Shown here piece by piece: positions 1 to 54,366 of a stretch of DNA of 54,366 nucleotides; positions within the stretch are counted from its first letter, which is position 1, and each line of letters opens with the position of its first letter. Source of the stretch: Laspinema palackyanum D2a (GTDB lineage Bacteria; Cyanobacteriota; Cyanobacteriia; Cyanobacteriales; Laspinemataceae); assembly GCA_025370845.1 (NCBI GenBank), contig JAMXFF010000048.1, positions 1 to 54,366 on the forward strand. Reading direction: 5' to 3'. Under the pieces are notes generated by a model. It had not been told where the DNA came from, did no database searches, and saw only the letters and a program-made list of their open reading frames with translations. Position numbers and translations under genes: made by a program.

Positions 1-74
1 GTTACTACGAACGAAGAGAACGACTGAAGTCGTTACTACGAACGAAGAGAACGACTGAAGTCGTTACTACGAAC
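1..74. repeat. Short palindromic repeat array, left end
   Basis: Three copies of a unit carrying AACGACTGAAGTCGTTAC sit with a period of about 31 bp (unit starts near 1, 32 and 63). This is the reverse complement of the family found at 13139, 18931, 29012-29066 and 54161-54366. The core folds as AACGACT and AGTCGTT arms around a two-base centre. The array runs off the left edge of the window. Confidence 0.85.
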
Positions 75-130
75 ATCTCGATGGCGGTCCTCCCCATCTT
101 CTGCCATCCAAGGTAGAGCATCAATGTAGC

Positions 131-155
131 GTAGGGTGGGCATTGCCCACCCTAC
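131..155. repeat. Perfect inverted repeat (GTAGGGTGGGCA arms)
   Basis: Two 12-bp arms, GTAGGGTGGGCA and TGCCCACCCTAC, are separated by one base. It lies 12 bp beyond the stop codon of the lipoprotein gene and could act as a transcript end on the minus strand, although no T-run follows. As I recall, similar GTAGGGTGGGCA palindromes are widespread in cyanobacterial spacers, so it may simply be a dispersed repeat. Confidence 0.7.
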
Positions 156-167
156 AGATAACTAAAT

Positions 168-1040
168 TTAACGGCGGCGTCTTGTGCCACCGCCTGAGCG
201 CCGGGGGGCCGATCGCGCTGGAGAAGAGGAACCCCCACTCCCAAAACTGCCACGACGGGGAGTGGAACTGCCGGATGAGTTGGAGGCAGGGCGTTGTAGG
301 TTGCTACCACCGACGCCGGACCCGCTAGGACGAGAGTTCGTAGTTCCCGAGGAGGGACGATTGACATTACTGGGATTCGATCGCACCCGACCCGTTGTCC
401 GCAATTGGTTCTGGCGATTTTGAACCGCTGGGGGTGGAGATTGGTAGCGGTTGCTATATTGCTGGACCGCTTGCTGATAGGAGTTGCCATAGCCGCCATA
501 ACCTGTCATGACGACCCCAGGTTGATACATCGGGGGAACGTAATAGCGAGGAGTAAACAAGGCGTTGGCGACCATTTGTCCAGCGATCGCACCGGCAAAG
601 GGAGTCCAGAAGCTAGATTGCTGGCGAACAATTACCGTTTCCGGTTGGCCGGTTTGCGGGTTGGGTTGGGTTTCGGTTACTGCGTGAATATATTCAATTT
701 TGAAGTCTTCCGTCAAATGTAGGGACGCTTGACCCGACTCTACTTGAAGGTAACTTTTTTGACCGGCAGAAATTTCTTCCGGGGTTAAACTCGCCATCGG
801 CAAATCATCGGTGCTATAGACCGAAGGGGAGGCATTGAGCAAAAACAGGCTATATTCGCCGTTGGCATCGTTATAACTGGCCTGCTGGACGGGATAGCGA
901 CCGTCAGCCATTCGGGTTGGGGTGACGGAGGTGCTAGGGTTGGGTGCGCTGTAGGAAGACGAACCTGTACTGGTGCTACAGGCGGTGGTGGTCCAACAGA
1001 GCATGAATACCATTAAGACTGGGATTAGTTTGCGGAACAT
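168..1040 (-). CDS. Putative lipoprotein, low-complexity C-terminus
   Basis: The 290-residue product begins with a short basic segment, a hydrophobic stretch and then TTTAC at residues 17-21, which fits a lipobox with Cys21 as the lipidated residue, so an envelope lipoprotein is inferred. Residues 40-130 look folded and contain a conserved-looking block (EEISAGQKSYLQVESGQ). Around 145-170 there is a Gly/Ala-rich hydrophobic patch followed by a Tyr/Pro/Gln-rich region. The last 90 residues are Ser, Gly, Pro and Asn rich and end in four arginines. I do not recognise a family or function. It is the last of a run of four minus-strand genes, 115 bp after the DUF1517-like gene. Confidence 0.75.
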   Translation of the reverse strand: MFRKLIPVLMVFMLCWTTTACSTSTGSSSYSAPNPSTSVTPTRMADGRYPVQQASYNDANGEYSLFLLNASPSVYSTDDLPMASLTPEEISAGQKSYLQVESGQASLHLTEDFKIEYIHAVTETQPNPQTGQPETVIVRQQSSFWTPFAGAIAGQMVANALFTPRYYVPPMYQPGVVMTGYGGYGNSYQQAVQQYSNRYQSPPPAVQNRQNQLRTTGRVRSNPSNVNRPSSGTTNSRPSGSGVGGSNLQRPASNSSGSSTPRRGSFGSGGSSSPARSAPRRSGGGTRRRR

Positions 1041-1155
1041 GGCGGAGGTAATGCATGAAATGGATTCAAGTCAAGATTCACCGGACCGAGTTGCTCAGTC
1101 CGGTTGCTCTTTTCTTGATTGTAAGAGAAGACTATTTTGGATGACAGGTGGGGTT

Positions 1156-1743
1156 TTACAGAGGGATGAGTTCGGGAAAATACTCAACGATTTGGTCTTC
1201 GGTGAGTTCTTCCCCGATCGCCGCTGGTGAAAAGTGGATTTGAATGCCGCGCAGCCGCTCTTGGTAATGCAGGGCGATCGCGGCTTTGAGACCCGCCTGT
1301 AACGCTTCCACGTTAGAGAGGTCGGTTTCCAGTTCCGGGACTTCTCCCTCTGCCGCTAAGGTGATCATGACCACGACATTGCGAGTCACCGGGAGAGAGA
1401 GGGGTTCCTCTGCTGAGTCTGCTAACCGCGCTTCACTGCCATATCGAGCAGCAGAGTCGGTAAATAGCTCGGTCCAATAGTCCCCAGCTTCCCCTTCGTC
1501 CCAGACCACATCCCCTTCATTGGCGGCAGATCGCCAATAGTCATCGTAGCGCAAGAGACTTTCGGTGATTTCTACCAGGGCCTCCCCGAGGGTTTCCAGG
1601 TCTCCATCGCTATCGAGTACGGGTCGGATGCCTTGGTTGAGTACACCCAACAGGGGGGCCACGTCATTCCCGGCGAGATGGAGAAAGATTCGGGAGACGA
1701 CGAACCGGGAACGGCCCATCATTTTTTTAAAGCGATCGCGCAT
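1156..1743 (-). CDS. DUF1517-like protein
   Basis: The 195-residue product has a C-terminal half resembling the DUF1517 family: a strand LPVTRNVVVMITLAAEGEVP at about residues 115-134, then a helix with DLSNVEALQAGLKA, a strand IQIHFSP, and a final ELTEDQIVEYFPELIPL. The ending in acidic residues plus YPxL is typical of cyanobacterial and plastid members as I remember them. No signal peptide or obvious membrane segment is visible, unlike many longer DUF1517 proteins. The role of the family is not established. It is co-directional with the pentapeptide genes upstream (119-bp gap) and the lipoprotein downstream. Confidence 0.7.
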   Translation of the reverse strand: MRDRFKKMMGRSRFVVSRIFLHLAGNDVAPLLGVLNQGIRPVLDSDGDLETLGEALVEITESLLRYDDYWRSAANEGDVVWDEGEAGDYWTELFTDSAARYGSEARLADSAEEPLSLPVTRNVVVMITLAAEGEVPELETDLSNVEALQAGLKAAIALHYQERLRGIQIHFSPAAIGEELTEDQIVEYFPELIPL

Positions 1744-1862
1744 AAGTCTCGATTGGCAAATAAACTCAGAAAAGTAGGGTATAAAAACTCGACTCCCTTC
1801 CGGTTGTCAGGTTTTTTCTTAAAAATTATATACCCCTTCTATTTTACGAAAAAAACGAGCGA

Positions 1863-3425
1863 TTAACTGTCGAGATAGTAAAATCCATCAATAAATTCCA
1901 CTAAATGATTAATGCTGGGTAAAGCAAATTTGGTGGCTTTCATCGTGGTTCCGGTGGCGGTTTTGACCGAACCCGACGGCCCGATGTTGCGTTTTCCAAA
2001 ACTGCCATCATAATAGACTTGAAGACTTTGGTCGCTGGAATTAGTCAGCAAGACTTGGGTGGGGGATTCAAAAAAGTTGTAGTTATCGCTGGGGGTCAGG
2101 GTAACCGGAGGGATTTGAAGGTCATTGACCCCATGAATGGTTTGACTGAGGGCGGTACTCAGTTGTTTAATTTGTTTAATCGCCTCCATGCTGTGACTGT
2201 TAATCGCATAAGCTTGTAGCATTTTCATTAAGGTGATGATATTTTTCTGAGTAGAGATGGCATTTTTAAAGGGGATAATGCCAATATAAGCGATGGGAAA
2301 AATATCGCGATCGCTATCAATTTTAAAAACCAATTCGGTGCGGCGGTAGCCTACATTAATACTGGGAGGATGAGGCATCATTTCCCCTTGACTGGCAATT
2401 TGATGGTAAACCTGAGCTAAGGATTGATTGGCCTCATGAGTTAAGGGAGCATCGATGATAATCCTAACCGTTGGGGGGGTTTGATTAAAAAATTTTTTAG
2501 CTTCTTCGGCGGAAAAACGATAGATTTGAGTGCGATCGCCATGAGGACTCAAGTCAACCCACTCGCAAGTAATCCCTTCAGTTTTGAGGTTGTAGCGGGA
2601 AACGCCGTAGAGTTTTGCGCCGGTTAGAGTCGCGCCACTGAGGTCCGCACCCACCCACTCCACCCGGATTAAATTAGATTGGGTCAAATCCGCATGGACG
2701 AAACTGGAATTCATCAGATTTGCGTTACTTAAGTCCCCTCCCAGCAAGTTGGCTCCGCTGAGTTTTGCGTCACTTAAGTCAGCCCAACGGAGATTGGCTC
2801 CACTTAAATCCGCCCAACGGAGATTGGCCCCACTGAGATTGGCCCCACTGAGATTGACCCGACTGAGGTTGGCGTGGCGGAGTTCTGCCTCGGTCAGGTC
2901 GGAACCACTGAGTTCGGACCGGCTCAGGTCCGTCCCGCTTAATGTTGCCCGTTCCAGATTGGAGCTTGTCAGGTTCGTTCCCCGCATATCGGCTTCACTT
3001 AAGTTAGAACCACTCAGATTCACTTGTCGGAGTTTAGCCTCTCGTAAATCAGCTCCGCTGAGGTTAGCCTCGCTTAAGTTGGCTCGACTGAGTTCAGCGC
3101 GCACTAATTCGGCGCGAATCAAAGCCGCTTGAATCAACTCTGCACCGCTGAGGTTAGCGCGGACCAGGTTGGCGACATTGAGGATGGCGCCATTGAGCTT
3201 GGCCTTACTGAGATTGGCCCCACTCATGCGAGCCACATTGAGTTTGGCACCCGTGAGGTCCGCCTCACTGAGATTGGCTCCGCTGAGATTGGCAATACTG
3301 AGGGTGGCGTTACTGAAGTTTGCGCCGCTGAGATTGGCTCGACTGAGATTAATTTCGGTCAGGTCCATCCCCGAAAAGTCTCTTTCTCCTGCTGCATATT
3401 TTTTGATAATATCCTCGGCTTGCAT
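1863..3425 (-). CDS. Pentapeptide-repeat protein A with C-terminal domain
   Basis: The 520-residue protein has a short helical leader (residues 1-15, QAEDIIKKYAAGERDF) followed by about 55 consecutive A(N/D)LSX pentapeptides, roughly residues 18-290, which fold as a right-handed quadrilateral beta-helix in this superfamily. The DNA shows the matching 15-bp periodicity. A non-repetitive C-terminal region of about 220 residues follows, starting near CEWVDLSPHGDRTQIYRF, and is shared with the gene directly upstream. The function is unknown; such helices are usually protein-interaction scaffolds. It is the second of two tandem paralogues, 147 bp apart. It lacks a signal peptide, so it is probably cytoplasmic. 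Confidence 0.9.
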   Translation of the reverse strand: MQAEDIIKKYAAGERDFSGMDLTEINLSRANLSGANFSNATLSIANLSGANLSEADLTGAKLNVARMSGANLSKAKLNGAILNVANLVRANLSGAELIQAALIRAELVRAELSRANLSEANLSGADLREAKLRQVNLSGSNLSEADMRGTNLTSSNLERATLSGTDLSRSELSGSDLTEAELRHANLSRVNLSGANLSGANLRWADLSGANLRWADLSDAKLSGANLLGGDLSNANLMNSSFVHADLTQSNLIRVEWVGADLSGATLTGAKLYGVSRYNLKTEGITCEWVDLSPHGDRTQIYRFSAEEAKKFFNQTPPTVRIIIDAPLTHEANQSLAQVYHQIASQGEMMPHPPSINVGYRRTELVFKIDSDRDIFPIAYIGIIPFKNAISTQKNIITLMKMLQAYAINSHSMEAIKQIKQLSTALSQTIHGVNDLQIPPVTLTPSDNYNFFESPTQVLLTNSSDQSLQVYYDGSFGKRNIGPSGSVKTATGTTMKATKFALPSINHLVEFIDGFYYLDS

Positions 3426-3572
3426 AGATGGTATTCCTGTGAAGAAAGTGTTGATGGGTTAGTGGGGTACGTGTTCAGGGGAGCCTGGAGGCCAAAATTA
3501 GAAAAACAACACAGATGGAAGAGGGGAGAAAACAGAGACTGTCAGAATAGTGATCGCCATTGAGAAGATGTT

Positions 3573-5111
3573 TTATTTCTGGGATATGGCATTGGAGGAA
3601 AAGTGCAAGCCTTTGATAAAATTAACCAGCAAGTTGACTGGGGGTAGAGAAAAATTGGGACTAGAAACAACGGGTCCAGTAGGCACGCCGTTATTGCCGA
3701 GGGCGATGTTAACCAACCGTTTCCCAAAATTGGGATTGTGATGGACATCTAAGGTGCGATCGCCGGAATTAGTCAACACCGTTTGCGTAGGAGATTGGAA
3801 GAACTTTCCCCGTTGAACAATTCGAGAAAAGGTCTGGGAGTTTTTAATTTCCTTGACCTTTTCTCGGGCATTATTGAGCAACCTAGAAATTTCTTCAGAT
3901 TCAATCATATCAACTAAATGCTCCAGATTCTCTTGGGTTACCCCTGCATCTTTGAAGGGGAGAATCGCCACATAAGCTGTAGAGAACAATAACAGATCAT
4001 TGCCGATTTTAAAGCTGAGTTTGGTGCGCCGGGAACTCACTTCAATATTGGGCGGTTCGATTAAGTCAGGATAGCGATGGGCGATTTGATGGTAGGCCAA
4101 GGCTAAGGCTAAATGAGCATCTTGGTCGAGGGCCGCATCAATGAGCAGGTCCACCGTGGGTAGAGTTTGATGAAAAAAGGTTTCCGAGGTTTCTGGGGTA
4201 AAGCGGTAGACTTGAGTGCGATCGCCATTGGGACTCAGATCCAGCCACTCGCAGATAATCCCTTCGGTTTTCAAACCAAACCGAGACACCCCATGCAGTT
4301 TGGCTCCGGTTAAGGTTGCACCGGAAATATCCGCTCCCGTCCAGTCCACTTGGATCATATTGGCGTAGGTCAAATCCGCGTACACCAAGCTCGCATCCAA
4401 TAAATTGGCTTGACTCAAGTCGGCACCTCGGAGGTTAGCGCCGCTCAATTTAGCCCCACTGAGGTCCGCACCTCGCAAGTTCGCCTCACTTAAATCCGCC
4501 CAACGCAAATTAGCTCCAGAAAGGTCTACTCCCATGAGCTTGGTATGAGACAGATCGGCTTGGCGCAACTCACAATTTCTGAGGTTGGCTCCACTGAGGT
4601 CCGCACCGCTGAGGTTCGTCTCTCTTAAATTGGCCTGTTCCAGATTCGCCCCCATTAAAGAGGCTCCTCTCATGTCCGCTTCACTGACATTGGCGCTGAC
4701 TAGATAGGCTTGTCGGAGTTTCGCTTCCCGGAGGTTGGCCCCATTGAGGTCCGCTTGGGTGAGGTTTGCTCCACTGAGTTCGGCACGCATGAGTTCGGCG
4801 CGGATCAACGAGGCTTGAATTAACAGGGTTCCGCGTAGATCCGCCCGCACTAAGTTGGCAACATTGAGGTCCGCTCCATTGAGATTGGCTCCACTCAGGT
4901 GAGCGCTGTTGAGTTTCGCAACATTAAGCTTGGCATGGCTGAGATTGGCTCCAGTGAGGTCAGCACCGCTAAGATTGGCAATACTCAGGTTGGACCCACT
5001 TAGGTTGACTTCGCTAAGATTAACTTGACTGAGATTGACTTCAGTCAGCATAACCCCAGGAAAGTCTCTGGCACCAGCTAGATATTTTTTGATTAGTTCT
5101 TCAGCTTCCAT
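3573..5111 (-). CDS. Pentapeptide-repeat protein B, paralogue of A
   Basis: The 512-residue protein has the same design as its downstream neighbour: leader (EAEELIKKYLAGARDF), a long A(D/N)LXX pentapeptide block to about residue 285, and a C-terminal domain beginning CEWLDLSPNGDRTQVYRF. Conserved landmarks in both tails include a block around LALAYHQIA/LAQVYHQIA, a strand with RRTKLSFKI/RRTELVFKI, AYVAILPFKDA/AYIGIIPFKNA, and a final FFQSPTQTVLTNS/FFESPTQVLLTNS. The pair clearly arose by tandem duplication and has since diverged. The function is unknown. It is the first gene of the minus-strand run; a promoter should lie in the 628-bp spacer upstream. Confidence 0.9.
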   Translation of the reverse strand: MEAEELIKKYLAGARDFPGVMLTEVNLSQVNLSEVNLSGSNLSIANLSGADLTGANLSHAKLNVAKLNSAHLSGANLNGADLNVANLVRADLRGTLLIQASLIRAELMRAELSGANLTQADLNGANLREAKLRQAYLVSANVSEADMRGASLMGANLEQANLRETNLSGADLSGANLRNCELRQADLSHTKLMGVDLSGANLRWADLSEANLRGADLSGAKLSGANLRGADLSQANLLDASLVYADLTYANMIQVDWTGADISGATLTGAKLHGVSRFGLKTEGIICEWLDLSPNGDRTQVYRFTPETSETFFHQTLPTVDLLIDAALDQDAHLALALAYHQIAHRYPDLIEPPNIEVSSRRTKLSFKIGNDLLLFSTAYVAILPFKDAGVTQENLEHLVDMIESEEISRLLNNAREKVKEIKNSQTFSRIVQRGKFFQSPTQTVLTNSGDRTLDVHHNPNFGKRLVNIALGNNGVPTGPVVSSPNFSLPPVNLLVNFIKGLHFSSNAISQK

Positions 5112-5739
5112 CGGGGCACCCTGAGAACAGCGGGACTTTACGGTGATAGCAGGCTTGCATTACCATCCTAGCGGAAGAGCGATCGCCATATAGGAAAGTC
5201 CCCGCTTGTGGTACTGCTGAGTCGTTGGGAATCGTTCCCGGGATTGAAAACCACGGGAGGGATTGTTCCATGCAATTGCTAAGGGTTAGGCGATCGCCAT
5301 CCATCACAAAATCACCAAACGCACCAAGGGGGATAACTTCCACCAGAACACCGGGAGATCGACTCACTCTAACATTTTCTGACCCTCAATCTTCCTAATT
5401 TTTCCCAGGGCGATCGACAATTTTAACCCCCATCGGTTATCGGGGCCTTCCACTCACTGTCAACTAACTGTTGAAGAAGGAAAAGATGAAACCGGCGACA
5501 AGTCAAAAAAAAGTAGGAATTGCTGGGTACAGATTTTTAAAGTGCCAATGGGTGAATTATTCCCCGTTAGGGGTAAGGCGATCGCTAACTGCTACTCGGA
5601 TGACTGTATTAGGAAGAGGAGTTTCCCTCCTCCCGGACTGGAGTAATTTGGGTCCCCTCGGGTTTGGGGATTGGCGATGGGATTGAGAAGGAGCCAACTG
5701 GGGTCATAATAAATCGGAATTAGGTATTTAAAAGAGCCG
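5112..5739. other. Divergent spacer upstream of pentapeptide genes and tyrA
   Basis: This spacer separates genes transcribed away from each other and must hold promoters for both. It contains several HIP1 octamers. A minus-strand frame at 5101-5367 overlaps the pentapeptide start and shows no family resemblance; I treat it as non-coding. No clear operator or terminator is visible. Confidence 0.5.
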
Positions 5740-6606
5740 ATGAACGTTGGAATTGTGGGTTTGGGTTTAATTGGAGGTTCCTTGGCGTTGGATTTGCGAT
5801 CGCAGGGACACCGCATTTTAGGGGTGTCCCGTCGTCCACAAACTTGCCAGGAAGCTGTAACGCGCCAAATCGTGGATGAGGCAGATGTAGAGATGACCCT
5901 GATGGCAAACGCCGAAGTGGTATTTATATGCACGCCGATCGCGGCGATCGCCTGGACCGTAGAACGACTTGTCCCCCATCTCAACCCTACCGCTATCATA
6001 ACGGATGTGGGGTCCGTGAAAATGCCTGTAGTCGAAGCAGTGACTCCCTTATGGCCCAACTTTGTCCCAGCGCATCCAATGGCGGGGACAGCAGAAAGCG
6101 GACTGGATGCAGCAGTACCCGATTTATTTGTCGGACGTCCTTATGTGATTACTCCCACGGAGGATACCCCGGATACTGCCGTAGAAACTGTGACCGAGTT
6201 GGCGCGCTCTCTGGGGTCCCAGGTCTACCAATGCAGCCCGGAAGACCATGATTGCGCTGTTGCTTGGATTTCTCATTTGCCGGTGTTCGTTTCGGCGAGT
6301 TTAATATCCGCCTGTCTGAAAGAACCCGAGGCTAATCGGCTGAAATTGGCCCAACAGCTTGCCAGTAGTGGCTTTCGGGATACCAGCCGAGTCGGTGGGG
6401 GCAATCCCGAGTTAGGGGTGATGATGGCGCAGTACAACCGAAAAGAAGTCTTGCGATCGCTCTATGCTTATCGGGATCAACTCAACCAGTTCATCGGGGC
6501 GATCGAGGCAGAAGACTGGAATACCTTGACCCAGGCCCTAGAACAGACCCAACACCATCGTCCATTCTTTGTGGGAACCCCAGACAGCCAGAAGCATTCG
6601 CCATAA
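5740..6606 (+). CDS. tyrA: Prephenate/arogenate dehydrogenase
   Basis: TyrA oxidatively decarboxylates prephenate or arogenate in tyrosine biosynthesis in the cytoplasm. The 288-residue product opens with the Rossmann loop GLGLIGGSLA (residues 6-15), followed by a basic patch SRRP that suggests NADP preference. Family landmarks include FICTPI, ITDVGSVK, the HPMAGTAESGLDAA block with the catalytic-region His, and ISHLPVFVSASL. The length matches the single-domain cyanobacterial form, which is known to prefer arogenate; that preference is inherited from the family rather than read from the sequence. No chorismate mutase or ACT domain is fused. The gene stands alone, with a weak ribosome site before the ATG. 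Confidence 0.95.
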   Translation: MNVGIVGLGLIGGSLALDLRSQGHRILGVSRRPQTCQEAVTRQIVDEADVEMTLMANAEVVFICTPIAAIAWTVERLVPHLNPTAIITDVGSVKMPVVEAVTPLWPNFVPAHPMAGTAESGLDAAVPDLFVGRPYVITPTEDTPDTAVETVTELARSLGSQVYQCSPEDHDCAVAWISHLPVFVSASLISACLKEPEANRLKLAQQLASSGFRDTSRVGGGNPELGVMMAQYNRKEVLRSLYAYRDQLNQFIGAIEAEDWNTLTQALEQTQHHRPFFVGTPDSQKHSP

Positions 6607-7281
6607 CTAGACTCAGGTTCAAACCTAGACCGTTAAGGACCCGAGTGGAGTGGAAATTCCCGGTTCTTTCTTTGAGGGAGTTGTCTCAGAATGGCTGAAA
6701 ATCGGTACAATAGGAAAAAGAAGCTACCTAATTATTCGAGTTGATTAAACCGTCCAGGCACAAAGTTAGGGGTCAGTTACCCAAGTCAGTCCCTCGAACT
6801 GACCCGAACGGGCCAGCCTTGAGGCCCAGCCGACCTCACTGGATCGAGTTCCTAACGGGGCGATCGCAACAGGAGGGGGAAAGACGGCAACCATACCCAC
6901 CCCTAAAAACTGTCGGACGATCCTTCAATCTTAGTTAAAATCCCCTGGTCCACCTAACTTTTGTTCGCCCCCTGTTCAAAATCCCGGCTTTTGTCAATTT
7001 CTCGCTACGATATCCCCCCTCGGCGAGGGCGACATTTAATTTGGATTGTTACATGGCGAGCAATATTGACGGGTTTTCAAGCTACACTGTCAAATTAAAT
7101 CGGTAGCCATGAACCCCGAGGTGGAACAGTTCAACTCAAGCCATGCATTATGGAAACAATCGGAACCCCATCCCGGTCCCACCCTCACTTTGGGGAACTG
7201 GTGCGATCGCCGGGGCATTCTCGCTTTGGTGAGAAATACGATTTAGCAATTGAAAAATTATTTGCTCAGGAGAAGCCACCT
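6607..7281 (+). other. Spacer between tyrA and DUF6679-like gene, with hairpins
   Basis: No convincing gene is present. Two adjacent stems are visible: GGGTCAGTT (6770-6778) with AACTGACCC (6797-6805), and GGGCC (6810-6814) with GGCCC (6823-6827). They could belong to a structured 5' leader or a small RNA, but nothing identifies a known class. The frame at 6741-6938 has no family resemblance. The in-frame segment at 7150-7281 is treated as leader because the real start is at 7282. Confidence 0.4.
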
Positions 7282-7593
7282 ATGCTACACCGCAAGATTT
7301 ATCAATTCTGTTGCGATGGTCGTGAAGTCAGTATTTTCTTGCGGGATCAGCAACGTTGGATTGACGGTGTTCGCATTCTTGACATCGAAGGAGATTTAGT
7401 CACGATCCGCTATGAAACCGATGAAGAAGATGAACTCTCTTCCTGGGAAGAGATGTTTCGCCTCGAAAGCATCGGTGCCGTTAGCCAAAAAATTGCCTGC
7501 GTTTCGCGAGGTAATGTGGAGCCTTTGGTATCAGATGATTGTCCCGAAGCCGAACAAATTCCCAAACGCTCTCCCGACTTGAATCAAGAATAA
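7282..7593 (+). CDS. Conserved cyanobacterial protein (DUF6679-like)
   Basis: The 103-residue product begins MLHRKIYQFCCDGREVSIF. I chose this ATG because AGGAG at 7268-7272 lies nine bases upstream and because the strongly patterned sequence starts here; the same frame extends back to 7150 but that part looks like translated spacer. The core has beta-rich segments with QQRWIDGVRILDIEGDLVTI and a very acidic patch ETDEEDELSSWEEM near residues 45-60. I recall near-identical cyanobacterial proteins listed as DUF6679. The function is unknown. It appears to be single-copy and monocistronic. Confidence 0.8.
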   Translation: MLHRKIYQFCCDGREVSIFLRDQQRWIDGVRILDIEGDLVTIRYETDEEDELSSWEEMFRLESIGAVSQKIACVSRGNVEPLVSDDCPEAEQIPKRSPDLNQE

Positions 7594-7793
7594 TCTCAAC
7601 AGTCGGTTTTGCCTTGAATCCTAACGGTTCCAGGTCATTGGGCGATCGCTGATGTTCAGCAGTACAATAAACCGGGTTTCTGTACAACCCTAATTGAGGT
7701 CATCCCCATTATCGGGTAAGAAACCAGGTTTCTTATCCCCTCCCCCTCTTCTGGATTGAGGCGATCGTTAAAAACCCCTAAAACAACAAATCC

Positions 7794-7840
7794 AAAATCA
7801 TAGCCTTGAGTGCCACTGCGGTACTTAAGGCTATGATTTT
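7794..7840. terminator. Long hairpin, possible bidirectional terminator
   Basis: AAAATCATAGCCTTGAGT at 7794-7811 pairs with ACTTAAGGCTATGATTTT at 7823-7840 with one G-T/A-C type difference, giving an 18-bp stem bordered by A and T tracts on both strands. It lies between convergent genes, which suits a bidirectional terminator. A dispersed palindromic repeat is the alternative. Confidence 0.55.
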
Positions 7841-7846
7841 GTAGTG

Positions 7847-8130
7847 GCGACACCCGGCGGGGGTTTAAACCCCCGCCTAATAGCTAAAGTCGGTTAAAAA
7901 CCGACTAAAAACACTACCCCATCAGACTTCCAGTGGGTTTCAACTGACATCTTACACCAGGCGACACCCGGCGGGGGTTTAAACCCCCGCCTAACTCAAG
8001 TCGGTGGAAACCGACTGAAAACACCACGGGATAAGACTTGCAGTCGGTTTTTAACCGACTTTAGCTATTAGGCGGGTGATTTATCCCCCGCCGGTTGTCG
8101 CTTAAGTTGTTAGTGCGCCAACGTTTAAAC
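7847..8130. repeat. Cluster of GGGGGTTTAAACCCCC-type palindromes
   Basis: The block GCGACACCCGGCGGGGGTTT starts at 7847 and again at 7961, each time followed by AAACCCCCGCCTAA and then a second palindrome of the form AGTCGGTT...AACCGACT. A third copy runs inverted at about 8042-8101, and a fragment with GTTTAAACCCCCGCCGGTTG follows near 8124. The copies differ mainly at the loop and between modules. A related palindrome sits between the two giant kinase genes at 36975-37004. Confidence 0.85.
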
Positions 8131-8195
8131 CCCCGCCGGTTGTTGCAACTTTTTTCAAGAGTAAATTAGGTCTTTAACAACCGGATGCAATAGTC

Positions 8196-9875
8196 TTATG
8201 AATCCGGCGGCGCGACAGGGGGCACCATCGCTGCTTCAAAGGCGGGACAATAACCATCAGGAGTCACCTTAAACCCAAATAAAGGAGAAACCTGATTCCA
8301 ACAACGCTGTCCTCGATAATACCGGCAGTTTCCGCAACATTCTATATTCGCACTGACGCGGGCAGCACTCCCTTGAGAGAGCAATTCTCGTTGAGAAACC
8401 CCACGCACCACTAATTCCTCACCCTGCCAACGCGCTTCAATTAACCCGGTATCGGAAAACTTCTGCCAACGGGGGTCCAAGGCCAAAGTTTGGGTCAGGG
8501 AAAGGGTAACGCTGCTGGGATGTTCCGTAAGTTCTCCCGGATAAATTTCAGCCGGGGTCGCCGGTTGTAAAATCGTCTCGCCGATGGGGAGTTCTACCAG
8601 ATTCCCCGCTTCTGGAGTATGTAGGTGATAACGGTTGCGGAGTTCATCCAAGTTGGTCAAGTCCGCTAAATAAGCGGGGGAACCGTGGATGAAGACAACG
8701 TGCTGGGGATGTAAGTTATGAATGAGTTGAGTGGTGCTATTGCCGTCACAATGTTGGGCGAGTAAATAGGTTTCCAGGGTAAAGCGGGACTTGGGGAGAT
8801 GGCCAAATAAGGACTCTGGGTTATAGCGCTGAGGTTGTCCGGGATATTCGGGAAGCAAAATTAACCAGGGTTGACGATCGCCTCCCTCAAAATTTTTAAG
8901 ATTGCTGCTTAATTCCGTAAGCAGAACACAAGGACCGTTTGCCAGTTCGGAATGATGTTCGGGGAATAAGCGACGGACCCTCGGACGGATCCGTTCGTCC
9001 CAAAATAGGGGTTGATGGCGGGCAAAGTTTTGAACTGAGGCGGGGAGTTGAGGGAGGAGTTCTAAATAAATATCACAAGCATCGGCAACGGTTCCCTCAA
9101 CCCAAATATCCAGATCGCGCCCGGTGAATTGGTGATGACTCCGCAGCAGCATCAGGATTTCTTGACCTAAACCCACGGTAGGGGTGGGAAGGAGGACGGA
9201 TTGACCCTGGGCGATCGCCCGTTCGATCCGTTCCGCGAGTTGGTTTTCCTGCGATCGGCGATGGGGAAACCGCGAGGTTCCATAACTGCCTTCGACAATC
9301 AGCACATCTGGATCTAATCCCCGCAGTTCATCTAAGGGCAATCCTTCCACTAAGCGGGAATTGGACAGGAAAAAATCTCCGGTATAAAGCAGGGTATAGG
9401 GTCGGGGCGGTTGAGGCGATCGCCCGGTATGGGTGGGGGTATAGCTCAATAAAATAGCCGCTGCCCCTGGGAGATGTCCAGCGGGAAATAACTCAGCAGT
9501 TAATCCATCCAGAAATTCGACTGGGGTGCGCCAGGGTAAGGCTTGACAAAATCTTAAGCGATCGCCTTCTCCCTCGGGCCAGTTCAGGGGGAGTAGTTCT
9601 GTAGTGACTTCGCTGGCATAAATCGGTAATTGGGGGAAGGCTTGATGCAGGTCCCATAAACCCCGGGCATGATCGGCATGAGCATGAGACACCAGCACTA
9701 AATCTGCCGGTAAGGAGCCCGGGCCACTGCCCTTGGGCTCTAAACCCGCTTGCAAGGGTGAGATATCTCTAATGCCACAGTCAAGGAGGATGCGATAGGG
9801 TCCCATCCGCACCTGTAAGGAGACTCCCTCATCTCCATGACCGACACTATAGGGTAAACATTCAAGCTGATCCAT
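8196..9875 (-). CDS. Beta-CASP metallo-beta-lactamase-fold hydrolase
   Basis: The 559-residue protein carries the metal-binding motif SHAHADHA (residues 63-70) and later AGHLPGAA and YTGDFFLS, which are the standard metallo-beta-lactamase motifs 2 to 4. IVEGSYGTSRFPHR and the late VFIHGSP match beta-CASP motifs A and C, placing it among RNA- or DNA-processing nucleases of this superfamily; the substrate is unknown. The C-terminus adds a cysteine module, C514-x2-C517-x7-C525-x17-C543-P, likely to bind zinc or an iron-sulfur cluster. The ATG directly follows an in-frame stop of an upstream open frame (TAAATG), and no strong ribosome site is visible. The start is supported by the family-like N-terminus LPYSVGHGDEGVSL. 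Confidence 0.85.
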   Translation of the reverse strand: MDQLECLPYSVGHGDEGVSLQVRMGPYRILLDCGIRDISPLQAGLEPKGSGPGSLPADLVLVSHAHADHARGLWDLHQAFPQLPIYASEVTTELLPLNWPEGEGDRLRFCQALPWRTPVEFLDGLTAELFPAGHLPGAAAILLSYTPTHTGRSPQPPRPYTLLYTGDFFLSNSRLVEGLPLDELRGLDPDVLIVEGSYGTSRFPHRRSQENQLAERIERAIAQGQSVLLPTPTVGLGQEILMLLRSHHQFTGRDLDIWVEGTVADACDIYLELLPQLPASVQNFARHQPLFWDERIRPRVRRLFPEHHSELANGPCVLLTELSSNLKNFEGGDRQPWLILLPEYPGQPQRYNPESLFGHLPKSRFTLETYLLAQHCDGNSTTQLIHNLHPQHVVFIHGSPAYLADLTNLDELRNRYHLHTPEAGNLVELPIGETILQPATPAEIYPGELTEHPSSVTLSLTQTLALDPRWQKFSDTGLIEARWQGEELVVRGVSQRELLSQGSAARVSANIECCGNCRYYRGQRCWNQVSPLFGFKVTPDGYCPAFEAAMVPPVAPPDS

Positions 9876-10842
9876 TTACGCTGAGCACACCTGAACATCG
9901 CCACTCAAGTCTGGAATGATAGCGGATGAAGGGGTTGGGATTCTTCTACCCCAAGTCCTCGGTCCCAATCGGTTCCCGTTCCATCCGGGGGATACGGGAA
10001 TCTTTGGGACCTTTCTCGGGTTGGATGGATAGAGGCGATCGCCCTGACCCATTTTGCAGGTCAATCCTTGAGGACCTTCACACAGTACAGCATCTTGTTT
10101 CCAGCTCTGTCCTGGGTTACTCTTCAAATAAATTCTCATAATGGAAAACCCAGATGAGGCAAGTGCTTTGCTCACCGGGCTACAGGATAAGGCTGGATTC
10201 TGTTCTATCGAGATAGATCTGTTACTCAGGTGAATCACCTCCTTGAACTCATTAAATTTCTGGATGTTCATCCACTGACCAAATCCGATGACTTAGACTT
10301 TGATGCTACCAAGGAAGGGGATCATCCTCAAATCCTTTTTTGCTCCCCGCCTTTGGCAACGGGGTCTCCCCATCCGGTTTCCCGGGACAGAGGGGCAACC
10401 GAGAGGCGATCGCTCCCTGGGCGGTCCATCAGTCAGGGCTTTGTCAAGAAATCCTATCCTAGGGCATCGGTACAGTAGAGATGAAAAACTGCGTTGCTTG
10501 ACCCAATCTCTCGGAAAAAAGCACCTTTCTTAGGGACAGAACCCGGTTTGTGGTCCCCTTGCTCTCATCTCTATCCGGAAGGCCCAGACCAGTGAAACTG
10601 AAAGATTAAGTAAAGTTTGGCAACAAAAGTGAGCAAGCGGCTATGAAATCAAGTTAATATTCAGAGGGTTGCTATCAGACCCTCATCCTTCAGGGCACGA
10701 AGTCTCGCAACGGGCCGGTTCCTTTCGATGGCAACGGGGAATGAAATCATCGGCCTAACCGGGATGCTTTGCATGAGGAAGGGGGATTTCCCACTGGATC
10801 CGTTAGCTCAATTGAAATTCTAGCATTTCTACTTTCTTTACT
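9876..10842. other. Long spacer without a supported gene
   Basis: This 967-bp stretch has open frames on both strands, including 9876-10271 on the minus strand directly before the beta-CASP gene, but none resembles a known family and the composition is uneven. It holds HIP1 sites and an imperfect copy of the AGAAACCCGGTTTCT repeat near 10540 (ACAGAACCCGGTTTGT). Promoters for the divergent neighbours must lie here. A small RNA is possible but no class could be recognised. Confidence 0.4.
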
Positions 10843-11055
10843 ATGGGTGAAGCAAAACGTCGCAAGTCAACGCTCGGAGATCAGTATGGCAAAGAGCCTA
10901 GAATCGTGCCTTGGTTGCCGATTACTAAAAGTCAATCAGAACAGTTTGTGAAGTGGACCGTCCAAGGAAGTTGGCTAGGCATTGGGTTTTTGATTGTAGC
11001 TTGGTTAACCGTTCGCTTCATTGGCCCTGCAATTGGTTGGTGGGAAGTGAACTAA
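10843..11055 (+). CDS. DUF2839 family small membrane protein
   Basis: The 70-residue product opens with MGEAKRRK, then a basic/polar segment ending in PWLPITKSQSEQFVKWT, and a hydrophobic helix GSWLGIGFLIVAWLTVRFIG at residues 43-62. This order matches the cyanobacterial DUF2839 family as I know it, and the length is normal. One membrane span is predicted with the basic N-terminus probably cytoplasmic. The function is unknown. There is no evident Shine-Dalgarno sequence before the ATG, and no close co-directional neighbour. Confidence 0.9.
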   Translation: MGEAKRRKSTLGDQYGKEPRIVPWLPITKSQSEQFVKWTVQGSWLGIGFLIVAWLTVRFIGPAIGWWEVN

Positions 11056-11549
11056 ATTGGCCTTTTTAAGCTAATTCAGGGGCGATGTAACGATGAATCT
11101 CTGTACCGAGTGGCATTCTGGGATGCCGATTGGTATCGAGGCTAACGGGGTCCTTACCCCGCTTAGACAATCCGAGTATTGACAATCTCTCAAACAATTT
11201 TCTAATCACTCTGATAAGAATTTCCTATTCTTATGGGCGATCGTCGTAGGCTAACCAGCCTCCATAGGTTTTAGGGAATTGCGGGTCAATCCAGGCCAGT
11301 AAAAGCACTCCGGAAACCCCCGGAATTCTCGTGAATCTATGACCTATCCAACTATCAAGTGTCGTAACGGATACCTCCTGTGAACGATGAATCACGTTAA
11401 CTTAGTGGCATCCCTTCCGTGGGACGTTTACAATTGGACTACCATTGGACAGGTGGAGCCCTAGATATTATATCGACTCCAGGAGGAGGTCAAATCTAAA
11501 AAAAACATTAAAAAGTTCTAAAATGTGGTGTGGTGATAGGAGAAAGTAA
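11056..11549 (+). other. Spacer with small hairpins upstream of DUF1815
   Basis: No gene is seen. Two compact stems occur close together: GGCAT (11112-11116) with ATGCC (11123-11127), and CGGGG (11146-11150) with CCCCG (11157-11161). The remaining DNA shows no repeats from the families described elsewhere. A structured leader or small RNA is conceivable but unproven. Confidence 0.35.
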
Positions 11550-11912
11550 GTGTTTATCAGACTCGCCGAACAGCACCGTCAATTTGTCAAGGATCTCGTC
11601 ATGAACCTGCAAGCCCTAGCGATCGTGCTAGAGCGTCGGGGTTACCTGGCATCTTGCTATACCTGCGGGGGCCAAATGAATAGCGCCTCCTTTATGGTGA
11701 GCCTAGGAGAAGATCACTTGATTCGGTTTTTGGTGTCGGATTATGGGATTACCTGGACAGAAATGCGCGACGATCGCGAATTAATGAAACTAGAGGGCGC
11801 AGAAGCGATCGCCCAGCTTCAGGAACTCGCCAACCTGGTCAAATGTCAGATGAAAGCTATTCCAGACCAGCCCGATCTGGCAGTGGAAGACGTCAATGAG
11901 CAACTCGTGTAG
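11550..11912 (+). CDS. DUF1815 family protein
   Basis: The 120-residue product matches the cyanobacterial DUF1815 family closely as I remember it: FIRLAEQHRQFVKDLVMNLQ, LERRGYLASCYTCGGQMNSA, LIRFLVSDYGITWTEMRDDR and a final helix. It starts with GTG at 11550, supported by AGGAGA a few bases upstream. Cys36 and Cys39 form a CxxC pair (CYTC), which could be redox-active or bind metal, but no function is known for the family. No membrane segment or signal peptide is present. It appears to be transcribed alone. Confidence 0.92.
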   Translation: MFIRLAEQHRQFVKDLVMNLQALAIVLERRGYLASCYTCGGQMNSASFMVSLGEDHLIRFLVSDYGITWTEMRDDRELMKLEGAEAIAQLQELANLVKCQMKAIPDQPDLAVEDVNEQLV

Positions 11913-12141
11913 CAACACGGGTCTGAGGCTCGCCCTTGAAGGGAACCCGATATCTCAATCTCCTGGTGGTCGATCAGGAGAACATCGGGTTTACGATAAG
12001 AGAGCGGGCTAATTTTTTTGGGGCTGAAAAATGTTAGGCTGAAAGAACGGAACGACAAACGCCACGGTAACGAGCGCTCCTGGGGTTTATCTGGCTTCAA
12101 TTGGCGTTTCGCGATCCACACAGCCAGCTTGCAAAAAAAAT

Positions 12142-13056
12142 ATGACTGCCCTAGAAGCTAATTGGGAACATCATTATATTGAAACGAACCGGATCCGCTT
12201 GCACTGTGTCTCTCAAGGAGAAGGAGAACTCGTTCTCCTGTTGCACGGATTTCCGGAGTTTTGGTATTCCTGGCGCTATCAAATCCCAGCGCTTTCTCGA
12301 TATTTTAAAGTAGTCGTCCCGGATCTGCGCGGCTATAACGATTCGGATAAGCCAGACAGTGGCTACGATCTGGATACGTTAAGTGCAGATATCAAAGGTT
12401 TAATTGAAAGTTTAGGATATGTCAAGGCTCATATCGTGGGTCATGATTGGGGAGGGGCGATCGCCTGGCATCTGGCTGAACGCTTTCCCAATTGCCTGGA
12501 TCGCTTGGCAATTTTGAATGCACCCCACCCCCAACAGTGGTTACAGGCGATGGGAAGCAATGTGGATCAAATGCGCCGCAGTTGGTATGTCCTGGCATTT
12601 CAGGTTCCAGGAGTCCCAGAATGGCTGATTCAGCAGAACTTGAAAGATTTTGTCAAAAAGATGTTCCAGGAACAAGCGATCCGTAAAGGGGCCTTTACCT
12701 CGGAACTGACTAAGATTTATCAGGAAGCGTTGGAAAAACCAGGAGTGCTCTCTTCGGCGATTAATTACTATCGACAACTGATGTCTCCCTTTAATTGGGC
12801 TCAGAATTTGGGGCGATCGCCTAATTATGTCACCGCACCCACTCTAGTATTGTGGGGTGAAGAAGATTCGTTTTTGAGCAATAAGTTAACCGATGGATTC
12901 GATCGCTTAATTAAAGCGCCGTTTCAACTCAAGTTGGTTCCCCACTGCGGTCACTGGATCCAGCAGGAAGTCCCCCATCTGGTTAATCGAGAATTGCTCT
13001 CCTTCTTGCGCGCAACATCCCATCGGGGACGGTTGATTGGGAAGATGGAAGAATGA
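12142..13056 (+). CDS. Alpha/beta hydrolase, epoxide-hydrolase-like
   Basis: The 304-residue protein has the alpha/beta-hydrolase fold of soluble epoxide hydrolases and haloalkane dehalogenases. HGFPEFWYSW (residues 35-44) supplies the oxyanion-hole HGxP motif, and GHDWGG (100-105) places Asp102 as the nucleophile, which distinguishes these enzymes from serine esterases. LWGEEDSF and CGHWIQQE carry the expected acid and catalytic His. The substrate is not deducible. The last residues (LIGKMEE) are encoded by DNA grading into the GATGGGGA repeat that fills the spacer to the next gene, so the C-terminus may have been altered by that repeat. No clear ribosome site is visible. Confidence 0.9.
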   Translation: MTALEANWEHHYIETNRIRLHCVSQGEGELVLLLHGFPEFWYSWRYQIPALSRYFKVVVPDLRGYNDSDKPDSGYDLDTLSADIKGLIESLGYVKAHIVGHDWGGAIAWHLAERFPNCLDRLAILNAPHPQQWLQAMGSNVDQMRRSWYVLAFQVPGVPEWLIQQNLKDFVKKMFQEQAIRKGAFTSELTKIYQEALEKPGVLSSAINYYRQLMSPFNWAQNLGRSPNYVTAPTLVLWGEEDSFLSNKLTDGFDRLIKAPFQLKLVPHCGHWIQQEVPHLVNRELLSFLRATSHRGRLIGKMEE

Positions 13057-13346
13057 TGGGGGAGATGGGGAAGATGGGGAAGATGGGGAGGATGGGGAGG
13101 ATGTTCAACGTCCCGACTTGCTGTCGTTCTCCTCTTTTGTTTGTAGTAACGACTTCAGTCGTTACCGCGTTACTTGGCCTTACGCCAAGTAACGCCCTCA
13201 GCGACAGCTGGTCCTTCAGTTCCGAAGCAGGCACTAGAACCCTCAGATTGCTCGTGTGATGGCTGATGCCATCACACGAGAGCAACGACTGAAGTCGTTA
13301 CTACAAACATGGACCCCATCTTCCCCCTCTTCCCCATCTCCCCCAT
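13056..13346. repeat. Multi-palindromic element filling a stop-to-start gap
   Basis: The element has three nested layers. The outer arms, 13056-13088 and 13314-13346, are GATGGGGA-type minisatellites that are 33-bp inverted copies of each other with one mismatch. Inside, perfect 25-bp inverted arms lie at 13139-13163 and 13284-13308 and contain the window-wide AACGACTTCAGTCGTT core. Two perfect hairpins lie within: 13167-13178 with 13184-13195, and 13251-13263 with 13268-13280. The outer left arm starts at the last base of the upstream stop codon and the right arm covers the first two bases of the likely ATG of the next gene. Confidence 0.9.
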
Positions 13347-14139
13347 GCACAGTTTCATCCCCCCTGAGCGTTTTTTTGCCTATCTGAGTTGGACGGATAT
13401 TGCGGCGATGTCCGATAAAGGGAATGTGGTGGTGATTCAACCTTTGGGGGCGATCGAACAACATGGTCCTCATTTGCCTGTGATTGTCGATAGTGCGATT
13501 AGCATGGCGGTTTTAGGAAAAGCTTTAGAACAATTAAGTCCTGAGATTCCAGCCTATGCTTTGCCGCCCTTATATTATGGAAAATCTAATGAACATGGGA
13601 ATTTTCCGGGGACGATTAGCTTGAGTATTCAAACCCTTTTATCGACCTTAATGGAGATTGGGGATAGTCTTTATCGGGCAGGATTTAGAAAATTAGTTTT
13701 CATGAATTCTCATGGCGGTCAACCGCAAGTGGTGGAAATTGCGGCTCAGGATTTAACGGCAAAGTATCCAGATTTGAGGGTCTTTCCCCTATTTACTTGG
13801 CGAGTTCCCAATGAAAGTAAAGCGCTCATTTCGGAAAAAGAGCGGAGGTTGGGAATGCACGCGGGGGATGCAGAAACGAGCTTAATGTTAGCAGTTTTGC
13901 CGGACTGGGTGAAGATGGAAAAAGCCGTGGAGGAATATCCCCCGGAACGTCCGGAAGGGAGTTTGTTAGGAACTAAAGGACCATTAACTTTTGCCTGGTT
14001 AACCGATCATATTAGTAACAGTGGGGTGGTCGGGGATGGGACTGCGGCGACGAAAGAAAAGGGCGATCGCATTTGGGAATCCTTAGCCCAGGGTTGGGTG
14101 CGCGTGATTCAAGAGGTGTATGAATTTCGCTCTCCATGA
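13345..14139 (+). CDS. Creatininase-family amidohydrolase
   Basis: The product of 264 residues from this ATG has all core motifs of the creatininase/MftE superfamily: LGAIEQHGPHLP with metal-binding Glu and His, a following Asp in VIVDS, GKSNEHGNFPGTISL, MNSHGGQ and HAGDAETSLML. These enzymes hydrolyse amides or N-formyl compounds with divalent metals; the substrate here is unknown. An in-frame ATG at 13309 would add 12 residues (DPIFPLFPISP) that are plainly translated repeat, so I prefer 13345. That start has no Shine-Dalgarno sequence, since the DNA before it is the C-rich arm of the palindromic element. Confidence 0.88.
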   Translation: MHSFIPPERFFAYLSWTDIAAMSDKGNVVVIQPLGAIEQHGPHLPVIVDSAISMAVLGKALEQLSPEIPAYALPPLYYGKSNEHGNFPGTISLSIQTLLSTLMEIGDSLYRAGFRKLVFMNSHGGQPQVVEIAAQDLTAKYPDLRVFPLFTWRVPNESKALISEKERRLGMHAGDAETSLMLAVLPDWVKMEKAVEEYPPERPEGSLLGTKGPLTFAWLTDHISNSGVVGDGTAATKEKGDRIWESLAQGWVRVIQEVYEFRSP

Positions 14140-14513
14140 GGGCTTCATTCTAACGGTGGGTGAATGCATAAGTGAAACCCTAGTCAAATCCGCCTAACTT
14201 GTTCTCAAAATCTCTAAACTCCGAATAGATTCGGCTACAGAAATCCCCACTACCCCCTTAACAAGGCCCGTGGGCTTTTTAGGGATGGGCCACAGATGGA
14301 CTAACTGGAGTTTTTAAAAGGCTTGACTTGAACAAAAAGTGATGTTCCAGAGTACCTCTAAGGGTGGCTTTGATGCGGGTCAGATGGCAGCCGATAAAAC
14401 AGATAAAGACAAAAAAGTTTGTCTATTGTTCCCTTCTTATAATTTTTAAAATAAAGATGGACAGTTGGCCCAGTATAAGTCAAAATCAATGGGCGGACTT
14501 TTAGAGGAGAATT
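14140..14513 (+). other. Spacer with terminator-like hairpin
   Basis: No gene is visible. A compact palindrome CCGAATAGATTCGG lies at 14221-14234, and a short GC hairpin with T-run follows at 14263-14280. The remainder holds the promoter for the next gene, whose AGAGGAGA ribosome site is at about 14503-14510. Confidence 0.5.
14263..14280 (+). terminator. Short intrinsic terminator candidate
   Basis: GCCC-GT-GGGC is followed directly by TTTTT, 120 bp after the creatininase-family stop codon. The stem is short, so the efficiency is uncertain. Confidence 0.45.
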
Positions 14514-15017
14514 ATGCGGATTTTGCTGGGTGGACTATTAGCCAGCTTTGTATTATGGGCATTTCCAGTATGGGGACAAATCTCGGATTCCCAAGTAGTG
14601 GCGCTGGTGGAAGCACTGCGCTTGGTTACATCCAATTCATCGGGGAGGGAGGATGGACTTGAGAGTGCCTGGAATATCAAACCGGCAAATATTAGAAGGT
14701 GGTCAAGGCTCTGTATTGGGGAGGAATTAACCCCGGAACAATTTAATTCCGATCGCATGAAGGCTCAAAATATTTTAGTGTGCGTGATGGAGGACGTATT
14801 GCGGGCGGAGTATCCACTCAGTGGGGACGATGAAGAAATCGCTGTGCGTCGTGCTGCGGCTTGGTGGGTGTCCGGTGATGGGAACTTGTACGATCGCGGT
14901 GAGTTTGGTGACTATACTCAGCAGGTCCTTGAACTCTATCAAAATCTTCGCGCCCAGCCCAGTGATTTTCTCCCCACTCGCACTGCTAAAACCCTCAAAG
15001 CGAGCAACGGTTTCTAA
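14514..15017 (+). CDS. Small exported protein, unknown
   Basis: The 167-residue product begins with a basic residue and a hydrophobic segment ending in AFPVWGQ (residues 16-22), a good signal peptide, so it is probably periplasmic. The mature part is mostly helical and includes a cysteine pair (Cys67 in SRLCIGEEL, Cys84 in LVCVMED) that could form a disulfide, plus RRAAAWWVSGDGNLYDRG. I do not recognise the family. The start is supported by AGAGGAGA just upstream. It faces the minus-strand histidine kinase across a 141-bp spacer. Confidence 0.75.
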   Translation: MRILLGGLLASFVLWAFPVWGQISDSQVVALVEALRLVTSNSSGREDGLESAWNIKPANIRRWSRLCIGEELTPEQFNSDRMKAQNILVCVMEDVLRAEYPLSGDDEEIAVRRAAAWWVSGDGNLYDRGEFGDYTQQVLELYQNLRAQPSDFLPTRTAKTLKASNGF

Positions 15018-15158
15018 CCCGGATCGCCGATCACCCGAACTCCTCACACACCTAAAACCGCGATCCGAAACAGAACCCCTGCGGGAAGAGGGTCCCTCTT
15101 AGTCCCTCCCTCAAACAACACCGCTGAAAACTTAGCCCCTCAACCCCAATCTACAACG

Positions 15159-17567
15159 CTATGAACTAAGTACCCAACTCGGCAAACAGTTTAGAACTTC
15201 CTCACTCTGGACTTCGAGGGGTTGTTTGAGGGGAATGATGATGGCGAATTCTGTGCCTTTTCCGGGTTCTGAAAAACAGAGCAGCCGTCCCCCATGCTTT
15301 TCGACAACGATCTGGTAACTAATCGACAATCCCAGTCCAGTCCCTTTACCCACAGGTTTGGTAGTAAAAAATGGGTCAAAGAGTTGCTTTTGTAAGTCTT
15401 CTGGGATGCCGTACCCATTATCCCGAATCCGAATCATCACGAAGGAGGGACGGGGGATTGTTCCCGGTATCGCTGCACAAACATCCGAGGGGTGGGGGGT
15501 GATGCCAGGGCAGGATTTGAAAGCAGTGTAGCGATCGCCAAGAGATAAATCCCTGCCTTGCTCCAGATTTGGCGTTCCCAGGCCCCTGCGGGCGATCGCC
15601 CGTTTCCAGTCTCCCGTGATCAGTTCGGTCCTAATCTCTATTTTCCCCACTGTGTCCGGCCCTTCTTCCACCGCATCGATCGCATTACTGAGGATATTCA
15701 TAAACACTTGATTCAGGGAAGACGCATAGCATTCTATCGGGGGCAGCTCATTATACTCTTTGACAATTTCGATGGGAAATGCTCCCGAGCTAGACTTTAA
15801 GCGATGTTGTAAAATCAATAGGGTACTGTCAATCCCTTCATGAATATCCACAGGTTTCATCTGCGCTTCATCGAGTCGAGAAAAATTTCGCAGACTCTGC
15901 ACAATTTCGTGAATTCGTTCGGTTCCGACCAGCATTGAAGAGAGCAAACTGGGAAAATCGGACCGGATAAAGTCGAGTTCGATCGCTTCGATTCGTTTGA
16001 GAATGGCTGGGTTAGGCTCCGGGTAATGCTCCTGATACAAATCAATCAAACTGAGTAAAGCGTCGCTATATTGGTGGGCATATTCCAGATTGCCATGAAT
16101 AAAGTTAACCGGGTTATTCACCTCATGGGCAATCCCAGCGACCATCTGCCCAAGACCGGACATTTTTTCACTTTGAATCAATTGGGTTTGAGTATATTGC
16201 AATTCTTCCAGGGTGCATTGGAGTTGTTGGGCTTGGGTTTGAGCTTCTAGGGCAACCGTCTGACTGGTTTCATACATTTCAGCGTGTTCGATCGCGATCG
16301 CCAGTTGATTCGCCACCGCCTCCAACAGTTCCACCTCGCGATCGCTCCAAGGTCGCATGATGCCACAACTCCCTGCGGCGATCGCCCCGATTGCTCCCGA
16401 TCGCGTCTGGATTGGTAAAGCCACAATTGAATTCAATCCTCCCTGCACACAAAACTCGCGCATTTGAGAATCTCTCGCATTCTCCACCTGATCAACTCTG
16501 ACCGTTTCTCGGCCAATCAACTGTTCCCCCAAAGAACCAATGTCGTCGGCACAATAGTACCCCAACAAACTCGCACATCTTGCCGTGCGGGCTTCTTTCA
16601 CCACTTCCCAGGCTGGAAGTGCGGCATGGGGACGATACCACATAAAAAAGCAGCGATCGATATCCAGAAGACTCCGGATCTCGCTCACTGCCGTCTCTAA
16701 AATCGTATCCAAATCTAGGGAGTACCGAATCTGACTCGCTAACCGGAACAATAATGCCTCCCGGCGACTTTCTTCTAACTTCGATTCGTGGAGGATGGCA
16801 TTTTCTAAGGCTGAGGCAGCTTGAGACGCCAGCATGGTTAACAATTTCAAATCCCCAGCAGCATAACTATGAGCTTCCCAGGTACTGACCGAAATTGCCC
16901 CAATGACGCGATCATTCGTCCTTAGGGGCACCGCCATCAGGGATTTTACCGGGATTTCATCCGCAGCTTTTCTGGGGTCGTGACTAACTTCGTTCACAAT
17001 TTCTCCCATTCCCGAGGCAATCACTTGACCGACAATCCCCTCTCCCACCTTCAGTTTGGCTGCTTGCTCTCCCTCTTGTCCAAACTGGGCCAAGGTTTCC
17101 AGTTCTCCCGTACTCGAATTGAGTAATCGGATCGATCCCCTACGGGACTTGAGCAGCCTCTGGGCTTCATCCAGCACGACTTTAGCCACTTCCTTGATAT
17201 CCAAGCAAGCGGTTAATTTTTGAGAAATATTGTACAGCAGGGTAATTTCTCGATATTTATCTAACGCTTCATGAGCTAGTTGCTTTTTCTCTTGCTCTTT
17301 TTTCGCCAAATAAGCCAGTAGATTCCCGACAGATTTGGCTTCCTCCCCTCCTCGCACCCAGCCCAAGACTTCCCCAGATAGCTCAATTGGATGGCTTTCT
17401 ACTTGTCCCTCCGTGGGGGTGCCCAGGAGGATCTGCCCTGCTGAATCCCAGATCGTGCAGCCTTGAGATTGAATCGCGCTCAACAGTGGGGTCAAAATCT
17501 CTCTAACCTCCGACTTCACCAAAAGCCGCCTGAGATTAATTTTAAAAATTTGAGTGCTTCCTTTCAT
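15159..17567 (-). CDS. GAF-GAF sensor histidine kinase
   Basis: The 802-residue kinase has an N-terminal input region (1-100), GAF1 (about 120-255), GAF2 (about 285-430), a coiled coil (430-467), a dimerisation domain with His481 in AHEVNNPVNFI, and an ATPase domain with N-box NQVFMNILSNAIDA, G1 IRDNGYGIP and G2 GKGTGLGLS. No transmembrane segment is evident, so it is a soluble sensor; ligands are unknown. Between the N-box and G1 box there is an extra segment at roughly residues 652-707 that its paralogue at 43682-46111 lacks. No response regulator is adjacent, making it an orphan. GAGGG upstream supports the ATG. Confidence 0.93.
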   Translation of the reverse strand: MKGSTQIFKINLRRLLVKSEVREILTPLLSAIQSQGCTIWDSAGQILLGTPTEGQVESHPIELSGEVLGWVRGGEEAKSVGNLLAYLAKKEQEKKQLAHEALDKYREITLLYNISQKLTACLDIKEVAKVVLDEAQRLLKSRRGSIRLLNSSTGELETLAQFGQEGEQAAKLKVGEGIVGQVIASGMGEIVNEVSHDPRKAADEIPVKSLMAVPLRTNDRVIGAISVSTWEAHSYAAGDLKLLTMLASQAASALENAILHESKLEESRREALLFRLASQIRYSLDLDTILETAVSEIRSLLDIDRCFFMWYRPHAALPAWEVVKEARTARCASLLGYYCADDIGSLGEQLIGRETVRVDQVENARDSQMREFCVQGGLNSIVALPIQTRSGAIGAIAAGSCGIMRPWSDREVELLEAVANQLAIAIEHAEMYETSQTVALEAQTQAQQLQCTLEELQYTQTQLIQSEKMSGLGQMVAGIAHEVNNPVNFIHGNLEYAHQYSDALLSLIDLYQEHYPEPNPAILKRIEAIELDFIRSDFPSLLSSMLVGTERIHEIVQSLRNFSRLDEAQMKPVDIHEGIDSTLLILQHRLKSSSGAFPIEIVKEYNELPPIECYASSLNQVFMNILSNAIDAVEEGPDTVGKIEIRTELITGDWKRAIARRGLGTPNLEQGRDLSLGDRYTAFKSCPGITPHPSDVCAAIPGTIPRPSFVMIRIRDNGYGIPEDLQKQLFDPFFTTKPVGKGTGLGLSISYQIVVEKHGGRLLCFSEPGKGTEFAIIIPLKQPLEVQSEEVLNCLPSWVLSS

Positions 17568-18263
17568 CTGCGTTCCCTCTAGCTATCTAATTTTATAAAA
17601 GATTGGACGCTTATTATTGTATTGATCTGATTCCCTAAAAATTTATTTCACTCGGTGAAGGAAAATCTTTTTTCTCCTCTAGCTTTCCCCTGCCCTTGAG
17701 GAAGCCGTTTATTTTTCTGGGAGATTTCTTGCTTAGACCTTCCCTCTTGGCATCTACCATGAGGTAGAGATGTCTCCTGAGTTAGTCCACCCCTACTCTC
17801 CCTAAAGTGCGGAGGGGGATTTTTTATGTTTTTTCTCGACCTGGGATCGCAGACTTTTAAGGTTCTAACTAGAGAGTTAACTTTTTAACCGGATCACTCT
17901 TGAAAACCCCCTCGATTTTTTTGAATTTTATCTCTTGATCGCCCTACTTTTCTCAGGATGCCCAATCCTGATTGTGCTTATACACTAACCTAGGTTTTAA
18001 AAAAGTGCCAACGGTTGAATTACCGAGATTTTTTGAAAAACCCTCCGTATAAATACGGAAGGGGGAGGCCAGAGGATACGGAGAGTTATGGAGCAAAGAG
18101 ACTTGGAAGGTAAATAGAATCGGGGTTTTTCCGATAAAAGCGATAGAGGCTGAGGATAAACCCGTTAAGACGGTACCGAGGTCGTCGTATTTTTTTATAC
18201 AAACCAAGATAAAATGGACCAAAAGTTCACCGTAAACAGCATCAAGGAGCAAGGCTCAATCCC
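17568..18263. other. Divergent spacer, kinase to acetyltransferase
   Basis: The 696-bp spacer contains a hairpin CATCTACC with GGTAGAGATG near 17751-17773 and a CCGTAT/ATACGG palindrome near 18045-18059. A minus-strand frame at 17953-18252 has no recognisable family. Promoters for both genes should be here. Confidence 0.4.
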
Positions 18264-18749
18264 ATGAACAAACCGTATAAACAATTTCAGATTCGGTCCT
18301 GGCAACCGGGCGATCGCACCGATGCAGCAGCAGTCATTGAGTCCGTTTTGGCAGAATATGGCCTAAATTGGGACCCCCTGGAGGCCGATCGCGATGTTCT
18401 GGAAGTTGAAACAGCTTATCACAATACTGGAGGTGAATTCTGGATTATAGCACAATCTGATAAAATTGTGGGGACAGCCGGATACTATCCAGTTCCCCGA
18501 GGGAACAATGCTGTAGAAATTCGCAAAATGTACCTGTTACCCGAGGTGCGAGGTCAAGGGTTAGGAAGATTTCTCCTCAAACAACTCGAAGAGGCGATCG
18601 CCGATCGCCATTTCTCGGAAATCTGGATAGAAACCGCCAGCGTTCTCACCGAAGCCGTGCAACTCTACGAACGCAACGGCTATCAACCCGCAACCGGCGT
18701 GGAAACGGCTAGGTGCGATCGCATCTATGTCAAGCGCCTTCAAGCATAA
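18264..18749 (+). CDS. GNAT-family N-acetyltransferase
   Basis: The 161-residue product has the GNAT fold: motif A is seen as MYLLPEVRGQGLGRFLLKQL, with the acetyl-CoA pyrophosphate loop RGQGLG, and motif B as LYERNGYQPA. These enzymes transfer an acetyl group from acetyl-CoA to an amine; the acceptor cannot be told. Length is typical. AAGGAG lies 14 bases before the ATG, a rather long spacing. There is no operon partner. Confidence 0.9.
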   Translation: MNKPYKQFQIRSWQPGDRTDAAAVIESVLAEYGLNWDPLEADRDVLEVETAYHNTGGEFWIIAQSDKIVGTAGYYPVPRGNNAVEIRKMYLLPEVRGQGLGRFLLKQLEEAIADRHFSEIWIETASVLTEAVQLYERNGYQPATGVETARCDRIYVKRLQA

Positions 18750-18928
18750 CGCAAAGCGGGGAACGATTTTCTCACAGGGGCTTGGGTTAATGCAAGGCCG
18801 AAAAGACGGGTGCGATCGTCGGAGTTTTTGCTGGAGGTTGATGACAAAAGCCGCAAGATGGGGTTGGATCAAAATTCCCCTTTCAGGTATAAAAGAGCAA
18901 TCCCTGTCCCATAAATCCTCTTGCCTGT

Positions 18929-18955
18929 TTGTAGTAACGACTTCAGTCGTTTCTT
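18929..18955 (+). repeat. Single CTTCAG hairpin repeat
   Basis: One copy of the family unit GTAGTAACGACTTCAGTCGT, beginning at 18931 and preceded by TTT, lies in the spacer before the Uma2-family gene. Confidence 0.85.
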
Positions 18956-19073
18956 AAGTGATGAGGAAAAATTCCCAAATCCCCCCTAATTCCCTCTCCC
19001 TCTCTTCACAAAGATTGAGCGCGCTATACTAAAAAGATAGTCTGAACATCAGGCCAAATCTTGGAGGGAAACC

Positions 19074-19919
19074 ATGACTCAGCGCATTGAAACCGATGTT
19101 TTGCCACCTCCCTTTCCGGACCATACCCAATTACCCGAGTCGGACGGTACATTTGTGAAAAACTTTCAGGAGCATCCCCAAAGCATTCTCCTCACAGATT
19201 CGATTGGGCCGGTATTAGAACGGATCCATCCCGATGGACAATATGCGATCGGACAAGACTGCGGCATTTACTGGCGAGAAACTGAACCCCCAGAACAAGG
19301 CGCAGAGGCACCGGATTGGTTTTACCTTCCAAATGTTCCGCCGAACTTAGATGGGGAAATTCGCCGGTCCTATGTGTATTGGAGGGAATATGTCTCCCCC
19401 TTAATTGCTCTCGAATTTGCCTCGGGGACTGGGGAGGAAGAACGCGATCGCACCCCACTCAACAGAAGCGCAGATGCACCCCGACAAAAACCCGGTAAGT
19501 TTTGGGTGTATGAAAAAATCATCAAAATTCCTTACTATGGAATTTATGAAATCAAAACTGGAAAATTAGAGGTTTACAACTTAAGCAACGGGTATGATTA
19601 TCAAAAACTAGAACCGAATGAGCGGGGACATTATCCTATCTCCCTATTAGGCATAGAATTGGGACTGTGGCAAGGCAGTTACCAAAATCAAACTCAACTC
19701 TGGTTAAGGTGGTGGGATGAAGAAGGAAATCTGTTGCTGACTGGAGCAGAACGCGCCGAACTCGCACAGCAACGAGCGGAAACTGAACGCCAACGAGCCG
19801 ATCGCGCCGAGCGTTCCCAGCGGGAATCTATCCCCCGTTTATTAGGCATGGGGTTGACTCCAGAACAGGTAGCCGAAGCCCTAAATTTGACCGTAGAACA
19901 AGTCCAAGAAATGAGTTAA
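19074..19919 (+). CDS. Uma2/DUF820-family protein
   Basis: The 281-residue protein matches the Uma2 (DUF820) family, abundant in cyanobacteria and predicted to share the PD-(D/E)XK restriction-endonuclease fold. Candidate active-site parts are Asp in EAPDWFY and Glu in LIALEFASG. The final 60 residues form a charged coiled coil (AERAELAQQRAETERQRA), then a short three-helix tail with LLGMGLTPEQVAEALNLT, common in this family. Biological function is unknown. GGAGGG lies just before the ATG. Confidence 0.9.
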   Translation: MTQRIETDVLPPPFPDHTQLPESDGTFVKNFQEHPQSILLTDSIGPVLERIHPDGQYAIGQDCGIYWRETEPPEQGAEAPDWFYLPNVPPNLDGEIRRSYVYWREYVSPLIALEFASGTGEEERDRTPLNRSADAPRQKPGKFWVYEKIIKIPYYGIYEIKTGKLEVYNLSNGYDYQKLEPNERGHYPISLLGIELGLWQGSYQNQTQLWLRWWDEEGNLLLTGAERAELAQQRAETERQRADRAERSQRESIPRLLGMGLTPEQVAEALNLTVEQVQEMS

Positions 19920-20012
19920 AATTGAATGATTTCATCCGCAAATTGAGAGTGCATTTTATTCCCCAAAACGCACTTTTTCTATTTTTCTATATTCGAGATA
20001 TAATAACCAGCA

Positions 20013-20058
20013 ACCAATGACCAATGACCAATGACAAATGACAACCGACAAATGACCA
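20013..20058. repeat. Heptanucleotide tandem repeat (CAATGAC-type)
   Basis: About six degenerate copies of a 7-bp unit, CAATGAC and variants, overlap the start of the next gene. The register TGACCAA is the complement of TTGGTCA, a short tandemly repeated repetitive (STRR) sequence described in cyanobacteria. Confidence 0.8.
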
Positions 20059-20906
20059 AACAAGAGTGTCTGTGGAACTACGACAACCAGGCGATCGCCG
20101 TTGCCTATCAAACCCGAGGGCAGGGGATGCCTCTGTTATTACTGCCCGCCTTCAGCACCGTGTCCAGTCGCGATGAGATGCAGGGGATGGCGGAACGATT
20201 GTGCGATCGCTTTGAAGTCGTGGCACTGGATTGGCCCGGGTTTGGAGAGTCCGCTCGCCCCGGGGTACAGTATGGACCGGAATTTTACCATCAGTTTCTG
20301 GCGGATTTCGTGAGTTCTGTCTTCCCGGGACCCGTCGCCATTGTGGTCGCAGGACATGGGGCCGGATATGCCATGAAATTGGCTCAAACCCACCCCGAAC
20401 GGGTTTCTAAGGTGGTGTTAGTGGCTCCCACTTGGCTGGGACCCCTGCGGATTATGGGGGTGCCAGAACCTGTACGGGATTTTGTGAGAGAAACTGTGCG
20501 GAGTCCGGGCATTGGTGAGTTTCTTTATGATTTGAATACTCACCCGGCATTTTTGGAATTTATGTATAAACAGCACGTTTTTGTGGATCCGGCCAAGTTG
20601 ACCCCGGAATTTATTGCTCAAAAGCGTGACAGTACCCAACACCCAGGGGGCAGATTTGCCCCGGTTGCCTTTGTGACGGGGACTCTGGACCCGGCAGGCG
20701 ATCGCGAGGAGATATTAGCCCAATTTCAGCCCTTACCTGTTCCGGTGAAGGTGATTATTGGCACCTTGGCCCCCTCGGGTTCCCAGTCGGTGATGGAGGC
20801 AGTTGCCCAATTGCCTGGGGTGGAATCGGCGCGGGTTGGCGGTTCTCTGGGAATGCATGAAGAATTTCCGGAGGCAGTAGTTGAGGCGATCGCCGACTTT
20901 TTATAA
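20052..20906 (+). CDS. Alpha/beta-hydrolase-fold protein lacking nucleophile
   Basis: From the ATG at 20052 the protein has 284 residues. Alpha/beta-hydrolase landmarks are present: LLLLPAFSTVSSRDEM (oxyanion region), VVALDWPGFGESARPG, and a late GMHEEFPEAV with a possible catalytic His. The nucleophile elbow reads GHGAG, so the usual Ser, Asp or Cys is a glycine. It may be a non-catalytic or differently acting member. An upstream in-frame ATG at 20031 would add seven residues translated from the heptanucleotide repeat, so I reject that start. A stem at 20934-20965 follows the gene. Confidence 0.8.
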   Translation: MTKQECLWNYDNQAIAVAYQTRGQGMPLLLLPAFSTVSSRDEMQGMAERLCDRFEVVALDWPGFGESARPGVQYGPEFYHQFLADFVSSVFPGPVAIVVAGHGAGYAMKLAQTHPERVSKVVLVAPTWLGPLRIMGVPEPVRDFVRETVRSPGIGEFLYDLNTHPAFLEFMYKQHVFVDPAKLTPEFIAQKRDSTQHPGGRFAPVAFVTGTLDPAGDREEILAQFQPLPVPVKVIIGTLAPSGSQSVMEAVAQLPGVESARVGGSLGMHEEFPEAVVEAIADFL

Positions 20907-21464
20907 TCTTGGCCTGTGGGCGCTGGACCCTAAGTATAGAGTCGGGTCTATACCCGATTCTATACGCTTGGGTTTATTTTAATCTACAAAGTTGATAATT
21001 ATTAGCTGGATCTGGTTCCCTGTGTTCTATGTTCAATCCTTGACATTCCGGTTTGTGGTCATGAAACCCACTCCCGGGCGGCTAATTCTGATGCCTATAA
21101 CTCCCGATTGCCCTGGGTTTGACTGGATTCAACTCTCAACAAGGTTAAATATTGTTACAAGAATTTTTTTCAGGATGAAAACCGTGATATAAACGATAAC
21201 TATGAAGTGGAGTTATTCCGACTTCAACAACCCCGTTGTTGTGTAACGGAGTGAATTTCGTCAAAGTTGGAGCGTAAAGAGATGCTAGAATGCGGTTTGG
21301 GGGTTTAAGTCAAGCGGAAGTGACTGCCTGACGATCCGGCAAAAGGATACAAAACCGGCTGCTTATTTGTCGTTAAAGATACAGCGTTTATTTTAAAAAT
21401 GAGAATAAGGTAGGATTTTCCTATCTGATTATTAATAAAGATTCTCAATAGATAGAGGTAGACC
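20907..21464 (+). other. Spacer and leader upstream of feoA
   Basis: The 558-bp spacer begins with the hairpin at 20934-20965 and ends with an AT-rich stretch at about 21380-21450 that probably contains the feo promoter. TGAGAAT at 21400 and ATTCTCA at 21442 form an inverted pair about 35 bp apart. I cannot make a convincing Fur box of the standard 19-bp type. No gene is visible. Confidence 0.45.
20934..20965. terminator. 14-bp stem downstream of hydrolase gene
   Basis: GTATAGAGTCGGGT at 20934-20947 pairs with ACCCGATTCTATAC at 20952-20965 with a single G-T pair and a four-base loop. The T-tract is weak (TTTATTTT begins six bases after the stem), so it may be a repeat rather than a terminator. 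Confidence 0.45.
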
Positions 21465-22106
21465 ATGAAAGGACTGGGGATATTGCACAAGGCACAGGGA
21501 TATCAGAATCCCAAGGATACCTGGTTTAGTTATTTTGGGGCAGCGACTCAACCGAAGCGAACCGGGGAGATTTCCCCCCCTTGCAATCCCCAAGATGGAA
21601 CGGGGGATAGTCCTTTATCCATCGCCCAAGCGGGCGATCGCCTGCGAGTCACGCAGATTACTCGGGGGAGTTCCCTGAAAACCTATCTGGAAGAAATGGG
21701 AGTGAGAGAGGGGACCGAATTAGTCGTCATCGATCGCAGCGCCAGTGGATCAGCGATTGTGATGATCGGGGATCAGCAGATTGGGTTAGGGGCGGGAATG
21801 ACGGGGAATATCCTTTGTGTGGAGTCCACCCAGGGTTACCCAGAAAGCCAAAACCCCCACAAAGCGCTAAAAACCCGGTTGCGAGAGATTGCGATCGGTG
21901 CCAAAGGACGAATTATCGGCTATGAATCCACAAACCGCAGCTATAAGCGCCGACTACTTTCGATGGGATTAACCCCGGGAACCGAGTTTAAAATTATCCG
22001 CCACGCACCCCTAGGCGACCCCACGGAAATCAAGGTACGCGGATTTAGCCTGACCCTGCGGAAAGACGAAGCCGATGCACTCTGTATAGAAAAGGTAGAC
22101 CGATGA
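21465..22106 (+). CDS. feoA: Ferrous iron transport protein FeoA, two-domain
   Basis: FeoA proteins are small SH3-like cytoplasmic partners of FeoB. This 213-residue product is about two to three times the usual length because it holds two FeoA domains, about residues 50-120 (AGDRLRVTQITRGSS...LEEMGVREGTEL) and 138-210 (GAKGRIIGYESTNRSYKRRLLSMGLTPGTEF), plus an N-terminal extension of about 48 residues with little similarity to anything I know. The GAGG before the ATG supports the start, though a start after the extension cannot be excluded. The stop codon overlaps the feoB start (ATGA), implying translational coupling. Confidence 0.92.
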   Translation: MKGLGILHKAQGYQNPKDTWFSYFGAATQPKRTGEISPPCNPQDGTGDSPLSIAQAGDRLRVTQITRGSSLKTYLEEMGVREGTELVVIDRSASGSAIVMIGDQQIGLGAGMTGNILCVESTQGYPESQNPHKALKTRLREIAIGAKGRIIGYESTNRSYKRRLLSMGLTPGTEFKIIRHAPLGDPTEIKVRGFSLTLRKDEADALCIEKVDR

Positions 22107-24418
22107 AGCACCCCATTATTGGCCTGTTAGGGAACCCGAACTGCGGGAAAACTTGTCTGTTCAATGCTTTGACCGGATCCAACCAGCGCGTCGGCAACTG
22201 GCCGGGAGTCACGGTGGATCGCAAAGATGGTACTTATCGCGACGGGAATCGTGAGATTACCGTGGTGGATCTGCCTGGGGTCTATTGCCTGGATGCGGAA
22301 GATGATGAAACGGGACTGGATGAACTGGTGGCCCGGGATTATCTGTTGTCCGGGGAAGCGACGGCGATCGTTAATATTGTAGATGCCTCGAATTTAGAGC
22401 GAAATTTGTATCTGACAACGCAATTAATCGAGATGCGTCTACCGATGGTGATCGCCTTGAATATGATGGATGTGGCGAAAGAACGGGGGATGAATATTGA
22501 TCCGGTGCTGCTGTCAGAACGCTTAGGCTGTCCGGTGATACCGATTGTGGCGACCAAAAAGCAAGGGTTGAGTGCCTTGGGAGATGCGATCGCCCAACAA
22601 GTAGACCGTCCCACCCTGCCTCAAGCTTACGTCCCCTATCCGGCGATTCTGGAACAAGCCTTTTTAGACATTGAAACGGCGATCGCCGACCGAAAAATCT
22701 CCGTTGCGCCGCGATGGGCCGCCCTCAAACTGTTGGAATATGACGATCGCGGCGCATCGGTTTCCACAGATACCGAACTGGACCGGATCATTGTCACCCA
22801 CCGGCGCAAAATTCATCAGGTTCTGGAAGAAGACCTCGATATTATTATTGCTGACAGTCGGTATAGTTACATTCACCAAATTACCCAAGGAGTCACCGAA
22901 CGCCAGGGAGAAGTGAGTGCAAGTATTACCGAAAAACTCGATCGCATTGTCCTGGATCGCTGGTTAGGGATTCCCATCTTTTTAGGGGTGATGTATCTGA
23001 TGTTTTTGTTTACCATCAACATCAGCAGCGCCTTTATCGACTTTTTTGAGATTCTCACTGGGGCTATCTTCGTGGACGGACTGGGCCGGTTTCTGGTCAG
23101 TCTTGGCACTCCCGGATGGTTGGTGGCCCTGGTTGCCGATGGCGCAGGAGGCGGGATTCAGACCGTTTCTACCTTTATTCCGGTGATCGGATTCTTGTTT
23201 TTGTTCCTGTCGGTTTTGGAAGATTCTGGATATATGGCCCGGGCCGCCTTTGTCATGGATCGGTTCATGCGGTTTGTGGGACTGCCGGGGAAATCCTTTG
23301 TGCCGATGTTGGTGGGATTTGGCTGTAATGTGCCGGGGATTATGTCCAGTCGCACCTTGGAAAATCCGCGCGATCGCCTCCTCACTATCGCCATGAATCC
23401 CTTCATGTCCTGTGGGGCGCGGTTACCCGTTTATGCCTTATTTGCCGCTGCCTTTTTCCCCGTTGCCGGTCAAAATATTGTCTTCGGATTATATATTATT
23501 GGCGTACTCGCTGCGGTGGTGACTGGGTTAGTGTTGAAGCAGACCCTGTTGCAGGGAAAACCCTCCACTTTTGTCATGGAACTGCCTCCCTATCACCTTC
23601 CCAGCTTGCGCGGTGTGGCGATTCATACCTGGGACCGCCTCCAAGGGTTTATCTTGAAAGCGGGTCAAATTATCATCATTATGGTGATGGTTCTGGGGTT
23701 GTTAAATTCCGTGGGGGTTGACGGGTCATTTGGGAACCAAGATAGCGATCGCTCAATTTTGAGTGTCACCAGTCAAGCGATCACCCCAGTCCTTTCCCCG
23801 ATGGGAATCCAGCGCGAAAACTGGCCCGCCACCGTGGGAATTTTTACCGGAGTTTTTGCGAAAGAGGCGTTAGTGGGAACTTTGGATTCTCTGTATAGTA
23901 ACATGGCGCGACAACGGGCAACTGGTCAGGATGAAGCAACGGCAGAGGAATTTGACTTTTGGGGACAAGTCCAAGAAGCATTTGCCTCAATTCCGGCCAA
24001 TTTAGCCAAAGTTCCGGCAGCGTTGCTGGATCCCCTCGGTTTAAATATCCAAGACTCCTTAGACACTGAGGAACTAGCCCCAGAGACGGGAGTTGTCGCG
24101 GGTACTTTTGGGGAAATGAACGCTCGTTTTCAGGGCCAAGCCAGTGCTTTTGCTTATCTGTTGTTCGTTCTTTTATATTCTCCCTGTGTTTCTGCCATTG
24201 CGGCGATTCATCGCGAAACCAGTCTGCGATGGACCTTATTTGTGGCCTTCTGGTGCACTGGGTTGGCTTATGGTAGTGCGGTGATGTTCTATCAAGTAGC
24301 CACTTTCTCACAACACGCGATCGCCTCCCTCTTGTGGATTGTAGGGGTGGTGCTATTTGCGGGTGCCAGTGTTGTCTTGATGAAACTTTCTCGGCCCGTT
24401 TTGCCAGTTAAGGGATGA
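22103..24418 (+). CDS. feoB: Ferrous iron transporter FeoB
   Basis: FeoB carries Fe(II) across the inner membrane. The 771-residue product has an N-terminal G domain: G1 GNPNCGKT (10-17), G3 DLPG, G4 NMMD, followed by the GDI-like helical region. The membrane part has the two conserved gates, the first with GCNVPGIMSSRTLENPRDR and NPFMSCGARLPVYALFAAAFF, the second with SPCVSAIAAIHRE. VGIFTGVFAKEALVGTLDSLY marks the conserved core before the cytoplasmic loop. Length is normal. It overlaps feoA by four bases and is followed by a feoC-like gene after 139 bp. Confidence 0.98.
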   Translation: MKHPIIGLLGNPNCGKTCLFNALTGSNQRVGNWPGVTVDRKDGTYRDGNREITVVDLPGVYCLDAEDDETGLDELVARDYLLSGEATAIVNIVDASNLERNLYLTTQLIEMRLPMVIALNMMDVAKERGMNIDPVLLSERLGCPVIPIVATKKQGLSALGDAIAQQVDRPTLPQAYVPYPAILEQAFLDIETAIADRKISVAPRWAALKLLEYDDRGASVSTDTELDRIIVTHRRKIHQVLEEDLDIIIADSRYSYIHQITQGVTERQGEVSASITEKLDRIVLDRWLGIPIFLGVMYLMFLFTINISSAFIDFFEILTGAIFVDGLGRFLVSLGTPGWLVALVADGAGGGIQTVSTFIPVIGFLFLFLSVLEDSGYMARAAFVMDRFMRFVGLPGKSFVPMLVGFGCNVPGIMSSRTLENPRDRLLTIAMNPFMSCGARLPVYALFAAAFFPVAGQNIVFGLYIIGVLAAVVTGLVLKQTLLQGKPSTFVMELPPYHLPSLRGVAIHTWDRLQGFILKAGQIIIIMVMVLGLLNSVGVDGSFGNQDSDRSILSVTSQAITPVLSPMGIQRENWPATVGIFTGVFAKEALVGTLDSLYSNMARQRATGQDEATAEEFDFWGQVQEAFASIPANLAKVPAALLDPLGLNIQDSLDTEELAPETGVVAGTFGEMNARFQGQASAFAYLLFVLLYSPCVSAIAAIHRETSLRWTLFVAFWCTGLAYGSAVMFYQVATFSQHAIASLLWIVGVVLFAGASVVLMKLSRPVLPVKG

Positions 24419-24557
24419 ACGGCGATCGGCAGCAGAAATAGCCGGATGAGCGAGGGTTTAGAATTGAGGCAAATCGGCTTACCCCATCCCTTAATTATTA
24501 TGAACTCGCTCACGGTTTTAAAAGTAGGCGTTCCCTCTTCCAGATGAGTCAGGAAAG

Positions 24558-24827
24558 ATGATATTAACGGAAATTCAAACCTATTTATCTCAACAGGGTA
24601 AAGCCTCACTGGGACAACTGGAACAGCATTTTCATGTTAGTTCTAATGCCTTGAGTCCCATGTTAGAGAAACTGATTCGGAAAGGGCGGGTGCAAAAGAT
24701 AGTTTCCTCGAATCGTTGTGGCAGTTGTGGCAGTTGTGCCCCAGAGACCCTGATTATTTATTACTGGGTAAAAGGTGATTGTTTCTCCACTGAACCCCTC
24801 TCTCCCGCTTGTCCTCATTCGGGATAG
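24558..24827 (+). CDS. feoC: FeoC-like winged-helix protein with cysteine cluster
   Basis: The 89-residue product has a winged-helix N-terminus (ILTEIQTYLSQQGKASLGQL through LEKLIRKGRVQKI) followed by a cysteine loop with Cys54, Cys57 and Cys60 (CGSCGSC), then Cys75 and Cys85. This is the FeoC arrangement, where the wing cysteines can hold an oxygen-sensitive iron-sulfur cluster. It probably modulates FeoB stability or feo expression. AGGAAAG immediately precedes the ATG, a tight spacing. It is placed in the feo transcript by orientation; a strong hairpin at 24831-24882 begins three bases after the stop. Confidence 0.88.
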   Translation: MILTEIQTYLSQQGKASLGQLEQHFHVSSNALSPMLEKLIRKGRVQKIVSSNRCGSCGSCAPETLIIYYWVKGDCFSTEPLSPACPHSG

Positions 24828-24830
24828 AAG

Positions 24831-24882
24831 AATTTATTGAGAGGGTTTGTCAAGCGGACATGATAAACCCTCTCAATAAATT
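24831..24882 (+). terminator. 18-bp perfect stem after feoC
   Basis: AATTTATTGAGAGGGTTT at 24831-24848 pairs perfectly with AAACCCTCTCAATAAATT at 24865-24882 around a 16-base loop, starting just past the feoC stop. It likely ends or stabilises the feo transcript. The symmetrical A/T flanks allow use on either strand. Confidence 0.6.
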
Positions 24883-25362
24883 CCAGGACCCACAGGACAA
24901 GAAACCGGGTTTCTGGCCTAGATTGGGTGCGAATTGCCAGAAATGTTGCTAAGAAAGCCGGTTTCTAACCCTTGCTGTATTACCCGACTTGATTGAGTAA
25001 GGGAACTCCAAAAAATAAAATCTTCGAGGAGAGATCCCCCCAACCCCCCTTCTTAAGGGGGGCTTGAAGAATTCTGCAAAACTTCTAATGCAGAAGTTTT
25101 TTTATGGAAATCCCTAAGCGGGCAACGATAAAAGTTACTGGTATTTGTTCTCAATAAACAAAATTAATCTGATTTAATGAGATCAGAAAATCTGACGGAA
25201 GTGCGGGTATTAAAGTTTTGTTAACAATCCCGAAAACCCTTGCTAAAATCCAGACAAAGTTTTATTCTAAGACTAAAGAGTTTTATCCAGGGTGAACTTT
25301 TAGTCCTCAAGCCATCGGCGATAACGGATTGAAAAATACCCGGGGCTAGGGGAGGAAAGGGA
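24883..25362 (+). other. Repeat-rich spacer before the HMA2 gene
   Basis: It holds AAGAAACCGGGTTTCT at 24900-24915 with a variant near 24955, then a C-run/G-run repeat CCCCCCTTCTTAAGGGGGG around 25044-25062 that is common in cyanobacteria, and a hairpin AAACTTC/GAAGTTT with a T-run at 25078-25103 that could be a terminator. An AT-rich stretch from 25130 to 25290 is the likely promoter region for the next operon. Confidence 0.6.
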
Positions 25363-26328
25363 ATGGTCAGTCAAACGGCAACCACTGGAACCGGAACTGT
25401 TAAATTAGTTCAGGCAGTTGAGGGCTGTGTGCAATTGCGCGCAGGGGATAGCACGGGTATTCTTTATCTGAATCTGCTGGGGCAACAGGTGGGACAAGAA
25501 CCGGGCATCGTGGCGGTTTCTACGGATGCCAAAACGGGGGATTTAATTATTGTCTTTAATCCTCATGTTATTCCCCTGATTCAGGTGCTGGAAATGCTGC
25601 AAGAGTGGGGAATTTCTGGGATAAAAACCGACGCAGACCCGGTAAAGCAAGTGGGAAATTTTCTGCTTCATCATCAAGAATTGGAGACATTGGCCCCGAT
25701 GATTGCCGGGATGTTGGTGACTCAGACCCTGAAACTGCGCGGGGGATGGGCGTTACTGGGAAATGTGATAGCGGCGAGTGTGACGCGACAGGCGATCGCC
25801 CAATTGGAGCAAAACTCCACCGATGCCGCTGTGGTAACGATGCCATCAGTGGCAACTCCGGCACCGACTGCGCCTCAATCAGCGGTGAAAGCGCCATCGG
25901 CAAGGGGAGTCGAAATCGTTCATGCCATTCCCGGACGAGTGCGGTTGCGCGTGCCCAAAATTGCCAAGGATAGCACTTGTGCCGATCGCCTCCAAACGGC
26001 CCTCTGTTCCCAACCGGAAGTTACCGAAATCCGCCTCAATCCCATCACCGCCTCGATTGTGGTTCAGTATGAAATTGCTGCCGGATTAGATGAATCCTGG
26101 CGATCGCACCTGGTGGAGATGATTCAACAGGCGATCTCTGATTTACCCCAGGAAACCCCCACCCCAGAACCCGAGTATCCCGAGGAAACCCCAGGAGTCG
26201 CCGAAGTAGAACCCGATGCGAGTCTTACCCCCGATGCTGACGAGGATGCCGTGAATTATTTTAACCCTTGTTTTGCGCGGGCATTTGTGAATGCCATGAT
26301 GAATCGGTTTATGGGGGCGTCGGTGTAA
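25363..26328 (+). CDS. HMA2-domain protein preceding P-type ATPase
   Basis: The 321-residue protein appears to have two ferredoxin-like domains of the HMA2 type. The second is clear: HAIPGRVRLRVPKIA at residues 187-201 and ITASIVVQYE near 228-237. The first, residues 12-95, is weaker. Between them lies a hydrophobic pair of segments (110-142) that may insert into or lie on the membrane, and an Ala/Pro linker. The tail is strongly acidic (about 243-297) and ends with NYFNPCFARAFVNAMMNRFM. No CxxC metal-binding motif is present, so it is not a classical copper chaperone. It has a strong ribosome site and is followed after 20 bp by the ATPase gene. A metal-handling or scaffold role is inferred from context. 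Confidence 0.8.
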   Translation: MVSQTATTGTGTVKLVQAVEGCVQLRAGDSTGILYLNLLGQQVGQEPGIVAVSTDAKTGDLIIVFNPHVIPLIQVLEMLQEWGISGIKTDADPVKQVGNFLLHHQELETLAPMIAGMLVTQTLKLRGGWALLGNVIAASVTRQAIAQLEQNSTDAAVVTMPSVATPAPTAPQSAVKAPSARGVEIVHAIPGRVRLRVPKIAKDSTCADRLQTALCSQPEVTEIRLNPITASIVVQYEIAAGLDESWRSHLVEMIQQAISDLPQETPTPEPEYPEETPGVAEVEPDASLTPDADEDAVNYFNPCFARAFVNAMMNRFMGASV

Positions 26329-26348
26329 TCGGACCGAGGAGCAGCAAA

Positions 26349-28622
26349 ATGATAGCAAATATAGAAATTTGGAACAAATCCAGGAATCCCCTCGCCGAAG
26401 TGACGCCGACTTGGGTTGCCTGTACTTTAGTTCATGCCATCCCGGGACGAGTCAGGTTTAGAGTCCCACGCCTTGCCCGCGATCGCCCCTATGCCAGTCG
26501 CCTGGAACAAGCAATGGCGAGTCAACCCGGGGTGATTCAAGTGCGAGTGAATCTCACTGCCGCCTCCATCGCCATTCACTACCAAACCCAGGGGGTGAGG
26601 GATGAAAGAAGGCGATCGCAACTGGTGAAAGTGATTCAACAAACCGGGCAACTCCAGCAGTCCCCGGGACGTGAGAGCAACCCCGTCATTCCTGAACTTC
26701 CGGCAACAGAACCCGAGGGTCATGATATCAAATGGCCTGCCATTGCTACTCTGCTGGCGATTCTAGGCGGTCCCCTGGGCTTGCCGATTCCACGAACCCT
26801 CATGGCGGGAAGCGTTGCCTGGGCTGCTTTACCCGTGGCTAAACGGGCGATCGCCAGTGTTCTCGTCGAACGCCGCCTGAATATCGACTGCTTAGATTTG
26901 ATGGCGATCGCCCTGTCATCCCTGCGCGGAAATTTGCTCACCCCTGCCTTAGTCATGACCCTCCATGAAGTTGGGGATACCATCCGCGATCGCACCGCCC
27001 GGTCCTCTGCCGCCCGGACTGCGGACCTCATGGACACCATCGGGCGCTTTGCCTGGGTGGAACGCCGAGGAGAAAAACAGCAAATTCCCGCCACTGAGGT
27101 GGAAGTTGGGGAAACCGTCATTGTCTATCCCGGGGAGCAAATTCCTGTAGATGGGATTGTCTTACAGGGAACCGCCACCATCGATCGCCAGAAACTCACC
27201 GGCGAATCCATGCCGATTGTTGCTGAAAAGGGAACTCAGGTTTATGCCTCCACCCTGCTGCGGTCCGGGGAATTGTATATCCAAGCGGAACGAGTCGGGG
27301 CCGCCACCCGGGCCGCAGCGAGTTTGGAATTAGTGAGAAAAGCCCCAGTCCATGATACCCGCATGGAAAATTACGCCGCCAACATCGCCGATCGCGCCGT
27401 CTTACCTGCGGGAATCTGGGCCGCCCTGGTGTGGGCCCTGACTCGGGACCCGGGACGGGCGGCAGCGATTCTCACCTTAGACTTTGTTACCGGAATTCGC
27501 GTTTCCGTCCCCACCAGCTTTATGGCAGCCCTGACTCATGCCACCCGACATGGGATTTTAATCCGCAGTGGACGCGCCTTGGAACAATTAGCGGAAGTCG
27601 ATACCGTGGTATTTGACAAAACCGGCACTCTCACCCAAGGGAATCTGTCCGTCGTTCGCATCACCACCGCATCCCAGGCAATTTCCGAGGCGGAAGTGCT
27701 GGAACTGGCTGCTGCTGCGGAACAACGGATTTCTCACCCCGTAGCCGAGGCGATTGTGGCGGAGGCCCAAAACCGGGGAGTGAGACTGTTGCCTCGGGGA
27801 GAATGGCACTATGAGGTGGGTTTTGGCATTCAGGCGGAGATTGAAGGGCGCAGGGTGTTAGTCGGTAGCGATCGCTTCTTGCGCCAGTCCGGAGTGACAG
27901 TGGACTGTCTGACGGATCAGCAACGGCGATGCGATCGCGGATTGGACTGTGAGCAAACAGATTGTGCGCTGAATGTCAACTGTTCTTTGATTTACGTCGC
28001 TTGTGAGGGCAAATTCCAAGGCGTCATCGAATATGCAGACCCCCTGCGCCGGGAAACCCCCAGGGTGATACAACGGTTGCAGTCAGAGTATCACATTCAG
28101 GTGCAGATGCTGACTGGGGATGAACGTCCCCGCGCCCTTGTGGTTGCCGAAAAACTGGGGATTCCCGCCCGTCATACCCATGCCGAAGCCTTTCCCGAAC
28201 AAAAAGCCGCCATCGTGCGCGAATTACACGAATCAGGGAAAACCGTTGCCTTTGTGGGGGATGGGTTAAATGATTCCGTTGCCTTAGCTTATGCGGATGT
28301 ATCCGTGTCCTTTGCCAATGGATCCGATGTGGCCCGAGAAACCGCTGATGTGGTGTTGATGGAGAACGATTTGTCTGGGTTGCTGGATGCGATCGCGATC
28401 GCCAAGGAAACCCAGCAGATTATACAACAAAATACCACCTTAGTGGTCGGACCCAATTTAGCCGCCCTGGTTTTAGCATCCACCCTGGGATTGCACCCCT
28501 TAGCCGCCACGGTGGTTCACAACGGTTCAGCGATCGCCGCCGGATTAAACGGGTTACGTCCTCTGATGCATATCGACCCCCCGCGATCGGCGTCAGAACA
28601 GAGTGCAATCAACCCAAGTTAA
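26349..28622 (+). CDS. P1B-like metal ATPase without CPC motif
   Basis: The 757-residue protein starts at the ATG preceded by GAGGAG at seven bases; the frame extends back to 26268 but would overlap the upstream gene. Residues 28-80 form an HMA2 domain with HAIPGRVRFRVPRLA. ATPase motifs are intact: TGES, phosphorylated Asp423 in FDKTGTLTQ, SHP, GDGLNDSVA. The transmembrane metal site normally written CPC or SPC reads FVT before Pro388 (DFVTGIRVSVP), so no cysteine is available. The nucleotide-binding region has six cysteines within 33 residues (C520, 528, 534, 539, 545, 552). The metal is therefore unlikely to be Cu(I) or Zn by the usual mechanism; iron or manganese are candidates. Confidence 0.92.
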   Translation: MIANIEIWNKSRNPLAEVTPTWVACTLVHAIPGRVRFRVPRLARDRPYASRLEQAMASQPGVIQVRVNLTAASIAIHYQTQGVRDERRRSQLVKVIQQTGQLQQSPGRESNPVIPELPATEPEGHDIKWPAIATLLAILGGPLGLPIPRTLMAGSVAWAALPVAKRAIASVLVERRLNIDCLDLMAIALSSLRGNLLTPALVMTLHEVGDTIRDRTARSSAARTADLMDTIGRFAWVERRGEKQQIPATEVEVGETVIVYPGEQIPVDGIVLQGTATIDRQKLTGESMPIVAEKGTQVYASTLLRSGELYIQAERVGAATRAAASLELVRKAPVHDTRMENYAANIADRAVLPAGIWAALVWALTRDPGRAAAILTLDFVTGIRVSVPTSFMAALTHATRHGILIRSGRALEQLAEVDTVVFDKTGTLTQGNLSVVRITTASQAISEAEVLELAAAAEQRISHPVAEAIVAEAQNRGVRLLPRGEWHYEVGFGIQAEIEGRRVLVGSDRFLRQSGVTVDCLTDQQRRCDRGLDCEQTDCALNVNCSLIYVACEGKFQGVIEYADPLRRETPRVIQRLQSEYHIQVQMLTGDERPRALVVAEKLGIPARHTHAEAFPEQKAAIVRELHESGKTVAFVGDGLNDSVALAYADVSVSFANGSDVARETADVVLMENDLSGLLDAIAIAKETQQIIQQNTTLVVGPNLAALVLASTLGLHPLAATVVHNGSAIAAGLNGLRPLMHIDPPRSASEQSAINPS

Positions 28623-28653
28623 TACCCCTTACCCTTACTGGAGGAATTGTATC

Positions 28654-28977
28654 ATGGGACTCATTCATTGGAAACAAGCCGGAATGCAACAACATCTCAC
28701 CGAAATGATGGAAGCGGGAAAAGGAGGACGGGCGATCGCCTTGGGAATCGGTGCAGTAGTCCTCGCACCTATTTTATTACCAGCGATCGGTAAAGTTGCC
28801 AAACCCCTCGCCAAAGCAACCCTAAAAAATGGCATTACCCTCTATGAAAAAGGTAAAGTTGCTGTAGCAGAAGCCAACGAAGTATGGGAAGATATTTTAG
28901 CAGAAGCCAAAGCCGAAGCACTCGCCGAATCCCATAAAATACCCAACGCTGAACCGAATCATAATCATAAAGGATAA
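28654..28977 (+). CDS. DUF5132-like small membrane-associated protein
   Basis: The 107-residue product starts at an ATG preceded by GGAGG at 28640-28644; an in-frame upstream ATG at 28603 lies inside the ATPase gene and is rejected. It has a glycine-containing hydrophobic helix AIALGIGAVVLAPILLPAIG at residues 27-46, then a long amphipathic Lys/Ala/Glu helix (about 48-95), and a tail with NHNH that could bind metal. I recall DUF5132 as a family often found next to HMA2 proteins and P-type ATPases in cyanobacteria. It sits 31 bp after the ATPase gene and is almost certainly co-transcribed. Confidence 0.8.
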   Translation: MGLIHWKQAGMQQHLTEMMEAGKGGRAIALGIGAVVLAPILLPAIGKVAKPLAKATLKNGITLYEKGKVAVAEANEVWEDILAEAKAEALAESHKIPNAEPNHNHKG

Positions 28978-28989
28978 ACTCAACTCCAT

Positions 28990-29203
28990 CCTGAAGTCGT
29001 TCTCTTAGTTCGTAGTAACGACTTCAGTCGTTCTCTTAGTTCGTAGTAACGACTTCAGTCGTTCTCAATCAGGACTTACGCAATTTATAACATCGACCCC
29101 TAAATGTAGAGGCGATTCGCGAATCGCCTCTACATTTAGGATTGACCCTCCCCAAATCCATAAGTCCTGTCAATGTTCAACGTCCCGACTTCAGTCGTTC
29201 CCT
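28990..29203. repeat. CTTCAG hairpin repeats interrupted by a small element
   Basis: Units with AACGACTTCAGTCGTT begin at 29012 and 29043, a 31-bp period as at the left end of the window; a partial unit starts at 28990. A 100-bp element (29070-29169) interrupts the array, after which ATGTTCAACGTCCCGACTT continues at 29173. That same 19-mer occurs at 13101. Confidence 0.85.
29070..29169. mobile_element. MITE-like element, 100 bp, 5-bp target duplication
   Basis: The ends are CAGGACTTA and TAAGTCCTG. The sequence TCAAT lies immediately outside both ends (29065-29069 and 29170-29174). The centre is a perfect 42-bp palindrome at 29099-29140 built on TAGAGGCGATTCGCGAATCG. There is no coding capacity, so mobility would need a transposase encoded elsewhere. 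Confidence 0.8.
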
Positions 29204-29234
29204 TAATTCCCCATCACAATTTCACTCATTCCCA

Positions 29235-29885
29235 TCAAATCCCACAAAAACCCTGAATCGCCTCCCAAATCTCCGGCATCACATTCCCCAACCCATGATC
29301 GCTATCTAACTCCACCATCTCCACCCAAGGACGAGAAGCAGCAAATCGACGACTTGCCTCAACCGGAATCACCTCATCTTTCACCCCATGTAAAATCAAA
29401 GTCGGTAACTGTCGCTGCAACTGATTTTCAACGTAACCTTGAGCATCCATAATAAATTGATAACTCAGGGGAATATCCCGCTTTTCTCCATAATGATAAA
29501 TCGGCAAATAACCCTGTTCTTGCCAAAATTCAAGCCGTTTTGGACCTAAACTCGCCATCCAATGACTCAGAAATTCAAAAGCAGGGGCTAATAAAACCAG
29601 GCGATCGATTTGCGGATATCGTTCCGCTAACCAGGCAGAAGTCAGTCCCCCAAAACTTGAGCCAATTAGGGTAACTGTAGCCGGTTGCGGGGGGAATTCC
29701 CTCGCAACTTGTTCCAGTTGCCGCGTCAGAGTCAGATGCGAAAAATCCCCGTGATTGAGATTAGGAATCTTGAGAGGTATTGATAGTTCTGCAAAGCGAT
29801 CGCGCAGATAATTCGCCTTAAATGAATCAGGACTCGATGCAAATCCATGTAAATAAATGTAAGTTCGCGGTAATGTTTGAGTCAT
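29235..29885 (-). CDS. YqiA/YcfP-like alpha/beta-fold esterase
   Basis: The 216-residue protein fits the YqiA/UPF0227 group of small alpha/beta hydrolases. YIYLHGFASSPDSFKANYL (residues 9-27) is the typical opening, GSSFGG (75-80) contains the nucleophile Ser77, ILHGVKDEVIPVEAS carries the acid, and LDSDHGL the catalytic His. Family members hydrolyse short acyl esters; the natural substrate is unknown. AGGA lies before the ATG. The gene reads away from the MITE region and is preceded on its 5' side by a tandem repeat. Confidence 0.88.
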   Translation of the reverse strand: MTQTLPRTYIYLHGFASSPDSFKANYLRDRFAELSIPLKIPNLNHGDFSHLTLTRQLEQVAREFPPQPATVTLIGSSFGGLTSAWLAERYPQIDRLVLLAPAFEFLSHWMASLGPKRLEFWQEQGYLPIYHYGEKRDIPLSYQFIMDAQGYVENQLQRQLPTLILHGVKDEVIPVEASRRFAASRPWVEMVELDSDHGLGNVMPEIWEAIQGFCGI

Positions 29886-29900
29886 AGTTAACTATCCTTT

Positions 29901-30120
29901 GCAAAAGTTCGTAGTGACTCCTTCAGGAGTCTTCTTAAAGCAACCCCTGAAGGGGTTACTACAAACGTTCGTATGCAAAAGTTCGTAGTGACTCCTTCAG
30001 GAGTCTTCTTAAAGCAATTCCTTCAGGGGTTACTACAAACGTTCGTATGCAAAAGTTCGTAGTGACTCCTTCAGGAGTCTTCTTAAAGCAATTCCTGAAG
30101 GGGTTACTACGAACCTTCGT
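29901..30120. repeat. Three tandem 74-bp units with paired hairpins
   Basis: Units start at 29901, 29975 and 30049. Each holds GACTCCTTCAGGAGTC and a second palindrome that varies between copies (AACCCCTGAAGGGGTT, AATTCCTTCAGGGGTT, AATTCCTGAAGGGGTT). The layout matches the AACGACTTCAGTCGTT family but with different arm sequences that still pair. Confidence 0.9.
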
Positions 30121-30143
30121 TAATCGCCCCTCCAGGGTTAAAT

Positions 30144-30524
30144 TTAATCGATTCCTAAAATTTCCATTGATTTTTCTAGGACTTCATCCGGGTCAAAGGG
30201 CTTCGTCATGTACAAATCGGCCCCGGAATCACTGCCTTTTTGCTTGTCAAACTCTTGACCTTTGGCCGTAAGCATGATAATATAAACATCTTTGATGCCT
30301 AGTTCATTTTTGACCGCATTACAAACTTCAAATCCGCTCATTTTGGGCATCATCACATCCAGAAAAACTAATTCGGGTTTTTCGGCTTTGATGGTATTGA
30401 GCGCATCTTCTCCATTGATGGCCGTTAGCAATTCGACCCCCTCATCTTCGAGTTCTTCTAGGGTTTGTTCCATGAGAATGCGGATATGGGGTTCATCATC
30501 CACAATTAAGATTTTTTTCGCCAT
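30144..30524 (-). CDS. Single-domain response regulator
   Basis: The 126-residue receiver has the full signature: Asp9, Asp10 and Glu11 (ILIVDDE), phosphoacceptor Asp56 (LVFLDVMMP), Thr86 in MLTAKG and Lys108 in MTKPF. There is no output domain, so it works by protein contact like CheY or CyaG-type relay regulators. The start at MAKKILIV is preceded by AGGAGG and is preferred over an upstream ATG at 30659 that overlaps the giant kinase gene. It is the last gene of the signalling block, 106 bp after that kinase, and may be its partner. Confidence 0.95.
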   Translation of the reverse strand: MAKKILIVDDEPHIRILMEQTLEELEDEGVELLTAINGEDALNTIKAEKPELVFLDVMMPKMSGFEVCNAVKNELGIKDVYIIMLTAKGQEFDKQKGSDSGADLYMTKPFDPDEVLEKSMEILGID

Positions 30525-30630
30525 ATAACCTCCTATAGGGGTAAACAGAAAAAGGCGCAATTCAAACGAAAAAAAGTAGCTTTCTTCCGTCTGAATTGCT
30601 TGATTTATCGGGGGATTGTCCTCAGTGCGG

Positions 30631-33600
30631 TTACCCGAGAGAACCGGAACCATCATCATCTAGCACGAGAAATAAGACATTTTCCAGTCCTTTTTCAAAC
30701 CGCAAGGTTTTGACGATTTCATGATGCTCGGATAGCACAGAATTGAGAACAATCATATCAGGTCCGATCGCCATTGCCTTTTCAATGCATTCTTGACCCG
30801 TCGTTGCCTCGACAACGCTATACCCCTTCGCCTCTAGGACATCGACTAAGGTTTTAATGGCACCGGCATCTTCATCCACGACGATCACGTTCTTTTTTGA
30901 GGCCCCCTTGGACAGTAAGGCCCCGATATTCTCAAACAGTTTTTCGGTATCGATGGGTTTGGTTAAGTAGCGATCGATGCCTAAGCGATATCCCCGTTGT
31001 TTATCCTCAATGATTGAGAGGATGATAATGGGGATATCCATCGTTTCCGGGTCATGTTTGAGCACTGCTGCCACATCAAACCCACTAATTTGCGGCATCA
31101 TCACATCGAGTAAAATCAGGTCCGGTTTCAGGGATTTGACTTCAGCGATCGCCTCCATGCCATCTTTTGCTTCCCGGACTTGATATCCACAGCTTTCTAA
31201 TTCTTGGCGCAACAAGGACCGAATGTGAGTATCATCATCAACCACGAGAATGGTTTTAACGGAATCCGTTTCCCGTTGCGGAGTGATCACAATTCGTTCT
31301 TTGAGTTGCTTGACAAAGCTATCCAAATTGAGTTTTTCGAGTTCAGGGGTGACGCTAGACCCCAGGGACAGTAAGCTAAAGGAGAAGCTACTGCCTTGAC
31401 CCGGTGTACTTTCGACCCAAATTTTGCCGCCGTGATGTTCGATAATTTGTTTACAGATCGGCAGTCCCAGTCCAGTCCCTCGGGGTTTATCTGTGAGGGT
31501 ATCTCCCACTTGTTTAAATTTCTCGAACACTGTATCTTGAAACTCCGTGGGGATGCCGATGCCGGTGTCGATAATGCTCACCACCACCTGTTCTTCGTTT
31601 TGGGTGGCGCGCAGGGTGACAGTCCCGGTATCGGTGAATTTAACCGCATTGGAGATGAGATTAATCAGCACTTGCAATAACCGATCGCGATCGCCGCTGA
31701 CTTGTGGCAGTTGGGGTTCAATCTCCACCTGCACCTGTAACTGACTGGTTTGAAATAGACTAGAAGTCGAGGCGATCGCCCGTTCCATGAGTTCACTCAG
31801 GGAAATCGGTTGCATTTGCCACTCCACTTTCCCCGCTTCCATCTTGGCGATATCTAGCACATCATTAATCAGGTTCGTCAAGCGTTCCCCTTCAGAAATA
31901 ATAATCTCAATGTTGTCCATGACTTGCTGCAACGCCCGCTGCGTCTTATTGTCCGCGTTCTCCAATGCGCCTACAATCTTATCATGGAGTTTTTTGTTAA
32001 CAATTTTGGCAAATCCCACCACAGAAGTGAGAGGCGTTCGCAGTTCGTGAGACACCGTGGAGATAAAGTCGGTTTTCATGCGATCGACTTCCTTCTCGGC
32101 GGTGATATCCCGGATTAAGGTGACGGTCCCGATACAGCTAGGACCCTGTTCCTCTCCGGTGGAGTCCGTGACAATAGAGGTAGCGACGGCTTTACCGACG
32201 CGATTGTTCGTTAAAGGAATTTCCGCCGATAGCACATCGCTGAGGTGTTCCCGGGATTGTGCGACTAAGGTAGCGAGTTCGGTACTCAGTCCCTCCTGGC
32301 AATCCCGACCCTCCAGTTCCGTGGCGGGTAATCCAAACATCTGTAATAAGGCGGGATTCAAGCGGGAAATGCGATCGCGCATATCCGTCACCAGCAACCC
32401 ATCGGCGATATTGTTGACGATCGCATTCAAATAAGCCACCGTATCTTGCAACTGGTTCACGGTTCGCGCTAAATCAATGGAAATCGCCGCTTGTCCCGAG
32501 AGGAGGCGCAACACTTCCAGGCGATCGCGCGTAAAAGCGCTACGGGTGAGATTGTTCTCTAAATAAACAATCCCCACCAGTTTCCCTTGATTGACAAACG
32601 GTGCACATAACAGCGACTTCACCTGATGGGTACTGACATAGCGATCGTTCGTAAATAATCCCTCCCGAATCGCATCATTTAAGACGACATTGGTTTGAGT
32701 CCGTCGGACATAATGAATAATCGACCAAGGCAAGTCAGCCTTAGCATCTAAGGCATCAAATCGTAGCTTGACCCCCTGAATTTTTTTGTCCAGACCCACT
32801 TCCGCCGCCAGAATTAGTTTGTCCTTTTCCGCTAACACTAAAAATCCTTTCTGTGCCCCGGCATTTTCGATGAGAATATTCATTAACTTCTCAACCAGCT
32901 TCTCAATTTGCAGTTCAGAAGAAATGGCTTGAGAAGCTTTAATCACCGTGGCTAAATCCAACGCAGCGGAACTCCCAAAAGTTGTTGCCGTGGTCATTTG
33001 AGCTATTGCGGTACTACTCCGGGAAAGGGCAGGCTTGCGTAGCTTTAACTGGGGATATTTGGCTTCTAATTGCTCTACCTTAATTTTAGCCCCCCATTTG
33101 GTATAAATGGCATAAGCTTCAGTCAGGTAAGTGTCGGCAAATTTATCCTGATGGCGATGGCGATAAAAATTCGAGGCTAGTTCGTAGGCTAAGGCTTCTT
33201 CCGGCAGATAGCCATTTTCTTTCGCCCCCGTAATGGCCCGTTCGTAGCCATCGATCGCCTCTAAACTATGACCTAAAACTCGCGCTTTCTCCGCTTCGAC
33301 TAATTCATACTTATGCTGATAATTCATCGGGCCGAGTTCCGCCCATTTCCGCATTTTGTCTTGATTGCACTCCACTTGGTGCAAATATTTTTGCTGGTCT
33401 GCCGCAGCAGCAGAAGGATAGATGGATAGCAACACTAAAGAATAGTAAAAGTTGTGAACCGCCATTGTAAAAGCCCCACTGACGGAACCGGAATATTCAG
33501 CGGCTAGGGTTGCATAAGTTAGGGCAACTTGTCGTTGTTTTAACAAAAAGTTGAGGATGGTTTTGGCGAGATAAACATTAAACAAAGACCATCCATCGTT

Positions 33601-36600
33601 CGCCTCTTTAAGTTTAGGCAAAATCAGGTCTTCGTTAAAAACCTCCCCGACTAACCGATACTTATCCGGGGCTAACCCTTGTAAATTCGCCACCAGTTGT
33701 CGCCAGGTACTGCCGTCATAGAGGGCAATTTCATACTTGAGTTTTTGGAGTAATTCAATATAGGGAGTTTGCTTGCGGGCAACAGTTTCCAGAGATTCTC
33801 CACTTAAAAACAAGTAACTGCAATATTTACAAGCGCAGTAACTGGCATATTCTAAATCCCCCACTTCCAAGCCACTCTGTAGCCCTTCTTGTAACGCCTC
33901 AACCGCGACTTTAACCGGCTGCTTCCAATGCTGTACGAAGGCAAAAACCATGTTATAAACTTGGCATTTGAGGGTTTTCGCTTGAAACCGTTCTAACAAT
34001 TTGACTGAAATTTGTGCCGCATAATAGCCCCGGTTAATGTCTCCGGACCCACAGAGAAGCGTGGCATACCAACTGTAAGTAAATGCCGCAATCGCAGAAT
34101 GTCCTTTTTCCAGACAGCGTTCTAAAGCCGTCAACACCAATTGGAACCATAGCTCTAACTGGCTACTATGTAAAGCCGGGGCCACTAAATTCATCACAAT
34201 TCGCATCACCGCCAGTTCATAAGGGTCGGTCATTTCCGGCAGTTCGGCGATGCGGTCAATCTCCGGCAATTCTAGGGATTGACTCCGTTCTTCCGAGGCA
34301 ACCGCTAGGGAAATTCCCATCAAATTTAAGGCTGCCAATCCCGTTTCAATGGCTAGGCTAATATGATGTTGTGCGGCATACATTTGCATTTGAATTTCAT
34401 ACACCTTCACCCGATCCAAAACCGCCTTTGCCTGGGCTAGAATCAGGTCGCCGAGGGTTCGCGCCGCCTCGAAATTGCCATTTAAGTATTCCGCCTCCAA
34501 GGTAGAGACATAGAGGGAAAGAGTTAACTCATAATGGCTGTTCCAGGAATCCTCCCCTAAGAGTCCGATGCCGACTTTCAAATAACGTAAAGCCGCTTCA
34601 TAAGCTGTGGAGGCTTTGGCTTTATTTCCGGCGATCGCATTCAACTGGGCGAGTTCATCTTTTTCCCCTTGGCTTTCCAGGAGATCACAGCCATAGTTGA
34701 GTTGATTAACCAGGGCAAAAATGGTTTCTTCTCGTTCCTCCGGGGGAATATTATTCAGCAGCAGTTTTCCGATTTTCAGGTGAGTTTCTTTTTTCTGGTC
34801 TTCTTGAATCAGGGAATAAGCTGCCTGTTGAACTCGGTCATGCAAAAACTTATAAGAAATAGACTGGGTTCCTAACAAGTCAGATAGGGTAAGTCCCGTT
34901 TGTTTGTCTAAGAATTGTTCTCCCTCATCCCCAATCAGCAGGGGAATTTTATATCCCGAACTCAGGGGCAAAATCAAGCCCGATTGCAACGCGGACCAGA
35001 GGGAGGCAGCGGTTGCCATCGGGGAATTTTCACTGACGATCGCCAGGACTTCTAAGGTGAAAGTATTGCCCACACAAGCGGCTAACTGTAAGATAGTTTG
35101 GGTAGATTCCGGGAGTTTTTGAATATTGCGGGCCATTAATTCGACCACATTGCGATCGGCAATTCCCACGGCTAAAATGCGGTCCAGATCCCATTGCCAA
35201 ACCCCCCCACTGAACTCATAATTTAAGAGTTTTTCATCCCACAGGGTTTTGATGAGTTGGGTCAGGAAAAACGGATTGCCCTGGGTTTTATGGTAAAGCA
35301 GTTCCGCCAAGGGACGCGATCGCTCTGGTTCATCCAGGGTAGCTGCAATCAACTCGTTGACATGAACCATCTCTAACGGTTGCAACACCATTTGATTCAC
35401 CGTCGCCCCCATTGATTGCAGGGCATCCCGAGTTTGAATCAAAGGATGAACCGCATTCACTTCGTTATCCCGATAAGCCCCAATCAGTAAAAAATACTGT
35501 TGATCGAGGTCATTAATCAGTTGATAAATTAAGTGTAAAGAGGCGGTATCAGCCCATTGTAAATCATCCAGAAAAATCACCAGGGGATGGTCTTTTTTGC
35601 AAAAAGTCTGCAAAAATTGTTGAAACACCCGATTAAAGCGATTCTGGGATTCAATGGGCCCGAGTTCAGCAATGGAGGATTGGGGTCCAACAATGGATTC
35701 AACCTTGGGAATCACCTCGACGATCGCCTGTCCATTACTCCCCAAAGCTTTGCTGAGTTGTTCTTGCCAGAAGGTAATGCGATCGGGATTTTCCGTCAAG
35801 AGGCGATCTATCAATTCAGAAAAGGCTTGAATCAGTCCCGCATAAGGAATATTTCGCTTATATTGGTCATATTTCCCGGAAATAAAATAGCCTCGCGCCC
35901 CCACAATCGGTTTATGAACTTCTGCTACCAAGGCCGATTTACCAATGCCTGAATAGCCAGAAACCAGCATCATTTCGCTGCTACCTTCAGCAACTCGATG
36001 GAAGGTTTCCATTAAGGTTTCTACTTCTTTTTCCCGCCCATAGAGCTTTTGGGGAATCAGCAATTGACTGGCGCGATCGCGTTCTCCCACAGCAAACGAG
36101 GCAATGCTTCCCCTAGCTTCTAATTGGGTTAAACAGGTTTCCAAATCAAACAACAGACCCTGACTGGTTTGATAGCGGTCTTCAGCGGTTTTCGCCATCA
36201 ATTTCATGACGATATCCGCCACCGCTTGCGGAATTTCCGGGTTCATTTCATGGGGTGAAACGGCGATTTTTGCAATATGACAATAGATTAACTCTAAGGC
36301 ATCAACCGCCTCAAAGGGTAACCGTCCTGTGAGCATTTCATAGAACGTCACCCCCAAGGAATAAAAATCCGTGCGATAATCCACCGCCCGATTCATCCGT
36401 CCGGTTTGTTCCGGAGACATATAGGATAAAGTTCCTTCCAAAACCGTCTCTTGACTCCAAGACGATTCAGAAGAGAGTCGCATCGCGATACTAAAATCAG
36501 TAATTTTAATTTCCCCAGTTCTGGGATTAATAATCAGATTTTGGGGCTTAATATCTTTATGAACAATCTGATGGTGATGGAGTTGCCCTAGACTGGTCGC

Positions 36601-36933
36601 GAGTTGAATCCCCAGGTGTAAAAACTCAGCTAGGGTGAGGGGCTTTCGATCCATGCTCTTTTTCAAAGACTGGCCGCCAAAATCCTCCAAAACCAAGGCC
36701 AAACTATTTTGATAATCGGTCAAGGCTAAGGGCTTGACAATCCCAGGAATATCCAGATTTTTACAAATTTCATATTCATTCCTAAATTTAATCAGGTCTT
36801 CAATCGTCGGCGAGGGAGAGGCCAAGATTTTGAAAATGGCTGTAGTCCCATCGGTAGCATTATAGCCCCGATAAATGATAGTATTGAGGCCGGTTTCCAT
36901 CGGTTCAGCCAGTTCATACCCAAGAATATTCAT
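30631..36933 (-). CDS. Giant hybrid Ser/Thr-His kinase with two receivers (copy 1)
   Basis: This 2,100-residue soluble protein has, in order: a Ser/Thr kinase domain (about 1-270; Lys35, HKDIKPQN with Asp127, DFS instead of DFG at 146-148, SPEQ); an AAA/STAND ATPase (Walker A GYSGIGKSA at 326-334, Walker B FLDDLQW ending 460); a long helical TPR-like region to about 1320; GAF (about 1343-1493); PAS (about 1500-1612); histidine kinase with His1629 in SHELRTP and a complete ATPase domain; receiver 1 with Asp1943; receiver 2 in which the acceptor position is Asn2064. This is the cyanobacterial multi-sensor multi-kinase design. Stimulus and target are unknown. It is a tandem duplicate of the gene upstream. 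Confidence 0.95.
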   Translation of the reverse strand: MNILGYELAEPMETGLNTIIYRGYNATDGTTAIFKILASPSPTIEDLIKFRNEYEICKNLDIPGIVKPLALTDYQNSLALVLEDFGGQSLKKSMDRKPLTLAEFLHLGIQLATSLGQLHHHQIVHKDIKPQNLIINPRTGEIKITDFSIAMRLSSESSWSQETVLEGTLSYMSPEQTGRMNRAVDYRTDFYSLGVTFYEMLTGRLPFEAVDALELIYCHIAKIAVSPHEMNPEIPQAVADIVMKLMAKTAEDRYQTSQGLLFDLETCLTQLEARGSIASFAVGERDRASQLLIPQKLYGREKEVETLMETFHRVAEGSSEMMLVSGYSGIGKSALVAEVHKPIVGARGYFISGKYDQYKRNIPYAGLIQAFSELIDRLLTENPDRITFWQEQLSKALGSNGQAIVEVIPKVESIVGPQSSIAELGPIESQNRFNRVFQQFLQTFCKKDHPLVIFLDDLQWADTASLHLIYQLINDLDQQYFLLIGAYRDNEVNAVHPLIQTRDALQSMGATVNQMVLQPLEMVHVNELIAATLDEPERSRPLAELLYHKTQGNPFFLTQLIKTLWDEKLLNYEFSGGVWQWDLDRILAVGIADRNVVELMARNIQKLPESTQTILQLAACVGNTFTLEVLAIVSENSPMATAASLWSALQSGLILPLSSGYKIPLLIGDEGEQFLDKQTGLTLSDLLGTQSISYKFLHDRVQQAAYSLIQEDQKKETHLKIGKLLLNNIPPEEREETIFALVNQLNYGCDLLESQGEKDELAQLNAIAGNKAKASTAYEAALRYLKVGIGLLGEDSWNSHYELTLSLYVSTLEAEYLNGNFEAARTLGDLILAQAKAVLDRVKVYEIQMQMYAAQHHISLAIETGLAALNLMGISLAVASEERSQSLELPEIDRIAELPEMTDPYELAVMRIVMNLVAPALHSSQLELWFQLVLTALERCLEKGHSAIAAFTYSWYATLLCGSGDINRGYYAAQISVKLLERFQAKTLKCQVYNMVFAFVQHWKQPVKVAVEALQEGLQSGLEVGDLEYASYCACKYCSYLFLSGESLETVARKQTPYIELLQKLKYEIALYDGSTWRQLVANLQGLAPDKYRLVGEVFNEDLILPKLKEANDGWSLFNVYLAKTILNFLLKQRQVALTYATLAAEYSGSVSGAFTMAVHNFYYSLVLLSIYPSAAAADQQKYLHQVECNQDKMRKWAELGPMNYQHKYELVEAEKARVLGHSLEAIDGYERAITGAKENGYLPEEALAYELASNFYRHRHQDKFADTYLTEAYAIYTKWGAKIKVEQLEAKYPQLKLRKPALSRSSTAIAQMTTATTFGSSAALDLATVIKASQAISSELQIEKLVEKLMNILIENAGAQKGFLVLAEKDKLILAAEVGLDKKIQGVKLRFDALDAKADLPWSIIHYVRRTQTNVVLNDAIREGLFTNDRYVSTHQVKSLLCAPFVNQGKLVGIVYLENNLTRSAFTRDRLEVLRLLSGQAAISIDLARTVNQLQDTVAYLNAIVNNIADGLLVTDMRDRISRLNPALLQMFGLPATELEGRDCQEGLSTELATLVAQSREHLSDVLSAEIPLTNNRVGKAVATSIVTDSTGEEQGPSCIGTVTLIRDITAEKEVDRMKTDFISTVSHELRTPLTSVVGFAKIVNKKLHDKIVGALENADNKTQRALQQVMDNIEIIISEGERLTNLINDVLDIAKMEAGKVEWQMQPISLSELMERAIASTSSLFQTSQLQVQVEIEPQLPQVSGDRDRLLQVLINLISNAVKFTDTGTVTLRATQNEEQVVVSIIDTGIGIPTEFQDTVFEKFKQVGDTLTDKPRGTGLGLPICKQIIEHHGGKIWVESTPGQGSSFSFSLLSLGSSVTPELEKLNLDSFVKQLKERIVITPQRETDSVKTILVVDDDTHIRSLLRQELESCGYQVREAKDGMEAIAEVKSLKPDLILLDVMMPQISGFDVAAVLKHDPETMDIPIIILSIIEDKQRGYRLGIDRYLTKPIDTEKLFENIGALLSKGASKKNVIVVDEDAGAIKTLVDVLEAKGYSVVEATTGQECIEKAMAIGPDMIVLNSVLSEHHEIVKTLRFEKGLENVLFLVLDDDGSGSLG

Positions 36934-36974
36934 AGTTGTTTTTCTACTCGTAAGTCGTGCGGTTAGAGGGCGGC

Positions 36975-37004
36975 AACCGTCGGGGATTTAAACCCCCGAC
37001 GGTT
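36975..37004. repeat. GGGG-TTTAAA-CCCC palindrome between kinase genes
   Basis: AACCGTCGGGG at 36975-36985 pairs with CCCCGACGGTT at 36994-37004 around ATTTAAAC. It is related to the palindromes at 7847-8130 and lies in the 102-bp gap between the two giant genes, where it could attenuate read-through or protect mRNA ends. Confidence 0.8.
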
Positions 37005-37035
37005 TCAGGGCTTTACGGGGCGTGACTTACCGCCG

Positions 37036-40000
37036 TTAGTTTGTCCCTGGATCAGGTTCTTGATTTTCAGCAAGTAACAGGAAAAAGACATTTTCTAGGC
37101 CCTTCTCAAATCGCAAGGTTTTGGCGATCTCATGTCGCTCGGAAAATAAAGAATCTACTATAATCATATCAGGTTTTACCGCTCGTGCTTTCTCAATGCA
37201 TTCCGGACCGCTGGAGGCTTCGGTAACGATATAGCCTTTCGCTTCTAAGACATCGGCTAAAAGTTTGACCGCAGAAACATCCTCATCCACGACCAAAACT
37301 TTCTTTTTGGACGTTTCTTGGGAGAGGAGGAAGCCAATTTGGTTGAGTAAGTCCTCTCGATCAATCGGCTTGGTTAAATAGCGATCAACCCCGAGACGAT
37401 AACCTCGCTGTTTATCTTCGATAATGGAAAGGATGGCGATGGGAATATGCATCGTATTGGGATCATTTTTGAGAACGGCTGCTACGTCAAATCCACTAAT
37501 TTGCGGCATCATGACATCCAGCAGAATCAAGTCCGGGGGGGTGGCTTTCACCTGAGCGATCGCCTCCATGCCGTCTTTGGCTTCTCGCACAAAATAGCCC
37601 GAGGCTTCTAATTCCTGGCGCAGCAAGGAGCGAATGTGAGCCTCGTCATCCACCACTAGGATGGTTTTCGGGCGATCGCTGCGCGGATGTTCTGGATGCT
37701 GGACGATGGTTTGTTTCAACTGCTGGACTAGGGTCTGAAAGTTGAGTTTTGCTGGGGTCGGCAATCCACTCTCTGGGTTCAGAGGCAGGGTAAAGGAAAA
37801 GGTTGTCCCGGATTCTCCCTCACTTTCCACCCAAATCTGACCCTGGTGATGTTCGACAATTTGTTTACAAATCGGTAATCCCAGTCCCGTCCCTTTGGGT
37901 TTGTCCGTCAGGGTATCCCCGACTTGCTTAAATTTCTCGAACACCGTCTCTTGATGTTCCGGGGGAATGCCGATGCCGGTATCAATGACAGAGATTTTGA
38001 GTTGCTCGTTCTGGAGTTGCGCCTGGACGGTTACGGATCCAGTCCGGGTAAATTTGACGGCATTGGAGATGAGATTAATTAGCACTTGTAATAAGCGATC
38101 GCGATCGCCAATCACCTCGGGCAATCCGGTTTCAATCTCTTGGATTTGCGCCAATCCACTATTTTCAAACAGGCTGGATGTGGCGGAAAAAGCCCGTTCT
38201 ACCAGTTCGGATACCGCCAACGGCTGCATTTGCCAATCCACTTTTCCCGCTTCCATTTTGGCGATATCTAGGACATCGTTAATCAAATGGGTCAACCGTT
38301 CCCCTTCGGAAATAATAATATTGATGTTATCTCCCACTTGGGCGATCGCCTTCTGGGTTTTGCGATCGGACTCCTGGAAACTGGGTAAAATCTTGTCTTG
38401 GAGTTTTTTCTGGATCAGTTTCGCAAAACCGACCACGGAAGTGAGAGGGGTTCGCAGTTCGTGAGATACGGTGGAGATAAAATCGGTTTTCATGCGATCG
38501 ATTTCTTTCTCCGTGGTGATATCTCGAATCAGGATAACAGTCCCAATACAGTTGGCGGTATCCGCTTCTGATAACTCCTGGGGTAAAATTGAAGTTGCCA
38601 CAGCTTTCCCGACGCGCTCAAAGGCGAGTTCGACTTCTGCGGTGAGCACTTCGTTGGGAGAATTGACACTGTGGGCGATTGCTTGGGCGAGGTCCAGGGA
38701 CAAAAGTTCTGCACAGTGTTTCCCTACCGTCTCACTTTCGGACCGGTCAAACATCTCCAGCAAGGCGGGATTGACTCGGGTAATCAGACCCTGGGCATTG
38801 GTAACCAGCAGTCCATCAGCAATATTGGTGATAATCGCACTTAAATAGGCGACGGTATTTTGCACTTGTTTAACCACCCGGGCCAGTTCTAGGGAAATAG
38901 CCGCCTGTCCCGATAACATTCGTAAGACTTCCAGGCGATCGGGGGTAAAAGCCCCTGCTGCCCGGTTATTTTCTAAATACAGTAACCCGACGCCCTTGCC
39001 TTGATGGACGATCGGGGTACATAAAACCGATTTGACTTGATGGCGGACAATATAAGGTTCGGTGGTAAACAGTCCTGACCCGATGGCATTATTGAGCAGG
39101 AGAGGTTTCTGGGTGCGAGCCACATAGTTAATTAATCCCAAGGGCAAATCGGAGGAGTTTTCTAGGGGAATAGAAGGCAGTAAGGTCACTTGGTCATTCT
39201 CCACGCTTCCCTGCGCCACCCGCACAAATTCACCCTGGCGATCGAGGAGTAAATGCCCGGTTTGAGCGCCTGCATTTTCGATGAGAATATGCATTAACTT
39301 TTCTAGCAAAGTTTCTAAGACAATTTCCGAAGAAATAGTTTGAGAGGCTTTCATTACTGTCGCCATATCAAGTAAAGCCGCATGGCCGACGGTGGTGGCC
39401 TGTTCTCCCGTTGTGGTTTGACTGAAGTCTCCCGAAGGCCGGTTTTGAATGGATGCTCTTGCTAACAGGTCGGGATAAGTTTTATCAAGTTGCTGAACCT
39501 TAGCTTTTGCCCCCCAGAGACTATATTGATAGCGAGCATCGGTGAGATAAGTTTTGGCAATTTTAATCCGTCCTAAGCCTCGATAAAACTTAGCTGCCAG
39601 TTCGTTAGCGATCGCTTCAATCTGCAAATATCCCTGTTCTTGGGCAGTGGCGATCGCCTGATCATACAGTTCCATTGCCTCTAACGGACGCTCGCTAATT
39701 CGGGCCACTTCCGCCTCTACCAACAGATACTTATGAAGAAAATTCTCTTTTCCCGTTTCTGCCCAAAGTTTGAGGTTTTGGCGATTTTTATTGAGGATAC
39801 TCCAGAGGCTGGCTTTTTCCTCCTCCTGCGCCGTTGGATACAGGGCAGTCAGAATCAAGGAATAATAAAAATAATGTTGCGTCATGCTGAAAAAGCCGAA
39901 ATTCGTCCCAATGGTTTCATCCGCTTGACGAGCAACAATCAACGCGGCGGGATAGTCTTCCTGGAGGAACAAAACCAGACTCTTGAGCATCCAGAACCAA

Positions 40001-43000
40001 TTCATGCCCACATAAAATTGATTGTCTGCCCAAAGTTTTAGGGTAGCGCCTTCATTGTAATCTGGGCTATTTAGGGTAATCGGGCTATCCGTTAATCCCT
40101 GTAAGTTTAAAACCGTCTGTTGCAAGGTCCGATAACCGGCGATCATATTGCGATCGTTGGTTTCTTCGATAAATTTGAGATATTTTGCCGACTTGTCATA
40201 GACTTCTGGGAGGCGATTTCCGATAATAAATTGCGTCCAAAATTGATAGGTAACTGCCCAAACTCCCCAAACTAAATCCCCCGTTTCCAAACTGACTTTA
40301 TAGGACTCTCGATACAAGGGTAAATTGGTTTGGAGATGTTTCCAAAAGGGATTAATGGTATGGGCGAAGATATTATTGATTTTGGGAGTGAGGGTATGGT
40401 TTGGGAATTTCTCCCGCAATTTTAAGGCTAAATCCCCAAATTGATAAGCCGCTTGATAGTCCTGTTCACCGGCTAAAATCATGCCATAAACGACATAACC
40501 AAAGGCGGAGACATCCACGGGTCCATAGTCTAAGGTGAGGCTGACCATTTTTAATCCCATCAATTGCAGCCAGTCGGGACGATTAGCAAAATAGGTGGCG
40601 GTCCAGGAATTAACCAGCAGGTTCATCGCCACCTTTTTATCCGGGTCGGTCATTTCAGGAACGTTCAATAAATCGGGGATATTCTGGCCGCTGAGCAGGG
40701 TCTGGACGCTTTCCCGTTCCGCGACAACCGCAGCGGGTAAGTCTTCTTCCTGGCTGGGAAAATAGAGTCCAAAATCTTTTAATCCTTCGATGCCTAATTC
40801 CACTGCTTGATAATAATTATCTCCTTTGGTCATGCAAGCGGCGATATAGAGAGAATAGATTTCCGCCCGTTCAAAGCGGGATTGGGCGTGAAATAAGGCG
40901 CGGTTAAATAGGCTTTCGGTTTGGTCAAAATTTCCCACTAAATATTGACATTCTCCCAGTTCTCGGTGCAAGAACAAGGTGAGGGCGTAATGGGTTTCCC
41001 AAGGGTTGGTATTTAACAGGTTTAGGCCTAGACTAAAGTGAACGATCGCACTGTGGTAAGCATTGGAGGCTTTGGACTTTTTCCCGGCGATCGCATTGAG
41101 TCGGGCAAGTTGGCATTTCTCCTCAGTCCCTTGCAGTAATTCAACCCCACTATTCAAATGATTGACAATATCAAAAATTTTCTCCTCTCGTTCAGATTCT
41201 GGGGTATTTTGGAGGAGAATCTGCCCAATTTTGAGGTGAACCGCTTTTTTCTGGGCCTCGGGAATTAAAGAATAGGCCGCTTGTTGAACGCGATCGTGCA
41301 GGAATTGATAGCTGACTTCAATTCCCTCCAAATTTTCGGAAACCGTAGGAATTTTATAGGTTTCACTTAAGGGTAACACTAACCCCTCTTGTAAGGCTTC
41401 CCACAAATCTCCCGCCGTCAAAGCTGGCGATCGCTCTCGAACAATCGCCAGAATATTCAAATCAAAGCGGTTGCCAATACAAGCGGCTAATTTTAAAGCA
41501 TTCTGGGCATGAGCGCTAAATTGACGAATCTTACCCACCATTAATTCAACCACGTTTTCCGTAATCCCAATCCGGCGAATCTGCACTATATCCCACTGCC
41601 ACATCCCTTGATTAAAATCGAAGGAAAGCAAGTCATCTCGATGGAGTGATTTGAGCAATTGGGTCAAGAAAAACGGATTTCCCTGAGTCTTTTTAAACAT
41701 CAGTTCAGCTAAGGGTTTTGCTTGCTCTTGGCTACAATTAAAGCTATCGAAAATCAACGCCGTGACATGAGTTACCCCTAGAGGTTCGAGTTCAATGGTA
41801 GTGATCTTAGCCCCAATCTTCTCAATTTCCTCCAAGGTGAGCATCAAGGGATGGGTGGGACTGACTTCATTATCGCGATAGGCCCCAATCATTAATAAGT
41901 GATGACTTTCCGTATCAGTCATCAGCAATTCCAGCAGTTTTAAAGAAGCGGAATCCGCCCACTGTAAATCATCCAAAAACACAACCAGGGGGTGTTCCGG
42001 TTGCGTAAACACATGAATAAACTCTTTAAACACCCGATTAAATCGGGTTTGAGATTCACTCGGTCCTAATGCAGAAATCGGAGGCTGTTCGCCAATAATC
42101 GATTCCACTTCGGGAATCACATCAATAATCATTTGACCGTTTTCGCCAACTGCTGCTAAGAGTTTCTCTTGCCATTGGGCAATTTGTTCGGGGGGTTCAG
42201 TGAGCAGTTGGCGAATTAAGGACTGGAAGGCTTGAATCAGAGAAGCGTAAGGAATATCCCGCTTAAACTGGTCGAATTTTCCGGCGATGAAATACCCTCG
42301 TTGACGAACAATGGGTTTATGAACTTCATGGACAATACTGGTTTTGCCAATACCAGAATACCCAGCAATTAAAATTAGTTCAGGGGTTCCTAATTTGACC
42401 AAAGGCGTTGAGGCATCCGGTGAACTCTCCTCGGAAACCGAGGCGATCCGATTAAAGGCTTCTAGGAGGCTGGCAACTTCCCGATCGCGTCCGTAGAGTT
42501 TTTGCGAAAGGACAAATTGACCACTTTTATCCCATTGTCCCGGCTTGAAATCTTTGAAACCATCGCGATCGTTCAAGTGGCTTAAACAGTATTCTAAATC
42601 CGCTTTAATTCCGTAAGCACTTTGATAGCGTTCTTCGGCCGTTTTTGCCATTAATTTCATGACAATCTCGCTCAAAGCCCGAGGAATTTCCGGCATTAAA
42701 ACCTGTAGAGAAACCGGCTGCTTTGCAATGTGAGAGTGAATTAATTCTAAGGGGTCTTCGGCGACAAAGGGCAGTTGACCCGCCAGCATTTCATAAAAGG
42801 TAATCCCTAATGAATAAAAGTCCGTGCGATAGTCTAAATATCGGTTCATCCGCCCGGTTTGTTCCGGGGACATATAGGCGAGGGTTCCTTCCAGGAGGGT
42901 GGGATGGGGGTTGAGGGTTTGTGTTTCCCGGGAGAGGCGGGTGGCAATGCTAAAGTCGGTAATTCTAACGCTCAACCTTTGAGCGTGATTCACAATGATG

Positions 43001-43419
43001 AGATTGGAGGGTTTAATATCTTTATGAACGATTTGAGCTTGGTGCAGTTCTCCCAGGGTTTCTGTTAACTGAATGGCAATTTGTAAAAAAGTTTCTATCC
43101 CTAGCTTTTCAGTTAGTAGGAGTTGTTTGAGGGACTGGCCCCCGCTATCCTCAAAGACCAGCATCAAGGTATTGTGAAGGGGTTCGATCGCCAAGGGTTT
43201 GATGACCCGATTGATCTCTAAATTGTAGGTAATTTCATATTCATGCTTTAACCGCGCCAATTCTTCCAGGCTGGGATATTCCGAGGCTAAAGCTTTTAAA
43301 ATCACGGCTTTTTGGTCGGATTTACGAATCGCTCGATAAATCAGGGTTTTGCTTCCCGCTTGAATTTCTTCGGTGATTTGATAGCCGGGAATGGAGAGAG
43401 AAATTTTCGGATGAGTCAT
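37036..43419 (-). CDS. Giant hybrid Ser/Thr-His kinase with two receivers (copy 2)
   Basis: The 2,127-residue protein repeats the architecture of its downstream neighbour: Ser/Thr kinase (HKDIKPSN, DFS, SPEQ), AAA/STAND ATPase (Walker A GYSGIGKTS, Walker B FLDDLQW), helical repeats, GAF, PAS, histidine kinase with His1653 (SHELRTP), receiver 1 with Asp1968 and receiver 2 whose acceptor Asp2089 is retained (MIIVDSLF). Similarity is highest in the kinase core and receivers and lower in the helical middle, consistent with an old duplication and divergent input. No strong ribosome site is seen before the ATG. A GAF kinase gene lies 262 bp upstream. Confidence 0.95.
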   Translation of the reverse strand: MTHPKISLSIPGYQITEEIQAGSKTLIYRAIRKSDQKAVILKALASEYPSLEELARLKHEYEITYNLEINRVIKPLAIEPLHNTLMLVFEDSGGQSLKQLLLTEKLGIETFLQIAIQLTETLGELHQAQIVHKDIKPSNLIIVNHAQRLSVRITDFSIATRLSRETQTLNPHPTLLEGTLAYMSPEQTGRMNRYLDYRTDFYSLGITFYEMLAGQLPFVAEDPLELIHSHIAKQPVSLQVLMPEIPRALSEIVMKLMAKTAEERYQSAYGIKADLEYCLSHLNDRDGFKDFKPGQWDKSGQFVLSQKLYGRDREVASLLEAFNRIASVSEESSPDASTPLVKLGTPELILIAGYSGIGKTSIVHEVHKPIVRQRGYFIAGKFDQFKRDIPYASLIQAFQSLIRQLLTEPPEQIAQWQEKLLAAVGENGQMIIDVIPEVESIIGEQPPISALGPSESQTRFNRVFKEFIHVFTQPEHPLVVFLDDLQWADSASLKLLELLMTDTESHHLLMIGAYRDNEVSPTHPLMLTLEEIEKIGAKITTIELEPLGVTHVTALIFDSFNCSQEQAKPLAELMFKKTQGNPFFLTQLLKSLHRDDLLSFDFNQGMWQWDIVQIRRIGITENVVELMVGKIRQFSAHAQNALKLAACIGNRFDLNILAIVRERSPALTAGDLWEALQEGLVLPLSETYKIPTVSENLEGIEVSYQFLHDRVQQAAYSLIPEAQKKAVHLKIGQILLQNTPESEREEKIFDIVNHLNSGVELLQGTEEKCQLARLNAIAGKKSKASNAYHSAIVHFSLGLNLLNTNPWETHYALTLFLHRELGECQYLVGNFDQTESLFNRALFHAQSRFERAEIYSLYIAACMTKGDNYYQAVELGIEGLKDFGLYFPSQEEDLPAAVVAERESVQTLLSGQNIPDLLNVPEMTDPDKKVAMNLLVNSWTATYFANRPDWLQLMGLKMVSLTLDYGPVDVSAFGYVVYGMILAGEQDYQAAYQFGDLALKLREKFPNHTLTPKINNIFAHTINPFWKHLQTNLPLYRESYKVSLETGDLVWGVWAVTYQFWTQFIIGNRLPEVYDKSAKYLKFIEETNDRNMIAGYRTLQQTVLNLQGLTDSPITLNSPDYNEGATLKLWADNQFYVGMNWFWMLKSLVLFLQEDYPAALIVARQADETIGTNFGFFSMTQHYFYYSLILTALYPTAQEEEKASLWSILNKNRQNLKLWAETGKENFLHKYLLVEAEVARISERPLEAMELYDQAIATAQEQGYLQIEAIANELAAKFYRGLGRIKIAKTYLTDARYQYSLWGAKAKVQQLDKTYPDLLARASIQNRPSGDFSQTTTGEQATTVGHAALLDMATVMKASQTISSEIVLETLLEKLMHILIENAGAQTGHLLLDRQGEFVRVAQGSVENDQVTLLPSIPLENSSDLPLGLINYVARTQKPLLLNNAIGSGLFTTEPYIVRHQVKSVLCTPIVHQGKGVGLLYLENNRAAGAFTPDRLEVLRMLSGQAAISLELARVVKQVQNTVAYLSAIITNIADGLLVTNAQGLITRVNPALLEMFDRSESETVGKHCAELLSLDLAQAIAHSVNSPNEVLTAEVELAFERVGKAVATSILPQELSEADTANCIGTVILIRDITTEKEIDRMKTDFISTVSHELRTPLTSVVGFAKLIQKKLQDKILPSFQESDRKTQKAIAQVGDNINIIISEGERLTHLINDVLDIAKMEAGKVDWQMQPLAVSELVERAFSATSSLFENSGLAQIQEIETGLPEVIGDRDRLLQVLINLISNAVKFTRTGSVTVQAQLQNEQLKISVIDTGIGIPPEHQETVFEKFKQVGDTLTDKPKGTGLGLPICKQIVEHHQGQIWVESEGESGTTFSFTLPLNPESGLPTPAKLNFQTLVQQLKQTIVQHPEHPRSDRPKTILVVDDEAHIRSLLRQELEASGYFVREAKDGMEAIAQVKATPPDLILLDVMMPQISGFDVAAVLKNDPNTMHIPIAILSIIEDKQRGYRLGVDRYLTKPIDREDLLNQIGFLLSQETSKKKVLVVDEDVSAVKLLADVLEAKGYIVTEASSGPECIEKARAVKPDMIIVDSLFSERHEIAKTLRFEKGLENVFFLLLAENQEPDPGTN

Positions 43420-43681
43420 GGGGGTTGGGTAATTTTAGAAGGATAATTCAAGCGATCGCTGGGTTTGAACTCAGCGCGATCGCCCATCAACTCCTTGTTT
43501 TGATCGCCACAGCGATCGCCCCGGAGATAGGGACGTCGAGAACCAACAAAATACCGCCTTGTAGATGAGCGCCTCTGAACCGTCTGCGCCTTGCACCGAT
43601 GGTGAGGAATTTCGTAGATGCTGGACCCCTAAGATTTTGCCGACGGATATTGATTCTTTACTATAGAACACTCAAAAAAAT

Positions 43682-46111
43682 TTAGCAATTTTGGATGTGA
43701 TGGACCACCGATTTACCATCCCTCATCCCGGTATTCCTATCAAAAAAACTCACATTACCTTGGCTTTTGGACTGGAAAATTGGCAGTTCAATAATAAATT
43801 CGGCCCCTTGATCGGGTTCAGAAATACACTCTAAGGTTCCTCGGTGTTTCTCCACTACAATCTGATAGCTAATGGACAAGCCCAGACCCGTCCCTTTACC
43901 GACCGCTTTGGTGGTGAAAAAGGGATCAAATAGTCGCCGCCGCACGGCTTCTGTCATGCCAATGCCATTGTCAGCAATGGTAATCCGCACCCGGGGAGAC
44001 CTCGAATTTTCCAAGAGTTCGCCATCGCTATCGAACTCGGGAAAATCAACCCGTTCAGTGCGAATTCGGAGGACCGGCAAGGTTTGGGATTTACTCCCCT
44101 GGCCAGACGCCATTGCTTCTTCCAAAGCGTCGATCGCATTAGCCATTAAGTTCATAAACACTTGATTCAGTTGACCCGGATAGCACTCCACCAGAGGCAG
44201 GTCCCCATCTTCAAAAATCAGTTGAATCGGCAGCCGTCCCGGTTGAGCGTTTAAACGGTGCTGCAAAATCATCAAGGTACTCTCAATCCCGTCCCGAATA
44301 TTAGCCCGCTTCATGTCCGATTCATCCACCCGAGAGAAGAGTCTCAGACTTTGGACGATCGCCCGAATTCGGTCGGTTCCTAACTTCATACTGGAGAGCA
44401 ATTTGGGTAAGTCATCCATCAGAAACTCCACATCCATTTCTTCGATCGCCGATTCCAGTTCCGCTACAGGTTCGGGATAGTATTTTTGATACAAATTGAG
44501 GACGGTTAGGAGTTCTAACGTATAGTTATTCACATGAACCAGATTGCCGTGAATAAAATTAACCGGATTATTAATTTCATGAGCAATTCCAGCCACTAAC
44601 TGTCCGAGCCCAGACATCTTTTCACTCTGGACCAGTTGGGCCTCGGTTTGCTGTAATTCCACCAGGGTTTTTTCTAGTTCTTCGGCTTTTTCCCGGGCAA
44701 CTTGGGCACTGTGGAGACTTTGTTGATACAGTTGGGCTTGGTCGATGGCGATCGCCAGTTGATTACCCACGGCTTCTAACAGTTCGATTTCATCATCACT
44801 CCAAGGCCGAATTTTGCTACTGTTGGCACAAGCCACAAACCCCCTTTTCCCCAGTCGCGTCTCGATGGGAACAGCTAAAATCGAACTGACATCTTGTTTG
44901 AGAAAAAACTGCCGCATCACGGAATCCGTTAATTTCGTCACATCATCCACGCGCACAATCTCCATCTTCAACAGTTTCGATGCCAATCCCCCCACTTCGC
45001 TAGTCGCGTAGTCGCCGATCACACTCGGTAAAGCGGGATGCTTGGCTTCGTTAATCACTTGCCAATAATCTGACGTATGCAGGGTCAAGTGCGAAAAATG
45101 ACCGGGATGGTGTCGTAGAGACCGTTCCGAGGACGGTTCTGGGGGCCTCTCATCCGCTTCTGCTGATTCCCTGGACCGGATGTTTGATTTCGCCGGGTTA
45201 TACCAGGCGAACAAACAGCGATCCACCCGTAACAGGTTGCGAATTTCGGTAACTGCTGTTTCTAAAATGGTACTTAGTTCCAGAGACTGGCGAATTTGGG
45301 TAGCCAAGCGAAATAAGATCGCCTGTCTGCGGCTTTCTTTGAGTTTGTTTTCATGGGCTAAAGCGGCGATCGCACTCGCCGCTTGGGAGGCTAAGGCGGT
45401 CAATAATTTTAAATCCTCTGCGCTATATCCAAGAGATTCCCGGTTCCCGATCGCGATCGCCCCGATGACTTTTTCCTTGGTTTTCAGGGGGACGCACATC
45501 ACCGAAGCCAGACCCGGGGGTTGATGGGGGCCGGATTCTGGGGCCAACTCCCATCCAATATCATTGACAATTTCTCCGCGTCCCGTCTCCACGGACCGAT
45601 TCACCAGGGTTGCCGTTGCCGCTAACTCGCTGAAACAGCCCCCTGCCGGACCGAATGTCTGAATAGATTCTAGGCGATCGCTCCCTTCCTCCCACAACAT
45701 CACCGCCCCACTACTGGCTTTAATGCCCCGTTGGGCTTCTTCTAGTACAATCCCTGCGACTTCTTTAATATCTAAACTGCCGATGATTTTTTCAGAAATG
45801 TTATAAAGTAGAGTTAACTCTCGATATTTTCCCAGAACTTCTCGGGCTAACGCTTTTTTTTCGACCTCTTGGGTTGCCAAACAAGAAATCATCGAGGCGA
45901 TCGCACCGACTTTTTCCCCGCCACAAACCCACCCGATCAGTTCTCCATTGACCACAACCGGGTATTTACTGAAGTTTGTCTCTTGAACGCCTACAATCAC
46001 CGCCCCTCCTGCATCCAGAAGGGCGATCGGGCTATCGAGTGCAGTCACACAACCCTCAATTGCCGACCGGATTTCTTTTTTGCCATACAGTTTTTTAAGC
46101 GTGAATGTCAT
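43682..46111 (-). CDS. GAF-GAF sensor histidine kinase, paralogue
   Basis: The 809-residue kinase mirrors the one at 15159-17567: N-terminal input region, GAF1 (about 110-250), GAF2 (about 280-460), coiled coil, His511 in AHEINNPVNFI, N-box NQVFMNLMANAIDA, G1 IADNGIGM, G2 GKGTGLGLS. It has its own extra low-complexity segment in GAF2 (about 308-345, Glu/Pro/Ser/His-rich) that the paralogue lacks. No membrane span is evident. It heads the minus-strand signalling block, with AGGAG just upstream of the ATG, and could phosphorylate the receivers downstream; this is inference from position. Confidence 0.93.
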   Translation of the reverse strand: MTFTLKKLYGKKEIRSAIEGCVTALDSPIALLDAGGAVIVGVQETNFSKYPVVVNGELIGWVCGGEKVGAIASMISCLATQEVEKKALAREVLGKYRELTLLYNISEKIIGSLDIKEVAGIVLEEAQRGIKASSGAVMLWEEGSDRLESIQTFGPAGGCFSELAATATLVNRSVETGRGEIVNDIGWELAPESGPHQPPGLASVMCVPLKTKEKVIGAIAIGNRESLGYSAEDLKLLTALASQAASAIAALAHENKLKESRRQAILFRLATQIRQSLELSTILETAVTEIRNLLRVDRCLFAWYNPAKSNIRSRESAEADERPPEPSSERSLRHHPGHFSHLTLHTSDYWQVINEAKHPALPSVIGDYATSEVGGLASKLLKMEIVRVDDVTKLTDSVMRQFFLKQDVSSILAVPIETRLGKRGFVACANSSKIRPWSDDEIELLEAVGNQLAIAIDQAQLYQQSLHSAQVAREKAEELEKTLVELQQTEAQLVQSEKMSGLGQLVAGIAHEINNPVNFIHGNLVHVNNYTLELLTVLNLYQKYYPEPVAELESAIEEMDVEFLMDDLPKLLSSMKLGTDRIRAIVQSLRLFSRVDESDMKRANIRDGIESTLMILQHRLNAQPGRLPIQLIFEDGDLPLVECYPGQLNQVFMNLMANAIDALEEAMASGQGSKSQTLPVLRIRTERVDFPEFDSDGELLENSRSPRVRITIADNGIGMTEAVRRRLFDPFFTTKAVGKGTGLGLSISYQIVVEKHRGTLECISEPDQGAEFIIELPIFQSKSQGNVSFFDRNTGMRDGKSVVHHIQNC

Positions 46112-46676
46112 CGGTTTGCTCCTATACTCCTCTGGGTCGCGCTAACTTAACCCTTAATCTTTTATTAAGCTCTTTCTTTGCTGTGTCTAGCTTAACTCAG
46201 AACCCTCCATCCCAACGCCCTTGTTTAAAAAATTACACAGTTAGTTTAGATCTAGTCAATGAGACGCTTGGGAACAAAATTCGCTCCCTAACCCTGCGCG
46301 CTAAGTTTTAGGGGTGAGCAAAAATACGACACAGCCACACCAATGATCGCTCAACAACCCGCAACTTCACTCCCGGGAGATCGGTCCTAGAGTTTCTCGG
46401 GAGGGATTAAAGAAATGGAGTAAAAAACCAGGTTATTCACCCGTCATTCACGCAAAAAAGGCATAAAGTTTTAGTGAAGAAACCGGGTGCTCTTCCCCCG
46501 AGGGAACCGATGCCCTAAGATGAGAGAAATCGCCAGTGGGCCCTCATCGTCAGAGCAGAGTGACTTAGAGCCCCTACATTTAGGATAGGATTCCCCCAGC
46601 CGCCTCAGTCTCCAAACCCAAGAGTTTGAACCTTTAAATTTACCCGGGGGTCTAAACCCTCAGAATTCCCACATCC
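46112..46676. other. Divergent promoter region, kinase block to sigma operon
   Basis: The 565-bp spacer separates two divergently transcribed operons. It contains degenerate AGAAACCGGGT copies near 46424 and 46478 and a stretch CTACATTTAGGAT at 46576-46588 identical to part of the MITE at 29070-29169, perhaps a relic. No gene is visible. Confidence 0.5.
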
Positions 46677-47318
46677 TTGAGGAAAAAGTCACAGGTGCTC
46701 ACCGTGTCAGCAAAGGTAGTTACAAAGGAGCCATCCGATTTGGACCTGGTAAAGTGTTGTCAAAACAGGGATTTCCCTGCGGGCGATCGCCTCTTGTGCC
46801 AGGACTGTTTTGGTCAGCTGTACCGGCGCTATCAACATCAGGTGCGATCGACCCTGTACCAACTTTGTGGTGCACCGGAGATCGATGACTTGGTACAGGA
46901 GGTGTTTTTAAAAGTATGGAAAGGATTACCGAAACTCCGGCAACCCGCCTACTTCTCGACTTGGCTGTATCGGATTACTTGGAATGTCGCCACCGATCGC
47001 CGTCAAGGTTTTGTCAAAGAACAGGCCCAACATCGAGGATCCATCGCCTTGCTCCAAGAGGACAGCAGCAGCGATCGGCCTCCCCAGTCCCAAACCCCCG
47101 ATTTAATGCACTTACATTACCAGGATTTAGTGCAACGCGGACTAGAGGGTTTAAGTTTCGAGCATCGGGCGGTTTTAGTCCTTCATGACCTCGAAGATCT
47201 ACCCCAAAAAGAGGTTGCTCAAATTATGAACATTCCGGTGGGAACAGTTAAATCCAGGTTGTTTCATGCCCGAGCCTCTATGCGAAAATTTCTGGAATCT
47301 GAAGGAGTGCAACTATGA
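46677..47318 (+). CDS. ECF-type RNA polymerase sigma factor
   Basis: The 213-residue product has sigma region 2 (about 43-112, with EIDDLVQEVFLKVWKGLPKL and FSTWLYRITWNVATDRRQ) and region 4 (about 150-205, with LPQKEVAQIMNIPVGTVKSR), the extracytoplasmic-function layout. There is no ATG in the N-terminal half. The frame opens with TTG at 46677; GTG at 46695, 11 bases after GAGGA, is an equally good start. Cys27, Cys28, Cys41 and Cys44 in the N-terminal part are unusual and might sense metal or redox. Its stop overlaps the next gene by four bases, the classic sigma/anti-sigma arrangement. Confidence 0.93.
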   Translation: MRKKSQVLTVSAKVVTKEPSDLDLVKCCQNRDFPAGDRLLCQDCFGQLYRRYQHQVRSTLYQLCGAPEIDDLVQEVFLKVWKGLPKLRQPAYFSTWLYRITWNVATDRRQGFVKEQAQHRGSIALLQEDSSSDRPPQSQTPDLMHLHYQDLVQRGLEGLSFEHRAVLVLHDLEDLPQKEVAQIMNIPVGTVKSRLFHARASMRKFLESEGVQL

Positions 47319-47686
47319 ACCAACACCCAGAAAAACCCGACTGTCTCGTAGATTTTTTACGTCAACATCGCCCGGATATTCCCCCGGCTTCCCCGCAGTT
47401 AGAAGAACGAATTCTAGCCGCTGTTGCAGGCGATCGGCCCAGGGTCAGGGGTTATTCACTGCGCCTCCTCTGGTTGGTTGTCCCCTCCATTGCCGCGAGT
47501 TTATCCCTAGCCTTTTGGGGGATTAAACCCGGGTTATTTTCCCCAACACCGGCCAGCAATTCCGCTCAAATTGAAGCATTCATGGAATATACCTGGAATG
47601 GTCTGTTACAAGATGAAATGCTAAATCCTTCTCATGATTTAATTTTTATCGAAGAAGAAAGTGTCTCCCCATTGGAATCAGATTAA
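47315..47686 (+). CDS. Single-pass membrane protein, probable anti-sigma factor
   Basis: The 123-residue product has a cytoplasmic N-terminus of about 45 residues, one transmembrane segment (LLWLVVPSIAASLSLAFWGI, 51-70) and a short acidic periplasmic tail. The cytoplasmic part lacks the HxxxCxxC zinc motif of classical anti-sigma proteins, so the assignment rests on the ATGA overlap with the sigma gene, the membrane topology and the size. It would hold the sigma factor at the membrane until a periplasmic signal arrives. The alternative is an unrelated small membrane protein co-expressed with sigma. Confidence 0.75.
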   Translation: MNQHPEKPDCLVDFLRQHRPDIPPASPQLEERILAAVAGDRPRVRGYSLRLLWLVVPSIAASLSLAFWGIKPGLFSPTPASNSAQIEAFMEYTWNGLLQDEMLNPSHDLIFIEEESVSPLESD

Positions 47687-47723
47687 TCCTTGGGTAATTA
47701 TCCAATTAATTTAGCTCTTTGAA

Positions 47724-47742
47724 TTTACCTAAATTAGGTAAA
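47724..47742. promoter_or_regulatory. 19-bp perfect palindrome, operator candidate
   Basis: TTTACCTAA and TTAGGTAAA flank a central A. The site is 86 bp upstream of the Spy-like gene start and 37 bp after the anti-sigma stop. Its size and symmetry suit a dimeric regulator. Confidence 0.5.
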
Positions 47743-47827
47743 AACCCGAAACCTTTTTCTCTTGAACCCGGTCTACAAATTCAAGTGTAACCCAACACTT
47801 CATTGCAAATTAAGTGAGGCTTTAATT

Positions 47828-48382
47828 ATGTCTGCCTATCGTCTTTCCTTGTTAGCCGCTTTAATGCTTGCCCTGGGAACCAGCACTGCCGCTTATGCTG
47901 CTGCACCCCAAGCCTTTGCAGAACAAACCATCGCTCAACGTCCCGGGGGCAACAATCCAGGTCGGGGTTCTGAACGAGGCGGTGAATGGGCCGGAAAAGA
48001 AGGCTGGCTCGAACAGTTAAATCTCACAGAGCAGCAACAGCAAGAAATCCAAGCCATTCGCGATCGCTACGAAACTCAGATGCAAGCCACCCGAGACCAA
48101 ATGCGTCAAAACATGGAGCGCATGGGTCAAATGATGGGAGGCAATACCAGCGATAATGATCTCCGGAATCAACACAATCAAATTCTCCAAGCGCGGCAAC
48201 AAATGGGACAAATGCAGTTTGAGCAAATGTTAGCCATTCGCAACGTTCTCACCCCAGAACAACGCCAGCAGTTTGCCCAATTGATGCAAGAGCGCCGCCA
48301 AAACCGCGAGAACCGTCAGGGCCATAATGGGAACGGACAGGGAAATCGCAACCGACCCAATTCTACGGGTTCTGGACGGTAG
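47828..48382 (+). CDS. Spy/CpxP/CnrX-like periplasmic protein
   Basis: The 184-residue product has a signal peptide with a likely cut after AAYAAA or AEQ. The mature helical part contains two LTxxQ motifs, LTEQQ (66-70) and LTPEQ (141-145), the hallmark of the Spy/CpxP family, and a methionine/glutamine-rich segment at 85-135 (for example MERMGQMMGG). The C-terminal 35 residues are Asn, Gly and Arg rich. Relatives act as periplasmic chaperones or, in CnrX, as metal sensors controlling an ECF sigma factor. The ATG at 47828 is preceded by GAGG; an upstream in-frame ATG at 47762 is rejected because the signal peptide starts here. Confidence 0.88.
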   Translation: MSAYRLSLLAALMLALGTSTAAYAAAPQAFAEQTIAQRPGGNNPGRGSERGGEWAGKEGWLEQLNLTEQQQQEIQAIRDRYETQMQATRDQMRQNMERMGQMMGGNTSDNDLRNQHNQILQARQQMGQMQFEQMLAIRNVLTPEQRQQFAQLMQERRQNRENRQGHNGNGQGNRNRPNSTGSGR

Positions 48383-49014
48383 TCATCCCCCGCAGATGGG
48401 GTCCGTAAAACTCAGACACCCGCTTTCGGGACTTCATCTGTTGTCATTAACCCTCAAGCAAGGGCCAGAAAGCCAGTTTAAGCTCCTCTCTACCCAATCC
48501 GGTATCGGCGTCCTAGGGGGATTAAATTTCCCCAGGGATGGCTAAAAATCCTCACCTTTAAATGTTCTGGAAAGGTAACCGGAAGGGATGTGAAACCATT
48601 CATCAGTTCTCATTTCCTGATCGCCTGAAGCGTGAAGCTTGCTACTTCATTCTTCAGGCTTTTTTTTGGACCCTCTACCCACGGAGTCGGGCCAGGGGGA
48701 CCCCTCCCCAGGCGATCGCCCCTGGAAAGGTCCTGGCTCAATGCTTATCCCAGGGAGGTTTTTTTCTCCGAGTGACCCCGGCGCCTTCCGGAAAAAAGGG
48801 TCTATAATACTTCATACTAACGGGAGAGGATATAGCGATAGATAGGCGATATATTTTCTGTAGGTTCAAATTTAGAGCACAAATTTGCTAACCGATTCAG
48901 GTGGATCCATGACGCCGACCTCTGGGGGTTAACAACGGCTCATTCATCTATAGTTGAAATTCCGTTCAAATTAGAGTGTTCTTAAAGGATTAGAAGAGTT
49001 ACGGAGCTAGAATC
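48383..49014 (+). other. Spacer with intrinsic terminator
   Basis: No gene is seen between the Spy-like gene and the small membrane frame at 49015. The clearest element is the terminator at 48623-48667. Further on is an AT-rich region (48830-48900) with the near-palindrome GATATAGCGATAGATAGGCG, of unknown meaning. Confidence 0.5.
48623..48667 (+). terminator. Intrinsic terminator after the sigma operon
   Basis: GCCTGAAG at 48623-48630 pairs with CTTCAGGC at 48652-48659, with an inner GTGAAGC stem, and is followed by eight T residues. It lies about 240 bp after the Spy-like stop and reads correctly for the plus strand. Confidence 0.8.
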
Positions 49015-49239
49015 ATGGTAGATGAACTCGATAAAGAGCTGAGAAAGTGCGGAGCCTTCTTAAGTCTAGCCCTATGCCTGGTGTTAGCAAATTTCGCTGT
49101 ATCCTTCAAGTTTCCCGAACTGCCGACAACGAGCGATGAGCCATTGGAATCGGGTGTTTGTGAGAAGAGAGTGGTCGGCATTTTTCACACCGACAACCGG
49201 CTTCTTGACCAATTTTGCTTGACTCAAGTCTCCTTATAA
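49015..49239 (+). CDS. Small single-pass membrane protein, hypothetical
   Basis: The 74-residue frame starts at an ATG with GGAG at 49003-49006, eight bases upstream. It has a charged N-terminus (VDELDKELRKC), a hydrophobic helix (GAFLSLALCLVLANFAVSF, 13-31) and a polar C-terminal part with two cysteines. I recognise no family. The ribosome site and membrane helix favour a real gene; the repeat-rich setting and lack of relatives leave it uncertain. Confidence 0.4.
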   Translation: MVDELDKELRKCGAFLSLALCLVLANFAVSFKFPELPTTSDEPLESGVCEKRVVGIFHTDNRLLDQFCLTQVSL

Positions 49240-50142
49240 CCCCGTTAAAGGGGAGTCTGAGAGTTTGATTTAACCTTAACATCCCCGGTTTGTGCGCCGG
49301 ATAGAGCAACTGCCGGGGATAAGCCCTATTTGAACCCGTTAAAATTCGTGAAAACATCCGTTCACCTCCATCGGCATCACCGGAAGAGAACGGCCTGAGC
49401 CTTACCCCCAACCCCTGCCTCCAGTTGACACCCTTGGCCCCTCCATTTCCTTGGATTCCGGGGGTCCTCTCCAGTTGCGGATGCCAGCCCCCTCCCCCCG
49501 AAAAGAGTAGATTTTTTGACGCTTCGGGGGGATTGGCCTCACATTTAAGTGAACTTCGGGTCCCCTCCCCTGTGTCTTGGGGAGGGGACCCGAAGTAAAG
49601 CAAATCACGATGAGGGTAAAAAACCTACTCTTTTAAGTGTCCCCATCGAGAGTTGGATCTACTCCCTGCGAGAGCTTGTGGAGCATTTATCTATCTCAGG
49701 AGTGAGAAATTCTATCTATCTGATGTAGAATTCCCATTTTTGTCCTTTAAAATGCCCTGTTGCATCACCGGAGAAATAAGTCAATAAAATGCAACCTTAG
49801 AAAGATGAAAATTATCTGACGGTTAGATAGTATTAATGCATGAGTTACTCCAATCTTGTTCCAGAATTCAGAGGTGTCCTATGGGAATCATCTAACCCTT
49901 GATAAATCAAAGTAAAGTGTTGAATTCCAACCCTTTCCAGTGATATTTCCGGTGTTTATCCCTCAATTTTTAGCGGCTCAATATTCCAAATGGTACGGAA
50001 AATCGATTGTCCGGGGATAAAAAATTGATAGGAAACCGGGCGGTTGCATCACTCCATTTCCAGACTTTTCCAAAAATCGTGGAAATTTTCCACTCTTTTT
50101 TACCTTAATAACAAAGTTCACCTAACAAAACAAAGAGGTTTT
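49240..50142. other. Long spacer with nested inverted-repeat element
   Basis: The 903-bp spacer holds CCCC-GTTAAA-GGGG right after the preceding gene (49238-49255), a low-complexity C-rich stretch, the nested element at 49501-49634, and an AT-rich region to about 50140 that should contain the promoter of the next gene. No convincing coding frame is present; long minus-strand frames at 49106-49608 overlap each other and the hairpins. Confidence 0.5.
49501..49634. repeat. Nested inverted-repeat element, 134 bp
   Basis: The outer arms, AAAAGAGTAGATTTTTT at 49501-49517 and AAAAAACCTACTCTTTT at 49618-49634, match in 16 of 17 positions. Inside, ACTTCGGGTCCCCTCCCC (49553-49570) pairs perfectly with GGGGAGGGGACCCGAAGT (49579-49596) around an eight-base loop. 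There is no coding capacity. A MITE or a processed structured RNA are both possible. Confidence 0.8.
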
Positions 50143-50415
50143 ATGAGCGACTACAAGAGTATTGACAAAAGACGGACTGCTAATCCCGGCGATCGCATTG
50201 CCGATGAAGAGCAAACTATTGAAGAGAAATCTAAACAACTAGCGGTAGATTCTCCCGATATTACAGGAGACCATATTCAGGTTCCCACCTATTTTATCGT
50301 GGAAGATGAAGAAGGCAATCAGGAAGCACTTCATCACGTCAAGGATGCCGAAGAAATTTCTGATGTAATTCGACAAGCGCGAACCGATGACGACGGGAAT
50401 CGTAAGTGGTGGTAA
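50143..50415 (+). CDS. Small acidic conserved-looking protein
   Basis: From the ATG at 50143, preceded by AGAGG, the product is 90 residues: charged and acidic, with TGDHIQVPTYFIVEDEEGN near the middle and a final EISDVIRQARTDDDGNRKWW. It has no membrane segment and no cysteines. The frame extends back to 50044 but that part is leader. I do not recognise a family. A hairpin at 50468-50499 lies 53 bp after the stop. Confidence 0.7.
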   Translation: MSDYKSIDKRRTANPGDRIADEEQTIEEKSKQLAVDSPDITGDHIQVPTYFIVEDEEGNQEALHHVKDAEEISDVIRQARTDDDGNRKWW

Positions 50416-50780
50416 TCTGATCCCCTCCTCATCCTAAGACTCAGATATTTTCAGAATCCTGGATGAACACCAGTCGTACCTCAACGGTACTTCTGGTGAC
50501 CTATCTAATCTAACGCAGTAGATGAACATCCTTAAAATCTTTCCCCCTTCCCTCACTCAAGAAAATGCCTGAATCTTCCTCCTTCTGTGGAGGGTCGAAT
50601 CCGGGAGAGTCAGGGAGAAGGAGGACGGGAAATTAAGAAAGCTCCTCCCTTCAAAAAAAATTTTTTTGGGGATGTCACCCAGTCGCGATGTAGGTGAAGT
50701 AGTCAATCCACTCCCCCTACTCTCGACTTGAGGTCCCCTATCAAGGGTATCCAAATTTGATTGGGCCGCTCAATATTTTC
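50416..50780. other. Convergent spacer with hairpin
   Basis: A compound hairpin at 50468-50499 has CACCAG/CTGGTG and GTACC/GGTAC stems separated by a TC/TT internal mismatch. Further on is an A-run/T-run junction (AAAAAAAATTTTTTT, about 50656-50670). No gene is visible; the spacer separates convergent genes. Confidence 0.55.
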
Positions 50781-51176
50781 CTAAGTCATCACTTCTTCAT
50801 TACTAGAATAGTCCGGACATTCCGTAGCTTCAGTCCGCAGGACCTTATCCGGTTGGACGGCACATTTTAGATAAGGATTATTTTTAAAATATTTACAATT
50901 TGTGCAGGGTAATTGACTCACTGCGGGTAAGTTAGAGAGGCGACCCCGGACGGATTTCCAAAAATTAAAGTGCATGACAAACAGCACAACCCAGACGACT
51001 GCGGCAAAGGAAAGCGGCACTAATAACAGATCGCCGGTAGAAAAGCTTTGCTCGGGTCTCGTGGGAGACTGATAGGCTGGAATTTCAATTTGTTCTGAAG
51101 CCTTTAAATCCCTAGGCCCTACCTGAGATAGGGTTAAGCCAGTGGTGATGTCCGGATAGTTTGGAATTTGATTCAT
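50781..51176 (-). CDS. Membrane-anchored protein with C-terminal cysteine module
   Basis: The 131-residue product has a polar N-terminal 48 residues, one transmembrane segment (DLLLVPLSFAAVVWVVLFVM, 49-68) and a basic region, then Cys91-x2-Cys94-x10-Cys105-x14-Cys120-Pro. The CTNCKYF and ECPDY wording echoes the C-terminus of the beta-CASP protein at 8196-9875 (CGNCRYY and YCPAF), suggesting a shared small metal-binding module, probably cytoplasmic given the basic residues after the membrane helix. The family is not recognised. It appears monocistronic. Confidence 0.75.
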   Translation of the reverse strand: MNQIPNYPDITTGLTLSQVGPRDLKASEQIEIPAYQSPTRPEQSFSTGDLLLVPLSFAAVVWVVLFVMHFNFWKSVRGRLSNLPAVSQLPCTNCKYFKNNPYLKCAVQPDKVLRTEATECPDYSSNEEVMT

Positions 51177-52020
51177 CTTTTTTAACTCGGGATGTTTAGG
51201 ATGGGTTAGCCAATATATCTGTCTTGAAACCTTTAAGAAAAATTTTTTTTAGAAGCCCGCGTATTTCTAGCGAGGGACTCTCCAGATTTTATCGGAAAGA
51301 GTCTAGCACTTGTGACGGAGATGAGGTACAGCAGTCGGATTTACTCTAACCCCTAAATCCTTCCCCAGACTCCTGTTACTCTCAAGAGGTTATGACTTGA
51401 GTTTCCCTAAAATTCGCCTGTTTGTCAGCCATTCTTTCTATCGGGTGATCCTTCAAGAAAACTGTGATGCTTAGGGGGAAAGGGATTGAGGAGAATCCTT
51501 GATGGACTTCATCCCCGCGAAAAACGCGAGCCAGACTTGTAAAAAAGAAAGCGCGTTTAAAGGGTTAATCAAAATATAACTTACAAACAAATTAGCTGAT
51601 CTCTTTCTCTGGTGGGGTTTATCCCTACCTCTCAATATACCCCTAGGCTGAAGTTAGGTTTGTAGCCGATCGCATGAATTTTTTTCGGATTAAATGTAGG
51701 GCATAAAATTTTTCTGAGAGATTCCCCCAACTCCCCTTAACCTGAGTTTTTTCAAGGTGAAGCCGACGAGTCAATTGATACCTGAACTGGGATAACATTA
51801 CGGTGGAGTTTCCGAAAAGTTTCTAGGGGGAACGACGAAAATTGAGCCGATCGCCCAAAGAGTAATTGAGCGGTGACTTGACTAGGGTACAGGGAGTCAA
51901 CTGCCTCCCCGAGTTGTCTGACCCTAGTTTATCCCTGGGTTCAAAGCCCCGAATCCCTCTCTGGATAGATTTAAAACCCCTCTTCCCCAGGGTAATAGAA
52001 ACGGGGTATTTTCCCGGAAA
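51177..52020. other. Long spacer without a supported gene
   Basis: The 844-bp spacer has no convincing coding frame. CTAGGGT (51882-51888) pairs with ACCCTAG (51921-51927), with an inner GGGAG/CTCCC stem, about 95-140 bp beyond the DUF1611 stop on the minus strand; it lacks a T-run. A fragment GATTCCCCCAACTCCCCTTAA near 51721-51740 resembles the C-run repeat at 25031-25066. The part near 51177-51330 should hold the promoter of the preceding minus-strand gene. Confidence 0.4.
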
Positions 52021-53067
52021 TTAGGGGGCTAAAATGGCATCCAGCAATTTCGCGGGCCCGAACCGGACAGGATCCGTGCAGGGGAGTCCGGTTTCCGCTT
52101 CAATTTGCTGAATCGCCTCTCGGGAATGCGTCTCATCCAAATCCCGAGAATTGAGGGCGACGGCTACCACTCGGGAGGGAGTCAAAGCCCCCGCAGCACT
52201 CGCCACCGCTTCATATAAGGCGATCGCCTCCGGCAAGGCGGGAATCGGCACATGGGGATGGTTTCTAATATGTGTTTGTCCCCCCCGATGCACCAGAACC
52301 AAGTGAGTCGGCTGACTGCCTCGCAATAGGGGTAAAGTTGCCGTAGAACCGGGATGAAACAAAGACCCCTGTCCCTCCACCAAAATCAAGTCACAATCCG
52401 TTGCACATTGCATCACCGCTTGTTCCACCGCCCCAGCGGCAAAGTCTACGCGCACCGCATCCAAAGCCACCCCTGAACCGGCAATCATCAACCCCGCTTG
52501 ACCCGTTGCCACAAATTGCGACTGCAACCCGCGCTGTTTAGCCAGACGATGAATTTCCAAACAAGTAGACATTTTCCCGATCGCCATATCCGTCCCCACC
52601 GTCAACACCCGGGGACAAGCCAATTGTCGCGCCTGAGCACTGCCAATTTTCAGTCCCTTGGGTTCTTGTCGGACATCCCAAATCCACTGTCCTTCCCGCA
52701 ACGGAAACGACAGTTCTGGATGATGATTTAACGGGGTATGCAACCCATTCACAATGGATAATCCCGCCGAAACAGCCCGACGGAGTTCAGCAAACCACTC
52801 CGGAGGTAACGCACCCCCAGGCGGCGCGATCCCGATCGCCAGCACATCCGGGTTCATCCCTAGGGCCTCCTCTACTGAGGCAACAATGGGCACATCCCGG
52901 GCAATTCCCGTGAGTTCGGGTAGCGACTGTCCCGCCGATTCACTATCGATGACGGCGACAATATTCCCTTCGCTGTATCTCAACAAGGTTAACCCGGTTT
53001 TGCCAATCGAGCCCAGAATGCCTTGATGTTGCAGAATGGCAACGCGATGATTAGCTGTTATACGCAC
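52021..53067 (-). CDS. DUF1611 protein, DgcN-like
   Basis: The 348-residue protein has an N-terminal Rossmann-like half (1-145) and a C-terminal P-loop half with GTDMAIGK (158-165), VATGQAGLMIAG and LVEGQGSLFHPG, the layout of the DUF1611 family. DgcN, a D-glutamate N-acetyltransferase, belongs to that family and is encoded beside DgcA, an enolase-superfamily racemase. Here the upstream gene is an enolase-superfamily epimerase whose frame overlaps this one by 17 bases. The start is GTG at 53067, preferred because of that coupling. The substrate is inferred, not proven. Confidence 0.88.
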   Translation of the reverse strand: MRITANHRVAILQHQGILGSIGKTGLTLLRYSEGNIVAVIDSESAGQSLPELTGIARDVPIVASVEEALGMNPDVLAIGIAPPGGALPPEWFAELRRAVSAGLSIVNGLHTPLNHHPELSFPLREGQWIWDVRQEPKGLKIGSAQARQLACPRVLTVGTDMAIGKMSTCLEIHRLAKQRGLQSQFVATGQAGLMIAGSGVALDAVRVDFAAGAVEQAVMQCATDCDLILVEGQGSLFHPGSTATLPLLRGSQPTHLVLVHRGGQTHIRNHPHVPIPALPEAIALYEAVASAAGALTPSRVVAVALNSRDLDETHSREAIQQIEAETGLPCTDPVRFGPAKLLDAILAP

Positions 53068-54154
53068 GACGTTGTACTCCTAAACCCGGTAGATCATTGG
53101 GCAGCAAACGTCCTTCCTGGACGATCGCCCCCGTAAACGGATCGTCAATTAAATTCAGATGACTATCCAAATCCAGATAATCCGCTAACGGTGAGAGGTG
53201 AGACAGGGCGGTATTCGCCACCACACTATCGGAATAACACCCAAACATCACCTGCAATCCGCAGGCATGGGCGGTGTGAATCATCCGCATGGCTTCTGTT
53301 AATCCCCCACATTTCATTAGTTTAATATTAATTCCATGAACGCGATCGGCTAAGGGGATAATATCAGCCCGGGTAAAGCAGCTTTCATCCACGAAAATCG
53401 GTAACGGAGATTCCCGATAAAGCTGGCGTAATTCCTCTTGTGCTGCCACCGGGAGGGGTTGTTCTAAATATTTGACCCCCCGAGAGCTCAACCAGTGACT
53501 CATGGCAATGGCATCCTCTAGGGTCCATCCGCCATTGGCATCAATGCTAAAAGCCGAACCCGGTGGGGCTTCCTCTTGGACTGCCAAGAACATGGCGCGA
53601 TCGGCAGCAATGCCAGCAGGACTGCCCAATTTCACCTTAATCGCACAACCTTGGGTTGCGGGCACTGCCTCAGTTTCAAGACGGCCTGAGTCTAAATTAA
53701 ACCAATGTCGGACCCGGATTTTGGCCGACTCTGGACTACTAATGCCAATAGTGAGGGAGGTAGGGACAATCCGACTGCGATCGAGTCCCCACAATTGCCA
53801 TAACGGAAGTCCAACTTTTTTCCCTAACCAATCCTGTAAAGCCGTATCTAACCCCGCTTGCGCCGCCGAAGGGAATTTACCCTCAGTTGTGAGAGTCATT
53901 AAAAATGCTTCTATTTCCTGGCGATCGAAAGGACTAAACCCCTCCAATTGCGGTGCAACATTCTGTAAAGCCGCCACAATTTCCGAAGTCGTTTGAGGCG
54001 TACCCCCAGCAGAAAACGGTGAAGCTTCCCCCCATCCGGTTATCCCTTCCGCTTCCACTTTAACTAAAACATTCGTACTTTCAGCCGTCGTTCCCCGACT
54101 AATTGTCAGAGCAAATCGTTTATGAACAGTAAAAGTTTCAATCTCAATTTTCAT
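53051..54154 (-). CDS. Enolase-superfamily dipeptide epimerase/racemase, DgcA-like
   Basis: The 367-residue enzyme has the muconate-lactonising subgroup features: a capping domain (1-125), the KxK motif with Lys173 and Lys175 (AIKVKLG), metal ligands Asp205 (SIDANGGW), Glu231 (EQPLP) and Asp256 (VDES), and the second catalytic lysine near 278 (NIKLMKCGG). These residues suit a two-base 1,1-proton-transfer epimerase such as L-Ala-D/L-Glu epimerase or the DgcA racemase. An extra segment at about 150-169 before the KxK strand is unusual. It overlaps the DUF1611 gene and is the first of the pair. Its promoter must lie within or beyond the repeat array upstream. Confidence 0.9.
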   Translation of the reverse strand: MKIEIETFTVHKRFALTISRGTTAESTNVLVKVEAEGITGWGEASPFSAGGTPQTTSEIVAALQNVAPQLEGFSPFDRQEIEAFLMTLTTEGKFPSAAQAGLDTALQDWLGKKVGLPLWQLWGLDRSRIVPTSLTIGISSPESAKIRVRHWFNLDSGRLETEAVPATQGCAIKVKLGSPAGIAADRAMFLAVQEEAPPGSAFSIDANGGWTLEDAIAMSHWLSSRGVKYLEQPLPVAAQEELRQLYRESPLPIFVDESCFTRADIIPLADRVHGINIKLMKCGGLTEAMRMIHTAHACGLQVMFGCYSDSVVANTALSHLSPLADYLDLDSHLNLIDDPFTGAIVQEGRLLPNDLPGLGVQRRAYNS

Positions 54155-54160
54155 AAGTCC

Positions 54161-54366
54161 GTAGTAACGCCTTCAGGCGTTCTCTTTCTTCAGTTCGTAG
54201 TAACGACTTCAGTCGTTCTCTTTCTTCAGTTCGTAGTAACGACTTCAGTCGTTCTCTTCTCCATGTTCGTAGTAACGACTTCAGTCGTTTCTTTCTTCAG
54301 TTCGTAGTAACGACTTCAGTCGTTCTCTTCTCCATGTTCGTAGTAACGACTTCAGTCGTTTCTTTC
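54161..54366 (+). repeat. CTTCAG hairpin repeat array, right end
   Basis: Six units start at 54161, 54197, 54233, 54269, 54304 and 54340, a 35-36-bp period. Five carry AACGACTTCAGTCGTT; the first carries AACGCCTTCAGGCGTT, with both arms changed so that pairing is kept. Linkers are TCTCTTTCTTCAGTTC-like or TCTCTTCTCCATGTTC-like. The array runs off the right edge. Confidence 0.9.

Follow-up and report, generated by a model that had tools for sequence, protein, structure and literature searches.

A gene triad downstream of feoABC in Laspinema palackyanum encodes a putative metal-pumping membrane module related to ferrosome systems

Ferrosomes are bacterial iron-storage compartments that are loaded by Fez pumps and, to our knowledge, are known from few organisms. 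A locus in Laspinema palackyanum D2a raises the question of whether a system of this kind exists in cyanobacteria. In the stretch of DNA analyzed here (the window; contig JAMXFF010000048.1, 54,366 nucleotides), genes for an HMA2 protein, an ATPase, and a DUF5132 protein follow one another, in that order, at 25363-28977 (+). The initial annotation described these genes as tightly spaced, which is correct (gaps of 20 bp between HMA2 and ATPase and 31 bp between ATPase and DUF5132), and as a possible cyanobacterial relative of the ferrosome system. In the parts available to us of the literature naming both ferrosomes and cyanobacteria, no such cyanobacterial system was found described. The results presented below indicate that the triad probably encodes a membrane module that pumps metal downstream of Feo and is a cyanobacterial sister of the ferrosome (Fez) P1B-6 systems.

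Table 1. Features of the feoABC-triad region (positions within the window)
Feature	Position	Strand	Basis or remark
FurA-box-like site 5' of feoA	21435..21453	+	matrix score 14.75 bits
feoA	21465..22106	+	two FeoA domain stretches, PF04023 1.8e-33
feoB, ferrous iron importer, 771 aa type	22103..24418	+	FeoB_C PF07664 7.5e-24
feoC	24558..24827	+	PF09012 3.6e-18
Inverted repeat, 23 nt, 96%	24830..24883	.	directly 3' of feoC
Two hairpins, T run after second; possible feoABC terminator	25044..25107	+	folding and repeat search
AT-rich palindromic stretch with exact TTCTCAATAAA FurA-box core	25148..25178	+	weak over full 19-mer
Sigma-70-like promoter site, TTAACA-17-TAAAAT	25221..25249	+	consensus match only
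HMA2 protein, 321 aa	25363..26328	+	PF19991 1.8e-11
HAIPGRVR of HMA2 protein	25921-25944	+	inside HMA_2 domain
P1B-type ATPase, 757 aa	26349..28622	+	TIGR01525 4.7e-153
HAIPGRVR of ATPase	26433-26456	+	inside N-terminal HMA_2
TM4 metal motif Asp378-Phe-Val-Thr381, replacing A-C-P-C	27480..27491	+	alignment column table
Cys-rich insert, 6 Cys, residues 520-552	27906..28004	+	similar in L041 and L199
TM6 motif His724-Asn725	28518..28523	+	alignment column table
DUF5132 protein, 107 aa	28654..28977	+	PF17195 2.1e-15

The triad had been said to follow feoABC directly. The feo genes do lie upstream on the same strand, but FeoC and HMA2 are 535 bp apart, with hairpins and a promoter-like site between them. 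Because this gap holds hairpins with a T run, an inverted repeat, and a sigma-70-like site, the triad is likely transcribed separately from feoABC. The hairpins gave z = -2.45, 5 of 200 shuffles folding equally well, and were absent from the consensus-scan list; an Rfam scan of positions 20000-30000 returned zero matches to structured RNA. Fur sites were sought with a FurA matrix built from the published FurA consensus and the 23 sites given in PMC4005646. The site upstream of feoA was equalled by 3 of 300 Markov resamples and ranks third in the 54-kb window. For the triad, the best score (11.73, at 25160) was equalled by 41/300 resamples and is not significant; the exact core at 25148 is striking, but the full-site score does not support Fur control of the triad. 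A second scan, with the E. coli consensus, found nothing at the triad (118/200 shuffles equally good) and gave weak support for the feoA site (19/200).

A tree of 57 ATPase rows, for which the initial annotation had called, placed the window ATPase within a 27-row clade (26 cyanobacterial rows and one from Deinococcus; support 100/100). This clade is sister to 18 P1B-6 rows (100/98) that are called Fez-type by family and neighboring genes, the experimentally tested FezB sequences, such as those of Desulfovibrio magneticus, Rhodopseudomonas palustris (fez genes RPA2333-2338 according to PMC12016538), and C. difficile, lying outside the sample. The window ATPase thus falls outside the Fez-type clade itself and inside a wider set with Fusobacterium and Priestia rows (99/95), and it is a close relative and candidate member of the ferrosome pumps. 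The cyanobacterial clade is separate from CtpC/V-, ZntA-, CopA-, and P1B-4-like rows, and among the sampled rows no clustering with a characterized non-iron group was seen.

At the metal site, the alignment upheld the initial reading of FVT at the CPC columns. The description of the ATPase as cysteine-less was wrong: it has eight Cys, and what is absent is CxxC and CPC only. Asp378 is unchanged throughout the Fez-type and cyanobacterial rows, while position 381 is Cys in 17/17 counted Fez-type rows and Thr in 15/15 cyanobacterial rows carrying His-Asn in TM6 (HN type). A TM6 HN motif, as present in the window ATPase, is reported for P1B-6 pumps in PMC9374683. Column 724 is His in all 27 HN-type copies and Asn in all 19 copies of a second, Asn-Asn (NN) form; His is common here to Fez-type and P1B-4 rows. 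This His is thus shared with the P1B-4 Fe/Co ATPases (PfeT, FrvA, CtpD), for which we included PDB 7QBZ as a sequence that we take to be P1B-4. Unlike the window ATPase, with FVT and HNG, that group has SPC in TM4 and HEG in TM6; both these motifs and the tree branch exclude membership. Iron export is reported for the P1B-4 group in PMC7762939.

The HMA2 protein consists of a hydrophobic stretch and a C-terminal HMA_2 domain and, as initially described, is devoid of CxxC. The ATPase carries its own N-terminal HMA_2 domain (4.9e-9), and the HAIPGRVR repeat noted at the outset was found in both domains. The profile comparison suggested in the initial annotation revealed homology of the HMA2 protein with HMA_2 proteins of Fez-type clusters (P 98.4, E 7e-15), the latter set having been chosen by an HxxPGRxR-type motif. 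Such a partner is encoded at 64/80 sampled Fez-type loci, or 69/80 when matches to the ATPases' own domain are counted. Modeled without an alignment, the HMA2 protein gave a structure of poor quality (mean pLDDT 46).

The DUF5132 protein has an LIHW N terminus, a glycine-rich hydrophobic stretch, a long helix, and the NHNH tail; a model built without an alignment is a single long helix (mean pLDDT 71). The tail had been recorded correctly, but it is the sole case among 73 DUF5132-like proteins of the fetched neighborhoods, and NHNH as a conserved metal tail was discarded. Comparison with a YtxH-like set (P 47, E 2e-4) is only suggestive of homology to FezA/YtxH, and homology to a DUF6110-like set was unsupported (P 0.6). 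A PF19605 search of the window's genome gave no match, as did the same search of control genomes. Fez-type and some cyanobacterial loci have a ferritin-like DUF2202 protein in common (P 99.9). It occurs at 5/27 HN loci and was not found in the window's genome; in L215, a genome from the same phylum, the neighbors of two FeoB genes include a Fez-type ATPase together with HMA_2 and DUF2202. A FezC-like (DUF4405) profile, which recovers 29/80 Fez-type loci, matched nothing under E 0.02 at cyanobacterial loci (three overlapping sets of 28, 61, and 20), and one sub-threshold match lies elsewhere in the window's genome.

We surveyed 386 genomes of the phylum for FeoB within 10 kb of an ATPase copy. 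FeoB was this close to 15 of 27 HN copies, where uniform placement predicts 0.144; HN is a clade trait, so these copies are not independent. The remaining 12 have no FeoB within this distance. The corresponding counts were 1/19 for NN copies and 1/33 for other copies, so that the association with feo is far above expectation for the HN form, and the NN form lies mostly elsewhere. NN-type loci encode the same gene kinds, keep the triad at most sites, and form the nearest clade to that of the window. The FeoB proteins linked to HN copies are of three types with about 22-36% mutual identity, and the linkage is therefore not one inherited block. At Fez-type loci elsewhere, FeoB is present in 17/80.

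The proposed kinship with ferrosomes thus holds in part. For it speak the sister ATPase clade, TM6 HN, the homologous HMA_2 partner, an ATPase N-terminal H-x3-GR-x-R domain that is mostly without CxxC, a small glycine-rich membrane protein, DUF2202 in some relatives, and recurrent feo neighbors of the HN form. Against it, the last Cys of TM4 is replaced (D-F-V-T versus D-Y-S-C in sampled Fez-type rows), no FezC-like DUF4405 domain is encoded at the locus, DUF5132 stands where fez clusters have DUF6110/YtxH-like proteins, and NN copies are mostly away from FeoB. Ferrosome systems form vesicles, which for the module in the window are hypothetical.

The triad could instead be a metal-efflux platform like mycobacterial PacL1-CtpC, in which a pump and a small clustering protein expel excess metal and no compartment is made. 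In PMC9374683 and PMC13043812, PacL1, a small membrane protein, is described as forming clusters with a P-type ATPase, which it stabilizes, and as having a C-terminal metal-binding His motif; the TM helix of PacL proteins is reported to contain GxxG. The DUF5132 layout is similar, with the NHNH tail in the window only; in PacL-CtpC/CtpV (DUF1490) systems, too, a small TM-plus-helix protein is encoded with a P1B ATPase having TM6 HN, and L105, a DUF1490-linked ATPase that has TM6 HN as well, lies on a near branch. However, L105 has retained CPC and is placed outside the Fez and cyanobacterial clade, the small protein of the window is DUF5132, its tail is not conserved, and HMA_2 and DUF2202 partners are common to Fez-type and cyanobacterial clusters. 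CtpC/PacL membership is excluded by tree position and absence of CPC, and we consider an analogous platform unlikely.

Quite unlikely, in our estimate, is a pump of the same type for manganese or another divalent metal, whose position beside feo would reflect the link between iron and manganese homeostasis. A Cys-free site would fit Mn(II) no less than Fe(II), and the NN copies, mostly far from FeoB, are found in 11/19 cases in genomes without a listed FeoB; yet the HN form is linked to three different FeoB types and, at 5/27 loci, to ferritin-like DUF2202 genes. That the locus is no working pump module at all, being an inherited feo neighbor or sensor-like remnant, seems very improbable. One FeoB-linked HN copy (G166) does lack the catalytic domain, and an unlinked one (G002) is broken into two frames, but the window ATPase is an open frame with catalytic domains, D378, T381, H724, and N725 are invariant in 15 aligned HN-type rows, and the linkage recurs with different FeoB types.

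Returning to the ferrosome-related module, we infer iron as the substrate, the direction of pumping, the metal ligands, and the clustering of pumps as follows. Fe(II) would enter the cytosol via FeoB. Docking of partners or receipt of metal may fall to the HMA2 protein and to its counterpart in the ATPase, the N-terminal HMA_2 domain, both of which carry a face with the conserved H-x3-G-R-x-R and no CxxC. The ATPase would then move Fe(II) out of the cytosol by way of an O/N-ligand site formed by Asp378, Thr381, His724, and Asn725, and the helical DUF5132 protein may assemble the pumps in a patch of membrane or in a vesicle. Candidate destinations are the periplasm, the thylakoid lumen, and a ferrosome-like vesicle. 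A bolder extension, which we regard as less likely than not, is that several cyanobacterial families build ferrosome-type iron compartments around a FezB relative with a Cys-free site (Asp, Thr, His, Asn), with FeoB as the direct supplier. The NN form would then represent a second branch, different in cargo or role, so that His724 alone would separate the iron-linked from the other form.

Phototrophs bear a heavy iron load, and a Feo-coupled membrane module that sequesters Fe(II) would therefore bear on their iron buffering. The locus provides a testable substrate site (His724, Asp378, Thr381) and a gene set for deletion, and the HN and NN forms in related genomes offer a natural contrast. Iron compartments in cyanobacteria thereby become testable.

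The three genes of the triad and their spacing are as the initial annotation described them. The product of the first matches Pfam HMA_2 (1.8e-11); that of the second matches the Pfam E1-E2 ATPase and hydrolase families, with HMA_2 at its N terminus (4.9e-9), and the NCBIfam heavy-metal P-type ATPase family TIGR01525; that of the third matches Pfam DUF5132 (2.1e-15). The order after feoABC was confirmed, but the genes do not follow immediately: feoC and the HMA2 gene are 535 bp apart, and the gap contains a promoter-like site, a 23-nt inverted repeat and hairpins associated with a T run. The ATPase had been called cysteine-less. CxxC and CPC are indeed both absent, but eight cysteines were counted, six of them within one insert, and the protein is therefore not cysteine-less. 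Similar inserts are seen in the related loci L041 and L199, and cysteines also in L198 and L203; ten other HN-type rows (His-Asn in TM6, as in the window's ATPase) have few or none. We regard the genome as cyanobacterial on two grounds: the best plasmid match of the window ATPase is in Gloeothece (46%), and the repeat GCGATCGC, typical of the phylum, occurs 86 times versus 0.9 in shuffles.

Features of the feo-triad region (window coordinates)
Feature	Position	Description
FeoA	21465-22106	double length, two FeoA domain matches
Near-perfect inverted repeat	24830-24883	23-nt arms, immediately 3' of feoC
HMA2 gene	25363-26328	
ATPase gene	26349-28622	
Cys-rich ATPase insert	27906-28004	6 Cys in residues 520-552
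DUF5132 gene	28654-28977	product resembles a fusion of two small proteins that relatives (L040, L042, L055, L064, L071, L080) encode separately, one beginning like MSLIHWDKS, the other DUF5132 proper
Direct repeat GTTCGTAGTAACGACTTCAGTCGTTCTCTTA	28977-29067	31-bp spacing, beyond the triad
Near-perfect inverted repeat	29099-29140	21-nt arms, loop-free, beyond the DUF5132 gene

The main tree was a careful run with 57 P1B ATPases (a quick version had 68 rows). The window ATPase falls in a clade with 100/100 support, made up of 26 cyanobacterial rows and one from Deinococcus (27 in all); its sister is a group of 18 Fez-type P1B-6 ATPases (100/98). The next branches outward are one Fusobacterium and one Priestia row (99/95); a Rhodococcus ATPase linked to DUF1490 follows (100/98), with P1B-4, ZntA-like and CopA-like rows beyond it. 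Among the rows sampled, the clade of the window ATPase is sister to the Fez-type set and not inside it, and it is apart from the CopA, ZntA and P1B-4 rows. "Fez-type" is our own label, based on neighboring genes and on the P1B-6 signature, given in PMC9374683 as HN in TM6 and DUF6110 partners; 17 of the 18 rows are proteobacterial records sensu lato, with Campylobacterota and deltaproteobacterial bins, and one (locus L215) is from the window's phylum.

At the columns of the CPC motif (379–381, window ATPase numbering), the column table has CPC in CopA/ZntA-like and SPC in P1B-4 rows, YSC in 16 of 17 Fez-type rows (YAC in one), and mostly F(V/A)T in cyanobacterial rows. Thr381 is present in 24/24 HN- and NN-type (Asn-Asn in TM6) rows, and Asp378 is invariant across Fez-type and cyanobacterial rows. 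Column 724, which is the TM6 metal ligand of ZntA and LpCopA, is Asp or Met in CPC rows. HN-type cyanobacterial rows have His there, as do Fez-type, P1B-4 and DUF1490-linked ones, and NN-type cyanobacterial rows have Asn. A Cys-free site would fit either Fe(II) or Mn(II). The motif H-x3-G-R-x-R was found in all 24 HN-type ATPases checked and in 65 of 76 full-length Fez-type ATPases.

A TM4-segment profile was run on 386 genomes of the window's phylum, a set that may include non-photosynthetic members; it located related ATPases at 79 places, spread over 56 genomes. All 27 HN and 19 NN copies were read individually, and part of the 33 other copies. FeoB places were taken from PF07664, distances being measured between matched segments and expectations calculated for uniform placement. 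Among the FeoB matches listed, from which distantly related copies may be missing, FeoB lies within 10 kb of 15/27 HN copies (0.144 expected), 1/19 NN copies (0.035) and 1/33 others (0.222). The HN form lies near FeoB much more often than uniform placement predicts, and the NN form is mostly away from it. The FeoB of the single linked NN copy is also that of an HN copy in the same genome, and the single linked "other" copy is the Fez-type ATPase of L215.

Since HN is a clade trait, these copies are not independent. The linked FeoBs, however, are of three types (about 770–800 aa, 610–670 aa, and split) that share about 22–36% identity with one another, and FeoB and ATPase genes are co-directional, divergent or convergent; because of these dissimilar types and varied layouts, we conclude that linkage arose more than once. 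The remaining 12 of 27 HN copies are unlinked among the FeoB matches listed. Six of them are on contigs without a listed FeoB, one of these in a genome without any. Of the 12, the copy of G105 has its HMA2 gene in line with FeoA, and that of G002 is split in two frames. In the linked copy of G166 (L071, G166:C116, 4358-5596), TM4 directly joins TM6 and the catalytic domain is absent, reflecting either real loss or assembly collapse.

Partner proteins were compared as profiles of the first 40 sequences of each set. Cyanobacterial and Fez-type HMA_2 proteins matched (P 98.4, E 7e-15), as did the DUF2202 sets (P 99.9, E 1e-34); DUF5132 gave P 47 (E 2e-4) against YtxH-like Fez proteins and no match (P 0.6) against the DUF6110-like set, and four unrelated control pairs all gave P under 1. 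Homology with Fez-type proteins is supported for HMA_2, suggestive for DUF5132 and the YtxH-like set, and not supported for DUF5132 and the DUF6110-like set. DUF2202 genes occur at 5/27 HN loci (L064 and L065 from one genus, L071, L078, L080) and are absent throughout the window's genome, which has five ferritin-family matches elsewhere. A FezC-like profile found nothing under E 0.02 at cyanobacterial loci; FezC is described in PMC10979944 as a DUF4405-like cytochrome.

Gene content was tallied for the 80 Fez-type loci with the best scores against a Vibrio segment, a set in which several loci are closely related. A small HMA_2 protein is encoded at 64 of them, a ferritin-like protein of the DUF2202 family at 24 and FeoB at 17. 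A FezC-like C-terminal domain turns up at 25 to 29, depending on single query or profile, with 29 for the profile. Two deltaproteobacterial loci, L154 and L161, carry a second ATPase in opposite orientation with CPC, CxxC and HSIPGRMR. In L215 (G364:C10:9000-28900), the ATPase (15924-18218) is Fez-type P1B-6 with DYCC in TM4 and HN in TM6, and HMA_2 and DUF2202 proteins adjoin two different FeoB genes. The case for a ferrosome is stronger for L215 than for the locus in the window.

The FurA consensus reads AAATAAATTCTCAATAAAT in PMC4005646 and PMC4788461. A good match lies upstream of feoA (as high in 3/300 resamples); the HMA2 promoter region gave no good match by score (41/300) and contains an exact TTCTCAATAAA. 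Among relatives, 6 of 24 upstream regions tested had at most 3/60 resamples as high (feoA of L076 and L078, HMA2 of L083 and L077, and regions of L199 and L200), which is suggestive of FurA control, not proof.

In titles and abstract openings we found no paper on the module, and the term DUF5132 did not occur in the literature searched; either may be mentioned elsewhere, including in the original ferrosome survey. A ferrosome-type compartment in the true sense is possible for this candidate module, though less likely than not. The anatomy of the module, its clade, motifs, FeoB linkage and shared partners are established; iron is the probable substrate of the ATPase, which would export it from the cytosol, the DUF5132 protein may cluster the pumps, and the H-x3-GR-x-R face may also have a role.
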